This document shows positions 1-60,773 of a stretch of DNA of 60,773 bases, one piece after another. The DNA is taken from positions 1 to 60,773 of the forward strand of contig JARGOG010000028.1 of the NCBI GenBank assembly GCA_029212785.1, read 5' to 3'. This DNA comes from Thalassobaculaceae bacterium. Lineage in GTDB: Bacteria > Pseudomonadota > Alphaproteobacteria > Thalassobaculales > Thalassobaculaceae. Each line of letters starts with the position of its first letter. Position 1 is the stretch's first letter. A program made the translations under genes and the position numbers. The notes beneath the pieces are model-generated. The model searched no databases, was not told the origin of the DNA, and saw only the letters and a list, made by a program, of their open reading frames with translations.

Positions 1-696
1 TCAACGCTTCACGCTCGCCCCGCTCTGGGTGAACAGGATCTTGCGTTCGGCGTCGTCCGGCGGGGCGGCGCGGCGGAATTCCTTGCCGAGATCGACGGCG
101 CGCTGAACCGCCGGCCGGTCCTTGATCGCCGCCCTCCAGCGGGTCACGTTCGGATAAGCCTCCAGCGAGGCGCCCAGCGGCCTGGCGATCAGCACCCAGG
201 GCCAGCAGATCATGTCGGCGATGGAGTAGCTGTCGCCGACGATCCATTCCCGGCCCTCCAGCCGGCGCTCCAGCACGGCGACGCAACGGTCGTATTCGTT
301 GAGATACCGGGTTTTGGCATAGGGCACGTCCTCGGGCGCGTAGTTCACGAAATGGCTGAGCTGTCCGGCCATCGGCCCCTGGTTGCCGGTCTGCCAGAAC
401 AGCCATTCCAGCACTTCCTTCTCGCCGATCGGGTCGGTCGGGATAAAGCGCCCGGTCTTGCGTGCGAGGTAGTGCAGGATCGCGCCGGATTCGAAGACCG
501 GGACAGGATCGCCCGCAACGTCGTGATCGACGATGGCCGGCATCCGGTTGTTCGGGCTGATCGCCACGAACTCCGGCTTGAACTGGTCGCCCTTGGAGAT
601 GTTGAGCGGGATCAGGTTGTAGTCGACCCCGAGTTCCTCCAGCAGGATCGCGACCTTCCAGCCGTTCGGTGTCGGCCAATAGTAGAAGTCGATCAT
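1..696 (-). CDS. Glutathione S-transferase, nu class (YghU/YfcG-like)
   Basis: A 231-residue cytosolic protein that probably acts as a glutathione-disulfide-dependent oxidoreductase or transferase. The N-terminal thioredoxin-like domain (about 1-85) has Thr9 and Asn11 in TPNGWK, the arrangement typical of the nu-class enzymes YfcG and YghU, instead of a catalytic Tyr or Cys. The cis-proline is P53 in NNRMPAI, and the gamma-glutamyl-binding Glu69-Ser70 pair lies in VFESG. The all-helical C-terminal domain follows (about 90-205). The stop codon lies at the very edge of the window but the gene is complete. Its ATG overlaps the stop of the upstream CoA-transferase gene by four bases, so the two are translationally coupled. 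The physiological substrate cannot be read from sequence. Confidence 0.9.
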   Translation of the reverse strand: MIDFYYWPTPNGWKVAILLEELGVDYNLIPLNISKGDQFKPEFVAISPNNRMPAIVDHDVAGDPVPVFESGAILHYLARKTGRFIPTDPIGEKEVLEWLFWQTGNQGPMAGQLSHFVNYAPEDVPYAKTRYLNEYDRCVAVLERRLEGREWIVGDSYSIADMICWPWVLIARPLGASLEAYPNVTRWRAAIKDRPAVQRAVDLGKEFRRAAPPDDAERKILFTQSGASVKR

Positions 697-1898
697 GCGG
701 CGGCCTCCTCGTTGGTGCCGGCGACGCCGTCGGCGCGCAGGGCGGCGATCTCCTCGGCGCTGAAACCGGCCGAGGCCAGCATCGCGTCGGTGTCGGCTCC
801 CAGCATCGGCGCGCCTTGGGACAGGTCGGGCTGGGTGGCGGAAAAGGTCGCAGCAGGACGGGCCTGGCGGACGCGGCCGGCTTGGGGATGGTCGAGTTCG
901 ACGACGATGCCGCTGGCGTCGATCTGCGGATGGCTGATCATGTCGGAGCGGGTCAGCACCGGGGCGCAGGGCACGTCATGGGCCTCCAGCCGGTCCAGCC
1001 AATGGGCCGAGCTTTCGGTGGCGAGGATCTCTTGGGTGAGGGTCAGGCGGTCGTCGATATTCTCGTGCCGCAGGGCCGGTGTGAGGAAGCGCGGGTCCTC
1101 CAGCCATTCCGGGCGATCCAGCGCCGCGGTCAGGGCCTTCCACTGCTTGTCGGTGTTCACCGCCACGGTGATGTGGCCGTCGGTGGTCTCGTAGATCAGG
1201 TCGATGAAGCTGGCCGCTTTCTCCTGCGGAAACTCGCCGCCGACGAAGGTCTGGCTGCCCATGTCCGAGTGCCACAGGAAATCGATGACGCTGTCGAGCA
1301 TGGAGACCTTGATGTGCTGGCCCTCGCCCGAACGCTCGCGTTTCAGCAGGGCGGCGGTGATCGCCTGGGCCGAGGTATAGCCGGTCAGCTTGTCCGGGAT
1401 GATGGTGCGCACCAGCCGGGGCCGGGCGTCGTCGGAGCCGCCCTGGATCGAGGTCAGACCGGACAGTGCCTGGACCAGCGGGTCGTAGACCGGCTTGTCG
1501 GCATAGGGGCCGGTATCGCCGAAGCCGCTGATCGAGCAGTAGACGATCGACGGGTTCGCCGCCCGCACCGCCGCCTCTCCCACGCCCATGCGATCGACCA
1601 CGCCGGGGCGGAAGTTCTGCACGAAGGCGTCGGCGGTCGCCGCCAGCCTCAGCACCGCCGCGACACCGCGCGGGTCCTTGAGGTTGAGTGCGACCGATTT
1701 CTTGGAGCGGTTGTTGTTCAGAAAGGAGGCGGAGAACCCGCCGCGCCGGTTCGCCATGGCCCGGGTGAAATCGCCGCCGGATGGGTGCTCGATCTTGATC
1801 ACCTCGGCTCCCTGGTCGGCCAGCACCATGGTTCCGAGCGGGCCGGACACCACGCTGGTCAGGTCGATAATGCGAAATCCCTCAAGCGGTCCGGTCAT
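693..1898 (-). CDS. CaiB/BaiF family (class III) CoA-transferase
   Basis: A 401-residue protein of the family that moves CoA between acyl-CoA and a free carboxylic acid through an aspartyl-CoA thioester. The family N-terminus IIDLTSVVSGPLGTMVLADQGA is recognisable in outline, followed by RSKKSVALNLKD and the NFRPGVVDRMG block. The catalytic aspartate should be Asp169 in IIPDKLTG, where many relatives have VADLTAG, so the local motif is slightly divergent. Length is normal for the family. The gene precedes and overlaps the GST gene. The acid substrate is unknown. A second, more canonical member of the family lies at 49014-50210. Confidence 0.92.
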   Translation of the reverse strand: MTGPLEGFRIIDLTSVVSGPLGTMVLADQGAEVIKIEHPSGGDFTRAMANRRGGFSASFLNNNRSKKSVALNLKDPRGVAAVLRLAATADAFVQNFRPGVVDRMGVGEAAVRAANPSIVYCSISGFGDTGPYADKPVYDPLVQALSGLTSIQGGSDDARPRLVRTIIPDKLTGYTSAQAITAALLKRERSGEGQHIKVSMLDSVIDFLWHSDMGSQTFVGGEFPQEKAASFIDLIYETTDGHITVAVNTDKQWKALTAALDRPEWLEDPRFLTPALRHENIDDRLTLTQEILATESSAHWLDRLEAHDVPCAPVLTRSDMISHPQIDASGIVVELDHPQAGRVRQARPAATFSATQPDLSQGAPMLGADTDAMLASAGFSAEEIAALRADGVAGTNEEAAA

Positions 1899-2035
1899 GC
1901 CCGTCGCCTCCCCAATGTCTGCCCGCCACGAAGCTGTAAAATCGGGCGCCGATCCCCGATGTCAATCACGCCGCCGCAGCGAAGAGGAGGAAAAATAGAG
2001 AGACAAACCAGTGCATTATTGGAAGCAATGATTCG

Positions 2036-2515
2036 TCAGGGCTTTGCTTTTTTATCCAGCAACTCGTCGATCGCGTCCTTGCGACGCTCGAAGGCGGCCA
2101 GACTGTTGGTGGTGTTCTCGAACCAGAAGGACAGGCGCTCGGCCATGTACTTGAGGCCGCTCCAGCGCGGGCACAGATCGTCGGCGCCGGCTTTGTAGAA
2201 GGTAAGCTGATCCTCGCGCGAGGTGCTGTCGGTTAGCACAAGGATCGGGCCGGAGAAACGCTCGACCGAGCGCAGGTGTTTCACCGTCGCGATCCCTTGG
2301 GGCGGCTGTGGTGCGGCCTTGGCGCTCGGCGCTGCCGTCGTCTCCTTGGGCGGGGGAGATATAACGATCACATCCGGCGCCGCGGTGGTGAGGGTCAGCA
2401 GTGCCGCGTCGATGCTCGGCGCCACCGTCACCAGACGGTTCCGGTTGGCGATGACAGCCTGAAACTGGGCGGCGCGATCAAGGTCCTGCTCGATCAGAAG
2501 AATGGCTTTTGGCAT
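2036..2515 (-). CDS. Degenerate (pseudo-)receiver domain protein
   Basis: A 159-residue protein with the alternating strand/helix pattern of a CheY-like receiver: strand 1 AILLIEQD, strand 3 DVIVIS, strand 4 GPILVLTDS, then GADDLCPRW at strand 5. The phospho-accepting aspartate at the end of strand 3 is replaced by Ser53, the acidic pair is E9-Q10 instead of two acids, and the conserved strand-5 lysine is replaced by Arg117. An Ala/Pro-rich insertion (about 57-73) separates strand 3 from helix 3. It is therefore probably a phosphorylation-independent adaptor. No output domain is present, only about 35 residues of charged C-terminal helix. It stands alone between modC and the CoA-transferase, with no kinase nearby. 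Its role is unknown. Confidence 0.75.
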   Translation of the reverse strand: MPKAILLIEQDLDRAAQFQAVIANRNRLVTVAPSIDAALLTLTTAAPDVIVISPPPKETTAAPSAKAAPQPPQGIATVKHLRSVERFSGPILVLTDSTSREDQLTFYKAGADDLCPRWSGLKYMAERLSFWFENTTNSLAAFERRKDAIDELLDKKAKP

Positions 2516-2639
2516 TGGAAAATCACACGCGGCGGTTCGGGCACTTCGATTCCGTCGACTCTATCCGGTCGCCGTCCCCGTAGCCATGACCGAGGGCGGG
2601 GCGGGGCGACCAGGGCGCGCAGACACCCCCAAACCGACC

Positions 2640-3746
2640 TTAACGGCCGTCGAAGGAGATCGTCTTCACCAACGCGAAGACCGGGGTGCCGAGGGTGAGG
2701 CCGAGGTCGTCGACGGATTCCCGCGTGACCCGGGACCGAAGGCGCACGCCGTCGGCGATCTCGATCAAGATTTCGGCGTAGGGCGCGGTGTCCAGGGCGA
2801 CGATCTCGACGATATGACCGGCCAGTCGGTTACGGATGCTGATCCCCTCCGGCGGGCGGGTGGCGAGTGCGACGTCGCGGGCACGGATGCGCAGACGAAC
2901 CTGTTCGCCGGGCGCGACCGCAATCCGGGGGATCGAAATCGGCTGCCCGGCGACGCCGAGGCGGGTCAGTTGATAGGCGTCGTCCTGGCCGGTCACGGTT
3001 GCCGTCAGCACGACGCCGGCCTCGAATCGCCCGGTCGCCGGTTCCAGATCAAGGCGCTCCATGATTGGACCCACATCCCCTTCGGCGACGACGCGCCCGG
3101 CCGACAGCACGACCAAGCGGTCGGCCAGCCGGGCGACTTCGGCAAGGTCGTGGCTGACATAGAGCGTCGGGATCGGCAGGGCGGCATGCAGGCGTTCGAA
3201 AGTGGCGAGGATCTCGGCGCGCGAGGCTTCGTCCAGGGCCGAGAGCGGCTCGTCCATCAGCAACAGCTTCGGTGCTGACAGCAAGGCACGGCCGATGGCC
3301 ACGCGCTGACGCTCGCCGCCGGACAGCCGCTCCGGTCCACGCTCCAGCAGTCGTTCCAGTCCGAGCAGGGAGACCGCCTCGTCGAATCCGACAACGGTGT
3401 CGCCGGACCCCACCCGACGGGCGCCGTAGAGCAGGTTGCGCCGCACCGAGAGGTGCGGGAACAGGCTCGCCTCCTGGAAGACGTAGCCGACGGCGCGCCG
3501 ATGGGCCGGCTGGTGGATGCCGGTTGCATCGTCCTGCCAGACCTCGTCGCCGATGGTCAGTCGTCCGGCAAGGCGGGCCAGTCCGGCCACCGCCCGCAGC
3601 ATGGTCGTCTTGCCGGAACCGGACGGGCCGAACAGGGCCGTGATGCCTTGCATCGGTGCGGTGAAGGCTACGTCCAAGGCGAATCCGCCGACAGTGCCGG
3701 AGAACCGGGCGTTGATGACATCGCCGGCGTCCAGGAACCGACTCAT
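2640..3746 (-). CDS. modC: Molybdate ABC transporter ATP-binding protein ModC
   Basis: A 368-residue ATPase subunit of the molybdate importer, at the cytoplasmic face of the membrane. Walker A is GPSGSGKTT (about 40-48), the Q-loop lies in [13 protein letters not shown], the signature is LSGGERQR (141-148) and Walker B is [12 protein letters not shown] (about 161-172). The C-terminal region (about 290-365, starting [13 protein letters not shown]) is a Mop/TOBE molybdate-binding domain typical of ModC. The start at MSRFLDAG was chosen because it overlaps the modB stop by four bases; longer readings run back into modB in another frame. It is the last gene of modABC. Confidence 0.95.
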
Positions 3747-4426
3747 GGCCGAGCCCTCCCGACGCGCTTCTCCAGCACCAGCATGGCCAGGATGACGGCG
3801 AAGGCGAAGACGACCATGCCGCCGGCGAGCAGATGCGCCTCGGTCCAGCGCAGGGTCTCGACATAGTCGTAGATCGCGATCGACAGCACCCGTGTCTCGC
3901 CGGGAATGTTGCCGCCGATCATCAGGATGACGCCGAACTCGCCCATGGTGTGGGCGAAGCCGAGCATCGCACCGGTGAGGAATCCTCGCCGGGCGAGCGG
4001 GACCGCCACGCTCCAGAACGCGTCCCAGGGCCCGGCCCGCAAGGTGGCGGCGACTTCGAGCGGCCGCTCGCCCATGGCCTCGAAGGCGTTGCGGATCGGC
4101 TGGACGACGAAGGGAAGGGAGTACACGACCGATCCGATCACCAATCCGGTGAAGGTGAAGGCCAGCGACCGCGCACCGCCCAGCGAGGCGATCCATCCGC
4201 CGGGTCCGTCCGGCCCGAGCAGAATCAGCAGGTAGAAGCCGAGCACGGTCGGCGGCAGCACCAGCGGCAGCGCGACGACGGCTGCCACCGCCTCCTTCCA
4301 GCGCGCGCCGGAGCGGGCGAGCCACCAGGCGACCGGCGTGGCGACGATCAGCAGAACAAGAGTCGTCACCGTCGCCAGGATCAGTGTCAGGCGGATCGGC
4401 GACCAGAGTTCGGCCAGATCGGGCAT
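3743..4426 (-). CDS. modB: Molybdate ABC transporter permease ModB
   Basis: A 227-residue inner-membrane permease with about five transmembrane helices. The permease EAA loop that docks on the ATPase is visible as [20 protein letters not shown] (about 123-142). The motif [20 protein letters not shown] near residue 160 is a hallmark of molybdate/sulfate-class permeases. The gene lies between modA and modC, 12 bases after modA and overlapping modC by four bases, consistent with one transcript and fixed transporter stoichiometry. Confidence 0.96.
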
Positions 4427-4438
4427 CGGCGGCTCCCG

Positions 4439-5197
4439 TTATCCGCCCGGCGCGTAGCCGTATTTGTCCAGGACCTCGGCCGCCTGCGGTCCCTTGAGGA
4501 AGGCGAGGAAGGCGCGCGCCGCGCTCTGGTCGGCGGCGGCCTTTAGCAGCACGGCGTCCTGGGCGATCGGAGTGTGCAATTGATCGGGCACCATCCAGCG
4601 CGATCCATCCTCGTGCCCGGCGATCTGCGAGGCGGCGACGAAGCCCAACCGAGCGTTGCCGGTGGCGACGAACTGGAAGGTCTGGGCGATGTTGGCGCCG
4701 CGGACCAGGTGGTCGTCGAACCGTTCGCGCTTGCCAAGGTTGGCGAGGACCTGGACGGCCGCCGCCCCATAGGGTGCGGTTTCGGGATTGGCGATGGCGA
4801 GCCGGCCGAGGTCGGTGCGGTCGAGAACGTCGGGTCCGGTGACCAGACCCGGCTCACGGCTATACAGCGCGAGGCGGCCCTGGGCATAGGTGAAGCGGCT
4901 GTCCGGGTCCGCCAGCCCGTCGTCGATGGCGCGCTGCGGGCGTGCCCTGTCGGCGGCGAGGAACACGTCGAAGGGAGCCCCGCCGGCGATCTGGGTGAAG
5001 AGCTGGCCGGTCGAAGCAAAGCTGAAGACCGCCGTATGATCGGTCGCCGCGTCGAAGGCGGTGCCGATCTCCTTGGCCGCGTCGGTGAAGTTGGCGGCGA
5101 CAGCGACACGGACCTCGCCGGCAAGGGCGGCGGGCGCGGCGCCCAGCAGCAGGAGGAAGACGGCAAGGGTCGACAGAGGGTGGGCGGTCGGGCGCAT
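4439..5197 (-). CDS. modA: Molybdate-binding periplasmic protein ModA
   Basis: A roughly 252-residue solute-binding protein that captures molybdate or tungstate in the periplasm and hands it to ModB. A signal peptide (MRPTAHPLSTLAVFLLLLGA followed by APAALA) precedes the mature start GEVRVAVAANFTDAA. ModA landmarks include FSFASTGQL (oxyanion-binding serines) and GAPFDVFLAAD. An upstream in-frame ATG at 5224 would add nine residues, but that codon lies inside the Mo-box inverted repeat. I therefore prefer 5197, which gives a normal signal peptide. No strong Shine-Dalgarno is visible in front of either start. First gene of modABC. Confidence 0.94.
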   Translation of the reverse strand: MRPTAHPLSTLAVFLLLLGAAPAALAGEVRVAVAANFTDAAKEIGTAFDAATDHTAVFSFASTGQLFTQIAGGAPFDVFLAADRARPQRAIDDGLADPDSRFTYAQGRLALYSREPGLVTGPDVLDRTDLGRLAIANPETAPYGAAAVQVLANLGKRERFDDHLVRGANIAQTFQFVATGNARLGFVAASQIAGHEDGSRWMVPDQLHTPIAQDAVLLKAAADQSAARAFLAFLKGPQAAEVLDKYGYAPGG

Positions 5198-5204
5198 CGA
5201 GGTT

Positions 5205-5228
5205 CGATATGTTTCATTGAACATATCG
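5205..5228. promoter_or_regulatory. Mo-box-like operator (perfect inverted repeat)
   Basis: CGATATGTT, a six-base spacer TCATTG, then AACATATCG: a perfect 9-bp inverted repeat immediately upstream of the modA start and downstream of modE. ModE-type regulators bind CG-(N)-TATAT...ATATA-(N)-CG palindromes with this spacing in front of mod genes. Position, spacing and the flanking CG/CG pairs fit an operator at which molybdate-loaded ModE would repress modABC. Confidence 0.75.
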
Positions 5229-5255
5229 GGACGGTCTCACGGCACCGGGCGTTGG

Positions 5256-5660
5256 TCAACCGGGCTTCGTCGCGCCCGGCCCGCCCTGGTCGCGGTCCGG
5301 AAGGGTCCGGTCGAGCAGGCGCTGAAGCTCCGCCAGTTCCGCTTCGGTGGCGGCGGCGGCCTGGTCTTCCATCCGCCGGTACAGGCCGAGCACCGTCCGG
5401 CCGAGTTCCGTCAGTTCGGCGCCGCCGCGCGCCGACCCGCCACGGGACGTCGTCACCAGCGGGGCGCCGAAATCGTCCTTCATCGCCTCGACCAGACCCC
5501 AGGCGCGCTTGTAGCTCATGCCGAGGCGGCGGCCGGCGGCGGCGATCGACCCGGTCTCGACCACCCCCTGCAACAGATCGGCCTTGCCGGGGCCGACGGC
5601 GACGTTGGGGGCGATGACCACCCGGAGGCGGGGACCGACTGTCTGATTCCAGGGGCGCAT
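5256..5660 (-). CDS. modE: ModE-type molybdenum-dependent transcriptional regulator (DNA-binding domain only)
   Basis: A 134-residue LysR-like winged-helix protein of the ModE N-terminal type. The core LLQGVVETGSIAAAGRRLGM followed by SYKRAWGLVEAMKDDFG is the family helix-turn-helix, and SRGGSARGGAELTELG is the characteristic wing. The two C-terminal Mop/TOBE molybdate-binding modules of classical ModE (about 260 residues) are absent; only about 40 residues follow the wing. Single-domain versions are known in proteobacteria, but how they sense molybdate is less clear. The gene lies 58 bases upstream of modA with the Mo-box between them. Confidence 0.85.
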   Translation of the reverse strand: MRPWNQTVGPRLRVVIAPNVAVGPGKADLLQGVVETGSIAAAGRRLGMSYKRAWGLVEAMKDDFGAPLVTTSRGGSARGGAELTELGRTVLGLYRRMEDQAAAATEAELAELQRLLDRTLPDRDQGGPGATKPG

Positions 5661-5719
5661 TCGGAGAGTTTAGCCGTCTCGACCGCATTAAGCACCTCGG
5701 GCGCAATCGAATGCTCGGT

Positions 5720-5739
5720 ATTGTTTGTGTGGAAACAAT
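5720..5739. promoter_or_regulatory. Inverted repeat, possible operator upstream of livK and modE
   Basis: ATTGTTT, six bases, AAACAAT: a perfect 7-bp inverted repeat in the 254-base divergent gap between modE (start 5660) and the liv operon (start 5915). AT-rich half-sites in a GC-rich background suggest a transcription-factor site. I do not recognise the regulator. The rest of the gap holds only a strong ribosome-binding site AGGGAGG just before 5915. Confidence 0.4.
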
Positions 5740-5914
5740 CAGTCCCGTCTGCGTCTGCTGGCGGCGATTTCTTTCAAAAATCCTTTTCAGCCACGCAACG
5801 TTTCCCTAGTGTTTCGATCGACGCACCGTCGGCATCAGAAATGACGGGCGGGTTCGGAGGATCGGAAAACGGCCCCGGACCGACATAAGGAACGAAGCTA
5901 AGGGAGGCAGTTCC

Positions 5915-7165
5915 ATGATCATCACGCGCAAGCACATGCGCACCGTGACCGCTGCGGTCGCGGGTGTGGCAGCTCTGGGTCTCGCCGCGACGGCCGAGGC
6001 CAAGGTCGAGGGCGACACGATCATTCTCGGCTCGGCGATTTCGCTGACCGGCAAGTATGCGACCAACGGTATCCACGCCCAGAAGGGCTACGAGTTCGCT
6101 GTCGATAAGATCAACGCTGCCGGCGGTGTGACCGTCGACGGCAAGAGCTACAAGCTCAAGGTCACCTATTACGACGACGAGTCGACGCCGGCGCGCGGGG
6201 CTCAGCTGGCCGAGCGGCTGATCAATCAGGATGGCGTCAAATACATGCTCGGCCCGTACAGCTCGGGTCTGACCAAGGCGATCGCCCCGGTCACCGAGAA
6301 ATACAAGATCCCGATGGTCGAAGCCGAGGGCGCGTCGCGCTCGCTCTTCACCCAGGGCTACAAGTACCTGTTCGCGGTGCTCTCCACCTCCGAGCAGTAC
6401 CTCGCCAGCTCGATCGCGCTCGCCGCCGAGGTTGCCGAGAAGCAGGGAAAGAAGGCGTCGGACGTGAAAATCGCCATGGCGTTCGAGAACGATCCGTTCT
6501 CGCTCGACGTGCGCGCCGGCGTGGTCGACGACGCCAAGAAATACGGCATGAACATCGTCATCGACGACAAGCTGCCGCGCGACCTGTCGGACATGACCTC
6601 GACGCTGACCAAGGTGAAGGCGCTGAAGCCCGATCTGCTGCTGGTGTCCGGCCACTCCAAGGGGGCGGCGACCGCCGGTCGGCAGATCCAGGAGATGAAG
6701 ATCGACACGCCGATGATCGCGATGACCCACTGCGAGGCGGCGGATGTTGTCGGCAAGTACGGGGCCGGCGCGACGGAAGGCCTGCTGTGCCCGACCCAGT
6801 GGTCGGAGACCCTGTCCTACAAGGACGACCTGATGGGCTCGGCGGCGCAGTATCACTCGGACTTCCAGAAGACCTATCCGGAGTACAAGACGGTTCCGTA
6901 CCAGACCGCTCAGGCGACAGCCGCGGTGATGGTCTGGGCCGATGCGTTCGAACGGGCCAACTCGTTCGACACCGACAAGCTGCGCGATGCGCTGGCGGCG
7001 ACCGATATGATGACGTTCTACGGCGGCATCAAGTTCTCGGAAGCGGGCAACAACGTCGCCAAGCCGATGGTGTTGCGTCAGATCCAGGACGGCGAGTACC
7101 TGGTGGTCGCACCGTCGAAATGGGCGGCGGCGGAGCTTCGTCACCCGCGCAAGCCCGAATATTGA
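5915..7165 (+). CDS. livK: ABC transporter substrate-binding protein, LivK/branched-chain amino-acid type (peripla_BP_6)
   Basis: A 416-residue periplasmic binding protein. The signal peptide (about 1-29, ending TAEA) is followed by DTIILGSAISLTGKYATNG, the typical strand-1 and ligand-loop start of type I periplasmic binding proteins. GYEFAVDKINAAGGV and YYDDESTPARGAQLAERLI follow. The start is supported by AGGGAGG seven bases upstream. The family transports branched-chain amino acids but also amides, urea and aromatic or dicarboxylic acids. Linkage to a TcuA-like flavoprotein and a GntR regulator makes a carboxylate or other non-amino-acid ligand possible (inference). First gene of livKHMGF. 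Confidence 0.92.
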   Translation: MIITRKHMRTVTAAVAGVAALGLAATAEAKVEGDTIILGSAISLTGKYATNGIHAQKGYEFAVDKINAAGGVTVDGKSYKLKVTYYDDESTPARGAQLAERLINQDGVKYMLGPYSSGLTKAIAPVTEKYKIPMVEAEGASRSLFTQGYKYLFAVLSTSEQYLASSIALAAEVAEKQGKKASDVKIAMAFENDPFSLDVRAGVVDDAKKYGMNIVIDDKLPRDLSDMTSTLTKVKALKPDLLLVSGHSKGAATAGRQIQEMKIDTPMIAMTHCEAADVVGKYGAGATEGLLCPTQWSETLSYKDDLMGSAAQYHSDFQKTYPEYKTVPYQTAQATAAVMVWADAFERANSFDTDKLRDALAATDMMTFYGGIKFSEAGNNVAKPMVLRQIQDGEYLVVAPSKWAAAELRHPRKPEY

Positions 7166-7183
7166 TCGACACCTGATCGCGAG

Positions 7184-7212
7184 GCGGCGGGAGAACCCGA
7201 TTCTCCCGCCGC
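7184..7212 (+). terminator. Strong intercistronic hairpin after livK
   Basis: GCGGCGGGAGAA, loop CCCGA, TTCTCCCGCCGC: a perfect 12-bp stem starting 18 bases after the livK stop and ending 61 bases before livH. Only a weak T-containing tail (TCTCGTTATT) follows, so it is more likely a partial terminator or 3' stabiliser that raises binding-protein over permease expression than a full stop. Confidence 0.7.
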
Positions 7213-7273
7213 TCTCGTTATTACCGGGGCACGGCGATGAGCTGTCCCCGCCGGTGGACGAGGGACGGAGAAC

Positions 7274-8173
7274 ATGATCGACAACCTCTACCTACTCACT
7301 CAGGCGCCGATCCTGGGTGTGGATCTGATCATCCAGGGGCTGTTCATTGGTGCGGTCTTCGCGCTGATCGCCTACGGCCTGGCACTGGTCTGGGGGGTGA
7401 TGAACGTCAAGAACCTGGCCCAGGGCGACATGGTGATCCTGGGCGGTTACATCACCTACCAGGCGACGCTCTGGGGCTATCACCCGATCGTGGCCCTGCC
7501 GGCGGCGATCGTGCTGATGTTCATGCTCGGCTGGATCATCTATGTGCTGATCATCCGCCGGGTCGTCGACCGCGACATGTTCACCTCGCTGCTCGCCACC
7601 TTCGGCCTCAGCCTGCTGATCCAGCAGGTGTTGAACCTGATCTACGGCCCGGAAGTGAAGGTCGCCGAGTCCGGTTTCGGCGATTTCGAAGTCGGTTCCT
7701 TCATCATCATCCAGAATGTCCGCCTCTATAGCCTGCTGCTGGCGGCGGCCCTGGCACTCGCCATCGTGATCTTCATGAAGAAGTCGCGCATGGGCCAGGC
7801 GATCCGCGCCACCGCCCAGGACGCGCGCGCGGCCCGGGTTCTCGGCATCGACACCGACCAGGTCTACGCCTTCACCTATGCGCTCAACGCGTCGATCTGC
7901 GGGGCGGCAGGCGTACTTGTGGCGATGATCTGGGTGATCCAGCCCTATTACGGGATCGTCTACTCGATCCGCGCCTTCATCATCGTGACGGCGGCTGGGC
8001 TCGGCAACCTGCCGGGCGTCATCCTCACCGGCTTCGGTCTCGGGGTCTGGGAGAACGTTGCCGGCTTCGTGTTCGGCGCCGAGTTCGCGGTCGCCGCCGT
8101 CGTTATCATGCTGGTAGCGGTGCTGATGTACCGGCTGGTCCAACTCTATCGCGTGCGTCAGGTGGTCCGATGA
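7274..8173 (+). CDS. livH: Branched-chain amino-acid-type ABC transporter permease LivH
   Basis: A 299-residue inner-membrane protein with about eight hydrophobic helices. IQGLFIGAVFALIAYGLALV near the N-terminus and the VMNVKNLAQGDMVILGGY segment are the signatures of LivH permeases. The conserved RAFIIVTAAGLGNLPGVIL loop contacts the ATPases. It has its own ribosome-binding site (GGAGAAC) and overlaps livM by four bases (ATGA). It forms the translocation pore with LivM. Confidence 0.93.
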   Translation: MIDNLYLLTQAPILGVDLIIQGLFIGAVFALIAYGLALVWGVMNVKNLAQGDMVILGGYITYQATLWGYHPIVALPAAIVLMFMLGWIIYVLIIRRVVDRDMFTSLLATFGLSLLIQQVLNLIYGPEVKVAESGFGDFEVGSFIIIQNVRLYSLLLAAALALAIVIFMKKSRMGQAIRATAQDARAARVLGIDTDQVYAFTYALNASICGAAGVLVAMIWVIQPYYGIVYSIRAFIIVTAAGLGNLPGVILTGFGLGVWENVAGFVFGAEFAVAAVVIMLVAVLMYRLVQLYRVRQVVR

Positions 8174-9234
8174 AGCAGTCAACCGCGCTCGATCTCCGGG
8201 TTTACGCTGGCCTGATCGCCTTCGGAATCCTGGGACCGATCCTGTTCCCGGACTATGTCCAGACCATCGCCGTCATGTGGCTGATGGTGCTGATGGCGGT
8301 CACCTGGGACATCACCGGCGGGCAGATGGGTTACAACTCGCTCGGCAATGTCTGTTTCTTCGGCATTGGCATGTACGCCTCGGCAATTGTGCAGATCTCC
8401 CAATTCACCGACGTCGCGGCCTATACCGCCGCGTTCGGCGCCATCAGGGTCGAGTTCACCGACGCCCAGTATTTCACCGGCCTGTTCTTGGGGCTGATCG
8501 CCGGCGGTATCGCGGCGGCCGTCTTTGCCTTGCTGATCGGACCGGCCATGCTCGGGCTCCGGGGGCCGTATTTCGCCATCGGCACGCTGGGTCTGGCCGT
8601 GGCCGTCGGGGAACTGGTGGCGGGCTGGGGCTATGTCGGCGGCGGCGGCGGCATCTCGATGCCGGTCTATCCGGGTGACGCCGGCGCCGGCGCCTGGATG
8701 TTCTACGTCCTGCTCGCCGTCCTGGCGCTGGGAACCCACCTCGTCGTGCGCTGGCTCTATTCGACCCAGTTCGGCTTGGCGATCAACGCCATCCGTGATG
8801 ACGAGGACAAGGCCGACGCGATGGGCATCCACGCCAACCGCTACAAGACCATGGCCTGGGCCTTCGCCGCCTTCTTCATGGGCATTGGCGGGGCGATCTT
8901 CGGCAACATGTCCGGCTTCATCGAGCCGCTGGAGGTTGCCTTCCCGACCGCGACCTTCGGTATCTTCATGGTCGCCATGGCCCTGCTCGGCGGCAAGGGG
9001 ACGCTCTGGGGGCCGGTGCTCGGCGCCATCCTGTTCCACATCGTCAAGGAAGTGACCTGGACCTACTTGCTCGGCTGGCAGTGGGTGGCGCTGGGCGCGA
9101 TCATCATCATCAACATCGTCTACTTCCAGCAGGGCATCCTCGGTTGGGCCCAGGACAGGTGGCCGGCCGCCTTCGGGCTGACGGTCGACAGGGGCGGGGC
9201 CGCGCGGCCGGCGGCCGGGGAGGCAGCGGAATGA
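8170..9234 (+). CDS. livM: Branched-chain amino-acid-type ABC transporter permease LivM
   Basis: A 354-residue inner-membrane permease with about ten hydrophobic segments. GLRGPYFAIGTLGLAVAVGE and the later AINAIRDDEDKADAMGIHANRYKT are classical LivM motifs (the IRDDExxAEAxGI-type EAA loop), followed by MALLGGKGTLWGPVLGA. It partners LivH. It overlaps livH by four bases at its start and the livG ATG by four bases at its end. Confidence 0.93.
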   Translation: MKQSTALDLRVYAGLIAFGILGPILFPDYVQTIAVMWLMVLMAVTWDITGGQMGYNSLGNVCFFGIGMYASAIVQISQFTDVAAYTAAFGAIRVEFTDAQYFTGLFLGLIAGGIAAAVFALLIGPAMLGLRGPYFAIGTLGLAVAVGELVAGWGYVGGGGGISMPVYPGDAGAGAWMFYVLLAVLALGTHLVVRWLYSTQFGLAINAIRDDEDKADAMGIHANRYKTMAWAFAAFFMGIGGAIFGNMSGFIEPLEVAFPTATFGIFMVAMALLGGKGTLWGPVLGAILFHIVKEVTWTYLLGWQWVALGAIIIINIVYFQQGILGWAQDRWPAAFGLTVDRGGAARPAAGEAAE

Positions 9235-9992
9235 GCGCCGGGGCAGTGAACAACGTCATCGAAGTCCGCGGCGTCTCGAAGGCTTTCGGCGGCGTGCAGG
9301 CGAATACCGACATCTCGATCGACGTGCCCGACGGCAAGATCACCGGTCTGATCGGACCGAACGGGTCGGGCAAGACCACGCTGTTCAACTCGATCGTCGG
9401 CTACCACCCGATCGATGGCGGCTCGATCAAGTTCCGGGGGCGGGAGATCTCCAGCCTGCGGGTGCCGGATATCGCCCGGCTCGGCATGCTGCGCACGTTC
9501 CAGCAGACCCGCATCTATTCGAAGATGAACTGCATGGACAACATGCAGATCTCGGTCAGCCACCGGGACTCCTCCACCTTCTCGATCTTCGCCTCGCGCG
9601 ACACCGGCGAGATCGTCGAGGAGGCGGAGCGGCTGCTCGAATTCGTCGGCCTGTACGAGAAGCGCTTCCTGATCTCCGGGGACCTCAGCTTCGGCCAGCA
9701 GAAGTTGCTGGAATTCGCCATGGCGTTGATGAACCGGCCCAAGGTGCTGCTGCTGGACGAGCCGACCGCCGGCATCAACCCGACCCTGATCAACGGTCTG
9801 ATCGATCGCCTGAAACGGGCCAACGAGGAGCTTGGGGTCACCCTGCTCGTCATCGAGCACAACATGCGGGTGATCATGAATCTGGCCGAGCAGATCTCCT
9901 GCCTGGCCCATGGCGAGCTGCTGGCGACCGGCTCGCCGGACGACCTGCAGAACGATCCCCGCGTGATCGACGCCTACCTGGGAGCCCATTGA
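9231..9992 (+). CDS. livG: Branched-chain amino-acid-type ABC transporter ATP-binding protein LivG
   Basis: A 253-residue ABC ATPase. Walker A is GPNGSGKTT, the Q-loop lies in LRTFQQTRIYS, the signature is the divergent DLSFGQQK (typical of this LivG subgroup) and Walker B is VLLLDEPTAGINP, with the switch His in VIEHNMRV. The start at 9231 (MSAGAVNN) overlaps the end of livM by four bases; longer readings run back into livM. It forms a heterodimeric motor with LivF. Confidence 0.94.
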   Translation: MSAGAVNNVIEVRGVSKAFGGVQANTDISIDVPDGKITGLIGPNGSGKTTLFNSIVGYHPIDGGSIKFRGREISSLRVPDIARLGMLRTFQQTRIYSKMNCMDNMQISVSHRDSSTFSIFASRDTGEIVEEAERLLEFVGLYEKRFLISGDLSFGQQKLLEFAMALMNRPKVLLLDEPTAGINPTLINGLIDRLKRANEELGVTLLVIEHNMRVIMNLAEQISCLAHGELLATGSPDDLQNDPRVIDAYLGAH

Positions 9993-10867
9993 TGAGCGAG
10001 CAGACCGGAACCGAACCTCCCCGTCGCTCCAGCGGCTACGGCAGCGGCGATGTCTCCACCGTCATCTCGGTCGAGGATGTCGTCCGCCAGGCCCAGGCCA
10101 TCGCCGAGGAGGGGCCGAGCGTCGCCGCCCTGGACGCCATGTGCGTCGGCGAGCCCTTCGTCGAGATCACCGACCTGCGGGCCGGCTACGGCAAGATGCA
10201 GATTCTGCACGATTTCAATCTGCGGGTCGGCAAGGGCCAATCGCTCTGCCTGATCGGCCCGAACGGGGCCGGCAAGTCGACGGTGCTGCACTCGATCTTC
10301 GGCTTCACCAACATTTTCTCCGGTTCCATCGTGGTCGGCGGCACCGACGTCACCCGGATGAGCCCGCAGCAGAAGCTGCGCTCCGCCGGCATCGCCTACA
10401 TTCTGCAGGACAAGTCGGTCTTCCCCGGCATGACGGTGGAGGAGAACCTGCTGATGGGCGGGTTCCTGAAGGATCGGCCGGCCGAGGCGAAGGTGGCGGC
10501 GGAGAAGGTGTTCGACAAATACGACCGCCTCGCCGCCCGGCGGAACAAACCGGCCGGCGTGTTGTCCGGCGGCGAGCGCCGTCTGCTGGAGATCAGCCGG
10601 GCGCTGGTGATGGAGCCGGACGTGCTGCTGGTGGACGAGCCGTCGATCGGCCTGGAGCCGCGCTTCATCGACATGGTGTTCGAGATCCTGAACGACCTGC
10701 AGCGGGTCGACGGCAAGACCATCGTCATGGTCGAGCAGAACGCCAAGAAGGGTCTCGAATTCGCCGATCTCGGCTATGTGTTGGTGTCGGGCGAGACCGC
10801 GCTGGCCGGGCCGGGCAAGGAACTGCTGGAGAATCCGGAGGTCGGCCGCCTGTTCCTCGGCGGCTGA
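9992..10867 (+). CDS. livF: Branched-chain amino-acid-type ABC transporter ATP-binding protein LivF, N-terminally extended
   Basis: A 291-residue ABC ATPase: Walker A GPNGAGKST, signature LSGGERRLLE, Walker B VLLVDEPSIGLEP and the switch region MVEQNAKKG. The start is the ATG at 9992, sharing one base with the livG TGA (TGATG). A TTG three bases earlier is also open but unnecessary. About 57 residues rich in Gly, Ser, Glu and Ala precede the first strand (EPFVEITDLRAGYG), so the protein is longer than the roughly 235 residues of ordinary LivF. The role of this extension is unknown. Confidence 0.92.
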   Translation: MSEQTGTEPPRRSSGYGSGDVSTVISVEDVVRQAQAIAEEGPSVAALDAMCVGEPFVEITDLRAGYGKMQILHDFNLRVGKGQSLCLIGPNGAGKSTVLHSIFGFTNIFSGSIVVGGTDVTRMSPQQKLRSAGIAYILQDKSVFPGMTVEENLLMGGFLKDRPAEAKVAAEKVFDKYDRLAARRNKPAGVLSGGERRLLEISRALVMEPDVLLVDEPSIGLEPRFIDMVFEILNDLQRVDGKTIVMVEQNAKKGLEFADLGYVLVSGETALAGPGKELLENPEVGRLFLGG

Positions 10868-10941
10868 CGGCCACATCACAGGGCAATCCGGGGATCTGTG
10901 AGGCAATGGGCGCGGGGCGCTGGACATCGTATCGATCAGGA

Positions 10942-10951
10942 TTGTATACAA
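10942..10951. promoter_or_regulatory. GntR/FCD-type operator (TTGTATACAA)
   Basis: A perfect 10-bp palindrome, TTGTATACAA, 77 bases upstream of the flavoprotein start, in an otherwise featureless 160-base gap after livF. Many FadR-subfamily GntR regulators bind GT(A/C)TAC-type palindromes. An FCD-domain GntR gene lies just downstream (12546-13277), so autoregulation of this unit is a natural hypothesis. Confidence 0.6.
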
Positions 10952-11027
10952 AACATTGAAGACAGATTTTTGAGGGGCCGGCAGAGGCCGCCCCCGGCGC
11001 GCGTGCGCCGCAGAAGGAGAGAAAGTC

Positions 11028-12530
11028 ATGGCTGATTGGGATGTCGTCGTCGTCGGTGCCGGTAACGCCGCACTTTGTGCCGCTCTGTCGGCGCGCGAGC
11101 ATGGGGCCTCGGTTCTGGTGCTGGAGCGCGCCCACGAGGACGAGGGTGGTGGCAACACGCGCTTCACCGCGGGCGCCATCCGCACGGTCTATAACGGCGT
11201 CGACGATCTGCGCGCCCTGATGCCCGACATCACCGACGAGGAAGTCGCGATCACCGATTTCGGCACCTATACCGCCGACCAGTTTTTCGACGACATGTTC
11301 CGGGTCACCCAGTATCGCTGCAACCCGGATCTGGCGGAAAAGCTGATCACCTCGTCCTACGACACGCTGATGTGGATGAAGGGCAAGGGCGTGCGCTTCC
11401 AGCCGATCTGGGGGCGCCAGGCGTTCAAGGTCGACGGCAAGTTCAAGTTCTGGGGCGGCCTGACGGTGGAAGCCTGGGGCGGCGGGCCGGGGCTGGTCGA
11501 GGCGCTCTGGGGGGCGGCTAAGAAGAACGGCATCGAGATCCGTTACTCCACCCGCGCGCTGTCGCTGGAGTATGACGACGTCAAGGTCACCGGCGTGAAG
11601 GTGAAGGGCCCGAACGGCGTCGAGACGATCAGTGCCAAGACGGTCGTTCTGGCCAGCGGCGGCTTCGAGGCCAATCCGGAATGGCGGACCCGCTACATGG
11701 GACCGGGCTGGGAGTTGGCGAAGGTCCGCGGCACCCGCTTCAACACCGGCGACGGCATCCGCATGGCGCTGGATATCGGCGCCTGCCCCTACGGCAACTG
11801 GTCCGGCGGTCACGCGGTGGGCTGGGATTTCAATGCGCCGGAATTCGGCGACCTCGCGGTCGGCGACAACTTCCAGAAGCACTCCTATCCGTTCTCCATC
11901 ATGGTGAATGCCGAGGGTAAGCGCTTCGTCGACGAGGGCGCCGATTTCCGCAATTACACCTACGCCAAATACGGCCGGGTCATTCTCAATCAGCCGGGCC
12001 AGATGGCCTGGCAGATCTTCGACCAGCAGACCGTCCACCTGCAGCGCGACGAGTACCGCATCCGTCAGGTGACCAAGGTCACCGGCGCGACCTTGGAGGA
12101 ACTGGCGGGCAAGCTGGAAGGCGTGGACAAGGACGCCTTCCTGGCCGAGGTGAAGGCCTATAACGCGGCGGTTCAGACCGGCGTAGAGTTCAATCCGAAC
12201 GTCAAGGACGGCCGCGGCACCAAGGGTCTCTCGGTGCCGAAATCGAACTGGGCCGTGCAGATCGAGCAGGGACCGTTCGAGGCCTATCAGGTCACCTGCG
12301 GCATCACCTTCACCTTCGGCGGCCTGCGCATCGACGACCGCGGCCAGGTGGTCGATGTCGACATGAACCCGATTCCCGGTCTTTATGCGGCGGGCGAACT
12401 GGTCGGCGGCCTGTTCTACTTCAACTATCCGGGCGGCACCGGCCTCATGTCCGGCGCGGTGTTCGGCAAGCTGGCGGGTACGGGGGCCGGCGAGGAAGCG
12501 ACTTCCGGTCGTGCCAACGCCGCCGAGTAA
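11028..12530 (+). CDS. FAD-dependent oxidoreductase, tricarballylate dehydrogenase (TcuA)-like
   Basis: A 500-residue flavoprotein of the fumarate-reductase/succinate-dehydrogenase flavoprotein superfamily. The N-terminal dinucleotide-binding fold VVVVGAGNAALCAALSAREHGA, with an acidic residue in VLVLERA at the end of strand 2, closely resembles TcuA, which oxidises tricarballylate to cis-aconitate. The second FAD motif is AGELVGGLFYFNYPGGTGLM near the C-terminus (about 451-470). A strong ribosome-binding site (AAGGAGAG) sits before the ATG. The TcuB electron-transfer and TcuC transport partners are not in the window. The gene follows the liv operon and is 15 bases from gntR. The substrate may be the compound imported by the liv-type transporter (inference). 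Confidence 0.8.
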   Translation: MADWDVVVVGAGNAALCAALSAREHGASVLVLERAHEDEGGGNTRFTAGAIRTVYNGVDDLRALMPDITDEEVAITDFGTYTADQFFDDMFRVTQYRCNPDLAEKLITSSYDTLMWMKGKGVRFQPIWGRQAFKVDGKFKFWGGLTVEAWGGGPGLVEALWGAAKKNGIEIRYSTRALSLEYDDVKVTGVKVKGPNGVETISAKTVVLASGGFEANPEWRTRYMGPGWELAKVRGTRFNTGDGIRMALDIGACPYGNWSGGHAVGWDFNAPEFGDLAVGDNFQKHSYPFSIMVNAEGKRFVDEGADFRNYTYAKYGRVILNQPGQMAWQIFDQQTVHLQRDEYRIRQVTKVTGATLEELAGKLEGVDKDAFLAEVKAYNAAVQTGVEFNPNVKDGRGTKGLSVPKSNWAVQIEQGPFEAYQVTCGITFTFGGLRIDDRGQVVDVDMNPIPGLYAAGELVGGLFYFNYPGGTGLMSGAVFGKLAGTGAGEEATSGRANAAE

Positions 12531-12545
12531 GGCATACTCCCGAGC

Positions 12546-13277
12546 ATGGCGCGGGGTGGGAAGAAGCTCGAACTGGCGGATGGCGAACCGAGTGCCGTCG
12601 AGGATGTCGGCCGGCCCACATCCGAGTCCCGGGGCGAGTGGACCTACCACCGCCTGCGGGAAGCGATTCAAGCCGGCGAACTGAAGCCGGGTGAGCGGAT
12701 CCGCGAGATAGAGATGGCGAAGCGGCTAGATGTCAGCCGCACGCCGGTCCGCGAGGCGCTGCGCCGCCTTGAGGCGGACGGGCTGCTCACCTTCGTGCCC
12801 TATCGCGGCATGGTCATCGCCGAGCTGGATCACCAGGCGGTGATGGAGTTGTACCAGATGCGGGAAGTGCTGGAAGGCACGGCCGCCGGGCTTGCCGCGC
12901 GCCACGCGTCGGAGGCGGAGATCACGTTGCTGCGGGATCTGATCGCCGCCGATCCGGGCGACGGCGATCCCAGGGCGCTCGCCACCCACAACCGACAGTT
13001 CCACGGCACGCTGTACCGCGCCGCCCACAACCGCTATCTGCTGAAGACCCTGAATGTGCTGAGCGATGCCATGGCGCTGCTCGGCATGACGACCCTGTCG
13101 CTCACCGGGCGGTCGGGCACGGCGCGCCAGGAGCACCAGGAAGTGCTGGACGCGATCGAGGCGCGTGACCAGGCCCGGGCCGAGACGGCGGCGCGCTATC
13201 ACATCCGCGAGGCCCAGCGGGCCCGCCTGCGCCTGATGTTCGACGGCGAGAAGAAGAACAAGTCCACTCCCGACTAA
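12546..13277 (+). CDS. GntR family transcriptional regulator with FCD domain
   Basis: A 243-residue DNA-binding protein. An N-terminal winged helix (about 30-98) carries the GntR signature IRAGE-like segment IQAGELKPGERIREIEMAKR, then LDVSRTPVREALRRLEADGLL. The C-terminal all-helical FCD ligand-binding domain (about 100-230) has the metal-ligand-type residues in HNRQFHGTLYRAAHN and a late EHQEVLDAIEARD. It is probably the effector-responsive repressor of the flavoprotein and perhaps of the liv genes. It is co-oriented with the flavoprotein gene, 15 bases after it, and the palindrome TTGTATACAA upstream is a plausible operator. Confidence 0.9.
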   Translation: MARGGKKLELADGEPSAVEDVGRPTSESRGEWTYHRLREAIQAGELKPGERIREIEMAKRLDVSRTPVREALRRLEADGLLTFVPYRGMVIAELDHQAVMELYQMREVLEGTAAGLAARHASEAEITLLRDLIAADPGDGDPRALATHNRQFHGTLYRAAHNRYLLKTLNVLSDAMALLGMTTLSLTGRSGTARQEHQEVLDAIEARDQARAETAARYHIREAQRARLRLMFDGEKKNKSTPD

Positions 13278-13400
13278 CGCTGGGTCTCCACCACTCCTCC
13301 TCTCCGACTTCCTGGAAGCGCGGCACGGTCCTGAATTGCCCGCCGGGTTAGATCCAGAGACTGTCCAGGGAGACGGGGGGCGGGGTTGGATATCCCCACA

Positions 13401-13429
13401 AGAAAACGGCCCGACTGAAAGCCGGGCCG
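13401..13429 (-). terminator. Rho-independent terminator of the F0 ATP synthase operon
   Basis: Read on the minus strand: CGGCCCG, nine-base loop, CGGGCCG, then TTTTCTT. It starts about 27 bases after the stop of the b-subunit gene and lies in the gap between converging gntR and atp genes. Confidence 0.85.
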
Positions 13430-13455
13430 CAATCCGTATCGTCTGTGACCACGTC

Positions 13456-13938
13456 TTACTGGAGACGGGTCGGGATCTCGTCGATGGCGTTGGCGACCAG
13501 CTTCTTCTGGGTCGCGGCATCCATGTTGTCCTCGATCAGGCGCCGGGTCGCGGCGACGGCGAGGTCGACCATCTGCGCCCGGACTTCCTGAAGGGCCTTG
13601 GCTTCAGCCGCCTGGATCTTCTCCATGGCGACCTGCTCGCGGCGGGCAAGCGACTGCTCCAGCTTTACCTCGGCCTCTTCGCGCATCCGCACGGATTCGG
13701 TCTTGGCATGCTCCAGGATGGCCTCGGCCTCCTGCAGCGCGTCGCGCTGGCGGCGCTGGTAGTCGGCCTTGGCGGCCTGGGCTTCCTCGCGAAGCTGCTG
13801 CGCCTCGTCGAGTTTGCGCTTGATCTCCTCGGCCCGCTTGTCCAGCCCGCTCACGATCGGGCGCCAGCCCTTCCAGTAAACCAGGGCCAGGAACAGGACG
13901 AAGGAGACGGCGACCCAGAATGTCGGATCGGAGAACAT
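13456..13938 (-). CDS. atpF: F0F1 ATP synthase subunit b
   Basis: A 160-residue peripheral-stalk subunit. One N-terminal transmembrane helix (TFWVAVSFVLFLALVYWKGW, about 6-25) is followed by a long charged coiled coil rich in Glu, Lys, Arg and Ala reaching the C-terminus. It pairs with subunit b' to form the heterodimeric stator found in photosynthetic and alphaproteobacterial ATP synthases. Last gene of the operon, sharing one base with the b' stop (TGATG) and followed by a clear terminator. Confidence 0.95.
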   Translation of the reverse strand: MFSDPTFWVAVSFVLFLALVYWKGWRPIVSGLDKRAEEIKRKLDEAQQLREEAQAAKADYQRRQRDALQEAEAILEHAKTESVRMREEAEVKLEQSLARREQVAMEKIQAAEAKALQEVRAQMVDLAVAATRRLIEDNMDAATQKKLVANAIDEIPTRLQ

Positions 13939-14546
13939 CAGGCGCCTCCCTGCATGGCGGCTTCGACCGCCTTGCCGATCTTGGCGTCGCTCACCTTCAG
14001 GCCGGTCAGTTTGGCAGTCGCCTCGGCGGCGGCTTCACTGGCCACGGATTTCAGGCTCTCCAGAGCCTGGGTCCGCTGCTCGGCGATACGGGCCTCGGCG
14101 GCCTTGGTGGTCTCGGCGGTTTTCTTCGCCGCTTCGGCCTCGGACTTGGCATGGGAGTCGGCGATCTCGTCCATGGCCTTGCGGACAAGGTCATGGGCCT
14201 GGGACCGGGCGTCGGCCACCGCCTTCTCGTACTCTGCCTTTACCGTTTCCGCTTCGCCGCGCAGGCGGTCGGCGGTCTCGATGTCGTCCTCGATCCGCTC
14301 CTGCCGCTCCTCGAGCACGTCGGCGATGCGCGGGATCGCGACCTTCGACATGACGATGTAGAGCAGGATAAAGCTGACGATCAGCCAGAAGATCTGGGTC
14401 GGATAGGTCGTGGCGTCGAGCTGCGGCAGGCCACCGCCGCTGCCGGGATGGTCGGTGCTCGCCGCCCAGGACGGCACGGCCGCAACCGCCGCGGCGGCGG
14501 CGAGGCCGACGCGCCGGGACCAGCGGGTCACGCTGTTGGCGATCAT
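13938..14546 (-). CDS. atpF2: F0F1 ATP synthase subunit b'
   Basis: A 202-residue second b-type stator subunit. The N-terminal part is Ala-rich and signal-like (about 1-29), then comes a Gly/Pro/Asp linker and a transmembrane helix (QIFWLIVSFILLYIVMSKVA, about 51-70). A long coiled coil from IPRIADVLEERQERI to the end follows. It is longer than subunit b because of the N-terminal extension, a usual feature of alphaproteobacterial b'. It lies between atpE and atpF, with a hairpin separating it from atpE. Confidence 0.93.
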   Translation of the reverse strand: MIANSVTRWSRRVGLAAAAAVAAVPSWAASTDHPGSGGGLPQLDATTYPTQIFWLIVSFILLYIVMSKVAIPRIADVLEERQERIEDDIETADRLRGEAETVKAEYEKAVADARSQAHDLVRKAMDEIADSHAKSEAEAAKKTAETTKAAEARIAEQRTQALESLKSVASEAAAEATAKLTGLKVSDAKIGKAVEAAMQGGA

Positions 14547-14572
14547 GTCGTCATCCTCCTGACGGGGGTCGA

Positions 14573-14598
14573 GGGTGCCAGCCGGATGGCGGGCACCC
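14573..14598 (-). terminator. Intercistronic hairpin between atpE and the b' gene
   Basis: GGGTGCC, A, GCC, tetraloop GGAT, GGC, G, GGCACCC: a nested stem with one A/G mismatch, starting nine bases after the atpE stop. No T-run follows, so it is likely an mRNA stabiliser or attenuator helping to produce excess subunit c, which the c-ring needs in many copies. Confidence 0.6.
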
Positions 14599-14606
14599 GA
14601 ACCGGA

Positions 14607-14831
14607 TCAGGTGAACAGGATGAGGAACGCGATCAGCAGCGCGAACAGCGCAACGGCTTCCGTCAGGGCAAAGCCCAGAATGCCGATGCCGAAGACCTCG
14701 CCGCGCGCCGCCGGGTTGCGGGCGATGGACGCGATCAGGGTCGAGAAGATGTTACCGATACCGACACCGACACCCATCAGGGCGATGACGGCAAGACCGG
14801 CTCCGATCATCTTGGCGGCTTCGAGTTCCAT
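14607..14831 (-). CDS. atpE: F0F1 ATP synthase subunit c
   Basis: A 74-residue proteolipid made of two transmembrane helices joined by a polar loop with the conserved RNPAARGE motif. The first helix has the glycine-rich packing motif GVGVGIGN. The second carries the proton-binding carboxylate, Glu58 in [11 protein letters not shown]. Glu with no obvious sodium-site polar signature suggests a proton-driven ring. The gene lies between atpB and the b' gene. Confidence 0.97.
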
Positions 14832-14892
14832 GGGTCGTATCCTTCCGTTCGTTGGGAGGTTGAGGCTGGGTTGATGGTACGCGACGGACCGA

Positions 14893-15618
14893 TCAGTGCA
14901 GATGGATCGCGTCGTAGAGATAGATGCAGGTCAGAATCGTGAACACATAGGCCTGCAGGACGGCAACGAGCACCTCGAAACCGGTCAGCGCCACCAGCAC
15001 GGCGAGCGGGGCGACACCGGCGACGCCGAGGGCCACGACGAAGCCGCCGAACACCTTCATCATGGTGTGGCCGGCCATCATGTTCGCGAACAGTCGCACC
15101 GACAGGCTCACTGGACGCGACAGATAGGAGAGGATCTCGATCGGGATCAGCAGCGGGGCCATATAGACCGGCGCGCCCGACGGGAAGAAGAAGGTGAAGA
15201 AGTGGAAACCGTGCTTGACCAGCGCGATCACCGTGATGGCGACGAAGATGGTGATCGCCATGGCGAAGGTGACGATGATCTGGCTGGTGAACGTGTAGCT
15301 GTACGGGACCATGCCGAGCAGGTTGCCGACCAGGATGAACATGAACAGCGAGAAGATCAGCGGGAAGTAGGGTCGGCCTTCCGAACCCACGTTCTCGCGC
15401 ACCATATTGGCAATGAACTCGTAGGACAGTTCTGCCATCGACTGGATGCGCGTCGGGACCAGATGGCGACCGCTCATCGACTGGGTCAGGAACACACCGA
15501 TCACCACGGTCGCCAGGATCATGAAGGCGGCCGAATTGGTGAAGGAAATGTCCATGCCCGCGACATGAAGCTCCGGGCCAATGGTCTTGATCTGGAATTG
15601 TGCGACCGGAGATGCCAC
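14893..15618 (-). CDS. atpB: F0F1 ATP synthase subunit a
   Basis: A 241-residue membrane protein with five to six hydrophobic helices. The essential stator arginine is in [18 protein letters not shown], and the proton-channel helix near the C-terminus ([20 protein letters not shown]) carries the conserved Glu and Gln. It provides the two proton half-channels against the c-ring. It lies four bases after atpI and 61 bases before atpE. Confidence 0.97.
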
Positions 15619-15621
15619 CTG

Positions 15622-16032
15622 CTACCCCTCTTTTTTACCGCCGTCCGGCGAACCGCCGTCCGAATGATCCGACCCTTTCGGGCCATCCCCGTGTGAACCG
15701 TCGCCGCCCGGGTTCTGCTTATACCCGACCGACAGGCCCTGTCCGGTTGCCGCGCGGTAGACGTTCATCATCCCGCCCGCAGCACCGAGAAAGAAAAACA
15801 GGATCAACATCCAGGGGGACGTCCCCAGCCATCGATCCAGTCCGTATCCAATCGCCGCTCCGACGACGACGCCGGCAACAAGCTCGACGCCGACGCGGAA
15901 GGCAAGTCCCATCGCGGACCCAGGCAGCCCCGAATCCAGTCCTCCGCGCTTTGCGTCCTTCTTCGTGCCCCGCGCCCGCCTCACGCGGTCGGCCAGGCTG
16001 TCGAGTGAAGGCGGGGAGTTTTTGTCGTCCAT
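15622..16032 (-). CDS. atpI: ATP synthase protein AtpI
   Basis: A roughly 136-residue assembly factor with two central transmembrane helices (GVELVAGVVVGAAIGYGLD and WMLILFFFLGAAGGMMNV). A polar Gly/Asp/Ser/Lys tail follows. AtpI family members help c-ring assembly or magnesium supply in F0 operons. I prefer the start MDDKNSPP at 16032; an in-frame ATG at 16098 would add 22 residues with no ribosome-binding site. First gene of the F0 operon. Confidence 0.88.
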   Translation of the reverse strand: MDDKNSPPSLDSLADRVRRARGTKKDAKRGGLDSGLPGSAMGLAFRVGVELVAGVVVGAAIGYGLDRWLGTSPWMLILFFFLGAAGGMMNVYRAATGQGLSVGYKQNPGGDGSHGDGPKGSDHSDGGSPDGGKKEG

Positions 16033-16145
16033 TCCCCGTATCAGACCCGGTCGTTCGGGTCCCCGCAAGCGGTTCAGTCCGGACCCCGGCGCGCCCATGG
16101 ACGCGACGAATCCCGCGCTTGCCGGACCCCCGGCGAAGCGGCGCC

Positions 16146-16174
16146 ACCATACGCAGGGGCCTGTAGGGTGTCAA
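16146..16174 (-). promoter_or_regulatory. Sigma-70-type promoter of the F0 operon
   Basis: On the minus strand: TTGACA (perfect -35), a 17-base spacer, TATGGT (-10, four of six matches). It sits in the gap between smc and atpI, with transcription predicted to begin near 16139, about 105 bases upstream of the preferred atpI start. It is the best-matching promoter I found in the window. Confidence 0.75.
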
Positions 16175-16241
16175 GGCTGCGGCCGCACTGCGAAAAGCGC
16201 CGCAAGTATCTGATTATCAATAATATTTCTTCAAGTCGTTT

Positions 16242-19200
16242 TCAACCGGCATCGCGCAGCCTTTCGGCACGGGCCAGATCGACGGAGACAAGCTGGCTGA
16301 CGCCGCGTTCGGCCATGGTCACGCCAAACAGCCGGTCCATGCGCGCCATCGTCATACGGTGGTGGGTGATGACCAGGAACCGGGTGCCGGTTTCCTTCAC
16401 GATGTCCTGCAGCAACGCGCAGAACCGGTCGACGTTGGTGTCGTCCAGCGGCGCGTCGACCTCGTCCAGCACACAGATCGGCGACGGGTTGGTCAGGAAC
16501 ACGGCGAAGACCAGGGCCGCGGCCGTCAACGCCTGCTCGCCGCCGGACAGCAGCGAGAGGTGTTGCATCTTCTTGCCGGGCGGGCTCGCCATGATCTCGA
16601 GCCCGGCCTCCAGCGGATCGTCCGCCTCGGTCAGCTCCAGATGTGCCTCGCCGCCGCCGAACAGCCGCCGGAACAGGGTCTGGAAATGGCCGTTGACCAG
16701 ATTGAAGGCGGCCAGCAGGCGCTCGCGGCCTTCCTTGTTCAGGGCCGAGATGGCGCTGCGCAGTCGTTGGATCGCGCCGGTCAGGTCGTCGCGCTCGCGT
16801 TCCATGCCTTCGATCTGCTCGTTCAACTCCTCGAGTTCGGTCTCGGCCCGCAGGTTGACCGGGCCGAGCGCCTCGCGCTCACCGGTGAAACGATCGAGAC
16901 TGCGCTGGGTCTGTTCGGCATCGGGCAGGGGCGTTTGTGGATCGATGCCGGCATTGGTCAGGATCTGGTCCGGGGCGCAGTCGAGCCGTTCCTGAATACG
17001 CTCGCGCTCGACGCGCAGGGTCTGGTTGATCTGCTCGAGCTGGGCTTCCGCCCGGATCAAGGCTTCGCGGGCCTCGCCAGCCGCACGTTCGGCCTCGCGG
17101 GCGACCCGGTCCAGCTCGGTCTGTCGGCTCTCGGCCGAGACCAGGGCGTCGGCGGCCTGCTTGCGTTTGCTCTCCGCCGCGTCGATCAGGGTGATCACCG
17201 TCTCGCGTTCCGCGGCGAGCGCGGCCGGGCGCGACGCCAATCGGGCGATCTCCGCCTCCTCGCTCCGGCGCCGGGCGTCGAGGTCGGCAAGGCGGGTGTC
17301 GGCACGCTCGCGCCGGTCGCCCCAGGATTTGATCTCGCCCTCGACGGCGGATAGCCGCGTGCGCCGCGCGTCGCTCTCGCGCACCAGCCGGTCATGCTCG
17401 GTCCGTGCCTCGACCAGTTCGGCCCGGCGCTCGGACAGGGCGCCGCGCAGGCGGGCCGAGTCGGCCCGCAGCGCTTCCACGTCCGGCAGGGTCTTCAGTT
17501 CCTCGGCGGCTTGACGCTGGGCCGTATTCGCCTCCTCGCGCTCGCCGGCGAGGCGGGCGGCGCCATCGTCCAGAGCCGACAGCTTGGTGTCCATGGCAGC
17601 GGCCCGGGACTCGATTTCGGCGGCCGCGGACTTCGCCTTGGACAAGGCGTCGGAGGCGGCGTTGCGGGTCCGGCGGGCGGTCTCGACCGTGTCTTCCGCC
17701 CCGGCGAGTTTCTGGGCGGCATGCTCCGCGCCCGAGCGGGCGACGTCCAGGTCGCCGCGCCGGATCGCCAACCGGCGGTCCAACTCGGCGAGGCGGTTGC
17801 GGCGTTCCAGCCGGATGGCGGCGGCACTCGGCGCGCCGGGGGTCTGCACGAACCCGTCCCAGCGCCACATCCCGCCCTCGCGGGTCACGATCCGCATGCC
17901 GGGTGCCAGACCCGGCTGGGCGGCAGCGGCGGCGGTTGGATCGGCGGCGATCCCGATCCGCGCGAGGCGGGCGGCAAGAGCCGGGGGCGCCGTAACATGG
18001 GGGGGGAGCGGGACGATATCGGCCGGCCAGTCGGCGTCGCCGCCCGGTGCGCCGCCGCGCCAGCCGCCGGCGGTCGCCTCCGCTTCTGCGTCGAGGGCCG
18101 GAGCTTCAAGATCGTCGCCCAGCGCCGCCCCCAGAGCAGTCTCGTAGCCGGGGGACACGGATACCGCATCGACGATCGGCGTGGCGTCGCTCTCGGCCTG
18201 CATCAGCAGGCGGCGCAGACCGGTCGCCTCGGTTTCCAGTTCGGAGACGGCGGCCTCGATCTCGCGCAACGCGGCGCGGGATGTTTTCTCCGCCTCCATG
18301 GCCGCATCGCGCGCTTCCTGAGCCTGCGGCACGCCGGCCTCGGCCGCTTCGGCGGTGACGGCGGCGCCGGCGACCGCCTGCTCGGCGGCGGTGCGATCGG
18401 ATTCCGGTACGGTCTGGCGGACCAGATCGGCCCGGCGTTCGGCCAGTTCCGCTTGCTGACGGTCGAGTCGCGCGATCCGATCCTCTGCCTGACGCGCCTG
18501 GTGTTCCAGTGCGGCGCGGCGGGCATCGGCGACGGCGATTGCCTCAGTCGTCTTGTGAACCGCGTCTTCGGCCTCCTCGGCGTCGCGGTTCGCCTTGGTC
18601 AGCGCCGCCGCGCTCGCCTCCTGGGCCTCCGCCTCACCGTCACCGGCCGCGGCCAGGGTGTCGCGCTCCTCGATCAGGCGGGCGAGCGACGCAGCGGCCT
18701 CCTCGACCAGCGTCTTCTCGCGGATGACGTCGTCGGCGATCTGCCGCAGACGGGTCTCCGCCTCGCTGCGGGCGGACGCGATTCGGCGTTCCTCCGCATC
18801 CAGCTCGCTGCGGGCGACGGTGAGGTGCTGCAATTCGGCGGAGGCCTCGGCCTCGCTCTGGCGCAGGCCGGGGAGGCTGGCCGCGGAATCGGTCTGCGCC
18901 GTACTGGCGGCGGCGGCCTGCTGGGTCGCGACGGTGACCTTGTCGCGGGCCTCGGCCAGTGCTGTCCCGGCTTTGCGCCTCTCCTCCATCGTGTGGGTCC
19001 AGCGGGCATGCAGCACGATCGATTCGGCCTGGCGGATCTTCTCGCTCAGTTCGCGGTAGCGTTGCGCCTGCCGAGCCTGGCGACGCAGGGCGGCGCGTTG
19101 CCCCTCGAGCGCCTTCAGCACATCGTCCAGCCGCTCCAGATTCTGCTCCGCCGCCCGCAGCCGCAGTTCCGCCTCGTGCCGGCGGGTGTGCAGTCCGCGA

Positions 19201-19709
19201 ATATTCGCCGCCTCTTCCAGCAGGGACCGACGGTCGGAGGCCTTGGCCTGGACGATGCTGCCGATCTTGCCCTGGCTGACCAGACCGGCCGAGCGCGCGC
19301 CGGTGGCGGCGTCGGCAAACAGCAGTTGGACGTCGCGGGCCCGGACGTCTTTGCCATTGACCCGGTAATGCGAGCCCTTCTCCCGCTCGATCCGGCGGAC
19401 GACCTCCAACTCCTCGGCCTCGTTGAACTGCGCCGGAGCGCGCCGGTCGTCATTGGCGACGTAGAGTCCGACCTCCGCCATGTTGCGGGCCGGGCGCTGC
19501 TCGGTGCCGCCGAAGATCACGTCTTCCATGCCGCCGCCGCGCATCTGCTTGGCCGAGGTCTCGCCCATGACCCAGCGCAGGGCCTCGACGAGATTCGACT
19601 TGCCGCAGCCGTTCGGCCCCACCACACCGGTCAGCCCTTCCTCGATGAGCAGTTCGGTCGGCTCAACGAAGGACTTGAACCCGGTCAGACGCAGTTTGCT
19701 GAAATGCAC
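16242..19709 (-). CDS. smc: Chromosome segregation protein SMC
   Basis: A 1155-residue condensin ATPase. The N-terminal half-ATPase has Walker A GPNGCGKSN (31-39) and FKSFVEPTELLI. Two long coiled coils flank a hinge region at about 510-600. The C-terminal half-ATPase has the signature LSGGEQALTA and Walker B ICVLDEVDAPLDD, with the switch His in VITHHRMT. The coiled coils are unusually rich in Ala, Glu and Arg, which also produces very long antisense reading frames here. The protein organises and segregates the nucleoid with ScpA and ScpB, not encoded here. Co-oriented with the DsbA-like and DUF721 genes upstream. Confidence 0.97.
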   Translation of the reverse strand: MHFSKLRLTGFKSFVEPTELLIEEGLTGVVGPNGCGKSNLVEALRWVMGETSAKQMRGGGMEDVIFGGTEQRPARNMAEVGLYVANDDRRAPAQFNEAEELEVVRRIEREKGSHYRVNGKDVRARDVQLLFADAATGARSAGLVSQGKIGSIVQAKASDRRSLLEEAANIRGLHTRRHEAELRLRAAEQNLERLDDVLKALEGQRAALRRQARQAQRYRELSEKIRQAESIVLHARWTHTMEERRKAGTALAEARDKVTVATQQAAAASTAQTDSAASLPGLRQSEAEASAELQHLTVARSELDAEERRIASARSEAETRLRQIADDVIREKTLVEEAAASLARLIEERDTLAAAGDGEAEAQEASAAALTKANRDAEEAEDAVHKTTEAIAVADARRAALEHQARQAEDRIARLDRQQAELAERRADLVRQTVPESDRTAAEQAVAGAAVTAEAAEAGVPQAQEARDAAMEAEKTSRAALREIEAAVSELETEATGLRRLLMQAESDATPIVDAVSVSPGYETALGAALGDDLEAPALDAEAEATAGGWRGGAPGGDADWPADIVPLPPHVTAPPALAARLARIGIAADPTAAAAAQPGLAPGMRIVTREGGMWRWDGFVQTPGAPSAAAIRLERRNRLAELDRRLAIRRGDLDVARSGAEHAAQKLAGAEDTVETARRTRNAASDALSKAKSAAAEIESRAAAMDTKLSALDDGAARLAGEREEANTAQRQAAEELKTLPDVEALRADSARLRGALSERRAELVEARTEHDRLVRESDARRTRLSAVEGEIKSWGDRRERADTRLADLDARRRSEEAEIARLASRPAALAAERETVITLIDAAESKRKQAADALVSAESRQTELDRVAREAERAAGEAREALIRAEAQLEQINQTLRVERERIQERLDCAPDQILTNAGIDPQTPLPDAEQTQRSLDRFTGEREALGPVNLRAETELEELNEQIEGMERERDDLTGAIQRLRSAISALNKEGRERLLAAFNLVNGHFQTLFRRLFGGGEAHLELTEADDPLEAGLEIMASPPGKKMQHLSLLSGGEQALTAAALVFAVFLTNPSPICVLDEVDAPLDDTNVDRFCALLQDIVKETGTRFLVITHHRMTMARMDRLFGVTMAERGVSQLVSVDLARAERLRDAG

Positions 19710-19734
19710 CGTGGTGGGTCTCCGACGGAGGGGC

Positions 19735-20349
19735 CTAGGCGAGCTTGCCCTCGATCACTTTCTGGAAGGTCTCGAACGGCTCGGCGCCCCGGATGACCTC
19801 GTCGCCGACGACAAAGGTCGGGGTGGAGTTGACGTCGTAGGTCTTCTGAGCGGCGATCCGGCCGTTGAGGATCGAGTCGAGTAGGTCGCCGTTGGTCATG
19901 TAGGCGTCGGCGGTCTCCGCCGGAATGCCGGCGAGACGGCCGATCTTCTTCAGTGCGTCGATCGGGTTGGACGCGCGGGTCCAGGTCGACTGCTGCTTGA
20001 AGATGAGGTCGATCAGCGCGAAGTACCGTGCGCCGTCGATCGCCCGGGCCATGGCGGAGGCGCGCAGCGCGTACTGGTCGAGCGGGAAGTCGCGCATCTC
20101 GAATTTCATGCGGCCGGTCTCGACATAGGTCTCGACGATCGGCTTGTAGCTCTTGGCGTGGAACGACGCGCAATGCGGACAGGTCAGCGACGAGTACTCG
20201 ATCATGGTCAGCGGCGCGTCGGGGTCGCCCAGCACGCGCGGCATGACCGCCGACTCGAGATCGACCTCGGCGGCAGCCGTTGCCACAGAAGGTGCCAGGG
20301 CAGCGCCCGCCAGACTGAGGATCCCAAGATTTAGTGTTCTGCGATGCAT
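19735..20349 (-). CDS. DsbA family thiol-disulfide oxidoreductase (exported)
   Basis: A roughly 204-residue periplasmic thioredoxin-fold protein. The signal peptide (about 1-27, Arg-rich start then SLAGAALAPSVATAAA) is followed by PLTMIEYSSLTCPHCASFH with the redox pair Cys57-Pro-His-Cys60. The cis-proline loop is STPTFVVGDEVIRG. The CPHC centre is that of DsbA-type oxidases, and the size matches the DsbA/Com1 branch. An in-frame ATG at 20382 would lengthen the N-terminus by 11 residues; I chose 20349 because it gives a compact signal peptide. It lies 25 bases upstream of smc and downstream of the DUF721 gene. Confidence 0.92.
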   Translation of the reverse strand: MHRRTLNLGILSLAGAALAPSVATAAAEVDLESAVMPRVLGDPDAPLTMIEYSSLTCPHCASFHAKSYKPIVETYVETGRMKFEMRDFPLDQYALRASAMARAIDGARYFALIDLIFKQQSTWTRASNPIDALKKIGRLAGIPAETADAYMTNGDLLDSILNGRIAAQKTYDVNSTPTFVVGDEVIRGAEPFETFQKVIEGKLA

Positions 20350-20411
20350 GCTCCGCTCCCGCACACCAGATATTGATGACATTACGCCGAGTCTCTTCGG
20401 CGCGGCAAGTT

Positions 20412-20428
20412 TCCCGAGTAACTCGGGA
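20412..20428 (-). terminator. Short hairpin after the DUF721 gene
   Basis: TCCCGAG, TAA, CTCGGGA: a perfect 7-bp stem with a three-base loop, about 20 bases after the DUF721 stop. There is no T-run, so its function could be termination, processing or stabilisation. Confidence 0.4.
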
Positions 20429-20448
20429 TTGCGGCCATAATTCGGCCT

Positions 20449-20991
20449 CTACTTCTCTACCCCGCCACCGGAGCCGGCCGCGCTTCGCGCGGTCAGCGCC
20501 TCGCCTAGGGCGGCCAGCCTATCGCGAAGGCCCTGATCCTGAACGCCGGCCACGCGGTCGCGGATCGCGGTTTTCTCCCGTTCCGCAAGGGGACGCAAGG
20601 ACGGACGGGTCGATTTCGGCGGTTTTGGCAGCAGGCCCTGCCGGATCGTCAACCGCGCCACCGCCGCCCAACCGAAATGACCGTTCACCCGTTCAATGAT
20701 CTGGGGGGCGAGGTGCTGGATCTCCAGGGCCCGACCGGACAGGGCGACGACCCTGAGCGTGGCGCCGTCGCGCCGTCCGCGTGGAAAGTCGAGCGACTCG
20801 GGCACACAGAACCGCGCGAGGTCGGTTCCCACGATCAGCGGCCAATCTCGGGGAATCCGGCCCTCGACGAAGCCGCGCTTGCGGAACAGCGGATCGGTCA
20901 GGCCGGGTGCGAGATAGGATAGCGCGCGCATGCCGCCGCGCCGCACCGCCTTGACGCCGTCCCCGGCGGTGGTCGCAGTCTTGTCCGCCAT
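20449..20991 (-). CDS. DUF721 (DciA-like) protein
   Basis: A roughly 180-residue protein with the DUF721 core: WPLIVGTDLARFCVPESLDF, then ATLRVVALSGRALEIQHLAPQIIERVNGHFG. Family members of the DciA type act as loaders or partners of the replicative helicase DnaB in bacteria lacking DnaC. Several in-frame ATGs exist (21021, 21009, 20991). I chose 20991 (MADKTATT) because AAGGG lies at good spacing upstream; 21009 is also plausible. It is divergent from mutY with a short shared promoter region. Assignment to DciA rather than generic DUF721 is inference. Confidence 0.85.
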   Translation of the reverse strand: MADKTATTAGDGVKAVRRGGMRALSYLAPGLTDPLFRKRGFVEGRIPRDWPLIVGTDLARFCVPESLDFPRGRRDGATLRVVALSGRALEIQHLAPQIIERVNGHFGWAAVARLTIRQGLLPKPPKSTRPSLRPLAEREKTAIRDRVAGVQDQGLRDRLAALGEALTARSAAGSGGGVEK

Positions 20992-21062
20992 CTCGCCCTT
21001 CCCGCTCATAAGCTCATCCATACATATGGCGTGCGCGCCGTCACACGCTATCTTCTCGAGCG

Positions 21063-22139
21063 ATGACCGCCACCGCCGCACCGATCTCCCCGCCCGAACT
21101 CGCCCGCCGCCTGCTCGCCTGGTACGACCGGCACCGGCGGCGCCTGCCGTGGCGTGCCGAGTCGGACGAGCTCGCCGATCCGTACCGGGTCTGGCTCAGC
21201 GAGATCATGCTGCAGCAAACCACTGTGGTCACGGTCGGTCCGTATTTCCAACGTTTCACGGCGCGATGGCCGTCGGTCGAGGATCTGGCGGCCGCGGATC
21301 TGGACGACGTGCTCACCGAGTGGGCGGGGCTCGGGTACTACGCCCGCGCCCGCAATCTGCACCGATGCGCCACGGTCGTGGCACGGGATCATGACGGACG
21401 CTTCCCCGACACCGAGGCGGGGTTGAAGGCTCTTCCGGGGATCGGCGACTACACGGCCGCCGCTATCGCCGCCATTGCCTTCGACCGGCAGGCGACGATC
21501 CTCGACGGCAACGTGGAGCGGGTCATCTCCCGGCTGCGGCGGGTGGAGGACCCGCTGCCCGGATCGAAGCCGAAGCTGAAGGCACTGGCAACGGAGATCA
21601 CGCCCGCCGGGCGCGCCGGCGACTACGCCCAGGCGATCATGGATCTGGGTGCGACGGTCTGCACCCCGCGCAAGCCGAAATGCCTGACCTGTCCCTGGGT
21701 CGACGCCTGCACAGCAAGAGTCGCGGGGGTGGCGGAGGATCTGCCGCGCAAGACGCCGAAGAAGGCGAAGCCGACCCGGCGGGGCACCTGTTTCTTCCTG
21801 GTCGACGGCGGCGGGGCGATCCTGCTGCGCCGCCGCCCGGAATCCGGCCTGCTCGGCGGCATGCAGGAGGTGCCGTCGTCGCCCTGGATTGAGGGTCCTC
21901 CGGCGACCGGAGGGCACGAGCATGCCCCGCTTGACGGGGTGCGATGGCGCGCGCTGCCGGGGATGGTGCGGCACACCTTCACCCATTTCCACCTGGAGCT
22001 GACGGTGCTCGCCGGCCGTGCCGAGGATGGGCCGGATGTTGCCGATTCCCGCTGGTGGCCGGTCGACCGCCTGGGCGAGGCCGCCCTGCCCACGGTGATG
22101 GCCAAGGTGGTGCGCCACGCGATGGCGCATGTTGGGTAG
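21063..22139 (+). CDS. mutY: A/G-specific adenine DNA glycosylase MutY
   Basis: A 358-residue base-excision-repair enzyme that removes adenine mispaired with 8-oxoguanine. The catalytic Glu47 is in SEIMLQQT. The helix-hairpin-helix is LPGIGDYTAAAI (about 124-135), with Asp148 in LDGNVERV. The [4Fe-4S] cluster ligands are Cys200, Cys207, Cys210 and Cys216 (C-x6-C-x2-C-x5-C). A C-terminal NUDIX-like recognition domain (about 235-355) has RRGTCFFLVDGGGAILLRRR and WWPVDRLGEAALPT. Normal length. It diverges from the DUF721 gene. Confidence 0.97.
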   Translation: MTATAAPISPPELARRLLAWYDRHRRRLPWRAESDELADPYRVWLSEIMLQQTTVVTVGPYFQRFTARWPSVEDLAAADLDDVLTEWAGLGYYARARNLHRCATVVARDHDGRFPDTEAGLKALPGIGDYTAAAIAAIAFDRQATILDGNVERVISRLRRVEDPLPGSKPKLKALATEITPAGRAGDYAQAIMDLGATVCTPRKPKCLTCPWVDACTARVAGVAEDLPRKTPKKAKPTRRGTCFFLVDGGGAILLRRRPESGLLGGMQEVPSSPWIEGPPATGGHEHAPLDGVRWRALPGMVRHTFTHFHLELTVLAGRAEDGPDVADSRWWPVDRLGEAALPTVMAKVVRHAMAHVG

Positions 22140-22220
22140 GAGTACCGGTCGCCCGGCCCGCACCCGCCAGCCTTCTGTGCCGGGAAGCGGCTGTGGCGGG
22201 ATGCGGCGCAGGGTGACGCC

Positions 22221-23495
22221 TCACGCCATCTGCCGCAACGCCTTCTCGAAGAAGTCCGGGGCGCCGAAATTGCCGGATTTCAGGGCCAGCGCCAGCGGCT
22301 CGGCCGTACCGAGGGTGACCGTGCCCGGCACGCCGGGGTCGATCTGCGCGCCGATATGCAGGCCGGTGACGCCGAGGGCGGAGACCACCGCGCCCGAGGT
22401 CTCGCCGCCGGCCACCACCAGGCGCCGCACCCCGTCTTCCTCGACCAGGGCCTTGGCGATCCGCGCCACGGCGCCTTCGACCATCTCGCCCGCCTCGGCC
22501 CGACCGAGCCGATCCTGGATCGCCTTGACGGTCTCGGGTGGCGCGGAGGCGTAGATCAGCACCGGCCCGTCGGCGATCCGGGCCCGGGCGAAGGCCAGGG
22601 CCTCGCCGACCACGTCGGCACCGTCAGCGAGCTTCAGGGGGTCGATATTGAACGACGGGTGCGTCTTCTCCCATTCGGCGATCTGGCCGAGGGTGGCGGC
22701 GGAACAGGATCCGGCGACCACGGCCGCCCTGCCGGTGACGCGCGGCACGCCGTCGGCGCCGGGCGCCGCGGCTAGCATGCCGCGCCGGCGGTAAGCTTCC
22801 GGCAGGCCGATGGCGATGCCGGAGCCGCCGGTGATCAGGGCGAGATCGGCCAACGCCTCGCCGGCGGTGTGAAGCTGGTCGTCGTCGACCGCATCGAGGA
22901 TCGCGTAGCCGTACCCGTCGCCGCGTAGATTCTCGACGCGAGCGCGGATCGCGTCGACTCCGCCCTGGATGTCGCGGTGCTGGATCAGCCCGACCCGGCG
23001 CGCGGTCTGGCGGCCGAGCACGGCGACCAAGTTGCTGTCGGTCATCGGGGTCAGTGGGTGGTGGCGCATATGGGTGTCGGAGAGCAGCTGGTCGCCGACG
23101 AAGAGATGGCCCTTGAAGATCGTGCGACCGGTCTCGGGAAAGGCCGGGCAGGCGATGGTGAAATCGGCACCCAACCGGTCGAGCAGGGCGTCGGCCACGG
23201 GACCGATATTGCCCGCGTCGGTCGAATCGAAGGTCGAGCAGTATTTGAACAGGAAACGCTGGCACCCCGCTGCTTTCAGCCAGTCCAGCGCGGCCACCGA
23301 CATGGCGACCGCTTCCGGCGGCGGGTTGGTCCGCGATTTCAGGGCGATGACCACGGCGTCCACATCCGGCACCTCGGTGTCGGCGCCCGGCACGCCGATC
23401 AGTTGCACCGTCCGCATGCCGCCGCGCACCAGATTGTTGGCGAGGTCGGTCGCGCCGGTGAAGTCGTCGGCAACGCAGCCCAGGATGGGTGCCAT
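22221..23495 (-). CDS. otnK: Four-carbon acid sugar kinase (3-oxo-tetronate kinase, OtnK/DUF1537)
   Basis: A 424-residue kinase of the DUF1537 family, which phosphorylates 3-oxo-tetronate at O4. The N-terminal sugar-binding domain begins [38 protein letters not shown] and [19 protein letters not shown] are family hallmarks. The C-terminal nucleotide-binding domain ends with [19 protein letters not shown] and a glycine-rich LALKSGNFG. The start MAPILG was chosen for a strong ribosome-binding site (GGGAGG, five bases upstream). It is divergent from otnI across a 109-base gap, so both likely share a control region. Confidence 0.9.
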
Positions 23496-23604
23496 TGGTT
23501 CCTCCCGTTCGTCGGATTGCTCTCGGTCTCGGTCGGGGCCTTGGCCAAGGTTGGCGGCCCGCGTATCGTTGCCGGAAATCATAAGGACACGGGAACGGGA
23601 CGCC

Positions 23605-24384
23605 ATGGTGAAATTCGCCGCAAATCTGTCGATGATGTTTAATGAAGTCGACTTCCTCGACCGTTTCGACGCCGCTCAGATGGCCGGCTTCGACGGGGTG
23701 GAGTTCCTGTTCCCCTACGAGCACGAGGCGGTGGAGATCCGCGCCAAGTTGGAGGCCGCCGGCCTGACCCAGGCGCTGTTCAATCTGCCGCCGGGCGACT
23801 GGACCAAGGGCGAGCGCGGGCTCGGCGCCATGCCGGGTCGCGAGGCGGAGTTCGACAAGGCGATCGACAAAGCCCTCGCCTATGCCGAAGTGATCGGCAA
23901 CGACCTGCTGCATGTGATGAGCGGCATCATGACCGAGGGCATGACTCCGGAAGCCTGCACCGACACACTGGTCGCCAACCTCAAGCGCGCGGCCCCCAAG
24001 GCGGCGGCCAAGGGCAAGACCCTGATCATCGAGCCGATCAACACCCGCGACATTCCCGGCTATTTTCTGAACTACCAGGAACAGGCGCGCGCCATCATCG
24101 AGGCGGTCGGGGCGGAGAATGTCGGGCTGCAGTTCGATTTCTACCACTGCCAGATCATGCAGGGCGACACCGCCAAGACCTTCGAGAAGCACCTGGACAT
24201 CATCCGCCACGTGCAGATCGCGGGCGTGCCGGACCGCCACGAGCCGAATATCGGCGAGGTGAACTATCCCTATCTGTTCGAGACCATGGACCGGCTCGGC
24301 TACAAAGGCTGGGTCGGCTGCGAATACCGGCCCAAGGCGGGGACGATCGAAGGGCTCGGCTGGTTCAAGGCGCTGACCCGCTGA
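23605..24384 (+). CDS. otnI: 2-oxo-tetronate isomerase / hydroxypyruvate isomerase (OtnI/Hyi family)
   Basis: A 259-residue TIM-barrel isomerase. The N-terminus [20 protein letters not shown] is typical of the Hyi/OtnI family. The catalytic glutamates are expected in [13 protein letters not shown] and [10 protein letters not shown], and metal-ligand residues in [13 protein letters not shown] and [13 protein letters not shown]. In the C4 acid-sugar pathway it converts 2-oxo-tetronate to 3-oxo-tetronate, the substrate of OtnK encoded divergently next door. The start at 23605 defines the family N-terminus; the frame is open far upstream but only as antisense to otnK. Confidence 0.9.
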
Positions 24385-24386
24385 CA

Positions 24387-25262
24387 GTGGCTCCGGGTCT
24401 CGTCCACGCCGTCCTGCGCGACGGCGTGCTGCGGGCGGAGAGCGATCCGCGTCCGGTGATCTGGTGGAGCCTGACCAAGACGGTGGTCGCCGCCGCCGCC
24501 CTGCGCCTGGTGGAGCAGGGGGCGCTGTCGCTGGACGACCCGCTGCCGGAGCGGCCCTACACCCTGCGCCAGCTTCTCCGCCATTCCGCCGGCCTGCCGA
24601 CCTATGGCGGACCGGAGTATCACGGCGCCGTCGCCCGCGGCGAGGCGCCCTGGTCGGACGAGCGGATGCTGGTCCATGCCAATGCGGACACCCCTCTCTA
24701 CGCGCCGGACCAGGGCTGGGCCTATTCCAATGCCGGTTACCTCTTCGGTCGCCGGTTGATCGAGGCGGCGACTGGCCAGTCCTTTGGTGATGCCCTGCGG
24801 GCGCTGGTGCTCGATCCCCTGGATCTGTCGGGCACCCGGATTGTCACTCTGCCGCAGGAGCTGGAGGCGACCGTCTGGGGCAACCCGACCGGCTATCATC
24901 CCGGCTGGGTCTATCACGGCCTGCTCATCGGTCCGGCGCGCGACGCGGTGCGGTTCCTGGACGGTATCGGAAGGCTTCTTGAGCCTGGTTCCTGGGAAGC
25001 CATGCGCGACCCCTATCCGGTTGGCGGTACCTTGGAGGGTCGACCCTGGACGCAACCGGACTACGGGCTTGGCCTGATGACCGGGGAGTGGGGCGACGCC
25101 GGTCGGGTTTACGGCCATTCCGGGGTCGGCCACACGGTTGCCGCCCTCTATGCCTTCGCCGATCTGCCTGGCCGGCCGGTGGTCGCCGCCTTCGCGCCGG
25201 GCAGCGACGAGGCCGTTGTGGAGAACGAAGCCCTGCGCTTGGTGCTGACCGGACAAACCTAG
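24387..25262 (+). CDS. Serine hydrolase, class C beta-lactamase/esterase family
   Basis: A 291-residue protein with the three active-site elements of the penicillin-binding-protein-like hydrolases: Ser28-Leu-Thr-Lys31 (SxxK), Tyr113-Ser-Asn115 (YxN) and a late GHSG in RVYGHSGVGH taking the KTG position. There is no signal peptide, so it should be cytoplasmic, unlike true beta-lactamases. The start is GTG, two bases after the otnI stop, so the genes are tightly coupled. Cytoplasmic members are often esterases or lactonases. Its position inside an erythronate-type pathway suggests sugar-acid lactone hydrolysis (inference). Confidence 0.82.
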   Translation: MAPGLVHAVLRDGVLRAESDPRPVIWWSLTKTVVAAAALRLVEQGALSLDDPLPERPYTLRQLLRHSAGLPTYGGPEYHGAVARGEAPWSDERMLVHANADTPLYAPDQGWAYSNAGYLFGRRLIEAATGQSFGDALRALVLDPLDLSGTRIVTLPQELEATVWGNPTGYHPGWVYHGLLIGPARDAVRFLDGIGRLLEPGSWEAMRDPYPVGGTLEGRPWTQPDYGLGLMTGEWGDAGRVYGHSGVGHTVAALYAFADLPGRPVVAAFAPGSDEAVVENEALRLVLTGQT

Positions 25263-25335
25263 CCATGGATCGGTCGGCATCGGCGCTCTAATCTTCGGTG
25301 CAATCGAAACAAGAACTCTCCAGGGGACGGATTCC

Positions 25336-26301
25336 ATGAAGATCGCGATCACCGGCGGGGCCGGTTTCCTCGGCAAGAAGCTCGCCCGCGCGCTGCTGGA
25401 CGACAATGCGCTCGGCGTTGAGGAACTGGTCTTGGCCGACATGGTGGCGCCGCCGCCGGAACTGGCCGAGGACGGCCGTATCCGCGCCGTGGTCGGCGAC
25501 GTCACCGACGAGGATCTGCTGGCCGACGCCATCCGGGCGGATACCGACAGCATCTTCCACCTCGCCGCCGTGGTCAGCGCCGGCGCGGAGGCCGATTTCG
25601 ACCTCGGCATGGCGGTGAACCTGGACGCCACCCGCACGATCCTGGAACTGGCGCGCAAGCACGGCAACAGGCCGAAGATGGTGTTCTCCAGCTCTTGTGC
25701 GGTCTATGGCGGCGACCTGCCCGAGGTGGTGACCGACAACCAGCAGATCACCCCGCAGAACTCCTACGGCGTGCAGAAGGCGATTGGCGAGTTGCTGGTC
25801 AACGACTACTCGCGCAAAGGCTATCTCGACGGGCGCAGCCTGCGCTATCCGACGGTGGTGGTGCGGCCGGGCAAGCCGAACAAGGCCGCCTCCACCTTCG
25901 CCAGCTCGATCATCCGCGAGCCGTTGCAGGGCGAGGAAGCGATCTGCCCGGTGGCGCCGGAGGCCGAAATGTGGCTGGCCAGCCCGCGCATCATCGTCGC
26001 CAACACCCGCCACGCCCATGACCTGGATGCCGGGGCCTGGGGCCCGTGGCGCACGGTGCCGCTGCCGGGCTTCACCGCCTCGGTGAAGGGCATGGTCGAG
26101 GCGTTGGAGACGGTCGCCGGTGCCGAGGTGGCGGCCCGGGTGAAGTGGCAGCCCGATCCGGTGATCGAGAAGATCGTCTACGGCTGGCCGACCAAACTGG
26201 AGACGACGCGGGCGAATTCCATGGGGTTCAAGCGGGACACCGACATGGAGAGCATCATCCGGGCGTTCATCGAGGACGAACTGGGCGGCAAGGTCGCCTG
26301 A
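25336..26301 (+). CDS. denD: D-erythronate dehydrogenase (DenD-like, NAD-dependent extended SDR)
   Basis: A 321-residue extended short-chain dehydrogenase. The Rossmann motif GGAGFLGKKLA is at 7-17, the catalytic Ser is in VFSSSCAVYGG, and Tyr-x3-Lys is in NSYGVQKAIGE. Epimerase-like members with RSLRYPTVVVRPGKPNKAAS and the MWLASPRIIVANTRHAHDL segment match the DenD family, which oxidises D-erythronate to 2-oxo-erythronate. Neighbouring otnI and otnK supply the next two steps. A ribosome-binding site AGGGGA lies before the ATG. The aldolase/decarboxylase OtnC, which would finish the pathway, is not in the window. Confidence 0.85.
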   Translation: MKIAITGGAGFLGKKLARALLDDNALGVEELVLADMVAPPPELAEDGRIRAVVGDVTDEDLLADAIRADTDSIFHLAAVVSAGAEADFDLGMAVNLDATRTILELARKHGNRPKMVFSSSCAVYGGDLPEVVTDNQQITPQNSYGVQKAIGELLVNDYSRKGYLDGRSLRYPTVVVRPGKPNKAASTFASSIIREPLQGEEAICPVAPEAEMWLASPRIIVANTRHAHDLDAGAWGPWRTVPLPGFTASVKGMVEALETVAGAEVAARVKWQPDPVIEKIVYGWPTKLETTRANSMGFKRDTDMESIIRAFIEDELGGKVA

Positions 26302-26312
26302 CCGCCCAAGAG

Positions 26313-26765
26313 TCAGGCGGGATCCATGCCCTTGTCGGCCAGTTCCCGCTTGGCGTTCTCGTTCTTTTCCAGGTCCGTCATCCCCATGCCGCGCAGCACG
26401 CCGTCGGTCTTGGAGAACTGGATGTTTTCGTAGGGCACGATCTCGATTCGATTGCCCCAGGGGTCGAGGAAGTCGAGGAAGCGGCCGGGCAGGACCTCGA
26501 CGCCTGCATCCTCCAGCGCGACGCGTACCGCCTCGCGATCATCGACCACCAGACCGAAATGCCGGCCGTCGTCGGGGGCTTGGCGACGGCCTTTCTGAAG
26601 GGCCAGGAACTGATCGCCGAGATCGATGAAAGCGGAGATGTCGCTTTGGCTGCGGAGCTTGAAATCAAACAGTTTTCCGTAGAATGCCAGGGCCTCGTCG
26701 ATGTCGCCGACCTCGAGGGCGACATGGTTGAAGCCGATCGCGCGGGCTTTGCGGGGGGTGCTCAT
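26313..26765 (-). CDS. VOC superfamily (glyoxalase/dioxygenase-like) protein
   Basis: A 150-residue protein with the paired beta-alpha-beta-beta-beta modules of the vicinal-oxygen-chelate fold. Putative metal ligands are His in FNHVALEV, His in RHFGLVVDD and Glu in NRIEIVPY, as in glyoxalase I and extradiol dioxygenases. The start MSTPRKAR was chosen because GGAGAG lies four bases upstream. The C-terminal tail (about 120-150) is charged. It converges with denD, only 11 bases apart. The substrate is unknown. Confidence 0.85.
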   Translation of the reverse strand: MSTPRKARAIGFNHVALEVGDIDEALAFYGKLFDFKLRSQSDISAFIDLGDQFLALQKGRRQAPDDGRHFGLVVDDREAVRVALEDAGVEVLPGRFLDFLDPWGNRIEIVPYENIQFSKTDGVLRGMGMTDLEKNENAKRELADKGMDPA

Positions 26766-26781
26766 GGCGCTCTCCATAAAC

Positions 26782-26795
26782 CAAGATATTTCTTG
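26782..26795. promoter_or_regulatory. AT-rich inverted repeat in front of the VOC gene
   Basis: CAAGA, TATT, TCTTG lies 17 bases upstream of the VOC start, inside an AT-rich patch (CAAGATATTTCTTGATATATT) that stands out from the GC-rich surroundings. It could be an operator overlapping the VOC -10 region. The regulator is unknown. Confidence 0.35.
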
Positions 26796-26925
26796 ATATA
26801 TTGAGGCGCCCTCGATTCCGCAAGATCTGGTCGAGACTTCCATGATCCTTGACCCGGCGGCTCCACCGGGCGGTTAATTAAACCGTAACGAGTCAACCTA
26901 AGGCTCGCAAATGGAGGATCCGCCA

Positions 26926-28347
26926 ATGGGTCACATTGAAGCGTTTTTCAATGCAATCTCTGATGCGACGTGGGGATGGGCTCTGATTCCCTTCCTCGTC
27001 GTTCTAGGCCTCTTCTTCACACTCGGGTCAGGCTTCGTTCAGATCCGTTACTTCCTGCGCATGTTCTCGATCCTGATGCCGGCCAATCAGCCCGGTGCGA
27101 AGGGGCATGTGAGCTCGTTCCAGGCGCTGGTGGTCAGCGTCGGCGGCCGGGTCGGCGGCGGCAACATCGCCGGCGTCGCGGTGGCGATCACGCTGGGCGG
27201 GCCGGGTGCGGTTTTCTGGATGTGGATGATCGCGCTCGTCGGCATGGCGACAAGCCTGCTCGAGTGCAGTCTCGCCCAGGTCTACAAGCGGTCCGAGCCC
27301 GACGGCTCCTATCGCGGCGGGCCGGCCCAATACATCATCCACGGCCTCGGCAAGCGGTATACTTGGCTTGCCTTGCTCTACGCGGTTTCGCTGATCGCGG
27401 CCTTCGCCCTCGGCTTCAACGCGTTCCAGGGCAACACGGTGGCCGGCGCGGTGCAGGACAGCATCGGCATCGACCGCATGTGGACCGGGATCGCGCTCGC
27501 CGTGGTCACCGGCATCGTCGTCTATGGCGGCATCAGGCGTATCGCCCGGGTAGCGGAGGTGGTCGTTCCGATCATGGCCGTCGGCTATGTCGCCATGACC
27601 ATCGTGATCATTCTCCTCAACATCGGCGAAGTTCCGGGCATGATAGCGACGATCGTCGCCAACGCCTTCGGGTTCGAGGAGGTTGTCGGTGGCGGCATGG
27701 GGGCGGCGATCTCCCAAGGCCTGCGTCGGGGATTGTTCTCCAACGAAGCCGGCCTCGGCAGCGCGCCGAACGTGGCGGCGACCGCCTATGTCCGCCATCC
27801 GATCAACCAGGGCATCGTGCAGTCGCTGTCGGTGTTCATCGACACCATCATCATCTGCTCGTGCACGGCGTTCATGATCCTGCTCGGCGATGTCTACCAG
27901 CCGGGCGCGGAGGCGATCGACGGGGTGGTCCTGACCCAGCAATCGCTGGTCGGCCATGTCGGCGACTGGGCGCAGTACTTCCTGACCGCGGCCATCATCC
28001 TCTTCGCCTACAGCTCGATCATCTACAACTACTACCTCGGTGAGACCGCGCTGACGGTATTCACCGAGAATCCCATGTCCCGCCATGTGCTGCGGGCGCT
28101 AGTGGTGCTGCTGGTGCTGGTCGGTTCGGCCGCACCGGGGGCGACGGCTGTGTTCTTCTTCTCCGACCCGATGATGGGCATCCTGGCGCTGGTGAACCTG
28201 ATCGCCATCACCATGCTGTTCCCGGTCGGGCTGCGCGTGCTGAACGACTACCGTAACCAGCTCAAGGCGGGGGTCGAACATCCGATCTTCGAGGCGGAGC
28301 GGTTCCCGGAGCTGGACCTCGACCGTGAGGCCTGGCGCCACGACTAG
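26926..28347 (+). CDS. Alanine/glycine:cation symporter (AGCS family)
   Basis: A roughly 473-residue inner-membrane sodium or proton:amino-acid symporter with about ten to eleven helices. Family signatures include SSFQALVVSVGGRVGGGNIAG (in outline, about 59-79) and GLRRGLFSNEAGLGSAPNVAA. AAIILFAYSSIIYNYYLGE marks a late transmembrane helix. The ATG at 26926 is preferred because GGAGG lies eight bases upstream; an in-frame ATG at 26911 would add five residues. It is divergent from the VOC gene. Likely substrates are alanine, glycine or D-alanine. Confidence 0.92.
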   Translation: MGHIEAFFNAISDATWGWALIPFLVVLGLFFTLGSGFVQIRYFLRMFSILMPANQPGAKGHVSSFQALVVSVGGRVGGGNIAGVAVAITLGGPGAVFWMWMIALVGMATSLLECSLAQVYKRSEPDGSYRGGPAQYIIHGLGKRYTWLALLYAVSLIAAFALGFNAFQGNTVAGAVQDSIGIDRMWTGIALAVVTGIVVYGGIRRIARVAEVVVPIMAVGYVAMTIVIILLNIGEVPGMIATIVANAFGFEEVVGGGMGAAISQGLRRGLFSNEAGLGSAPNVAATAYVRHPINQGIVQSLSVFIDTIIICSCTAFMILLGDVYQPGAEAIDGVVLTQQSLVGHVGDWAQYFLTAAIILFAYSSIIYNYYLGETALTVFTENPMSRHVLRALVVLLVLVGSAAPGATAVFFFSDPMMGILALVNLIAITMLFPVGLRVLNDYRNQLKAGVEHPIFEAERFPELDLDREAWRHD

Positions 28348-28390
28348 CTGACCTGGAGGTCGCCGGTCTCGTCCGGCCGGCGGCCTCCCC

Positions 28391-28978
28391 TCAGGTCTGG
28401 GATCTGGTGCGGCGGTAGTGCGCGCGCGCCTTCTCCCGGTTGCCGCAGGTCTGCATCGAGCACCAGCGCCGGTTTCCCGCCCGGCTCTCATCCACGAACA
28501 GCCAGCCGCAGCCGTGTCCGTGACATTCCTTCACGCGGGCGAGGCGCGCCGAATCGACCAGGAGATCAGCCGCCGATCGGGCAAGCGCGGCTTTCAGCAC
28601 CGCGAGTCCGGTAGCCGTCGCCTCCGCCGCCCAGCTATATCCGTCCGAGCCGGCAACCAGACGGCCGCGGTCGCCGACGGCCGAGAGCGCGGCGTTCAGC
28701 AAGTCCAGATCCCCCGCCTGCGGGGCGCCGACGATCAGCCGATAGAGCGCCTCCCTGAAGCGGCACAGATCGGCGACGGCGTCGGTGTCCAAGCGCAGCG
28801 GCGGATGATCGAGGGCGAAGGCCAGCCAGGCATCCGTGGCCGCGCCGCTCGCCAGGAATTCGGCCGGGTGGTCGGAGGTGCGCCAGTCGACCGTGTTGAC
28901 GTAGTCGAGGCAGGTGGCTCCAGCGCCGGTGTAATAGCCGTCGAGCAGCGGGTCGTCGGATTTCTTCACCACCTTCAT
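28391..28978 (-). CDS. ABATE/CGNR zinc-finger transcriptional regulator
   Basis: A 195-residue protein. The N-terminal ABATE domain (about 10-145) starts with the typical CLDYVNTVDWR. The C-terminal CGNR zinc finger (about 150-195) has cysteines in KECHGHGCGWLF and WCSMQTCGNREKARAHYRR, the motif that names the family. CGNR proteins are presumed DNA-binding stress regulators. The gene is divergent from azlC with only 27 bases between the starts, containing a perfect 16-bp palindrome that is probably its operator. Confidence 0.88.
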   Translation of the reverse strand: MKVVKKSDDPLLDGYYTGAGATCLDYVNTVDWRTSDHPAEFLASGAATDAWLAFALDHPPLRLDTDAVADLCRFREALYRLIVGAPQAGDLDLLNAALSAVGDRGRLVAGSDGYSWAAEATATGLAVLKAALARSAADLLVDSARLARVKECHGHGCGWLFVDESRAGNRRWCSMQTCGNREKARAHYRRTRSQT

Positions 28979-28991
28979 GTTGCTTATAACT

Positions 28992-29007
28992 ATCTAACCG
29001 GTTAGAT
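28992..29007. promoter_or_regulatory. Perfect 16-bp palindrome between CGNR regulator and azlC
   Basis: ATCTAACCGGTTAGAT, fully symmetrical. It lies 14 bases from the CGNR start and overlaps the first azlC ATG (29006). On its left TTATAACTAT could serve as -10 for either direction. It is a strong candidate operator controlling both genes. Confidence 0.75.
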
Positions 29008-29716
29008 GGTGTCTATGAAAACCGACACAGCACCCACCATCTTCACCTGGGACGGCATCAGACGGGGCGCGCGACGCTTCCTGCCGCTTGCCTTCGCCTC
29101 TTTTTTGGGCGGCACCGGCTTCGGAATCCTGGCGAGTGATCTCGGCCTCGGTCTGGCGCAGGCAATGGGGATGAGCGCGCTGGTCTTCGCCGGCGCGTCC
29201 CAGATGGTGGCGATGGACGTGTGGACCTTTCCGCCGGCCGTCCTCGGCCTCGGCGCCGCCGCCTTCGCCATCAACATCCGTCATGTGGTCATGGGTGCCG
29301 CCCTGCGCCCCTGGCTCAAATCCCTGCCGCTGTTGCGGTCCCATGCGGCGCTGCTGATGATGACCGACGCCAACTGGGCCCAGGCCATGGTCGAGCGTCG
29401 GAGGGGCGAGGCGGACGCGGCGATCATCGTCGGCAGCGGGTTGGTCATGTGGTTCGGCTGGGTGTCCGGTACCGGGATCGGACAGCTTGTCGGCGGCGTC
29501 ATCGACGATCCGAGGACCTTCGGCATCGACATGATCGTTCCGGCCTTCTTCGCCCTGACCTTACCGGCTCTCTGGCCGGGCGTGCGGCGGCTCCACCCGT
29601 GGATCGTCGCGGCGATGGCGGCAGCGCTGGTGCATGTCGTGCTGCCGGACGGAACCTGGCATGTGGTGGTCGGCGGGTTGGCCGGCGCGGCGGTCGGAGG
29701 GCTGAGCCGTGAGTGA
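29006..29716 (+). CDS. azlC: AzlC family branched-chain amino-acid exporter, large subunit
   Basis: A 236-residue inner-membrane protein. FASFLGGTGFGILASDLGLG and GASQMVAMDVWTFPPAVLGL near the N-terminus, then AINIRHVVMGAALRPWLKSL, are AzlC signatures. About six hydrophobic helices follow. With AzlD it exports branched-chain amino acids or analogues. The first ATG (29006) lies inside the palindrome and has no ribosome-binding site. An in-frame ATG at 29015 is an equally good start, giving 233 residues. It overlaps azlD by eight bases. Confidence 0.92.
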   Translation: MVSMKTDTAPTIFTWDGIRRGARRFLPLAFASFLGGTGFGILASDLGLGLAQAMGMSALVFAGASQMVAMDVWTFPPAVLGLGAAAFAINIRHVVMGAALRPWLKSLPLLRSHAALLMMTDANWAQAMVERRRGEADAAIIVGSGLVMWFGWVSGTGIGQLVGGVIDDPRTFGIDMIVPAFFALTLPALWPGVRRLHPWIVAAMAAALVHVVLPDGTWHVVVGGLAGAAVGGLSRE

Positions 29717-30011
29717 GGACGGGCTTGTCTGGGCGGCGATCCTCGCCATGGCCGTCGCGACCTGGGCAACGCGGATCTCCGGCTTCTGGCTCATGGGGCT
29801 GGTACCCGAGGGCGGCTTCATGCGCCGCGCGCTTAATCACCTACCGGGCGCGCTGGTCATCTCGATCCTGAGTCCGATCGTGATCGACGGAGGCTGGGCC
29901 CCGGCCGCCGCGGTCGCCGTCGCCGTGGTCATTCTGCGGGCCGGCGTCACCGCGACCTTCGCCATGTTCGGCGCCATGGGCGTTGTCGCCCTGATCCGGC
30001 TCCTGGTGTAG
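29709..30011 (+). CDS. azlD: AzlD family branched-chain amino-acid exporter, small subunit
   Basis: A 100-residue membrane protein with about four short hydrophobic helices. The AzlD motif ATRISGFWLMG is near residue 20 and RALNHLPGALVISILSPIV is in the middle. Small, hydrophobic and paired directly behind azlC with an eight-base overlap, as in the azlCD exporters of other bacteria. Confidence 0.92.
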   Translation: MSEDGLVWAAILAMAVATWATRISGFWLMGLVPEGGFMRRALNHLPGALVISILSPIVIDGGWAPAAAVAVAVVILRAGVTATFAMFGAMGVVALIRLLV

Positions 30012-30046
30012 CCTTCGGTTCCCCATGGACTGACGGAGCCGGGCCG

Positions 30047-30757
30047 ATGGCCGACGACATCGACTACGAGATCGAGGGCGACTTCTCGCCGATGCTGACC
30101 ATTACGCTCGATCCGGGCGAGGCGGTGCAGGCGGAGGCCGGTGCCATGGTGATGATGGAGCCGGACATCACCATGTCGACCGAGATGCCGGGCGGCTTCT
30201 TCGGCAGCATCCTGCGCAAGGTCTCGGGCGAGACCTTCTTCATGACCTTTTTCACCAACGAGGGCGGCAAGCGTCGCCGGGTGTCCTTCGCGTCGCCGAT
30301 GCCGGGGCAGATCCGGCCGTTGGATCTGGCGCAGCAGGGCGGTGCGTTCTACTGCCAGCGCCGAGCCTATCTCGCCTCGGCCCGGGGCATCGAGATCACT
30401 GTGGCGCTGACCAAACGCCTGACCTCGGGCCTGTTCGGCGGCGAGGGGTTGATCCTGCAGAAACTGGAGGGCGACGGCTGGGCCTTCCTCGGGGCCGGCG
30501 GCACGCTGATCGAGCGCGACCTAGCGGCGGGCGAGACCTTGACGGTGGACACCGGCTGCCTGGTCGGGTTTTCCGCGACCTGCGACTACGACATCGCCTT
30601 CCAGCGCGGCATCAAGAACCTGGTCTTCGGCGGCGAGGGAATCTTCGTCACCCATGTCACCGGCCCCGGCAAGGTCATCGTCCAGACCCAGCCGATCGCC
30701 GAACTGGCCCTCGCCCTGCACAACCTGGTGCCCAAGGAACACCGATCAGGGGAGTAG
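30047..30757 (+). CDS. TIGR00266/AIM24 family protein
   Basis: A 236-residue protein with the all-beta, double-barrel pattern of the AIM24/TIGR00266 family. Landmarks are LDPGEAVQAEAGAMVMMEPDITM near the N-terminus (in outline), VSGETFFMTFFTNEGG, and a second half with LAAGETLTVDTGCLVGF and GGEGIFVTHVTGPGKVIVQT. Members are soluble and of unknown biochemical function. It lies 35 bases after azlD in the same orientation, so it may be co-transcribed. The C-terminus LALHNLVPKEHRSGE runs into a repeat-like intergenic element. Confidence 0.88.
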   Translation: MADDIDYEIEGDFSPMLTITLDPGEAVQAEAGAMVMMEPDITMSTEMPGGFFGSILRKVSGETFFMTFFTNEGGKRRRVSFASPMPGQIRPLDLAQQGGAFYCQRRAYLASARGIEITVALTKRLTSGLFGGEGLILQKLEGDGWAFLGAGGTLIERDLAAGETLTVDTGCLVGFSATCDYDIAFQRGIKNLVFGGEGIFVTHVTGPGKVIVQTQPIAELALALHNLVPKEHRSGE

Positions 30758-30778
30758 GCCCCTACCGTATAACGGTCC

Positions 30779-30871
30779 CGTCATTCCGGGAGCGCATCAG
30801 CGCTGCGCGGGCCCCGGATCATTGGTGACGTCTGTGGCCCCCTGCCGTCGCTCCGCTCCATCGGGATGACG
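30779..30871. repeat. Repeat-like palindromic intergenic element
   Basis: About 93 bases bounded by CGTCATTCC and GGGATGACG (imperfect terminal inverted repeat). Inside is a second inverted repeat (TCCGGG ... CCCGGA) around an AGCGC-rich core. It fills nearly all of the gap between two converging genes. Its form resembles the small palindromic intergenic repeats of alphaproteobacterial genomes. I see only this one copy in the window. Confidence 0.5.
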
Positions 30872-30886
30872 CTGCGGAGTAAGAAT

Positions 30887-31258
30887 TTACTCCGCCTCGT
30901 CTTCCGGCAGCAGGATCGGCTCGCCGTGGGGCGCGCGCTGGGCGGCGCGGTCCCAGGCGTCCTTGCGCTTGAGCAATTGCTCCAGGGTCAGGTCGGTCTT
31001 GGCCAGGACCAAGCTCTCCAACGCCTTCAGCCAGTGCTGATAATAGGTGTCGCCGAGATCCGGGTCGCCCTCTTCCTGGGCGGCCGCGATCGCGCCGGAC
31101 AGCGCGTCTGCCCACTCGTTCCAGGTATAGAGCCCGGTCTCGTGCAGCTTGATGGCGATGGCGAAGGCTTGGGCCTCCCACGGCTCGCGGAACACCGGGC
31201 CGTCAGGGTCGACCGGAAGGCGCGGCAGGCTTTCGATATCGACCGCGGGCACGCTCAT
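30887..31258 (-). CDS. Nitrile hydratase accessory (activator) protein
   Basis: A 123-residue protein resembling the small activator/chaperone of cobalt nitrile hydratases and the N-terminal part of the beta subunit. FREPWEAQAFAIAIKLHETGLYTWNEWADAL and DTYYQHWLKALESLVL parallel the beta-subunit segments [15 protein letters not shown] and [15 protein letters not shown] encoded just upstream. Such proteins carry cobalt and the alpha subunit during subunit-swapping maturation. Last gene of the nthA-nthB-accessory operon, overlapping nthB by four bases. Confidence 0.88.
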   Translation of the reverse strand: MSVPAVDIESLPRLPVDPDGPVFREPWEAQAFAIAIKLHETGLYTWNEWADALSGAIAAAQEEGDPDLGDTYYQHWLKALESLVLAKTDLTLEQLLKRKDAWDRAAQRAPHGEPILLPEDEAE

Positions 31259-31905
31259 GCCGGCACCAGATACGGTTCCCAGAGATCGGCATGGACCGCC
31301 CCGCCCTGACTGTCCGGCCCCCAGAGTTCGTCGGCCTCGAAGGCGACATTATAGAGGTGATGGGCCGTCTTGTGGTCGCCGGTGGCGCTGGTGTCGGCGA
31401 AGACATGGGCACCGTGATACAGCACGATCGTACCCACATGTCCGCGAACATAGCGTGGCGCGCGGGTATGTCCGGTGGGATGGAAGTTCTTTACCCGCAC
31501 CCTGTCGCCGAGCGCGAACAGCGGCGCGTTCTCGACCTCGCGGATATAGGGCGAGCCCTGCTGCAGCGCCTTGAACACCCGGTCGGCGGGCAGAGCCGGC
31601 ACTCTGCCGGGGCCGGCGGCCTTGCCGCTCTCCAGCTCTCCGGCGGTGATCAGGCCCTTCTCGACCAGCATGGCCTCCACGCCGTGCAGCCACTGCTCGT
31701 AGTAGGTGTTGTCCAGATACTGGGCCGGGGGCTGACGCTCGCGGGCGTAGCGCGCCTCGTCGATCGACCACTGGCCGAGACCGCCGCAGGCCAGTGTGAG
31801 GGCAAAGGCCTTCTTCTCCCAGTCGCCGTGGAACACCGGGACCACCGGTTCGTCCTCGACCGGACCGAATCCGTGCATCCCGCCCATGTCGTGCGCGCCG
31901 TTCAC
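31255..31905 (-). CDS. nthB: Nitrile hydratase subunit beta
   Basis: A 216-residue subunit. The start is a GTG at 31905, giving the family-typical beginning (V/M)[15 protein letters not shown] and a four-base GTGA overlap with the nthA stop. Further reading upstream is antisense-free but only nthA sequence in another frame. C-terminal landmarks [20 protein letters not shown] and [14 protein letters not shown] belong to the SH3-like barrel that clamps the metal centre. It forms the alpha-beta heterodimer converting nitriles to amides. Confidence 0.95.
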
Positions 31906-32570
31906 TGCGCGGCCTCCCGCCGGGGCGGGTACTGGACGGTCTCCACGCCGATCATGGAATTGCGGGTGACGATGTCGGCAAGGTCGGCCTCGCTCAGCCC
32001 TTCGGTGCCCGTCGGGCGCGCCGGTAGCACGAGGTAGCGCATCTCGGCTGTGGAATCCCAGACCCGGATCTCGACATCGTCCGGCAGGCGGGTGCCGAAA
32101 TCGGCGAGCACGCCGCGCGGGTCGCTCACCGCGCGGGAGCGGTAGGGCGCCGACTTGTACCAGACCGGCGGCAGGCCGAGCACCGGCCACGGATAGCAGG
32201 AGCACAGCGTGCAAACGACGAGGTTGTGAACCGTCTCGGTGTTCTCGACGACCACCATATGCTCACCCTGGCGGCCTTCGAAGCCAAAGGACTTGATGGT
32301 GGTGGACGGATCCTCGAGCAGCTGTTTCTTGAAGGCGGGATCGGTCCAGGCCTTGGCGACGACCGCCGCGCCGTTGCGCGGGCCGACCTTGGTCTCGTAG
32401 GTGTCGACGAACACGTCCAGGGCGGCCGGATCGACGAGCCCCTTCTCGACGAGCAGGGATTCCAGCGCCTTCACCCGAAGCTGCAGGTCGCTCAGCCGCG
32501 GGTGTTCGTGGTCGTGCCCGTGCCCATGGGCATGGTCGTGATGATGATGGTCGTGATCGTGGCCGCTCAT
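31902..32570 (-). CDS. nthA: Nitrile hydratase subunit alpha, cobalt type, with His-rich N-terminus
   Basis: A 222-residue catalytic subunit. The metal-binding loop is VCTLCSC (Cys120, Cys123, Cys125); Thr after the first Cys is the cobalt-type variant, Ser being usual in iron enzymes. The following [15 protein letters not shown] is strongly conserved. Residues 4-23 contain twelve histidines in an Asp/His/Gly tract that precedes the normal family start, a likely metal-holding tail. The start MSGHDHDH was chosen for a GGGAGG site six bases upstream; the frame is open further but without such a site. First gene of the operon. Confidence 0.95.
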
Positions 32571-32694
32571 GCCATCCTCCCGATGGTTTCGAAGGAATCT
32601 AGAGCAGTTCGCCGCCGGAGGAAACGGGCCGGGAAGAAATCGGGCCCACGGGGGGCCGGTATCCGGGCAGGAGCCCCGGGGAAGACCGGCCAAC

Positions 32695-32721
32695 GCAAAA
32701 AGCCGCCCGGACGGGGCGGCT
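32695..32721 (-). terminator. Rho-independent terminator of rpsU
   Basis: On the minus strand: AGCCGCCC, five-base loop, GGGCGGCT, then TTTTGCG. It starts 48 bases after the rpsU stop and separates it from nthA. A classical GC stem with T-run. Confidence 0.88.
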
Positions 32722-32768
32722 CAGCGTCGGTATGCAGGGGCGGTCGCTCGGACCGCCCGCAGCGGAGA

Positions 32769-32972
32769 CTAGTAGCCTTCGCGCTCCATGCGCTTACGCA
32801 TGAGCTTGCGATAGCGACGCACCGCCTCCGCACGCTCGCGCGCCTTCTTCTCCGAGGGCTTCTCGTAGTTGCGGCGCAGCTTCATCTCGCGGAAGATTCC
32901 CTCGCGCTGCATCTTCTTCTTCAGCGCGCGCAGGGCCTGATCGACGTTGTTGTCGCGAACGGATACTTGCAC
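32769..32972 (-). CDS. rpsU: 30S ribosomal protein S21
   Basis: A 67-residue, highly basic ribosomal protein starting (V/M)[18 protein letters not shown], with [20 protein letters not shown] and a Lys/Arg-rich C-terminal helix. The start is a GTG at 32972 preceded by a strong AAAGGAG about ten bases upstream; longer readings have no matching family sequence. S21 is needed for initiation on the 30S subunit. It stands alone with its own terminator and is divergent from def. Confidence 0.96.
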
Positions 32973-33105
32973 GGGTCTCGCACTCCTTTCCTCGTTGCCT
33001 CGGCACAAACAAACGCCAGCTCGAAAGACCCGATCCCGGATCAATCGGCCAGCACGTTCGGTAACCATACCTCAAAACGGCGTGCCGTACCAGGGCTGGG
33101 TCTGC

Positions 33106-33134
33106 TGGACCCGCTCCTGTGGGCGCGGTATATG
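33106..33134 (+). promoter_or_regulatory. Predicted promoter of def
   Basis: TGGACC (-35, four of six matches), 17-base spacer, TATATG (-10, four of six). The predicted transcription start falls at or within a base or so of the def ATG (33142), and no Shine-Dalgarno precedes that ATG, so a leaderless message is predicted. Confidence 0.45.
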
Positions 33135-33141
33135 CCTGATC

Positions 33142-33720
33142 ATGAGTACGAAGTCCATAGTCCGTGCTGGCGATCCCGTATTGCGTCGTGTGGCGGCTGC
33201 GGTGCCCGACCCGACCGCTCCCCATGTCGCCGACCTGATCCGGGAAATGGAAGCCAGTCTGTATGACGCCGGCGGCATCGGCCTGGCCGCACCGCAGATC
33301 GGCGTGTCGCAGCGGGTGATCCTGATCTCCGTGCCGGCGAGCCGGATGACCGAAGATCCCGATGACGGGCCGCTCGCTCTAACGGCGCTGGTCAATCCGG
33401 AGCTGACACCGATCGGCGACGGCCGCGCGACCGGTATGGAGGGGTGCCTGTCGATCCCGGGCATGCGCGGCGAGGTCGAGCGCTGGTCCCGGGTGCGGAT
33501 CACGGCGGTCACACCGGAGGGCCGGCCGGTCGACACGGTCATGGCCGGCATGCGTGCCCGGGTGCTGCAGCACGAGATCGATCATCTGGACGGCATTCTC
33601 TATCTCGACCGGATGACCGACTTCACCCGCTTCGGCTATGTCGAGGAATTGATCGAGGCCGACATGCGGGAACGCCCGCCGCGGTCTCTTGAAACCATCC
33701 CGGAGGAACAGGTGCGATGA
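33142..33720 (+). CDS. def: Peptide deformylase
   Basis: A 192-residue metalloenzyme that removes the formyl group from nascent proteins. All three motifs are present: GIGLAAPQ (45-52), EGCLS with the metal ligand Cys102, and QHEIDHLDG with ligands His144 and His148 and catalytic Glu145. The start at 33142 is the only one giving the family N-terminus (KSIVRAGDPVLRR). The stop overlaps the COQ9-family ATG by four bases. Normal length and complete active site. Confidence 0.96.
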   Translation: MSTKSIVRAGDPVLRRVAAAVPDPTAPHVADLIREMEASLYDAGGIGLAAPQIGVSQRVILISVPASRMTEDPDDGPLALTALVNPELTPIGDGRATGMEGCLSIPGMRGEVERWSRVRITAVTPEGRPVDTVMAGMRARVLQHEIDHLDGILYLDRMTDFTRFGYVEELIEADMRERPPRSLETIPEEQVR

Positions 33721-34394
33721 GCGCTTATGGGACCGAGCAGGCGACGGCGATGGACGTTCTGCGCGACCGCATTCTGGATGCCGCCCTGCCCAATGTCCTG
33801 TTCGACGGCTGGACCCGCAGAAGCCTGGTTGATGGCGCGCGGGCCGAAGGCCTGGCGGCGGAGGATGTCGACATCGCCTTCCCGACTGGCGTGCGCTCGG
33901 CCGTTGCCCATTGGCTCGCCCGCGCAGATGCGCAGATGGCGGCGGACATGGCGGTGCACGGCCTGGACGGCCTGAAGATCCGCGAGAAGGTGGCGCTCGG
34001 CGTGCGGTTGCGTCTTGAGGCGGCGGAGTCGCACCGGGAAGCGGTGCGCCGCGCGCTCTCCTATCTGGCGCTGCCGGGCAACGCCGGCATCGCCGCGCGC
34101 AGCCTGTACCGCACGGTCGACACGATCTGGCGGGAATGCGGCGACACCGCCACCGACTTCAATTTCTATACCAAGCGCGGCTTGCTTGCGGCGGTGTTCA
34201 GCTCGACCCTGTTGTACTGGCTCGACGATACGTCCGAGGGGCATGTCGACACCTGGGCCTTCCTCGACCGCCGGATCGGCGACGTGATGAAGGTGCCTCG
34301 GATCACCGCGCGGCTGAAATCGCTTGGCGACTATCTGCCCAACCCGGGCCGCTTCTCGCGGGCCTGGCGGGCTGCCCGCGGATCCTCCGCCTGA
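33717..34394 (+). CDS. COQ9 family protein (ubiquinone biosynthesis)
   Basis: A 225-residue protein of the COQ9 family. COQ9 proteins bind lipids and support the hydroxylase step of ubiquinone synthesis in mitochondria; the family is otherwise largely restricted to alphaproteobacteria. The diagnostic C-terminal block is [20 protein letters not shown], then [20 protein letters not shown] and RRIGDVMKV. It overlaps def by four bases (ATGA), implying translational coupling of an unrelated housekeeping pair. Confidence 0.92.
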
Positions 34395-34530
34395 TCCGGC
34401 CCGAGCAGCCCGCTACCCGCGTGGCGCGAACCGACCCGGAAATGCACTGATAGCGCTTGCCGACGCAGGCCAGCCGGTTATGCTGCCCGCACTACGTCTT
34501 TGTTGCATCGCACAGGTGGGTTTGTCACCG

Positions 34531-35358
34531 ATGGCCATCGCCGGGGCCCAGACTACGGAAGCGCCTTCCGCCTCCTCGCCGCCGATGCTGGAGGTCACCG
34601 ATCTCCATAAACGGTTCGGCGATCTCGAAGTACTTAAAGGCGTGTCGCTCTCGACCGCCAACAGCAACGTCATTTCGATGATCGGCGCGTCCGGATCGGG
34701 AAAGTCGACCTTTCTGCGCTGCATCAATCTGCTCGAGACCCCCAATGCCGGCGAGGTGCGGGTCGATGGCGAACTCATCAAAATGGTCACGACGCGCGAC
34801 GGCAGTCTGAAGCCGGCCGATATCAGCCAAGTCGACCGCATCCGCTCCCGCCTCGCCATGGTGTTTCAGAGCTTCAATCTCTGGACGCATATGACGGTTC
34901 TGGAGAACGTGATCGAGGCGCCGGTCCATGTGCTCGGCGTGCCGAAGCGCGAGGCGATCGAGAAGGCCGAGGCGCTGCTCGACAAGGTGGGCATCGTGGA
35001 CAAACGCGACCAGTACCCGGCGCATCTGTCCGGCGGCCAGCAGCAGCGCTGCGCCATCGCCCGTGCTTTGGCGATGGAACCGAGCGTCATGCTGTTCGAC
35101 GAGCCGACCTCTGCCCTCGACCCGGAACTCGTCGGCGAGGTGCTGCGGGTCATGCGACGGCTCGCCGAGGAAGGGCGCACGATGGTCATCGTGACCCACG
35201 AGATGCGCTTCGCCCGGGAGGTCTCGGACGAGGTGGTTTTCCTGCACGAGGGTCGGATCGAGGAACAAGGTCCGCCGGCGCAGGTGTTCGGCAACCCGGT
35301 CTCGGACCGGTGCCGCCAATTCCTTGCGACCACCGAAGGGGCGGCCGCGGGGCATTAA
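34531..35358 (+). CDS. Polar amino-acid ABC transporter ATP-binding protein (HisP/OccP type)
   Basis: A roughly 275-residue ABC ATPase. Walker A is GASGSGKST, the Q-loop [17 protein letters not shown] is typical of histidine/arginine/opine transporters, the signature is LSGGQQQR and Walker B is [13 protein letters not shown]. The start at 34531 is a judgement: the frame is open upstream and another ATG at 34585 sits just before the first strand ([12 protein letters not shown]). First gene of an ATPase, binding-protein, permease, permease operon; the specific ligand is not resolvable. Confidence 0.92.
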
Positions 35359-35410
35359 TCCCGAACCCGGTGCAATCGGGAGAGGACGTGTTCAACCAGG
35401 AGGACTTCAC

Positions 35411-36268
35411 ATGAAAAAGCTGACCACGCTGCTGGCGGTCGCGGCTCTCGCCACCGGCGTCGCCACCGCCGCCTCGGCCGCGGATTGGGGCAAGGGCTCG
35501 ACCGTGCGCATCGCCACGGAAGGCGCCTATGCGCCGTGGAACTACACCGACTCGTCGGGCAACCTCGTGGGCTTCGAGGTCGATCTCTACCAGGATCTGT
35601 GCAGGCGCATGGAGGTCGAGTGCACCCTGCAGCAGCAGGCGTGGGAAGGCATCATCCCGGCGCTGCAGGCCGGGAAGTACGACGCGATCATTGCCGGCAT
35701 GTCGATCACCGAGAAGCGCATGGAGGTCATCACCTTCTCGCGCTCCTACGCCGCCACCCCTGCCGTCTTCGTCGTGAAGTCCGACGGCCCGTTCGCCGGG
35801 TTCTCGGCCGGTATCGACTCGGTGTCGATGGCCGATATCGACGATGCCGAAAAGGCTGCCATCGCCAAGGTGAAGGAAGCCTTCGCCGGCAAGACCATCG
35901 GCGTGCAGATCGCCACGACCCACGAGAACTTCCTGAACGAGTTCATCGCCGGCGACGTGACGGTGAAGACCTACGACACCCAGGAGAATCTGGACCTCGA
36001 CCTGCAGGCCGGTCGGGTCGACGCCGCCCTGGCCGCGATGTCCTACTGGAAGCCGCTGCTGGAGAATGACGGGGGCAAGGGCCTGGAGATGGTCGGCCCG
36101 GGCTTTACCGGCGGTCCGTTCGGTAATGGTGTGGGCGCCGGCATTCGCAAGGAGGACCAGGCGCTGGCCGACATGTTCTCCACGGCGATCGGCGAGGCCA
36201 TCGCCGACGGCACGCTCAGTAAGCTTGCGATCGAGCATTTCGGCTTCGACGCCTCGGCGAAGGAATGA
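35411..36268 (+). CDS. Polar amino-acid ABC transporter substrate-binding protein
   Basis: A 285-residue periplasmic binding protein of the type II amino-acid family. Signal peptide MKKLTTLLAVAALATGVATA then ASA. Ligand-site landmarks are VRIATEGAYAPWNYTDSSGN, GFEVDLYQDLCRRM, AWEGIIPALQAGKYDAIIAG and MSITEKR, where the aromatic and Arg/Asp residues bind the amino-acid backbone. A strong AGGAGG lies before the ATG. It follows the ATPase by 52 bases. Basic amino acids or opines are likely ligands, by family. Confidence 0.93.
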   Translation: MKKLTTLLAVAALATGVATAASAADWGKGSTVRIATEGAYAPWNYTDSSGNLVGFEVDLYQDLCRRMEVECTLQQQAWEGIIPALQAGKYDAIIAGMSITEKRMEVITFSRSYAATPAVFVVKSDGPFAGFSAGIDSVSMADIDDAEKAAIAKVKEAFAGKTIGVQIATTHENFLNEFIAGDVTVKTYDTQENLDLDLQAGRVDAALAAMSYWKPLLENDGGKGLEMVGPGFTGGPFGNGVGAGIRKEDQALADMFSTAIGEAIADGTLSKLAIEHFGFDASAKE

Positions 36269-36291
36269 CCCTCTCCGAGTGACCATTGTGG

Positions 36292-36319
36292 ACGGGGACG
36301 GCCAGGCGGCCGTCCCCGT
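36292..36319 (+). terminator. Strong intercistronic hairpin after the binding-protein gene
   Basis: ACGGGGACGGCC, loop AGGC, GGCCGTCCCCGT: a perfect 12-bp stem 23 bases after the stop, followed by TCGTTTTCG. The weak T-tail suggests partial termination or 3' protection favouring binding-protein synthesis over the permeases, the same layout as after livK. Confidence 0.7.
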
Positions 36320-36363
36320 TCGTTTTCGACGGCGGACGGATAGGTTCGGGGGATGAGCGCCGC

Positions 36364-37077
36364 ATGGCGGACTGGATGAGCCTGCTGGCCTGGGGCGATT
36401 CGGGTTGGGGAGACGAGATGATCCGCGGCGCCGGCTGGACGCTGCTGGTGGCGGTGATCGCCTTCGCCCTCGGCATCGTGGTCGGCATCGCCGGTGCCGC
36501 GGTCAAGCTGTCCCAGGTGCCGTTCGTGCCCCTGCTCGGCGATGTCTACACCACGCTGGTCCGTGGCGTGCCGGACCTGATCACCATCTACATCATCTTC
36601 TTCGGCGGCGGTCAGGCGGCGATGGCCGTTGCCCGGCTGTTCGGCCATACCGGCTATATCGAATTCGATGCGCTGACCACCGGGGTGCTGGCGCTTGGCT
36701 TCATCTCGGGAGCCTATGCGACGGAGGTGATCCGCGGCGCGGTCATGGCGGTACCCAAGGGCCAGATCGAGGCCGCCAAAGCCTGCGGCATGAACCGCCG
36801 GACGATGTTCCGGCGCATCCTGGTGCCGCAGGTCGCGCGCTATGCCCTGCCGGGGCTGGGCAATGTCTGGCAGCTCACCCTGAAGGACACCTCGCTGATC
36901 TCCGTCGTCGGGCTGACCGAAATCATGCGTCAGGCCTTCGTGGCCTCCGGGTCGACCAAGCAGCCGATCGTCTTCTTTGTCTCCGCGGCGGTGCTGTATC
37001 TGGCGCTGACCTCGCTCTCCAACAAGGTGTTCGACCGGGTCGAGATCGTCGCCAACCGCGGCGTGCGGAGGGCCTGA
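36364..37077 (+). CDS. Polar amino-acid ABC transporter permease (HisQ type)
   Basis: A 237-residue inner-membrane permease with about five helices. TLVRGVPDLITIYIIFFGGG is the N-terminal family block. The EAA loop is AVMAVPKGQIEAAKACGMNR. Start ATG at 36364 (MADWMSLL); a GTG further upstream would cross the hairpin and is unlikely. It is followed after three bases by the second permease, with which it forms the heterodimeric pore. Confidence 0.93.
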   Translation: MADWMSLLAWGDSGWGDEMIRGAGWTLLVAVIAFALGIVVGIAGAAVKLSQVPFVPLLGDVYTTLVRGVPDLITIYIIFFGGGQAAMAVARLFGHTGYIEFDALTTGVLALGFISGAYATEVIRGAVMAVPKGQIEAAKACGMNRRTMFRRILVPQVARYALPGLGNVWQLTLKDTSLISVVGLTEIMRQAFVASGSTKQPIVFFVSAAVLYLALTSLSNKVFDRVEIVANRGVRRA

Positions 37078-37080
37078 CGG

Positions 37081-37815
37081 ATGACCACGCTGTTCGACCA
37101 CCCGGACAATACCTGGGAGCTGATCGCCAACGGGCTGCCCTGGACCCTGTCGCTTGCCGGCGGCTCGCTGGCGCTCGGGTTCTTTCTGGCGATCGGCCTC
37201 GCGCTGGTGCGGCTGTCGCCGTTCCGGCCGCTGCAGTGGGTGGCCTATGCCTATGTCTACCTGTTCCGCTCGACCCCGCTGCTGGTCCAGATCTTCCTGA
37301 TCTACTACGGGCTCGGCCAGTTCGAGGCGGTGCAGAAGAGTTTTATGTGGCCCTTCCTGCGGGAGGCGCATTGGTGCGCGGTCCTGGCGCTGACCCTCAA
37401 CACGACCGCCTATACCTCCGAGATCATCCGCGGCGGCCTGCTGGCGGTGCCGTGGGGGCAGGTGGAGGCGGCCAAGGCCTGCGGCATGGGCATGGGGCTG
37501 CGTTTCCGGCGGGTGGTCTTCCCCCAGGCGATCCGCCAGGCATTGCCGGCCTATGGCAACGAGATCGTGCTGATGGTGAAATCGACCTCGCTGGTGAGCA
37601 CCATCACCATCCTCGACATGACCCTGATCGCCCGCAAGGAGACGTCCGCCACCTTCAGCATCGAGCCATTGTTCATCGCCGCCGTCTTCTACCTGGTGAT
37701 CAACTTCCTGGCGACGCGCGCGGTCATGTGGCTGGAGTACCGCATGTCCCCGGATCTGCGGGAAGCGAGGACGGGCAAGACCTTGCCGGATCAGGATGTC
37801 GTGCGTGCCCATTGA
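37081..37815 (+). CDS. Polar amino-acid ABC transporter permease (HisM type)
   Basis: A 244-residue inner-membrane permease with about five helices. YLFRSTPLLVQIFLIYYGLG is the conserved N-terminal block and GGLLAVPWGQVEAAKACGMG is the EAA loop. Last gene of the transporter operon. Its 3' end overlaps the downstream acetyltransferase gene by 20 bases. Confidence 0.93.
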   Translation: MTTLFDHPDNTWELIANGLPWTLSLAGGSLALGFFLAIGLALVRLSPFRPLQWVAYAYVYLFRSTPLLVQIFLIYYGLGQFEAVQKSFMWPFLREAHWCAVLALTLNTTAYTSEIIRGGLLAVPWGQVEAAKACGMGMGLRFRRVVFPQAIRQALPAYGNEIVLMVKSTSLVSTITILDMTLIARKETSATFSIEPLFIAAVFYLVINFLATRAVMWLEYRMSPDLREARTGKTLPDQDVVRAH

Positions 37816-38320
37816 ACTCGTACCCTATCCGGCGGCGGAGCTCGATCGGCTGGAAGCCTGGCTCATCGCCGGCCATGTGAAGCGCTGGTGGAAGCCGCAT
37901 TGGACGGCCTCGGTGGTCGAGGCGTTCCGTGCGGGCGACGCGGTTCCGGCGTGGATCAGACCCTGGCGGATCGACCTGGACGGCCGGCCGGTCGGCTATG
38001 CCCAGGACTACGACGCCCTGCAGGATGGCGATGTCTGGAGCCAGGTGGACGGGGTCGGCCCCGGCACCCGGGGTGTCGACCTGCTGATCGGCGAAGAGGA
38101 CGTGGTGAACCGCAAGCATGGGCGGGCGGCGATCCGGGCGCTTACGGCACTTCTTTTCACCGAGGACGCCTGCGAGCGGGTGGTGGCCGATCCGCATCCC
38201 GATCATTGGGGAGCGATCATCGCCTTCCAGAAGGCCGGCTACCGCGAGCGCGGCCGACATCGCTTCCCGTCCGGGCAGGTCATGGTGCTGACGGCGGCGA
38301 AATCGGTTTGGAAAGCTTGA
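37796..38320 (+). CDS. GNAT acetyltransferase, AAC(6')-like
   Basis: A 174-residue N-acetyltransferase resembling the aminoglycoside 6'-N-acetyltransferase branch (AAC(6')-Ib type). RGVDLLIGEEDVVNRKHGR followed by AAIRALTALLFTEDACERVV corresponds to the acetyl-CoA loop and helix. DPHPDHWGAIIAFQKAGYRE matches the DPsPsNxRAIrxYEKAGF block. The acetyl-CoA loop is HGRAAI rather than a clean Q/RxxGxG/A. The start at 37796 overlaps the permease; GTG at 37805 has a somewhat better-placed AGGAT. Drug acetylation is unproven; many such chromosomal homologues have other amines as substrates. Confidence 0.82.
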   Translation: MSCVPIELVPYPAAELDRLEAWLIAGHVKRWWKPHWTASVVEAFRAGDAVPAWIRPWRIDLDGRPVGYAQDYDALQDGDVWSQVDGVGPGTRGVDLLIGEEDVVNRKHGRAAIRALTALLFTEDACERVVADPHPDHWGAIIAFQKAGYRERGRHRFPSGQVMVLTAAKSVWKA

Positions 38321-38359
38321 ACGCAACGGGCTTTTGGGGAACGTTAGGTTCCTGACGCC

Positions 38360-38584
38360 GTGCGCATCGCGACCGAGGGCTCTGTGGAAGATCTGGAAGA
38401 ACTGAAACGCCGGCTCGCCGAATTGAAGACCGAACACCGTGACCTGGATGACGTGATCGCCCGTCTGATCGAGCATGCGCCGTTCGACCAGATCCAACTT
38501 CAGCGCCTGAAGAAGCGCAAGCTGTCGCTGAAGGATCAGATGAGCCGGCTCGAAAGCGAGCTCCTGCCCGACATCATCGCCTGA
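38360..38584 (+). CDS. YdcH/DUF465 family protein
   Basis: A 74-residue (or 66-residue) helical protein with the DUF465 pattern LAELKTEHRDLDDVIARLIE, then QIQLQRLKKRKLSLKDQMSR and LPDIIA at the end. Two amphipathic helices form a small coiled-coil hairpin; function unknown. The listed start is a GTG. A second in-frame GTG at 38384 has GAGGG at good spacing and could be the true start. It stands alone downstream of the acetyltransferase. Confidence 0.88.
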   Translation: MRIATEGSVEDLEELKRRLAELKTEHRDLDDVIARLIEHAPFDQIQLQRLKKRKLSLKDQMSRLESELLPDIIA

Positions 38585-38632
38585 GCGGGATATCCGGGAG
38601 CGGGAGGGCCGAGAACGGGGTCTGCGGACCGG

Positions 38633-39124
38633 TCAGCGCCGGTCGTTGTATTTCAGGATCACCTTGCGCAGGCCGCCCATCAGTTCGGCCCCGATCGGGC
38701 CGCCATCGCCCTTGATCTTGGCCTGGCTGATCGCTTTCAGCGCGTCGACATGCATGCCCAGCACCTCGGTCTCGGTCGCCGCGATCTGCTCGGACAGGTC
38801 GATGAACTTGCAGGCGCTGTCACCGACCTGGCTGACCAGCGGGTAACCGAACGTGCCGGCCTGACCACGCAGATCGTGCAGCAGGCTGCGCAGGCGGCCG
38901 AGCGCGACCTCGTCATCGCCGTCGGTCTTGCGCAGCATGGACATCGCTTCGCCCAGCGCGAGAATGTTGTCGGCGAAAATCTGCTCGAACTCACCCGACA
39001 GTTTGGCAACCTGCTTGTCGGCGCGGTTGATCAGGTTCTTCGGGTCGGTGCCCTGTTCGATCCGGACTTTTTTCTTGATCGGATTCGGGTTGTCGATGAA
39101 TTCGACCTTCGGCTTGTCAGCCAT
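38633..39124 (-). CDS. Histidine phosphotransfer (Hpt)-like protein
   Basis: A 163-residue helical protein. LRSLLHDLRGQAGTFGYPLV (about 79-98) matches the Hpt phosphorylation site HxL(K/R)GxAxxxG, with His83 the probable phospho-acceptor. An N-terminal polar segment (NPNPIKKKVRIEQGTDPK) precedes the helical bundle. The start is the ATG at 39124; a TTG one codon upstream is also open. It lies 28 bases after the receiver gene on the same strand, so the two probably form a phosphorelay pair. No kinase is nearby. Confidence 0.82.
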   Translation of the reverse strand: MADKPKVEFIDNPNPIKKKVRIEQGTDPKNLINRADKQVAKLSGEFEQIFADNILALGEAMSMLRKTDGDDEVALGRLRSLLHDLRGQAGTFGYPLVSQVGDSACKFIDLSEQIAATETEVLGMHVDALKAISQAKIKGDGGPIGAELMGGLRKVILKYNDRR

Positions 39125-39152
39125 CAAAGTCCCCTGAAGCGACGGTCGGGTT

Positions 39153-39695
39153 TCAAGCTTGGTTCAACGCGTCGATGTCGTCCACATCGTCCATCGACCG
39201 GTCGTCGGCGCGCCGCTTGGGCCCAAGATATCCGGGGTCGAAGCGGCGGCGGCGGTCCGGCCCGAAATACGATCCGGTGCGGACGAATCGGCGCGGGTTC
39301 TCGATGATGGAGACAATTCGGGCATAGATCGCGGCGGCGGAGACCGGCTTCGCCAGAAACTCGGTCATGCCGGTGTCGCGGGCCTGGAGAACGTTGCGGG
39401 CGATGGTGTTCGCCGAGACGACAATCACCGGAATCAGCGGATTGAGGCCGCGCTTGCCGCTGCGCACGGTCTGCAGAAGCTTCGAGCCGGTCATCCCATC
39501 GAGTTCCCAATCCATGATGATGATATCGATCGAATTGTTCCGCAGTTCCTCCAGCGCCTCGTTGCCCTCGCGCGCCTCAAGCACGTGCGTTACGCCGAGT
39601 CCTTTGATGACGTTAACCAATATTGTGCGCATAAATCGGTTGTCCTCGACCACGAGGACCGACACGGCTTCCAGAGCATATGTCTTCATCGACAT
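39153..39695 (-). CDS. Single-domain response regulator with C-terminal extension
   Basis: A roughly 180-residue protein. The receiver domain (about 10-130) is complete: acidic pair Glu18-Asp19 in VVEDNR, phospho-acceptor Asp62 in IIIMDWEL, Ser94 in VVSAN and Lys116 in FLAKPVS. There is no recognisable output domain; a 40-residue tail has the YFGPDRRRR motif seen in several alphaproteobacterial CheY-like proteins. The start at 39695 has AAAGG upstream. It likely exchanges phosphate with the adjacent Hpt protein. The process controlled is unknown. Confidence 0.88.
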   Translation of the reverse strand: MSMKTYALEAVSVLVVEDNRFMRTILVNVIKGLGVTHVLEAREGNEALEELRNNSIDIIIMDWELDGMTGSKLLQTVRSGKRGLNPLIPVIVVSANTIARNVLQARDTGMTEFLAKPVSAAAIYARIVSIIENPRRFVRTGSYFGPDRRRRFDPGYLGPKRRADDRSMDDVDDIDALNQA

Positions 39696-39851
39696 CAGCA
39701 ACGCCTTTGATCACAAGGCTTTATTCTAACCATCACAACCGTGGCTGTCAGCATGACTGGCTCTTCTTGAACAGCGGGGAGCACGTTCGTATAGTCCGCG
39801 GCTTCGCCGCTCCTGCAGCCGGCGCGCAAAAGCGACAACTTGGAGGCGAAT

Positions 39852-40343
39852 GTGCCCTCACCCAAGGTCGGCGTGATCATGGGCAGCCAGTCCGACTGGT
39901 CCACCATGAAACACGTCTGCGAGGTATTGGAAGGCCTCGGAATCGCGCATGAGCAGCGGATTGTTTCGGCCCATCGCACGCCAAAGCGGATGGTTGAGTA
40001 TGCCGAGACAGCCAAAGCGCGTGGCCTGCAGGTGATCGTGGCCGGTGCCGGCGGTGCGGCGCATCTTCCGGGCATGGTCGCGGCGATGACGACGTTGCCG
40101 GTGCTCGGCGTTCCGGTCGAGAGTAAGGCGCTTTCCGGCTGGGACAGCCTGCTGTCGATCGTGCAGATGCCGGGGGGCGTGCCCGTCGGCACGTTGGCCA
40201 TCGGCAAGGCCGGCGCCACCAATGCCGGGCTGCTGGCGGCCTCGATCGTGGCGCTGTCGGATCCGGCGGTCGATGCGGCGCTGACCGCCTGGCGGCAGGC
40301 GCGGACCGACGCCGTGGCCGCTGTCCCCAGCGACGAGGGCTGA
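39852..40343 (+). CDS. purE: N5-carboxyaminoimidazole ribonucleotide mutase PurE
   Basis: A 163-residue class I PurE that moves the carboxylate from N5-CAIR to CAIR in purine synthesis. Signatures are [22 protein letters not shown] and [15 protein letters not shown], with the catalytic His in SAHRTP. The start is GTG at 39852, five bases after GGAGG; an open TTG at 39840 is less likely. It is followed two bases later by purK, which makes its substrate. Confidence 0.96.
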
Positions 40344-40345
40344 CC

Positions 40346-41446
40346 ATGGCGCCACAACCTCCGAAGCCGCTGCCCGCGAATGCCACCATCGGCATTCTCG
40401 GGGGGGGGCAACTCGGCCGGATGACGGCGCTGGCCGCAGCGCCGCTCGGCTATCGCTGTCATATCTACGACCCGGATGCGGCCGGCGGCCCGGCGGCACA
40501 GGTTTCCGCCGCGGCGACCTCGGCAGCCTGGGACGACTGGGCGGCGCTCGACGCCTTCGCCAAGACGGTCGATGTTGTCACCTACGAGTTCGAGAATGTG
40601 CCTATGGCGACGGTCGACTATCTGATGCGGCGCGTGCCGGTCCGGCCGGGCCCGATGGCGCTGGAAGTGGCGCAGCACCGGGTCGAGGAGAAGAGCTTTG
40701 CCCGCGACCAGGGCCTCGAGACGGCGCATTATTGGGGGGTGACGACCCTGGACGAGCTGATCGACGGATTGGCCGCCGTCGGCGTGCCGTCGATCCTGAA
40801 GACCTGCCGCCTCGGCTATGACGGCAAGGGACAGATCCGTATCGACATGGATACCAGCCTGTCCAAGGTCTGGGACGATCTTGGCAGTGACGACGCGATC
40901 CTGGAGCGCATGGTGCGGTTCACCACCGAGGTATCCGTGATTGCCGCGCGTGGTCTGGACGGTGAGATCGCCTGCTTTCCAGTGACCGAGAACAGCCACG
41001 AGGATGGCATTCTGCGCCGTTCCGTGGTGCCGGCGCAGATCCCCGACGGGGTTGCCGAGGCGGCCCGCCATGCGGCCGAGACCCTGATCGAGGCGCTGGA
41101 CATCGTCGGTCTGCTCGCGGTCGAGATGTTCGTCACCGAGGAGGGCGAGGTCCTGGTGAACGAGGTCGCGCCCCGGCCGCATAATTCCGGGCACTGGACC
41201 CAGAATGGCTGCGCCACCTCCCAGTTCGAGCAGTTCGTGCGGGCGGTGACCGGTCTGCCGCTCGGGCCGACCGACATCCTGTTCGAGACCGAGATGCTCA
41301 ACCTGATCGGCGACGATGTGGACGCGGTTCCGGGTCATCTTCGAGATCCGGCGGCCCATGTGCACCTGTACGGCAAGGCCGAGAGCCGTCCCGGTCGTAA
41401 GATGGGCCATGTGAACCGACGGCTCAGCCTTCGCCGAGGGTCGTGA
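40346..41446 (+). CDS. purK: N5-carboxyaminoimidazole ribonucleotide synthase PurK
   Basis: A 366-residue ATP-grasp enzyme that carboxylates AIR using ATP and bicarbonate. The N-terminal glycine-rich loop IGILGGGQLGRMTALAA binds nucleotide. KTCRLGYDGKGQIRI and the C-terminal FVTEEGEVLVNEVAPRPHNS with HWTQNG are ATP-grasp and substrate-site motifs. It is directly coupled to purE. Its 3' end overlaps the convergent ccmI gene by 23 bases. Confidence 0.96.
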   Translation: MAPQPPKPLPANATIGILGGGQLGRMTALAAAPLGYRCHIYDPDAAGGPAAQVSAAATSAAWDDWAALDAFAKTVDVVTYEFENVPMATVDYLMRRVPVRPGPMALEVAQHRVEEKSFARDQGLETAHYWGVTTLDELIDGLAAVGVPSILKTCRLGYDGKGQIRIDMDTSLSKVWDDLGSDDAILERMVRFTTEVSVIAARGLDGEIACFPVTENSHEDGILRRSVVPAQIPDGVAEAARHAAETLIEALDIVGLLAVEMFVTEEGEVLVNEVAPRPHNSGHWTQNGCATSQFEQFVRAVTGLPLGPTDILFETEMLNLIGDDVDAVPGHLRDPAAHVHLYGKAESRPGRKMGHVNRRLSLRRGS

Positions 41447-42836
41447 GCCGCTTCTCGATCGCGTCGCGGATCGGCGAGTCGCCTGGCAACCGCTCCAGCA
41501 GCTTGGACCAGAGCTCCCGCGCGGTCTCCGCATCGCCCTTGCGGGCGGCGATCATGCCTCCGAAGAACAGGCCCTCCGGATTCTCCGGGTCGATCTCGCG
41601 GACCCGGGCGATCGTCTGGATGAAGGCTTCGGGCATGGCCCGGTTGGCGGTGCCCGGCGGAAACAGCGCGCGGGCGTAGTCGAGTTGCGCGTCGACCCGG
41701 TCCGGTGCCCGCTCGGCGGCCTGCCTGTAGGCGGACACCGATTTCTCCGGCTCGCCCAGGACCTGCCAGGATCGACCGAGTCTCAGCCAGCCGTCGATAT
41801 CGCTCGGATCCTCGTCCAGACGCGCCTGCAGCCCGTCGACCATGCCGCGGATCATGGCCAGCCGGTCTTCCGACGACATCGCCTGGGCCGCGGCGACGTC
41901 CTCCTGGCTCGGGCCGCGCGGTCCGGAGGCGATCGGTCGGCGGTCGCCGACCTGCTCGCGCATGGCGGCAAGGTCGACATCGTTCTCAGTTGCGACGTCT
42001 TCGATCCGCTGCATCAGTCCGCCGCGCCAGGGGGCGTCGGGTGGCGTGTCGGCGGCCAGCTCCAGCCATTGCCGCAGCGCCTTTTCCGCGTCGCCCGACT
42101 GCAGTGTGGCGAGCGCCAGATAGTAGCGCGCGCGCGGATCGGCGGGTGCGATCGCGAGCACCTCCTCGAAGGCCTTGCGGGCATCCGGCGTGACGATTCC
42201 CCGGTCGCGGCGGACCAGTGCCTCGCCCATCTCGCCGACCGTTTCGGAGCCGCCGCCGAGATCGGAAGCGCGCCGGAACGCCAGAGCGGCCTGCTCGAAA
42301 TCGCCTAGCGCCAGACGCGAGCGGCCCAGCAGCATCCAGCCCTCCAGGTCGTCCGGCTGGTTCCCGAGGCGCTGTTCCAGGGTCTGTATCATATCCATGA
42401 TGCCGCGCTGGCGCTGGGTGGCCTCGGCCATCCGGGTGCGCTCATCCGCCCGGGCGGAAAGCGGCAGGTCGGGCATGCCGGGGCTACCCGCACGCAGATA
42501 GATCAGTCCGGTCGCGACCGGCAGACCGACAATGATCAGCGCGGCGACGGCGAAGCGGGTCCGGCGGGTGGTTGTCGGGTCGGTCGCCCCGTCGGTGCCC
42601 AGGCGATCGCCCTCCGCCAGGATGCGGCGCTCGACCTCGATTCGTGCCGCCTCGGCCTCGCTGTCGGCCAGGCGGCCGGCGGCGCGATCGCGTCCGATCT
42701 CGGCCAGTTGATCCTTCAGGACCGCGAGACCGTGATGGGGGCGGGCGATCGCCGTCTGCCGCCGCCGGACCAGAGGCGCGATCAGAGCCAGCACGGCGGC
42801 AAGTACAAGAACTCCGGCCACGGCCCAGAACATCAT
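41424..42836 (-). CDS. ccmI: Cytochrome c maturation protein CcmI (CycH)
   Basis: A 470-residue membrane protein. Two N-terminal helices ([20 protein letters not shown] and [20 protein letters not shown]) flank a cytoplasmic linker. A long periplasmic part with TPR-like repeats follows, for example [20 protein letters not shown] and [20 protein letters not shown]. CcmI presents apocytochrome c to the CcmFH haem lyase. Last gene of the ccmA-to-ccmI operon, overlapping ccmH by four bases and purK antisense by 23 bases. Confidence 0.93.
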
Positions 42837-43312
42837 GCCGGCCTCCCGTTGTCGTCGCCGTCGTCGGCGAGCAGCGCGTCGAGACGCCGGCGCTCCTCAT
42901 CGCTCAGGGGGGCCGGGCCGGTCGATTTCCGGCGCCGGGCAAAGGTCACGACCACCGCCAGCGCGCCGAGGGCGAGCAGGGCGGCGGGACCGTACCACAG
43001 GATCAGGGTGCTCTCGGTCTTCGGTGGCTCCAGCAGCACGAAGGGTCCGTAGCGGGCGACGAGGAAGTCCCGTACCGCCTGATTGCTGTCGCCGGAGACC
43101 AGGCGTTCGCGGACAAGCAGGCGCAGGTCGCGGGCGAGTTCGGCGTTGCTGTCATCGATCGACTGGTTCTGGCAGACGAGGCAGCGAACCTCGGCGCTGA
43201 GCGTGCGGGCGCGGGCTTCGAGCGCCGGGTCGTCCAGCACCTCGTCGGGCTGCACGGCCAAGGCGGGCGGGCTCCACAGCAGAAGGATCGCGAGGAGCAG
43301 CGCCCGGGTCAT
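42833..43312 (-). CDS. ccmH: Cytochrome c maturation protein CcmH (CcmL/CycL)
   Basis: A 159-residue periplasmic thiol protein anchored by a C-terminal helix ([20 protein letters not shown]). A signal peptide ([19 protein letters not shown]) precedes the three-helix domain with the redox motif [18 protein letters not shown], which reduces or holds the CxxCH motif of apocytochrome c. A cytoplasmic tail carries [14 protein letters not shown]. It overlaps both neighbours by four bases. Confidence 0.95.
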
Positions 43313-43842
43313 TTCGCCAGCTCCCCGAGCAGCGGGACCAAGGTGGCATCGGCGACCCGGTCGGTGACCTCGCCCACGTGGCGGTGGCGGATCACGCCGT
43401 TGCCGTCGATCACATAGGTCTCCGGGACACCATAGACACCGAACTCGATCGCGGTGCGGCCGTCCCGGTCGACGCCGATGCGCTCATACGGGTTGCCGAG
43501 ACCATCGAGGAACCGGCGGGTCGCTTCCGGGTCGTCCTTGTAGGCGAGCCCGTAGACCGTCACGCCTTCACCCGCGAGCGCCATGAGCCGCGGGATCTCT
43601 GCCCGGCAGGGCGCGCACCAGGAGGCGAAGACGTTCACCAGCACGGGCTTGCCCTTGAGATCGCTGGAGGCGAGACCGGGCTCCCCCGGCGTCAGGGCGG
43701 GCAGATCGAAGGCCGGCACCGGCTTGTCGAGCAGCACCGACGGCAGTTCCTGCGGATTGCGGCCCTCGATGATCGGCCATGCCAGGGCCGCGACCAGGGC
43801 AACGGCCGCCAGCAGCGGTATCAGGGCGAGGATGCGGCGCAC
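43309..43842 (-). CDS. ccmG: Cytochrome c maturation thioredoxin CcmG (DsbE)
   Basis: A 177-residue membrane-anchored periplasmic thioredoxin. The N-terminal helix [20 protein letters not shown] anchors it. The active site is [13 protein letters not shown] and the cis-proline loop is [13 protein letters not shown]. It keeps the apocytochrome thiols reduced for haem ligation. The start is GTG at 43842, four bases after the ccmF stop; longer frames run antisense-free through ccmF in another frame and are unlikely. Confidence 0.95.
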
Positions 43843-43846
43843 GGCC

Positions 43847-45820
43847 TCAGTCGTCCCCGCCGGCGGCGGCAACCGCCATCGGCCGTCGCGGGGTCGGGGC
43901 ACCGACGCGCAGGCGCCGGTCGGCCAGCGAAACCAAGCCGCCAAAGGCCATGAGGAAGCCACCGACCCAAATCCAGACCACCAGGGTTTTGTAGTAGATG
44001 CGGATGGTCCACTGGTCCCCTTCGGCCGGCTCGCCAAGCACGGTGTAGAGGTCGCCGGCCGGGCGGACGCGGATCGCCGCCTCGGTGGTCTGCTGGCCTT
44101 CGGCCGGGTAGAAGCGCCGTTCGGACTCCAGTCGTTCGCCGGTCTCCAGCACGAACGTTCCGACCTGGGCGTTGTAGTTCGGCCCGGCGCGCTCCGAGAC
44201 GCCGTTGAACTGTACGGTGTGGCCGGCGATCTCGATCCGGTCGCCCGCCGCCGCATAGCGCACCACCTCGTGGCTGAAATAGGTCTCGCCCACCGCGCCG
44301 ACGATGAACACGGCCAGACCCAGATGGGCGAAGGACATGCCGTAGGCGGCGCGCGGCAATCCCGTCGCCCGGGCGACCGAAGTGGAGAACGGCACCCGGA
44401 ACAGACGTACCCGGTCAACCCATTCGGTGATCACGGCGACGCCCAGCCAGGCGGCCAGCGCCATGCCAAGGGCGGCGCCGACGGGCGCGCCCTGCAGCCA
44501 GGCCAGCGCCATGCCGAGCGAGATCGCGATGATGGCGGCTGCCCAGAGATTATGGAGCGCGCCGGCCAGGTCGCCGCGCTTCCAAGCCAGCAGTGGTCCG
44601 ATGCCGACCACGATGATCAGCGGCACCATCAACGGCACGAAAGTCGCATCATAGAATGGTGGGCCGACCGAAACCTTCTCGCCGGTGACCGTCTCGAGGG
44701 CCAGCGGGTACAGGGTGCCGATCAGCACCGTGGCGGCCCCCGTCGCGGTGAGCAGGTTGTTCAGCACCAGCCCGCCCTCGCGGCTGATCGGCCGGAACAC
44801 GCCGCCGCCCTCCATCGTCGGTGCGCGCCAGGCGAAGAGCGCGAAGGATCCACCGATGGCGACCGCCAACAGGGCGAGGATGAACATGCCGCGCTCGGGA
44901 TCGACGGCAAAGGCATGCACGCTGGTCAGCACCCCGGAACGGACCAGGAAGGTGCCGAGCAGCGACAGGGCGAAGGCGATCAGCGCGAGCAGAATGGTCC
45001 AGCTTTTCAGGGCGTCGCGCTTCTCCACGACGATGGCCGAGTGCAGCAGCGCCGTGGCGGCGAGCCAGGGCATGAAACTGGCGTTCTCCACCGGATCCCA
45101 GAACCACCAGCCGCCCCAGCCGAGCTCGTAATAGGCCCAGCCCGAGCCGAGCGTGATGCCGGCGGTCAGCGCCACCCAGGCCGCCAGCGTCCAGGGCCGC
45201 ACCCAGCGGGCCCAGGCCGGATCGACCCGACCTTCCAGCAGGGCGGCGACGGCGAAGGAGAACGTGGTCGAGAGCCCGACATAGCCGAGGTAGAGCATCG
45301 GCGGATGCAGGGCGAGGCCGATATCCTGGAGCAGCGGGTTCAGGCCGCGGCCGTCGATCGGTGGCGGCACAACACGCTCGAACGGGTTCGAGGTGAACAG
45401 GATGAAGGCGAGGAAGCCGACGCCGATCAGGCCTTGAACCGCGATGGTGCGGGCCCTGAGGCTCTCCGGCAGATTGCCGCCGAAGGCCGCGACCGCCGCG
45501 CCGAACAGCGACAGGATCAGGACCCAGAGCAGCATCGAGCCCTCGTGGTTCCCCCATACGCCGGAGACCTTGTAGAGCAGTGGCTTCAGGGAATGGGAGT
45601 TCGAGGCGACGTTGGAGACCGAGAAATCCGAGGTCACGAAGGCGTGGGTCAGGGCGCCGAAGGCGATGATCAGGGCGGCGAACTGAACCAGGGCCGCCGG
45701 CTGGGCCAGCGCCATCAGTGTGGCGTCGCGCCGCGCCGCGCCATAGAGCGGCACCACGGCCTGGAAAACCGCGACCACCAGGGCCGCGGCCAGGGCCAGA
45801 TGGCCGAGCTCGACGATCAA
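43847..45820 (-). CDS. ccmF: Cytochrome c haem lyase subunit CcmF
   Basis: A 657-residue inner-membrane protein with about 14-15 helices. The haem-binding WWD-type domain is [20 protein letters not shown]. Flanking histidines include [13 protein letters not shown] and [18 protein letters not shown]-type segments. It ligates haem, handed over by CcmE, to apocytochrome c together with CcmH and CcmI. It overlaps ccmE by four bases. The opposite strand is open for over 750 codons but shows no gene-like features. Confidence 0.97.
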
Positions 45821-46293
45821 GAGCCGCCTCCGGATTTGGCGCCGTCGCCATAGGGGGCTTCGCCGTCCTTCCAGTGGCCCTGCTTCTTCAGCGCGTCGGC
45901 GACTTCCTTGGGCATATAGGTCTCGTCATGTTTGGCCAGGACCTCGTCGGCCTGGAACATCGCGTCCTGCAACCGACCCTGGGCGACGATCCCCTGACCT
46001 TCGCGGAACAGGTCGGGCAGGATGCCGACGTAGCGGATGGTCACACTGGTGTTGCCGTCGGTGACCTTGAAGCGGATCTCGGCATCGGCCGGGCCGCGTT
46101 CCACCGATCCGGTCTCGACCAGACCGCCAACACGGATACGGCGCTCCGGATCGACCGGCTTGGCCTGCAGGTCGGTCGGGCTGAAGAAGAAGACGACGCT
46201 GTCCTCGAAGGCAGTCAGCACCAGCCCGGCGGCGACGCCGAGAAAGGCGAGGCCACCGACGATCATGGCAATGCGCTGGTTCTTGCGGGTCAT
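45817..46293 (-). CDS. ccmE: Cytochrome c maturation haem chaperone CcmE
   Basis: A 158-residue membrane-anchored periplasmic haem chaperone. The N-terminal anchor is [20 protein letters not shown]. The OB-fold domain contains [13 protein letters not shown] and the haem-binding motif AKHDETYMP, whose His bonds covalently to haem and whose Tyr coordinates iron. A flexible Gly/Asp/Lys-rich tail follows. It overlaps ccmD and ccmF by four bases each. Confidence 0.96.
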
Positions 46294-46484
46294 CGTGCCT
46301 CTCCAGCCTCGCCGGAAGCTCGGCGCCGGATATCGGCTCCGCGCGCGCGCAACTGCTCGACCTCGGCCTCGCGACGGCGTGCCGCGATCCAGGAACTGAC
46401 AAGAAGGCCGACAAGGACGATCGCGGCAAAGCCATAGGACGGCCAGACATAGGCCGCGTATCCACCCATTGAGAAGTAGTCCAC
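46290..46484 (-). CDS. ccmD: Haem exporter small subunit CcmD
   Basis: A roughly 64-residue single-helix membrane protein: [20 protein letters not shown] is the family signature, followed by a basic [20 protein letters not shown] stretch. CcmD helps release holo-CcmE from CcmABC. The start is taken as GTG at 46484 with GGGGAG upstream; a longer frame beginning at 46538 has an implausible polar N-terminus. It is separated from ccmC by 141 bases in which I see nothing. Confidence 0.88.
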
Positions 46485-46625
46485 GCCCGGTTCTCCCCGG
46501 TCAGAGTCTCTCGGATCCCTGCGTACCCTTGCACCCAAACGTAAGGGGTTCGAGGCGCCGAGCCAAGCGCGGTGGCCGACCGGACCGTGCGGCCAATCGC
46601 ATCACGCAGACCATTGTATTCGCTG

Positions 46626-47345
46626 CTACTCGGAGGCGGCGGCGAGCCGGAGTTGGCGCAGGCGACGGCCGGCATACAGGCTGCGCAAACGCAGGATCAT
46701 CATCACGCCGAACAGCGAGAAATAAGCCCCTGCCATCAGCAGCAGCGGCAGCAGCATTTCCGGCGCGATCGACGGACCGTTCATGCGCAGTACGCTGGCC
46801 GGTTGATGCAGCGTGTTCCACCAGTCGACCGAGAACTTGATGATCGGCACGTTGACCGCACCGACCAGGGCCAGCACCGCCCCGGCCCGACCGCCCCGGT
46901 CCGGATCGTCGAACGCGTTCACCAGGGCGATGTAGCCGAGATATAGAAAGAACAGGATCAGCACCGAGGTCAGCCGCGCATCCCAGACCCACCAGGTGCC
47001 CCACATGGGCTGCCCCCAGAGCGATCCGGTAACGAGGGAGATCAGCGTGAAGCCCGCCCCGATGGGGGCTGCCGCGCGCGCCGCGAGATCCGCCAGGACG
47101 TGCTTCCAGATCAGGAACGAGGCGCCGGCCAGCGCCATGGTCGCGTAGCAGGCCATCGCCGCCCAGGCAGCCGGCACGTGCACATACATGATCCGCACCG
47201 TGTCGCCCTGCTGGTAGTCGGCCGGACTGTCGAACAGGGCGTAGTACAGACCACTGGCGAACAGGCCGGCGGACACCACAGCCAGAACCGGCAGAACGGC
47301 ATTGGCGATGCGGAAGAACCGGGTCGGATTGGCGAAACGGTGCAT
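46626..47345 (-). CDS. ccmC: Haem exporter protein CcmC
   Basis: A 239-residue inner-membrane protein with six helices. The WWD haem domain is MWGTWWVWDARLTSVLILFF, flanked by the histidine-bearing segments IMYVHVPAAWAAM and WWNTLHQPASVLR. It loads haem onto CcmE. The start MHRFANPTR at 47345 was chosen because the frame further upstream lies inside ccmB sequence. It follows ccmB by 14 bases. Confidence 0.96.
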   Translation of the reverse strand: MHRFANPTRFFRIANAVLPVLAVVSAGLFASGLYYALFDSPADYQQGDTVRIMYVHVPAAWAAMACYATMALAGASFLIWKHVLADLAARAAAPIGAGFTLISLVTGSLWGQPMWGTWWVWDARLTSVLILFFLYLGYIALVNAFDDPDRGGRAGAVLALVGAVNVPIIKFSVDWWNTLHQPASVLRMNGPSIAPEMLLPLLLMAGAYFSLFGVMMILRLRSLYAGRRLRQLRLAAASE

Positions 47346-47359
47346 GATGGGGATATGTC

Positions 47360-48025
47360 CTAGTCGAGCGCCTGGCGCAAGGCGGCACCGGCAGCGAATG
47401 GCGCCAGCGGAATGGCGCCGGCCAGGATCGCGCCGAGGAACAGCAGATGGACCCGCACCGGCAGCCCCGCGCCGGCGGCTTCGATCGCCGAGACAGCGAA
47501 GATCAGCACCGGGATCAGCAGCGGCAGCACGATCAGGGCGACCAGCACCCCGGCTCGCCGGGCCCCGACCACCAGGGCGGCGCCGACGACGCCGAACAGG
47601 CTGACCACCGGCGTGCCGAGGGCCAGCGTGGCGACCAGGGTGGCATAGGAGTCGGGGGCGAGGTTGAGGCTGATGGCGAGAACCGGTGCCAGCACCAGCA
47701 TCGGCAGCCCGGTGGTCAGCCAATGGGCGCAGGCTTTGGCCAGCGCCAGTAGCGCGAGTGGCAGGCCGGACAGGACAAGCTGGTCGAGACCGCCATCCTC
47801 GGAATCCTGTTGGAACAGCCGATCGAAGGACAGCATGGCGGCGAGCAGCGCGGTGATCCAGAGCACTGCCGGCGCGATGCGTGCCAAGAGGTCCGGGGTC
47901 GGGCCGAGGCCGAGCGGGAACAGGGCGACGACGACCACGAAGAACGCCAGGGTCATGGCGATGTCCGTGCCCTGGCGCCGGGCGAGCCGCAGGTCGCGGG
48001 CAATGACGGCGAGGAACGGGCTCAC
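47360..48025 (-). CDS. ccmB: Haem exporter protein CcmB
   Basis: A 221-residue permease of the CcmABCD complex with six helices. RDLRLARRQGTDIAMTLAFF at the N-terminus, FDRLFQQDSEDGGLDQLVLS and the LTTGLPMLVLAPVLAISLNL region are family signatures. The start is GTG at 48025, giving a four-base GTGA overlap with ccmA. With CcmA it drives release of haem-loaded CcmE. Confidence 0.95.
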   Translation of the reverse strand: MSPFLAVIARDLRLARRQGTDIAMTLAFFVVVVALFPLGLGPTPDLLARIAPAVLWITALLAAMLSFDRLFQQDSEDGGLDQLVLSGLPLALLALAKACAHWLTTGLPMLVLAPVLAISLNLAPDSYATLVATLALGTPVVSLFGVVGAALVVGARRAGVLVALIVLPLLIPVLIFAVSAIEAAGAGLPVRVHLLFLGAILAGAIPLAPFAAGAALRQALD

Positions 48026-48705
48026 ACCAGCGCCTCGTCGAAGGCCGAAGCGGCCGCGGTCCAGGGAAAGGCGCCGGGATCGAGGCTGGCGTCGCCGGCG
48101 CCGAGATCGAGGGCGATATGGGTGGCGGCGATGATCATGCCGCCGGCGGTCCGATGATCGGCGATTGCCCGTTCCAGCGCGCCGACCGAGGCGGCGTCGA
48201 GGCCGACCGTGGGTTCGTCCAGCAGCCAGAGCGGACAACCCGATGCGACGACACGGGCCAGGGCCACCCGGCGGCGCTGGCCGGCGGACAGCCACCCGGC
48301 GGGCAGGTCGGCCAGCCGCTGCAGGTCGAGCGCGGCCAAGGCCCGGTCCAGCGCCTCGGGCGACGCGCGGCCGGCGACGGCGAGCGCGGCTTCTGCGTTC
48401 TCGCGGGCCGTGAGGGCGGACTTGAGCGCGTCGGCGTGGCCGAGATAGGCGATGCGTCTGGCATGGGCGCCCGGGTCGTCGGTGATCGCCGTACCGTCCC
48501 AGGAAATCCGGCCTTTCAACGGGGAAAGCAGGCCGGCGACGACGCGCAGAACCGTGCTCTTGCCGCCGCCATTCGGCCCGGCGAGCCGCAGCGCGCCCCC
48601 GGGGGCGAGCGCAAGGGAAAGCCCGGCAAAGACCGGTCGACCGCCACGCGCGACGGCAATGTCCGTGGCGGTCAGGCGGGCTGGAGCGGGGGAAAGCTGG
48701 GCCAT
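48022..48705 (-). CDS. ccmA: Haem exporter ATP-binding protein CcmA
   Basis: A 227-residue small ABC ATPase. Walker A GPNGGGKST, the degenerate signature WLSAGQRRRVALAR and Walker B LWLLDEPTVGLD, plus the switch His in IAATHIALDLG. The LSAGQ signature in place of LSGGQ is normal for CcmA. The start at 48705 (MAQLSPAP) was chosen; the frame is open 27 codons further without a ribosome-binding site. First gene of the complete ccm operon. It hydrolyses ATP for haem handover at the inner membrane. Confidence 0.95.
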   Translation of the reverse strand: MAQLSPAPARLTATDIAVARGGRPVFAGLSLALAPGGALRLAGPNGGGKSTVLRVVAGLLSPLKGRISWDGTAITDDPGAHARRIAYLGHADALKSALTARENAEAALAVAGRASPEALDRALAALDLQRLADLPAGWLSAGQRRRVALARVVASGCPLWLLDEPTVGLDAASVGALERAIADHRTAGGMIIAATHIALDLGAGDASLDPGAFPWTAAASAFDEALV

Positions 48706-48770
48706 CACCCCTCTATAGCGCGGGGCGGCGTCGATTTCATCGATTGGAGCGTTCTGGGAAAAAGACCGGT

Positions 48771-48845
48771 GGAAGCGGCACCGCATCTGCGGGGGGAGGG
48801 GAGGGTGCGATGCCGCTTCCGAGGCAGTCCGGGAGCAAGCTCCCG
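48771..48845. repeat. Palindromic intergenic element in the 308-base gap before the CoA-transferase
   Basis: GGAAGCGGCA (48771-48780) and TGCCGCTTCC (48811-48820) form a perfect 10-bp inverted repeat around a purine-rich GGGGGGAGGGGAGGG core. A second hairpin, CGGGAG-CAAG-CTCCCG, follows at 48830-48845. The element separates divergent ccmA and the CoA-transferase. The rest of this gap (48706-49013) holds only a GGGAGGAC ribosome-binding site before 49014. Confidence 0.5.
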
Positions 48846-49013
48846 ACCAATCGATGGCTTCTTGACTGGCCTTAAGAAGGTATATGGGTAGGCGAGAGGC
48901 CGCTTTCGAGGGCGCAGGCCTGATGCGACACTCCGCCGCATGACTCTGATTGCGAGGATTGGCGCACTAGCCGGTGTCGTCTAGTCTGCGCGCGCTCAAA
49001 GGGAGGACAATAA

Positions 49014-50210
49014 ATGCCGTTCACGCCAGCCTCTGACGCCTTGAAGCATATCAAGGTGCTGGATCTCACCCGGGTGCGTTCCGGGCCCACCTGCGTTCGC
49101 CAGCTTGCCGACTGGGGCGCCAACGTCATCAAGGTGGAACTGCCGGAGGCGCTCGAAGGTGGAAACCAGCTCGGCGGCAAACGCCATGGCTCGGATTTCC
49201 AGAACCTGCACCGCAACAAGCGGGCGATGTCGCTGAACCTGAAGGATCCGGACGGTGTCGCGGTCCTGAAGAAGCTCGTCGCTGAAGCCGATGTGGTCGT
49301 GGAGAACTTCCGCCCCGACGTGAAGACCCGGCTTGGCATCGATTACGACGCGCTGTCGGCGATCAACCCGCGCATCGTCTATGCCTCGATCTCGGGGTTC
49401 GGCCAGGACGGGCCCTATGTCAAACGCCCGGGCTTCGATCAGATCGCCCAGGGCATGGGCGGACTGATGAGCATCACCGGCCTCGTGGGCCAGGGGCCGG
49501 TGCGCGCCGGCATCCCGGTCGCCGACCTCACCGCCGGCCTGTTCGCCTCGATCGGCATTTTCGTCGCCCTGCTGGAGCGCGGCGAGAGCGGCAAGGGCCA
49601 GTGGGTCCAGACCTCGCTGCTGCAGGCGATGACCTTCATGCTCGACTTCCAGGCCGCGCGTTGGACCATGGATGGCGAGGTGCCCAAGCAGGCCGGCAAC
49701 GATCATCCGACATCGATCCCGACCGGCGTGTTCACCACCACCGACGGCCACATCAACATCGCGGTGGCGGGACAGGCGATCTGGAAGCGGTTCTGCGCTT
49801 CGATCGGCCGCGACGATCTTGTCGAGCATCCGGACTACGCCACCGGCGAGCTGCGCTCGGCCAACCGTCACGCCCTGAACGCCATCATCGACGAGGTCAC
49901 CCGGACCAAGGCGTCGGAAGAGTGGGTCGATCTGTTTAACGAGGCCGGCGTGCCGGCCGGGCCGATCAACACCATCGACAAGGTTTTCCAGGATCCGCAG
50001 ATCCAGCATCTCGGCATGCAGCGCGGCGTCGATTCGCCGACTGTCGGACGTCGCATCGACCTTGTCGGCCAACCGGTCAAGCTGTCGCGCACGCCCAGCG
50101 AGATCGTCACCTACCCGCCCGATCCCGGCGAGCAGACCGACGAGATCATGGCCGAGCACGGCTACAGCGCGGCGGAGATCGCAGACTTGCGAAGCCGCTC
50201 AGTGATCTAA
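49014..50210 (+). CDS. CaiB/BaiF family (class III) CoA-transferase
   Basis: A 398-residue family III CoA-transferase with a canonical active site: Asp171 in GIPVADLTAG forms the acyl-aspartyl intermediate. Family landmarks are KVLDLTRVRSGPTCVRQLAD, NLHRNKRAMSLNLKD, VENFRPDVKTRLGI and SISGFGQDGPY. The ribosome-binding site GGGAGGAC precedes the ATG. It is followed 39 bases later by a crotonase-fold gene in the same orientation, suggesting activation of an acid to its CoA ester and then conversion by the crotonase (inference). The substrate is unknown. Confidence 0.93.
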   Translation: MPFTPASDALKHIKVLDLTRVRSGPTCVRQLADWGANVIKVELPEALEGGNQLGGKRHGSDFQNLHRNKRAMSLNLKDPDGVAVLKKLVAEADVVVENFRPDVKTRLGIDYDALSAINPRIVYASISGFGQDGPYVKRPGFDQIAQGMGGLMSITGLVGQGPVRAGIPVADLTAGLFASIGIFVALLERGESGKGQWVQTSLLQAMTFMLDFQAARWTMDGEVPKQAGNDHPTSIPTGVFTTTDGHINIAVAGQAIWKRFCASIGRDDLVEHPDYATGELRSANRHALNAIIDEVTRTKASEEWVDLFNEAGVPAGPINTIDKVFQDPQIQHLGMQRGVDSPTVGRRIDLVGQPVKLSRTPSEIVTYPPDPGEQTDEIMAEHGYSAAEIADLRSRSVI

Positions 50211-50249
50211 TTCCATTTGAACAGACAGATATCAGGAGCCACCGAGACA

Positions 50250-51053
50250 ATGGCCACAGCCGAAGCCACCGAAAACCGTCTTCTCGTCGAGCGCCGCGGG
50301 CGCGTCGGCGTGGTGACGTTCAACAACCCGTCCAAGCACAACGCCATGTCGCTCGACATGTGGCGCGAGGGCCGGGAAGCGGTCGCCACCTTTGCCGATG
50401 ACGACGAGATCCGCTGCGTCGTGCTGACCGGTGCCGGCGACAAGGCCTTCGTGGCCGGCGCCGACATCTCGAAGTTCGAGAATGAGCGCTCCTCGGTCGA
50501 GCATATCGAGGTCTACAACAAGGCGGTCGCCGACTTCCACGACGCGGTCACCAGCCTGCGCAAGCCGACGATCGCCCGGATCAACGGCTACTGCATCGGC
50601 GGCGGCCTCGCCATCGCGCTCGATGCCGATATCCGCATCGCCTCGGACGACTCGCGCTTCGCCGTGCCGGCCGCCAAGCTTGGCATCGGCTACGCCTTCG
50701 AGGGTGTGCGCCGGCTCTACGACATCGTCGGCCCGCAATTCGTCGCCGAGATTTTCTATACCGCCCGCCAGTTCGACGCCGAGGAGGCGCGGATCATGGG
50801 GCTGGTCAACCGCGTGGTGCCGAAGGCCGAGCTCGACGACACCGTCTGGCCGCTGGCCGAACGGATCGCCGGCAACGCGCCGCTGTCGGTTCAGGCGGTC
50901 AAGGCGTCGCTGATCGAGCTGGCCAAGCCGCAGGGCGATTGGGATCTGGCCCAGCCGGACGCCGCGGTACGCAAGTGCTTCGACAGCAACGACTACAAGG
51001 AAGGCCGAACCGCCTTCATGGAGAAGCGGAAGCCGAACTTCACGGCGACCTGA
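50250..51053 (+). CDS. Enoyl-CoA hydratase/isomerase (crotonase) family protein, atypical active site
   Basis: A 267-residue crotonase-fold protein. The oxyanion-hole segments AFVAGADISKF and GYCIGGGLAIALDADI are intact, so CoA-ester binding is expected. The two catalytic glutamates of true hydratases are missing: the position after GGG(x) is Ala (GGGLAI versus GGGCEL) and the later PE is replaced in VPAAKLGIGY. A different crotonase reaction (decarboxylation, hydrolysis or another lyase chemistry) is therefore more likely than hydration. The start at 50250 has AGGAG 12 bases upstream. It is coupled in orientation with the CoA-transferase. Confidence 0.88.
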   Translation: MATAEATENRLLVERRGRVGVVTFNNPSKHNAMSLDMWREGREAVATFADDDEIRCVVLTGAGDKAFVAGADISKFENERSSVEHIEVYNKAVADFHDAVTSLRKPTIARINGYCIGGGLAIALDADIRIASDDSRFAVPAAKLGIGYAFEGVRRLYDIVGPQFVAEIFYTARQFDAEEARIMGLVNRVVPKAELDDTVWPLAERIAGNAPLSVQAVKASLIELAKPQGDWDLAQPDAAVRKCFDSNDYKEGRTAFMEKRKPNFTAT

Positions 51054-51077
51054 CCCCGACTGGAGCAGGGGCGCGCA

Positions 51078-51752
51078 ATGGCCGCATCCTTCGCCGATCT
51101 CTATGCCCGCGCCGCCGCTCGAAAGGGCGGCGACGCGGCGCTGGAGGAGCTGCTGACCACACCGAAGCCGGCCGGGGAGCTTTCGGCAATTCCCGACGAC
51201 CGGTGGTTGTCCGACATGACCCGCCGGATTTTCCAGTCCGGCTTCAACTGGACGGTCGTCGATGCCAAATGGGACGGCTTCGAGGCGGCCTTCTGGGGCT
51301 TCGAGGTCGGCCGCTGCGCGCTGATGAGCGACGAGGATCTGGACGCCTTGGTCTCGGACAAGCGGATCGTGCGCAACGGCGCCAAGATCCGGTCGGTCAG
51401 GGACAACGCGGCCTTTCTGCAAGAGCTCGCGGCCGAACACGGGTCGGCGGCTAAGTGCTTCGCCGACTGGCCGGGCGACGACTTCGCCGGTCTGCTGGAA
51501 ATGCTGAAGAAGCGCGGCGCGCGCCTTGGCGGCCGGGTCGGGGCCATCGTCATGCGCTTCATGGGAAAGGACGGCTACGTCCTGTCCGATCATGTGGCCA
51601 AGGCGCTGATCCGCGAAGGGGTCGTCGACAAGGAGCCGAGCTCGCGCAAGGACATGGCGGCGGTTCAGGCGGCGTTCAACGCCTGGGCCGTGGAGTCAGG
51701 CCGTCCGCTCTCCCATATCAGCCGGGTGCTGGCCTTCACCGTGGACGGGTAG
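51078..51752 (+). CDS. DNA-3-methyladenine glycosylase I (Tag)-like protein
   Basis: A 224-residue HhH-superfamily glycosylase of the Tag type. DDRWLSDMTRRIFQSGFNWTVVDAKWDGFEAAF corresponds in outline to the Tag lesion-pocket region, and RIVRNGAKIRSVRDNAAFL is the family block (IIRNRxKIxaxxxNA). The N-terminal zinc-ligand motif (CxW with a following His) and the C-terminal His/Cys pair of E. coli Tag are not seen; the protein ends SHISRVLAFTVDG. It may be a zinc-free branch. It lies 24 bases after the crotonase gene. Confidence 0.82.
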   Translation: MAASFADLYARAAARKGGDAALEELLTTPKPAGELSAIPDDRWLSDMTRRIFQSGFNWTVVDAKWDGFEAAFWGFEVGRCALMSDEDLDALVSDKRIVRNGAKIRSVRDNAAFLQELAAEHGSAAKCFADWPGDDFAGLLEMLKKRGARLGGRVGAIVMRFMGKDGYVLSDHVAKALIREGVVDKEPSSRKDMAAVQAAFNAWAVESGRPLSHISRVLAFTVDG

Positions 51753-51780
51753 GCAACGTCTTTCCCACCCTCCGCGCATT

Positions 51781-51886
51781 CTCCGGCCGTGTGCCGGAGC
51801 CTACGGCACGGCGTTCCCTGAAGATCGGCGTAATACCAAATCCGCTCGTGCGTCCAGGCGCGTGAGCCCCGGCACAAGGTCGGGGC
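51781..51886. repeat. Hairpin-rich spacer between converging genes
   Basis: CTCCGGC-CGTGT-GCCGGAG (51781-51799), partly overlapping an alternative GTGCCG/CGGCAC stem, and GCCCCG-N9-CGGGGC (51866-51886). The location between the tag-like gene and the convergent gene at 51911 suggests bidirectional termination or small palindromic repeats. No T-runs. Confidence 0.4.
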
Positions 51887-51910
51887 GTGTGGAGAGGATC
51901 CGAGGGCCGC

Positions 51911-53080
51911 TCACGCCGCCCGGGCGGCCACGAAATCCATCACCCGCGGATTCTCGCGCTGCAGCGGCCCGACGCCGAACAGTTCCTGCCACATGACCTC
52001 GTGGAAGAAGAACTTCGTCGTGTTCACCACCACCTGAAGAATGACGAGGACGCCGGCGGCGAAAGGCTGGCCGATGAAGACGTAGTCGATGCCGGCGTTG
52101 ATCGTCGTGACCACCACCCGGTAGGTGAAGGCCTTGTATCCGGCGACCGTCGCGTAGGTCCATGCATTCTCCGCCTTCGGTTCGATCTCGGCGTCGATGA
52201 TGGCCCTCTGGCGGGCGTATTCGTCGGCGCTGACGGTGCCGGTTTCCCGGAGCACTTCGAGCTGCGCAAGGCGCTGCGCCCGGTCGGTCGTCTTGCCGGT
52301 GAACGCGATGTCGTCGAACGGATTGGCGAAGGCGGTCCCGGCGGCAAGCGGCACGCGCAGCCCCTGTTCGACCGCCGGATAGACCGAGCTCGCCCAGGCG
52401 GCAACCGACTGCACCTTGGCCAGCGGTTCCGGGGCGGCCGCGATGTTGCTCGGCAGCCAGGATTCCATCGCCGTGCCGGTTGCCGGAGCGCCCTTGTCCA
52501 TGGCGGCGAACTGGTAGCGCACCTCGACCGCGTCATACCGGTTGGCGACCCGGAATCCCGCTTCCAGGAAAAGCTGCGGCACCACCAGGTCGGTGGCCAG
52601 GGCGTGGGTCATGACCGCGTCGTCGACCGGTCGGACCGTGTCTCCCAGCCACGTGGAGGAGGCCGGCTGCACCCACATGCAGGACACGTCCCACCCGCTC
52701 TTGTAGCGGGTCAGCGTGGCGTAGATATCGTCCCGCCTGCAGTCGCTGGCGATGCCCCAGCCGTCGGGGTGAGGCAGGGTATTGACCACGATCTCCACCG
52801 CGTCGGCGATGATGCCACCATCGGAGCGGACCAGGACGATCCGTCGGATCGGGCCGTAATCCGCCGGATTCACCTGGGCGCCGTATTCCGGCTGCGTGAT
52901 CCCGGCGAAGCCGAGGGCGACAACGGTATGGGGGCCGGCCGGGAGCGGCACGTCCTTGCCGGACACCCGGAGCACGTCGGTGACGGTGTCGCCGATCGTG
53001 AGCGCCGATGCCGCACGCGAGAGAGGCGCGGTGCAGACCAGCACGGCCGCCGTGACAAGAATTGCGAGATGCATCCTCAT
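51911..53080 (-). CDS. Exported/membrane protein of an unrecognised paralogous family (copy 1)
   Basis: A 389-residue protein with four parts. A signal peptide (about 1-26) is followed by an unassigned domain (about 28-230) with VPLPAGPHTVVALG, GWGIASDCRRDDIYATLTRY, Cys114 and Cys134, and GFRVANRYDAVEVRYQF. Then comes a SHOCT-like helical hairpin (LAQLEVLRETGTVSADEYAR, about 271-290). Last is a DUF2061-like membrane module (GYKAFTYRVVVTTINAGIDY to NTTKFFFHEVMWQ, about 314-364). It is clearly paralogous to the next gene upstream, with both cysteines at identical positions, and overlaps it by four bases. Function unknown. Confidence 0.85.
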   Translation of the reverse strand: MRMHLAILVTAAVLVCTAPLSRAASALTIGDTVTDVLRVSGKDVPLPAGPHTVVALGFAGITQPEYGAQVNPADYGPIRRIVLVRSDGGIIADAVEIVVNTLPHPDGWGIASDCRRDDIYATLTRYKSGWDVSCMWVQPASSTWLGDTVRPVDDAVMTHALATDLVVPQLFLEAGFRVANRYDAVEVRYQFAAMDKGAPATGTAMESWLPSNIAAAPEPLAKVQSVAAWASSVYPAVEQGLRVPLAAGTAFANPFDDIAFTGKTTDRAQRLAQLEVLRETGTVSADEYARQRAIIDAEIEPKAENAWTYATVAGYKAFTYRVVVTTINAGIDYVFIGQPFAAGVLVILQVVVNTTKFFFHEVMWQELFGVGPLQRENPRVMDFVAARAA

Positions 53081-54267
53081 GACACCGGCTCCGCCGCCTG
53101 TTCGATATAGTTGAACTCCACCAGCTCCGAGCCGTCCTTGCGCTGGCCGGCGATGTAGGAGTCCCAGGCCACGTCGTTGGCGATCTGTGCCATCGAGTGG
53201 GTCAAGACGATCGACGCCGTGATGTATCCGGAGACCGCGGCGTTCACCGTCACGATGAAGGCCAGAAGATAGTCGACCGATACCCGGAACAGGTTGAACG
53301 AGATCATCTTGGCCACGAGGGTCTGGTAGTAGTTTTCGATCGTCGGGGGTGGTGCCGTGTTGTCGACCGCCGCGAAATAGGCCGCCAGGTCGTCCTGGCG
53401 GATCACACCGTCGGCGGCGAGCTCTTCCAAAGCCCGTTTGCGTGCGGCATTGCTGGCCCGACCGATGGCGCTCGGGTCGACCGTGCCGTCCTCGACCAGC
53501 GCCAGGGGTTGGGGCACGGACCGGCCATGCAGCTTCTCCGCCAATCGGCCGAGCAATCCGCTCTCGAACAGCTCCGACGTCAGCCCGGCCCAGGCGTTGA
53601 GGTCGTTCACGACCGCGTATTTGTTGGAGTCGGCGACAACGCTCTCGGGCGTCCAGACGGCGATCGCCGGCGCCAGGGTGCCAAGCTCAAGCCCGTCGAA
53701 ATGATACCGCGCGTCGAGAATGTCCTGACGGTTGGAGAGCCTGAAGCCGACGGTCAGCCACTCCTGCGGCAAGGCGTAGCTCCGCTCGGCCGCGAAAGCC
53801 TTCGCCGCCTGCCAGGCGTCGGTGCCGCCGACGGTCGCCGGACGGGTGGTCTCGGTGACGAAGTAGCAGAAGCCGTCGACCGCGGTCCGGTACAGGTTGA
53901 GTTTCGCCAGGACGCCGTCGCGCCGGCAGGCATCGGTGGTGCCCCAGCCTTCGGTCACGGAGATCACGTTGGTATTGATCTCAACGATGCCACGGACCTT
54001 GTCGCCGTTGAGCTGCAGCAGTACCGCGTTCTCGATCGTCCCATAGGCGCCGGCGACACCGGAGACGATCGTGTTGTTCCCCATGCCGGCCACGGTCCAG
54101 TCGCCGTCGGGCAGCGGCACCTGCCGGCCCTGAAGCTCGGCATAGCCGGACAACGTTTCGCCGACCTCAAGTGCCGTCGCATCGAGCGCGCCGCCAGTGA
54201 CGGCGGCAACCGTCAGCACCAGCCCCGTAAGGTGGCGGGTCGCCGTATTTGAGTGCCCCCAAAACAC
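53077..54267 (-). CDS. Exported/membrane protein of an unrecognised paralogous family (copy 2)
   Basis: A 396-residue paralogue of the gene at 51911. A hydrophobic leader (about 11-32) precedes the same unassigned domain: VPLPDGDWTVAGMG, GWGTTDACRRDGVLAKLNLY, Cys114 and Cys134, GFRLSNRQDILDARYHF. A SHOCT-like hairpin (RKRALEELAADGVIRQDDLA, about 277-296) and a DUF2061-like hydrophobic module (about 316-372) follow. It has a hydrophilic tail of about 25 residues. The start is GTG at 54267 with AGGGGG eight bases upstream. Its stop overlaps the next gene's ATG. Function unknown. Confidence 0.85.
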   Translation of the reverse strand: MFWGHSNTATRHLTGLVLTVAAVTGGALDATALEVGETLSGYAELQGRQVPLPDGDWTVAGMGNNTIVSGVAGAYGTIENAVLLQLNGDKVRGIVEINTNVISVTEGWGTTDACRRDGVLAKLNLYRTAVDGFCYFVTETTRPATVGGTDAWQAAKAFAAERSYALPQEWLTVGFRLSNRQDILDARYHFDGLELGTLAPAIAVWTPESVVADSNKYAVVNDLNAWAGLTSELFESGLLGRLAEKLHGRSVPQPLALVEDGTVDPSAIGRASNAARKRALEELAADGVIRQDDLAAYFAAVDNTAPPPTIENYYQTLVAKMISFNLFRVSVDYLLAFIVTVNAAVSGYITASIVLTHSMAQIANDVAWDSYIAGQRKDGSELVEFNYIEQAAEPVS

Positions 54268-54331
54268 GCCTTAATCCCCCTAAGATTGTATCGTGAGGCC
54301 TCGGCTCTCGCCGGATATCGCAGACAGCCTC

Positions 54332-54802
54332 TCAGCGCTGCAGCATCACCACGGTGTTTGTCGTCTCCAGCGGGCCTGAACTCGTCTCGGTCACGGCCGT
54401 CGGTTCGGAAAAAATGTAGATTCCACCGATCAGACCGAGCGCCATGCCGGTCACCGCGCCGACCAGACGCGGCTGCATCACCGTATAGGTCCCGGCGGTG
54501 GTCAGCGCGCCGTCGATGGCGCCGGCGGTCGCGGCATAGCCGGTGGCGACCGCAGCGGGGGTGGAGAAAATCGGGGCGAGGGCCCCATTGATTGTGCCCG
54601 CCGTGGCGACATAGGCCGACCCGAGAGTCGGCGCCACCATCGGCGCGACATAGGGCAGGCCATAGGCGCCGATGATCGTCCCCGCCAGGGTGAGCGCGAA
54701 GGTTTTGGCCAAGGTGTTGGTGGTATCGGCCGCGGCTGGACGGGCGATCAGCAGAACTGTCGCCAACGCCAATATGGAGAGTGAGAGTGATCGCCGCATC
54801 AT
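54332..54802 (-). CDS. Small exported Ala/Gly/Thr-rich membrane protein, unknown function
   Basis: A 156-residue (155 if the second ATG is used) protein with a signal peptide (SLSILALATVLLIARPAAA). It then has two or three weakly hydrophobic Gly/Ala/Thr-rich stretches. An internal repeat is visible: YVATAGTINGAL near residue 64 and YAATAGAIDGAL near residue 89. LVGAVTGMALGLIGGIYIFS is the clearest transmembrane segment. It lies 64 bases upstream of the paralogous pair on the same strand, so it is probably the first gene of their operon. I do not recognise the family. Confidence 0.75.
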   Translation of the reverse strand: MMRRSLSLSILALATVLLIARPAAADTTNTLAKTFALTLAGTIIGAYGLPYVAPMVAPTLGSAYVATAGTINGALAPIFSTPAAVATGYAATAGAIDGALTTAGTYTVMQPRLVGAVTGMALGLIGGIYIFSEPTAVTETSSGPLETTNTVVMLQR

Positions 54803-55272
54803 GCCCCTCGCATCGACTTAGGTTCAGCCAATCGGCGAACCACGGGTGGACCTGTCATACACATCCATCACCTCCAGTATGCGTGGCGGGCCCCGGAGTC
54901 GCAATCAAATTTCTAAAAATGATGAAGTAACCAATAGGGGAAAAACTGGCCACTTTCAGGTGATCTCTCGATGAGCCCCAACGCGGTAATCGGCGATGAC
55001 GCGGGCGGCAGGGCCGCCGGCAGTATGTGATCGACGCCCGAAATACGCGTCATAGGAGTATGTAGGGGCCCGATTTCCCGTGAGAATGGGTGATTCTAGG
55101 TGTTGGTCTGCCGCGTCAGTAGCGGTTTTTCCGTTGGACGCAAAACGCCATCGACACGTGACACAACTGGGTATACGTGCGGCCTTGCGCATTGCATACG
55201 ATACTATTTTCGACCCGAAAAACCATTGAAAATCAGTGGGTAATTGAGCCAACTGCATTTGAGAGGCTGAGC
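54803..55272. other. 470-base non-coding, locally AT-rich region
   Basis: Between divergent genes. The part around 54899-54960 is much more AT-rich than the rest of the window (runs such as CAAATTTCTAAAAATGATGAAG), and 55080-55260 is also A/T-rich with patches like GATACTATTTTC. It probably holds promoters for both flanking genes. A 100-codon minus-strand frame (54956-55258) has no gene-like features. I see no RNA gene or clear repeat. Confidence 0.5.
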
Positions 55273-55740
55273 ATGCCGATTACCTGGACTGTAAGCGACT
55301 CCGGCGATCTCCTGGTGTTCTGGTACTCCGGTCGGATCACCCCGGAGGAGGCCCGGATCGTGCAGATCGAGTCCTGGGACGCGGTGCCGCCCGGGGGCGA
55401 GTTCGTCTCGCTGATGCTCTTCGACGACGACGTCACCGCCCCGGATGCGACGCTGGACGCGCTTACGGCGCTGTATCGAGGTCGCGGCGAGCAACTCAAG
55501 GCCCGGGGGATGCATCGGCGCGCCGGTGCCGCGGTGGGGCCCGGCTCCGCCGATGCCCGCCATCTGATGCCGCTCTGGAACGCGCTACGCCACCTGTCGG
55601 ATATGGACGTCACCTTCACGATGTTCGACGACCTCGACGAGGCGATCGAGTTTCTCGGTGTCGACCGTGCCGCGGCCATGGCCGTGATCGAGCGACGGCC
55701 GCCGGCGTCCGAACCGCCGGACGACAGGGCCAACGCTTAG
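55273..55740 (+). CDS. Hypothetical cytoplasmic protein, possibly STAS/SpoIIAA-like
   Basis: A 155-residue acidic soluble protein with no signal peptide or membrane helix. Alternating strands and helices (MPITWTVSDSGDLLVFWYSG, GRITPEEARIVQIESWDAV, SLMLFDDDVTAPDATLDALT, VTFTMFDDLDEAIEFLGVD) suggest an alpha/beta sandwich reminiscent of SpoIIAA-like or STAS proteins, but no family motif is clear. The start was chosen for GAGAGG upstream. It is monocistronic in appearance, 96 bases before puuE. Confidence 0.7.
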   Translation: MPITWTVSDSGDLLVFWYSGRITPEEARIVQIESWDAVPPGGEFVSLMLFDDDVTAPDATLDALTALYRGRGEQLKARGMHRRAGAAVGPGSADARHLMPLWNALRHLSDMDVTFTMFDDLDEAIEFLGVDRAAAMAVIERRPPASEPPDDRANA

Positions 55741-55836
55741 ACACCCAGGCGGATCCCCGCTCCGCCATGGTGATGGATCGACACCTCCGGCTATAGTCGC
55801 GTCGCGTGACTTGACGGCACCGGCAGGAGGCGACGC

Positions 55837-56751
55837 ATGACCACTCCCTATCCCCGCGACCTGATCGGCTACGGCCGCACGCCCGTGGACCCGAAATGGC
55901 CGGGCGGTGCGCGGGTCGCGCTGCAGATCGTGATGAATTACGAGGAAGGCGGGGAGAACGCGATCCTGCACGGAGATCCGGCCTCCGAAGCCTTTCTGTC
56001 GGAGATCATCGGCGCGGCGCCGCTGGAGGGGCAGCGCAACCTGAACATGGAGTCGATCTACGAGTTCGGTGCGCGCGCCGGGTTCTGGCGCATCCATCGC
56101 GAATTCACCCGGCGCGACCTGCCTCTGACCGTCTACGCCGTCGGCATGGCGCTGGAGCGCAATCCGGAGGTCGGGCCGGCGATGATCGAGGCCGGATGGG
56201 AGGTGGCGAGCCACGGCTACCGCTGGATCGATTACCAGAATGTCCCGGAGCATACCGAACGCGCCCATGTGAAGCGGGCCACGGACGCGATCGAAAGAGC
56301 GACGGGCGCGCGACCGGTCGGCTGGTACACTGGCCGCAATAGCGCGAATACGCGACGCCTGGTGGTCGAGCATGGCGGTTTTCTCTACGACAGCGACAGC
56401 TATGCCGACGAACTGCCTTACTGGAACTACGAGTTCGGTGCGCCACACTTGATCATTCCCTATACGCTCGACGCCAACGACATGCGCTTCGCCGTCAATC
56501 AGGGGTTCAACTCGGGCGACCAGTTCTTTGCCTATCTGCGCGACAGTTTCGACGTGCTGTATGCCGAAGGCGCGGACCAGCCGAAAATGATGTCGGTCGG
56601 ACTGCACTGCCGGCTGGTCGGTCGCCCGGGCCGGTTCGCCGCCCTGCAGCGCTTCCTCGACCACGTCGCGAAGCACGACCGCGTGTGGGTCTGCCGGCGC
56701 GACGAGATCGCCCGACACTGGCATGCGCATCACAAGCCGGAGACCGACTGA
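55837..56751 (+). CDS. puuE: Allantoinase PuuE (polysaccharide deacetylase-like)
   Basis: A 304-residue metal-independent allantoinase of the NodB/polysaccharide-deacetylase fold. YPRDLIGYGRTPVDPKWPGG, QIVMNYEEGGENAILHGDP and ASEAFLSEIIGA are diagnostic of PuuE. The middle has WEVASHGYRWIDYQNVPEHT. It opens allantoin to allantoate in purine catabolism. The usual partner genes (uricase or OHCU decarboxylase, allantoicase) are not in the window. It shares one base with the next gene (TGATG). Confidence 0.92.
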   Translation: MTTPYPRDLIGYGRTPVDPKWPGGARVALQIVMNYEEGGENAILHGDPASEAFLSEIIGAAPLEGQRNLNMESIYEFGARAGFWRIHREFTRRDLPLTVYAVGMALERNPEVGPAMIEAGWEVASHGYRWIDYQNVPEHTERAHVKRATDAIERATGARPVGWYTGRNSANTRRLVVEHGGFLYDSDSYADELPYWNYEFGAPHLIIPYTLDANDMRFAVNQGFNSGDQFFAYLRDSFDVLYAEGADQPKMMSVGLHCRLVGRPGRFAALQRFLDHVAKHDRVWVCRRDEIARHWHAHHKPETD

Positions 56752-57602
56752 TGGCCGAAACCTATGAAATCGCCGTAATGTCCGAGGCCGACGTTGCGAC
56801 CGCCGTCGCATGGGCGGCGGCGGAGGGGTGGAACCCGGGCAACCGCGACGCCGCCAGTTTCAGCGCCGTCGACCCGGAAGGCTTCCTTGGCGGCTATCTG
56901 GACGGCACGCTCATCACGTCGATATCGGTGGTGAACTACGATCCGCATTTCGCGTTTCTCGGTTTCTACATCGCCCATCCGGACCATCGGGGCCAGGGTT
57001 ACGGCTACAAGCTGTGGCAGGCGGGTGTTCGCCACGCCGGTGACCGGCTGATCGGGCTGGACGGCGTGGTCGCCGAGCAGGAGAACTACAAGCGCTCCGG
57101 CTTCACCTTCGCGTATCGCAACATCCGCTATGGTGGCACCGTGTCGGTGGTCCCGTCGGCGGCGCCCGGTGTCGAAATCCGGGCGGTCAGCAACGCGGGC
57201 CCGGAGATCGCGGCCCTGGACCGGACCCTGTTTCCGGCCGGGCGCGCCGGATTTCTCGAGGACTGGTTCGCGTCGGACGGCCATGTCGCGCGCACTGCGT
57301 ACCGGGACAATGCGCTCGCCGGATATGCGGTGGCCCGGCCGTGCAGGTCGGGTTGGAAGATCGGTCCGCTGGTCGCCGCGGACCGGGCGGTGGCGGAGTC
57401 TCTGCTGGCCGATCTGATTCCCGCCATCGGCTCGGCGCCGGAGATCTATCTCGACACGCCCGAGCCAAATACCGAAGCCGTAGCCCTCGCCGGGCAACTC
57501 GGCCTCGAGCCGGTTTTCGAGACCGCACGGATGTACACCGGACCTGCCCCCGCGCTAGACATCGCCCGGATATTCGGCGTGACCACGTTCGAGCTGGGAT
57601 GA
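56751..57602 (+). CDS. GNAT acetyltransferase with C-terminal Acetyltransf_18-type domain
   Basis: A 283-residue protein with two tandem GNAT-related halves. The N-terminal domain has the acetyl-CoA loop HPDHRGQGYGYKLWQAGVRH and the following EQENYKRSGF. The C-terminal half (about 145-283), with DWFASDGHVARTAYRDNALA and ALAGQLGLEPVFETARMYTG, matches the catalytic-dead second domain common in this subfamily. It is translationally coupled to puuE. Substrate unknown. Confidence 0.87.
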   Translation: MAETYEIAVMSEADVATAVAWAAAEGWNPGNRDAASFSAVDPEGFLGGYLDGTLITSISVVNYDPHFAFLGFYIAHPDHRGQGYGYKLWQAGVRHAGDRLIGLDGVVAEQENYKRSGFTFAYRNIRYGGTVSVVPSAAPGVEIRAVSNAGPEIAALDRTLFPAGRAGFLEDWFASDGHVARTAYRDNALAGYAVARPCRSGWKIGPLVAADRAVAESLLADLIPAIGSAPEIYLDTPEPNTEAVALAGQLGLEPVFETARMYTGPAPALDIARIFGVTTFELG

Positions 57603-57646
57603 GACCCTGGTGCACACGGACCCCGCGCCGACGAAACCCACGCTGA

Positions 57647-58711
<1,065 letters not shown>

Positions 58712-58734
58712 CAGGGAACGAGGAAAGGATTGTC

Positions 58735-59649
58735 ATGTCGCTCGCCATGAACCGCGAGGTGTTCATCACCTGTGCCGTCACCGGTTCCGGTGGGACCCAG
58801 GACAAGAGCCCGCATGTGCCCCGGTCGCCGCAGCAGATCGCCGACAGCGCGATCGACGCGGCCAAGGCCGGCGCCGCGGTGGTCCATTGTCATGTTCGCG
58901 ATCCCGAGACCGGCGCGCCGAGCCGGCGGCTCGACTTGTACCGCGAACTGACCGACCGGATCCGCGCGGCCGATATCGACGTGGTGCTGAACCTGACGAC
59001 GGGTATGGGCGGCGACCTGGTGCATGGTCCGGTCGAAAGCCCGCTGCCGCTGAACGAGAAGGGCACGGATCTCGCCGGCGCGTCGGAGCGCATGGCGCAT
59101 ATCCGCGAATGCCTGCCGGAAATCTGCACGCTCGACTGCGGCACCATGAATTTCGCCGAGGCCGATTATGTCATGATGAACACGCCGGGTACCCTGCGGG
59201 CCATGGGCGGCATGATGACCGAGCTTGGCGTGAAGCCGGAGATCGAGGCCTTCGACACCGGTCATCTCTGGTTCGCCAAGCAGTTGGTGGCTGAAGGCGT
59301 GCTGGCCGACCCGGCATTGGTGCAGCTCTGCATGGGCGTGCCGTGGGGCGCGCCGAGCGACCTGAACACCTTCCTGGCGATGGTCAACGCGATCCCCGAG
59401 GGCTGGACCTATTCGGCCTTCTCGCTCGGTCGCGACCAGATGCCCTACGCTGCCGCTTCGGTGCTCGCCGGCGGGCACGTGCGGGTCGGGCTCGAGGACA
59501 ACCTGTATCTGGAACGCGGCGTGCTCGCCAGCAACGCCCAACTGGTCGAGAAGGCGGTCACCGTGGTTGAGACCCTGGGGGCGACGGTGATCGGTCCGGC
59601 CGAGGTCCGCGCCAAGCTCGGCCTGACCAAGCGGGCGCCGAAATCGTGA
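58735..59649 (+). CDS. Beta-keto acid cleavage enzyme (BKACE/DUF849), probable 3-dehydrocarnitine cleavage
   Basis: A 304-residue TIM-barrel zinc enzyme of the BKACE family, which condenses a beta-keto acid with acetyl-CoA and splits it into acetoacetate and a new CoA ester. The zinc ligands are His51 and His53 in VVHCHVRDP, and Glu in VGLEDNLYL. Its direct coupling (GTGA overlap) to a carnitine 3-dehydrogenase gene identifies 3-dehydrocarnitine as the likely substrate, giving betainyl-CoA and acetoacetate. An AGGAAAGG ribosome-binding site precedes the ATG. Confidence 0.9.
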   Translation: MSLAMNREVFITCAVTGSGGTQDKSPHVPRSPQQIADSAIDAAKAGAAVVHCHVRDPETGAPSRRLDLYRELTDRIRAADIDVVLNLTTGMGGDLVHGPVESPLPLNEKGTDLAGASERMAHIRECLPEICTLDCGTMNFAEADYVMMNTPGTLRAMGGMMTELGVKPEIEAFDTGHLWFAKQLVAEGVLADPALVQLCMGVPWGAPSDLNTFLAMVNAIPEGWTYSAFSLGRDQMPYAAASVLAGGHVRVGLEDNLYLERGVLASNAQLVEKAVTVVETLGATVIGPAEVRAKLGLTKRAPKS

Positions 59650-60653
59650 GCGGGGCGGCTGTGAGCGGTCTCCCGAACAAGGCCGCGATCCTCGGCGCCG
59701 GGGTGATCGGTTCCGGCTGGCTTGCCCGGCTGACCGACAGCGGAGTCGACTGTACGGTGTACGATCCCGCCCCGGATGCCGAGGCGAAGATCGCGCCGGT
59801 GTTGGACAATGCCGAGCGGGCGGCGGCGGCACTGATCGACGCGCCGCGGCCGGCCAAGGGATCCTGGTCGCTGGTCGACTCGATCGCCGCGGCGGTGGTC
59901 GGCGCCGACCTCATCGTCGAGGCGGTGCCCGAGCGCCTCGATGTCAAACACGCGGCCTACCGGGAGATCGAGGCGGCGAATGCCGACGGCATCATCGCCT
60001 CGTCCACCAGCGGTTTCCGGCCGAGCGTGCTGCAGGAGGGCATGGCCCATTCGGGTCGCCTGATCGTCGCCCACCCGTTCAACCCGGTCTATCTGCTGCC
60101 GCTGGTAGAAATCGTCGGCGGTAAGGCGACCGAACCCGCGACGGTCGAGCGGGCGATGGCGCTCTACACCGCGCTTGGCATGAAGCCGCTCCACCTGAAG
60201 GTGGAGATCGACGCCTTCGTCGCCGACCGGCTGATGGAAGCGCTGTGGCGCGAGGCGCTGTGGCTGGTGCATGACGGCGTGGCGACGACCGAGGAGGTCG
60301 ACGACGCGATCCGTTACGGCTGCGGCCTGCGTTGGGCGCAGATGGGAACGTTCCAGACCTTTCACATCGCCGGTGGCGAGAGGGGAATGCGGCATTTCAT
60401 GGAGCAGTTCGGCCCGGCGCTCGCCTGGCCATGGACCAAGCTCATGGACGTGCCGGAGATGACGCCGGACCTGGTCGATCGGATTGCGGACCAGTCCGAC
60501 GCCCAGGCGGCGGGCCGCTCGCCGCGCGATCTGGAACGGATTCGCGACGATAACCTGGTGGCGATTCTCAAGGCGTTGCGCGGCACCGGTTGGGGGGCGG
60601 GCCAAGTGCTGGCCGAACACGAAGAGCGGCTGCGCGGCGCCAAACCCGCCTGA
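59646..60653 (+). CDS. lcdH: Carnitine 3-dehydrogenase
   Basis: A 335-residue NAD-dependent 3-hydroxyacyl-CoA-dehydrogenase-fold enzyme. Rossmann motif AILGAGVIGSGWLARL, acidic residue in CTVYDPAPDA, catalytic region SSTSGFRPS and IVAHPFNPVYLLPLVEIVGG. The C-terminal block YGCGLRWAQMGTFQTFHIAG is typical of L-carnitine dehydrogenases rather than fatty-acid enzymes. It oxidises L-carnitine to 3-dehydrocarnitine, the BKACE substrate. The start is GTG at 59646, overlapping the BKACE stop. A betainyl-CoA thioesterase gene, often next, would lie outside the window. Confidence 0.92.
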   Translation: MSGAAVSGLPNKAAILGAGVIGSGWLARLTDSGVDCTVYDPAPDAEAKIAPVLDNAERAAAALIDAPRPAKGSWSLVDSIAAAVVGADLIVEAVPERLDVKHAAYREIEAANADGIIASSTSGFRPSVLQEGMAHSGRLIVAHPFNPVYLLPLVEIVGGKATEPATVERAMALYTALGMKPLHLKVEIDAFVADRLMEALWREALWLVHDGVATTEEVDDAIRYGCGLRWAQMGTFQTFHIAGGERGMRHFMEQFGPALAWPWTKLMDVPEMTPDLVDRIADQSDAQAAGRSPRDLERIRDDNLVAILKALRGTGWGAGQVLAEHEERLRGAKPA

Positions 60654-60667
60654 CCCTTCGGCTCATC

Positions 60668-60692
60668 CCGTCCTGGATCAGGTTCAGGACGG
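60668..60692. repeat. Hairpin after lcdH
   Basis: CCGTCCTG, loop GATCAGGTT, CAGGACGG: a perfect 8-bp stem 15 bases after the lcdH stop, without a T-run. It is of the type seen in small palindromic intergenic repeats and could act as a 3'-end stabiliser. The last 80 bases of the window show nothing else. Confidence 0.5.
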
Positions 60693-60773
60693 ACTTGCTC
60701 GGGGCGAGGTCGGATGTTGGGCGAGTGCCTGCCGATTTGAATTTCCGGACCGGGTCTGTCAGCCTGCCGGCAG

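Follow-up and report, generated by a model that had tools for sequence, protein, structure and literature searches.

A conserved alphaproteobacterial gene trio encodes a candidate envelope complex with exported DUF2061-type modules

We describe a compact set of three genes, C, B and A, that is kept in the same order in eight genomes from four genera and two families and encodes exported proteins, two of which join an unnamed domain (the N-domain) to C-terminal modules of the DUF2061 type. The set lies in a 60,773-nucleotide stretch of DNA from a Thalassobaculum-type alphaproteobacterium; by the window we mean this stretch at its full length. Our preferred reading, to which we give a probability of about 0.5, is that the trio forms a heteromeric complex of the envelope: PsbP-like domains would pair up in the periplasm, DUF2061-type helices would hold them at the membrane, and C would be a small membrane partner. 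The joint retention of the three genes in several genera, and in a second family, suggests a small envelope complex, and the oligomeric complex proposed by a first-pass annotation of the sequence is a fair inference. The trio alone would overturn no accepted picture. What it offers is the definition of an alphaproteobacterial domain family outside Pfam and NCBIfam coverage here, together with the sight of DUF2061 in exported proteins, in a three-gene set small and conserved enough to serve as a place to test DUF2061 function.

All three open reading frames were confirmed at the positions first annotated, on the minus strand. Gene C (54332..54802) encodes a small exported Ala/Gly-rich protein of 156 aa and ends 64 bp upstream of gene B (53077..54267), which starts at GTG and encodes 396 aa: a signal sequence, the N-domain, a linker and a diverged DUF2061-type module. 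Gene A (51911..53080) encodes 389 aa comprising a signal sequence, the N-domain, a weak SHOCT hairpin and a DUF2061 module. The stop codon of B and the start codon of A share the four bases ATGA (53077..53080); given the chosen start codons, an overlap of the form (A/T/G)TGA recurs in 8/8 trio loci. By eye, a Sec-type signal sequence opens each of A, B and C. At the AxA site, B and C orthologues keep both alanines without exception, and A orthologues only the last.

The neighbourhood survey that the first-pass annotation had called for found homologues arranged as a trio: C, B and A stand together in 8/8 loci that have both A-clade and B-clade members. The laboratory strain T. litoreum DSM 18839 is among the carriers. 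L003 and L021, which are the same T. litoreum contig, were counted once, and the tandem pair of G216 was not counted as a trio (N-domains present, no C nearby, DUF2061 signal absent at 0.8 and 0.1 bits). Flanking genes vary from genus to genus and, among the matches listed, the neighbourhoods of different groups have only the trio in common, besides a handful of matches at 29-30% between widespread kinds of gene. The set is more than chance: compared pairwise between three Thalassobaculum genomes, dN/dS was 0.10-0.17 for C, 0.13-0.19 for B and 0.19-0.24 for A. Searches of plasmids gave no match for A, and the PADLOC anti-phage defence profiles gave no family at E 1 for A, B or C.

A and B had been called paralogues, and profile-against-profile comparison upholds this at 100% probability (E 1.2e-45). 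In the tree, the A clade and the B clade are each well supported, the pair of G383, from the other family, is split with one member in each clade, and no lone A-clade or B-clade gene was seen in the genomes searched. By sequence, A and B are an old duplicate pair of which both copies are retained in every trio. The B protein of G383 grouped weakly with Thalassobaculum B (90/78), so the presence of the trio in two families need not imply vertical descent, and the G383 trio may have been acquired by transfer. The A gene of G026 is split over two frames in the assembly and was omitted from alignments A1, A3, A5 and A6; its B was kept.

The N-domain of A spans residues 24-262 (52295..53011) and that of B residues 31-265 (53473..54177). 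Neither Pfam nor NCBIfam yielded a family for it, and the proposed profile searches likewise produced no confident match to a characterised family. A domain of ~200 residues, it occurs in 19/385 genomes of the class. Beyond the trio, it takes single, tandem or doubled form in 16 more genomes of the sample drawn from the class. Since the domain belongs, by sequence, to this wider alphaproteobacterial family, the trio represents a specialised version of that family. N-domain proteins are single in most of the other genomes. Separate duplications have given rise to tandem genes (G338, G333) and to doubling within one protein (G249, and G413 in two frames), suggesting that the domain tends to act in pairs; the more distant tandem pairs of G216, G338 and G333 have no C nearby. 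Lipobox-like signals, found by eye in five distant relatives (G146, G244, G298, G300 and G333), point to a location outside the cytoplasm. N-domain genes were also found at L064, L065, L072, L094 and L097; among the remaining distant N-domain proteins, the gene neighbours had no common theme. One distant N-domain gene sits between FecR and ShlB genes.

Cysteines lie at residues 114 and 134 of both A and B, as first annotated, and A has a third, Cys16, inside its signal sequence. The pair is retained in 14/14 rows of alignment A3 and in 30/31 N-domains of alignment A6, which combines 9 of A5's 13 trio N-domains with 22 further domains. The flanking motifs VPLP, CRRD and GFR(V/L)xNR are all present, but CRRD as a conserved element did not hold up: it is particular to the strain, and elsewhere only its Cys is conserved, along with, in most cases, the Arg two positions later.

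An AlphaFold2 model of the N-domain of A (pLDDT 87.4, pTM 0.87) bears on the earlier description of the domain as unassigned, which stands for sequence families; the domain is perhaps not wholly unassigned, because the model resembles the Mog1/PsbP-like fold. In VIA-align 2 the top rows were PsbP/CyanoP and Mog1, led by 2xb3 (Z 8.1, rmsd 4.1, 134 residues); later rows reached at most 7.6, many being repeated PsbP entries, and included 1jhs (Z 7.5, rmsd 4.7, 147 residues), 4esq (Z 7.3, rmsd 3.9, 138 residues), DcrB 6e8a (Z 5.9, rmsd 4.0, 110 residues) and LpqN 6e5d (Z 5.2, rmsd 4.5, 131 residues). Sequence identity over 50 rows was 3-11%. A PDB sequence search gave no match for A and a single chance row for B (E 1.3), and neither PsbP, DcrB, LpqN nor the other Pfam families of this fold matched the three window proteins and 10 relatives at E 1. 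The match is moderate, suggestive rather than proof, with the modelled domain of A resembling the Mog1/PsbP-like fold best; that of B is predicted to be PsbP-like from the model of its paralogue. The nearest known proteins in model topology would be the Mog1/PsbP-like ones (CyanoP, PsbP, Mog1, DcrB, LpqN, the PknH ectodomain and Tsi3), from which the present architecture differs by its conserved cysteine pair, its SHOCT/DUF2061 tails and the lack of a Pfam match. Several of these proteins are extracytoplasmic.

Behind the N-domain, the four-part order claimed for both proteins proved sound in part: both have the signal sequence and N-domain, and A has DUF2061, but SHOCT is weak in A and undetectable in this B, whose DUF2061 match is itself below the cut-off. 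In A, the SHOCT-like hairpin (PF09851; residues 270-295, 52196..52273) scores 12.2 bits against a Pfam cut-off of 27 (E 0.16), and the model has helices at 263-279 and 285-297. Weak matches occur in 6/6 A proteins (best E 7e-4) and clearer ones in the relatives G338 (E 3.4e-5) and G368 (E 8.4e-4), although every protein with a score shown falls below the cut-off. A model built from the SHOCT tails of distant relatives alone gave A 4.3 bits, where shuffled sequences reached 4.1 at most. Adding A to that model gave 13.8, 9.8 and 8.1 bits for the B proteins of G026, G018 and G010 (shuffle maximum 6.4) and -2.0 bits for the window's B, which has no Pfam row; by Pfam, 1/7 B proteins carries the signal. 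In the part of the source available to us, the SHOCT authors' own test gave no support to SHOCT as an oligomerisation domain (PMC3581485).

The DUF2061 module of A (PF09834; residues 316-365, 51986..52135) scores 39.5 bits, above the cut-off of 23.1, and 6/6 A proteins match. These C-terminal 50 residues keep the K...R...HE..W pattern of this predicted membrane protein family, with K316, R321, D332, N353, K356, H360, E361 and W364 invariant in six orthologues. The family's top member in the same genome, L090, is short and without a signal sequence, whereas in the trio the module lies at the end of an exported protein with several domains. The helical module of B (53080..53349) scores 15.2 bits, and 5/7 B proteins, the window's included, match weakly (E <=1, the best at 0.0032); the HE of DUF2061 is replaced by ND. 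Compared on their own, the C-terminal modules of A and B gave no profile match (hhalign probability 1.8%) and 8/85 identities in a MAFFT alignment. Their kinship is read from their position and from the best non-B matches of the B module among 6773 frames, which are exported proteins with two DUF2061 modules. We rejected a 'Rosetta stone' assignment of the A module to module 1 and the B module to module 2 of these proteins, which the profiles did not support: of four double proteins, three match the A-module profile better through module 2 and one through module 1, and the B-module profile gives the same three to module 2 and one to module 1. The module of A has only one strongly hydrophobic stretch above threshold, which leaves a two-pass hairpin through the membrane uncertain. 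Were the signal peptide cleaved, the DUF2061 module would begin with Lys/Arg on the periplasmic side, contrary to the positive-inside rule.

The small repeat-bearing exported protein reported upstream of the pair is C, which has a ~25-aa repeated unit and, after its signal sequence, two hydrophobic stretches in the hydropathy profile (35-53 and 113-131). It matched no Pfam family; TrbC pilin was rejected as its identity (E 0.32). Relatives of C occupy the equivalent place at the eight trio loci. At the loci examined, no C lies near the N-domain genes of the 16 other genomes; G307 has a C relative without an A/B pair, and in G086 the C relative is far from the N-domain gene.

In the proposed complex, A and B would be exported by Sec, and their Mog1/PsbP-like N-domains would fold in the periplasm, each round one Cys114-Cys134 disulfide, to lie next to each other in an A:B pair. 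DUF2061-type helical tails would tie both proteins to the membrane and to one another, and C, small, Ala/Gly-rich and with its two hydrophobic stretches, would be their partner in the membrane. If PsbP, DcrB and other Mog1/PsbP-like proteins are a guide, the N-domains would be non-catalytic modules that bind protein or a small ligand beside a membrane complex. The working subunit would be A, since its DUF2061 module has all the charged residues, with B as its diverged counterpart.

Alternatively, A and B might act separately, for example each as a homodimer with a different ligand, C being merely co-transcribed and no heteromeric complex forming. The prevalence of single N-domain proteins elsewhere, the C relatives found without the pair and the unsupported split of modules between A and B all speak for such independence. 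We nevertheless consider it unlikely on balance, given the four-base overlap and the adjacent C in 8/8 loci, the retention of both copies in every trio and the absence of a lone A-clade or B-clade gene from the genomes searched. That the N-domain is a ligand sensor of the UTRA/GntR-effector type, and the trio an envelope sensor, strikes us as very improbable. Foldseek, which found no match to the A model at E 0.001 or better, did rank GntR effector (UTRA) domains first (E 1.6e-3); once re-aligned, however, the UTRA rows reached Z <=5.7 over 97-113 residues, against Z 5.2-8.1 over 110-151 residues for the PsbP, Mog1, PknH, TiME, DcrB and LpqN rows, and on these model comparisons we rank the UTRA/GntR-like fold below the PsbP-like one.

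A role for the trio in iron or envelope stress, after the example of DUF2061 genes elsewhere that respond to iron and peroxide stress, seems quite doubtful. In the parts of the sources available to us, Caulobacter CC_0155 is in a table of iron-responsive, Fur-regulated genes (PMC3751524), Shewanella SO_4740 in an iron/SsoR gene table (PMC12442407), and Pseudomonas PA3237 is linked to polymyxin B resistance (PMC12632274). These are other DUF2061 proteins, however, and may be unrelated to the A/B architecture. The region upstream of C also argues against such a role: by eye, it has weak similarity within Thalassobaculum and no strong motif shared across genera, and a promoter scan returned 0 sites, with no sigma-70-type site.

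Returning to the heteromeric complex, a wider and more tentative idea, which we think improbable, is that DUF2061, on the outer face of the inner membrane, anchors an envelope machine in which at least one exported double-DUF2061 protein works with A, B and C, the trio and the double proteins being gained and lost together. Exported proteins with two DUF2061 modules occur in 7/7 trio genomes of the order, compared with only 1/29 others, an observation that is new here and that also counts in favour of the heteromeric complex itself. They resemble the trio proteins in being exported and in their DUF2061-type modules, the nearest matches of the B module, and differ in having no N-domain, two modules per protein and genome sites away from the trio.

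We identified three open reading frames for predicted exported proteins on the minus strand of the window, which is one entire contig (C99) of a 4.9-Mb alphaproteobacterial genome. The genes lie in the order C (54332-54802), B (53077-54267) and A (51911-53080), with B starting 64 bp downstream of the end of C and overlapping A by four bases. A is 82% identical across its full length to a protein of Thalassobaculum litoreum DSM 18839. Pairwise dN/dS among three Thalassobaculum genomes was 0.19-0.24 for A, 0.13-0.19 for B and 0.10-0.17 for C, and by this measure all three are real genes. The functions of the flanking genes look unrelated: they include a methyladenine glycosylase (PF03352; 51078-51752), a polysaccharide deacetylase (PF01522; 55837-56751) and, by eye, CoA-transferase and enoyl-CoA hydratase types. 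A 187-amino-acid plus-strand ORF adjoining the cluster (55177-55740) had no Pfam match at E 0.01.

A genome survey, as the first-pass annotation had proposed, showed that the three genes form a conserved cluster. Across a set of 98 genomes, comprising our own and relatives, a match to A was found in 10 and a complete A/B pair in 7. A profile search with C recovered these seven and one more, G086, where C and a protein carrying the N-terminal domain of A and B (the N-domain) lie on separate contigs. Within a class sample, C was present in 5 of 385 genomes, among them G383, which is from another family and carries the complete trio in unchanged order; in G307, whose genome is 89% complete, C occurs but the A/B pair was not found. 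Together, the seven pair genomes and G383 make the trio known from eight genomes, four genera and two families, in the same order, with a B/A overlap of the form (A/T/G)TGA at all eight loci. When neighbourhoods from Thalassobaculum, genera g3 and g6, G383 and G216 were compared, the matches listed showed nothing in common but the trio genes and a few widespread gene types matching at 29-30%. Its distribution is patchy, and we did not find it in G004, a 97% complete genome of the same genus. Two 1.5-Mb single-contig genomes (G001 and G005) share a genus label with genomes of 4.7-5.6 Mb, which seems odd. The A gene of G026 is divided over two reading frames in the assembly (L026:7225-8400), reflecting either a sequencing error or a broken gene.

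Profile-profile alignment of A and B spanned 350 columns (E 1.2e-45), confirming that they are paralogues, as had been proposed. The window's copies share 32% identity in the N-domain but 9% in their C-terminal modules. A maximum-likelihood tree built from 31 N-domains gave good support to both the A group (96/93) and the B group (97/97), and the two proteins of G383 split, one falling in each. The duplication thus predates the common ancestor of known trios, and both copies have been retained since. Unless the G383 trio was acquired by transfer, the duplication would also predate the divergence of the two host families.

Searches with the window proteins and ten relatives gave the N-domain no fitting family in Pfam or NCBIfam. 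With a profile of 14 N-domains, matches appeared in 19 of the 385 class genomes, of which 16 lack the trio; at the loci examined in those 16, the N-domain genes have no C gene in their vicinity. In a phylum sample, the domain occurred in 4 of 398 genomes (our own counted), the one match outside the class being partial. Some copies stand alone and some carry a SHOCT-like tail (G338 and G368; also G298 by eye); others lie in tandem (G338, G216, G333) or twice in one protein (G249 and, in two frames, G413). LPxG is conserved in 31/31 N-domain rows and both cysteines of the proposed disulfide in 30/31. By eye, five distant relatives (G146, G244, G298, G300, G333) have lipoprotein-like starts which, with the signal sequences of other N-domain proteins, suggest that the domain lies outside the cytoplasm. 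G333 has another pair outside the trio, two lipoprotein-like N-domain genes in tandem on one strand (L096:5511-7026). In G160 (L070:6203-9510), a single N-domain protein is flanked on the same strand by genes for a FecR-domain protein and a ShlB/FhaC-type outer-membrane transporter.

AlphaFold2 modelled whole A with pLDDT 75 and the N-domain, given 31 sequences, with pLDDT 87.4 and pTM 0.87. Foldseek returned nothing for the N-domain model at E 0.001 or better, its top rows being GntR effector domains (E 1.6e-3). Re-aligning the Foldseek rows with VIA-align 2 brought to the top cyanobacterial PsbP 2xb3 (Z 8.1, rmsd 4.1, 134 residues), Mog1 1jhs (7.5, 4.7, 147), PsbP 1v2b (7.3, 4.0, 130), the PknH ectodomain 4esq (7.3, 3.9, 138), TiME 7cu8 (6.7, 3.8, 135), DcrB 6e8a (5.9, 4.0, 110), Tsi3 4n7s (5.6, 4.6, 119) and LpqN 6e5d (5.2, 4.5, 131), with GntR domains at Z of 5.7 or less. 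PsbP, Mog1, the PknH ectodomain, TiME, Tsi3 and LpqN belong to one fold group. DcrB is described as a periplasmic, membrane-anchored member of the Mog1p/PsbP family (PMC7716261). The top rows are not independent, since many are further PsbP entries, and VIA-align 2 notes that Z < 8 may reflect merely a common arrangement; we therefore take a PsbP-like fold as likely and homology as no more than possible, and read no function from the fold. The N-domain, previously called unassigned, thus remains so among Pfam and NCBIfam families but is probably PsbP-like in its model.

A DUF2061-like module (PF09834) and a SHOCT-like hairpin (PF09851) had been assigned to both tails, and these assignments hold better for A than for B. 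The DUF2061 module of A exceeds the Pfam cut-off, with K316, R321, D332, N353, K356, H360, E361 and W364 invariant in six orthologues; that of B scored 15.2 bits, under the cut-off, and its HE..W signature has become ND..W. Among 6773 stop-to-stop frames of the compared loci, the best non-B matches of the B-module profile were exported double-DUF2061 proteins (L093, E 0.0023; L020/L030, E 0.051), L093 scoring 16.6 bits versus 5.9 for the best of 2200 shuffled proteins. SHOCT is weak in A (4.3 bits with a relatives-only model versus 4.1 for the best shuffle) and was not detectable in the window's B by Pfam and SHOCT-model searches. The SHOCT authors tested their domain for oligomerisation and observed none (PMC3581485).

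A search of 36 genomes of the order recovered PF09834 in 11, each listed match lying above the cut-off. With short canonical proteins set aside, long frames with two DUF2061 modules occurred in all 7 trio genomes (2-4 each) versus 1 of 29 others, G009 (Fisher p 1e-6, among related genomes). Because of this relatedness, and because 16/36 genomes fall below a bar of at least 90% completeness and at most 5% contamination, we regard the association as a lead, not a test. By eye, these frames are mostly preceded by a signal sequence, and LPxWxRTLYK often stands ahead of the first module. When three of these proteins were run against Pfam, together with one encoded by G091, which is not of this order, all four matched DUF2061 above the cut-off. 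The family (L093:1363-1914, on contig C68 of G000; L092:1087-1677; L141; L144-L153) is encoded at sites away from the trio, and we found no paper on it in the literature searched.

What the sequence itself shows is signal sequences, conserved cysteines, a gene overlap and joint retention; in the model that we infer as most likely, A and B would pair, their PsbP-like domains standing in the periplasm and held by helical tails. C would be their membrane partner, and the A/B domains may bind a protein or ligand beside a membrane complex. It is puzzling that the DUF2061 module starts with charged residues, as these would lie on the outer side if the signal peptide is cleaved. Only one strongly hydrophobic stretch in the tail of A passes a simple hydropathy threshold, so this tail could form a hairpin, amphipathic or oligomeric, in place of two plain membrane spans. 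The portions of the open-licence literature searched gave no molecular function for DUF2061, and no paper in that literature joined DUF2061 with SHOCT or 'signal peptide'. The trio is true and conserved, with no description found in the literature searched, and at its base is a new sequence family whose fold is probably PsbP-like. On present evidence, known kinds of parts are put together here in a new way, without amounting to a new kind of system.

The ~25-residue repeat of C (window 54332-54802) occurs only in Thalassobaculum, with a gap in other genera, and the G307 relative (L089:5540-6016) has several short Ala/Gly repeats at the matching place, suggesting that this part of C expands freely. 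In G018, a second C relative (L024:6529-6852) lies directly downstream of A, giving a C-B-A-C' locus.
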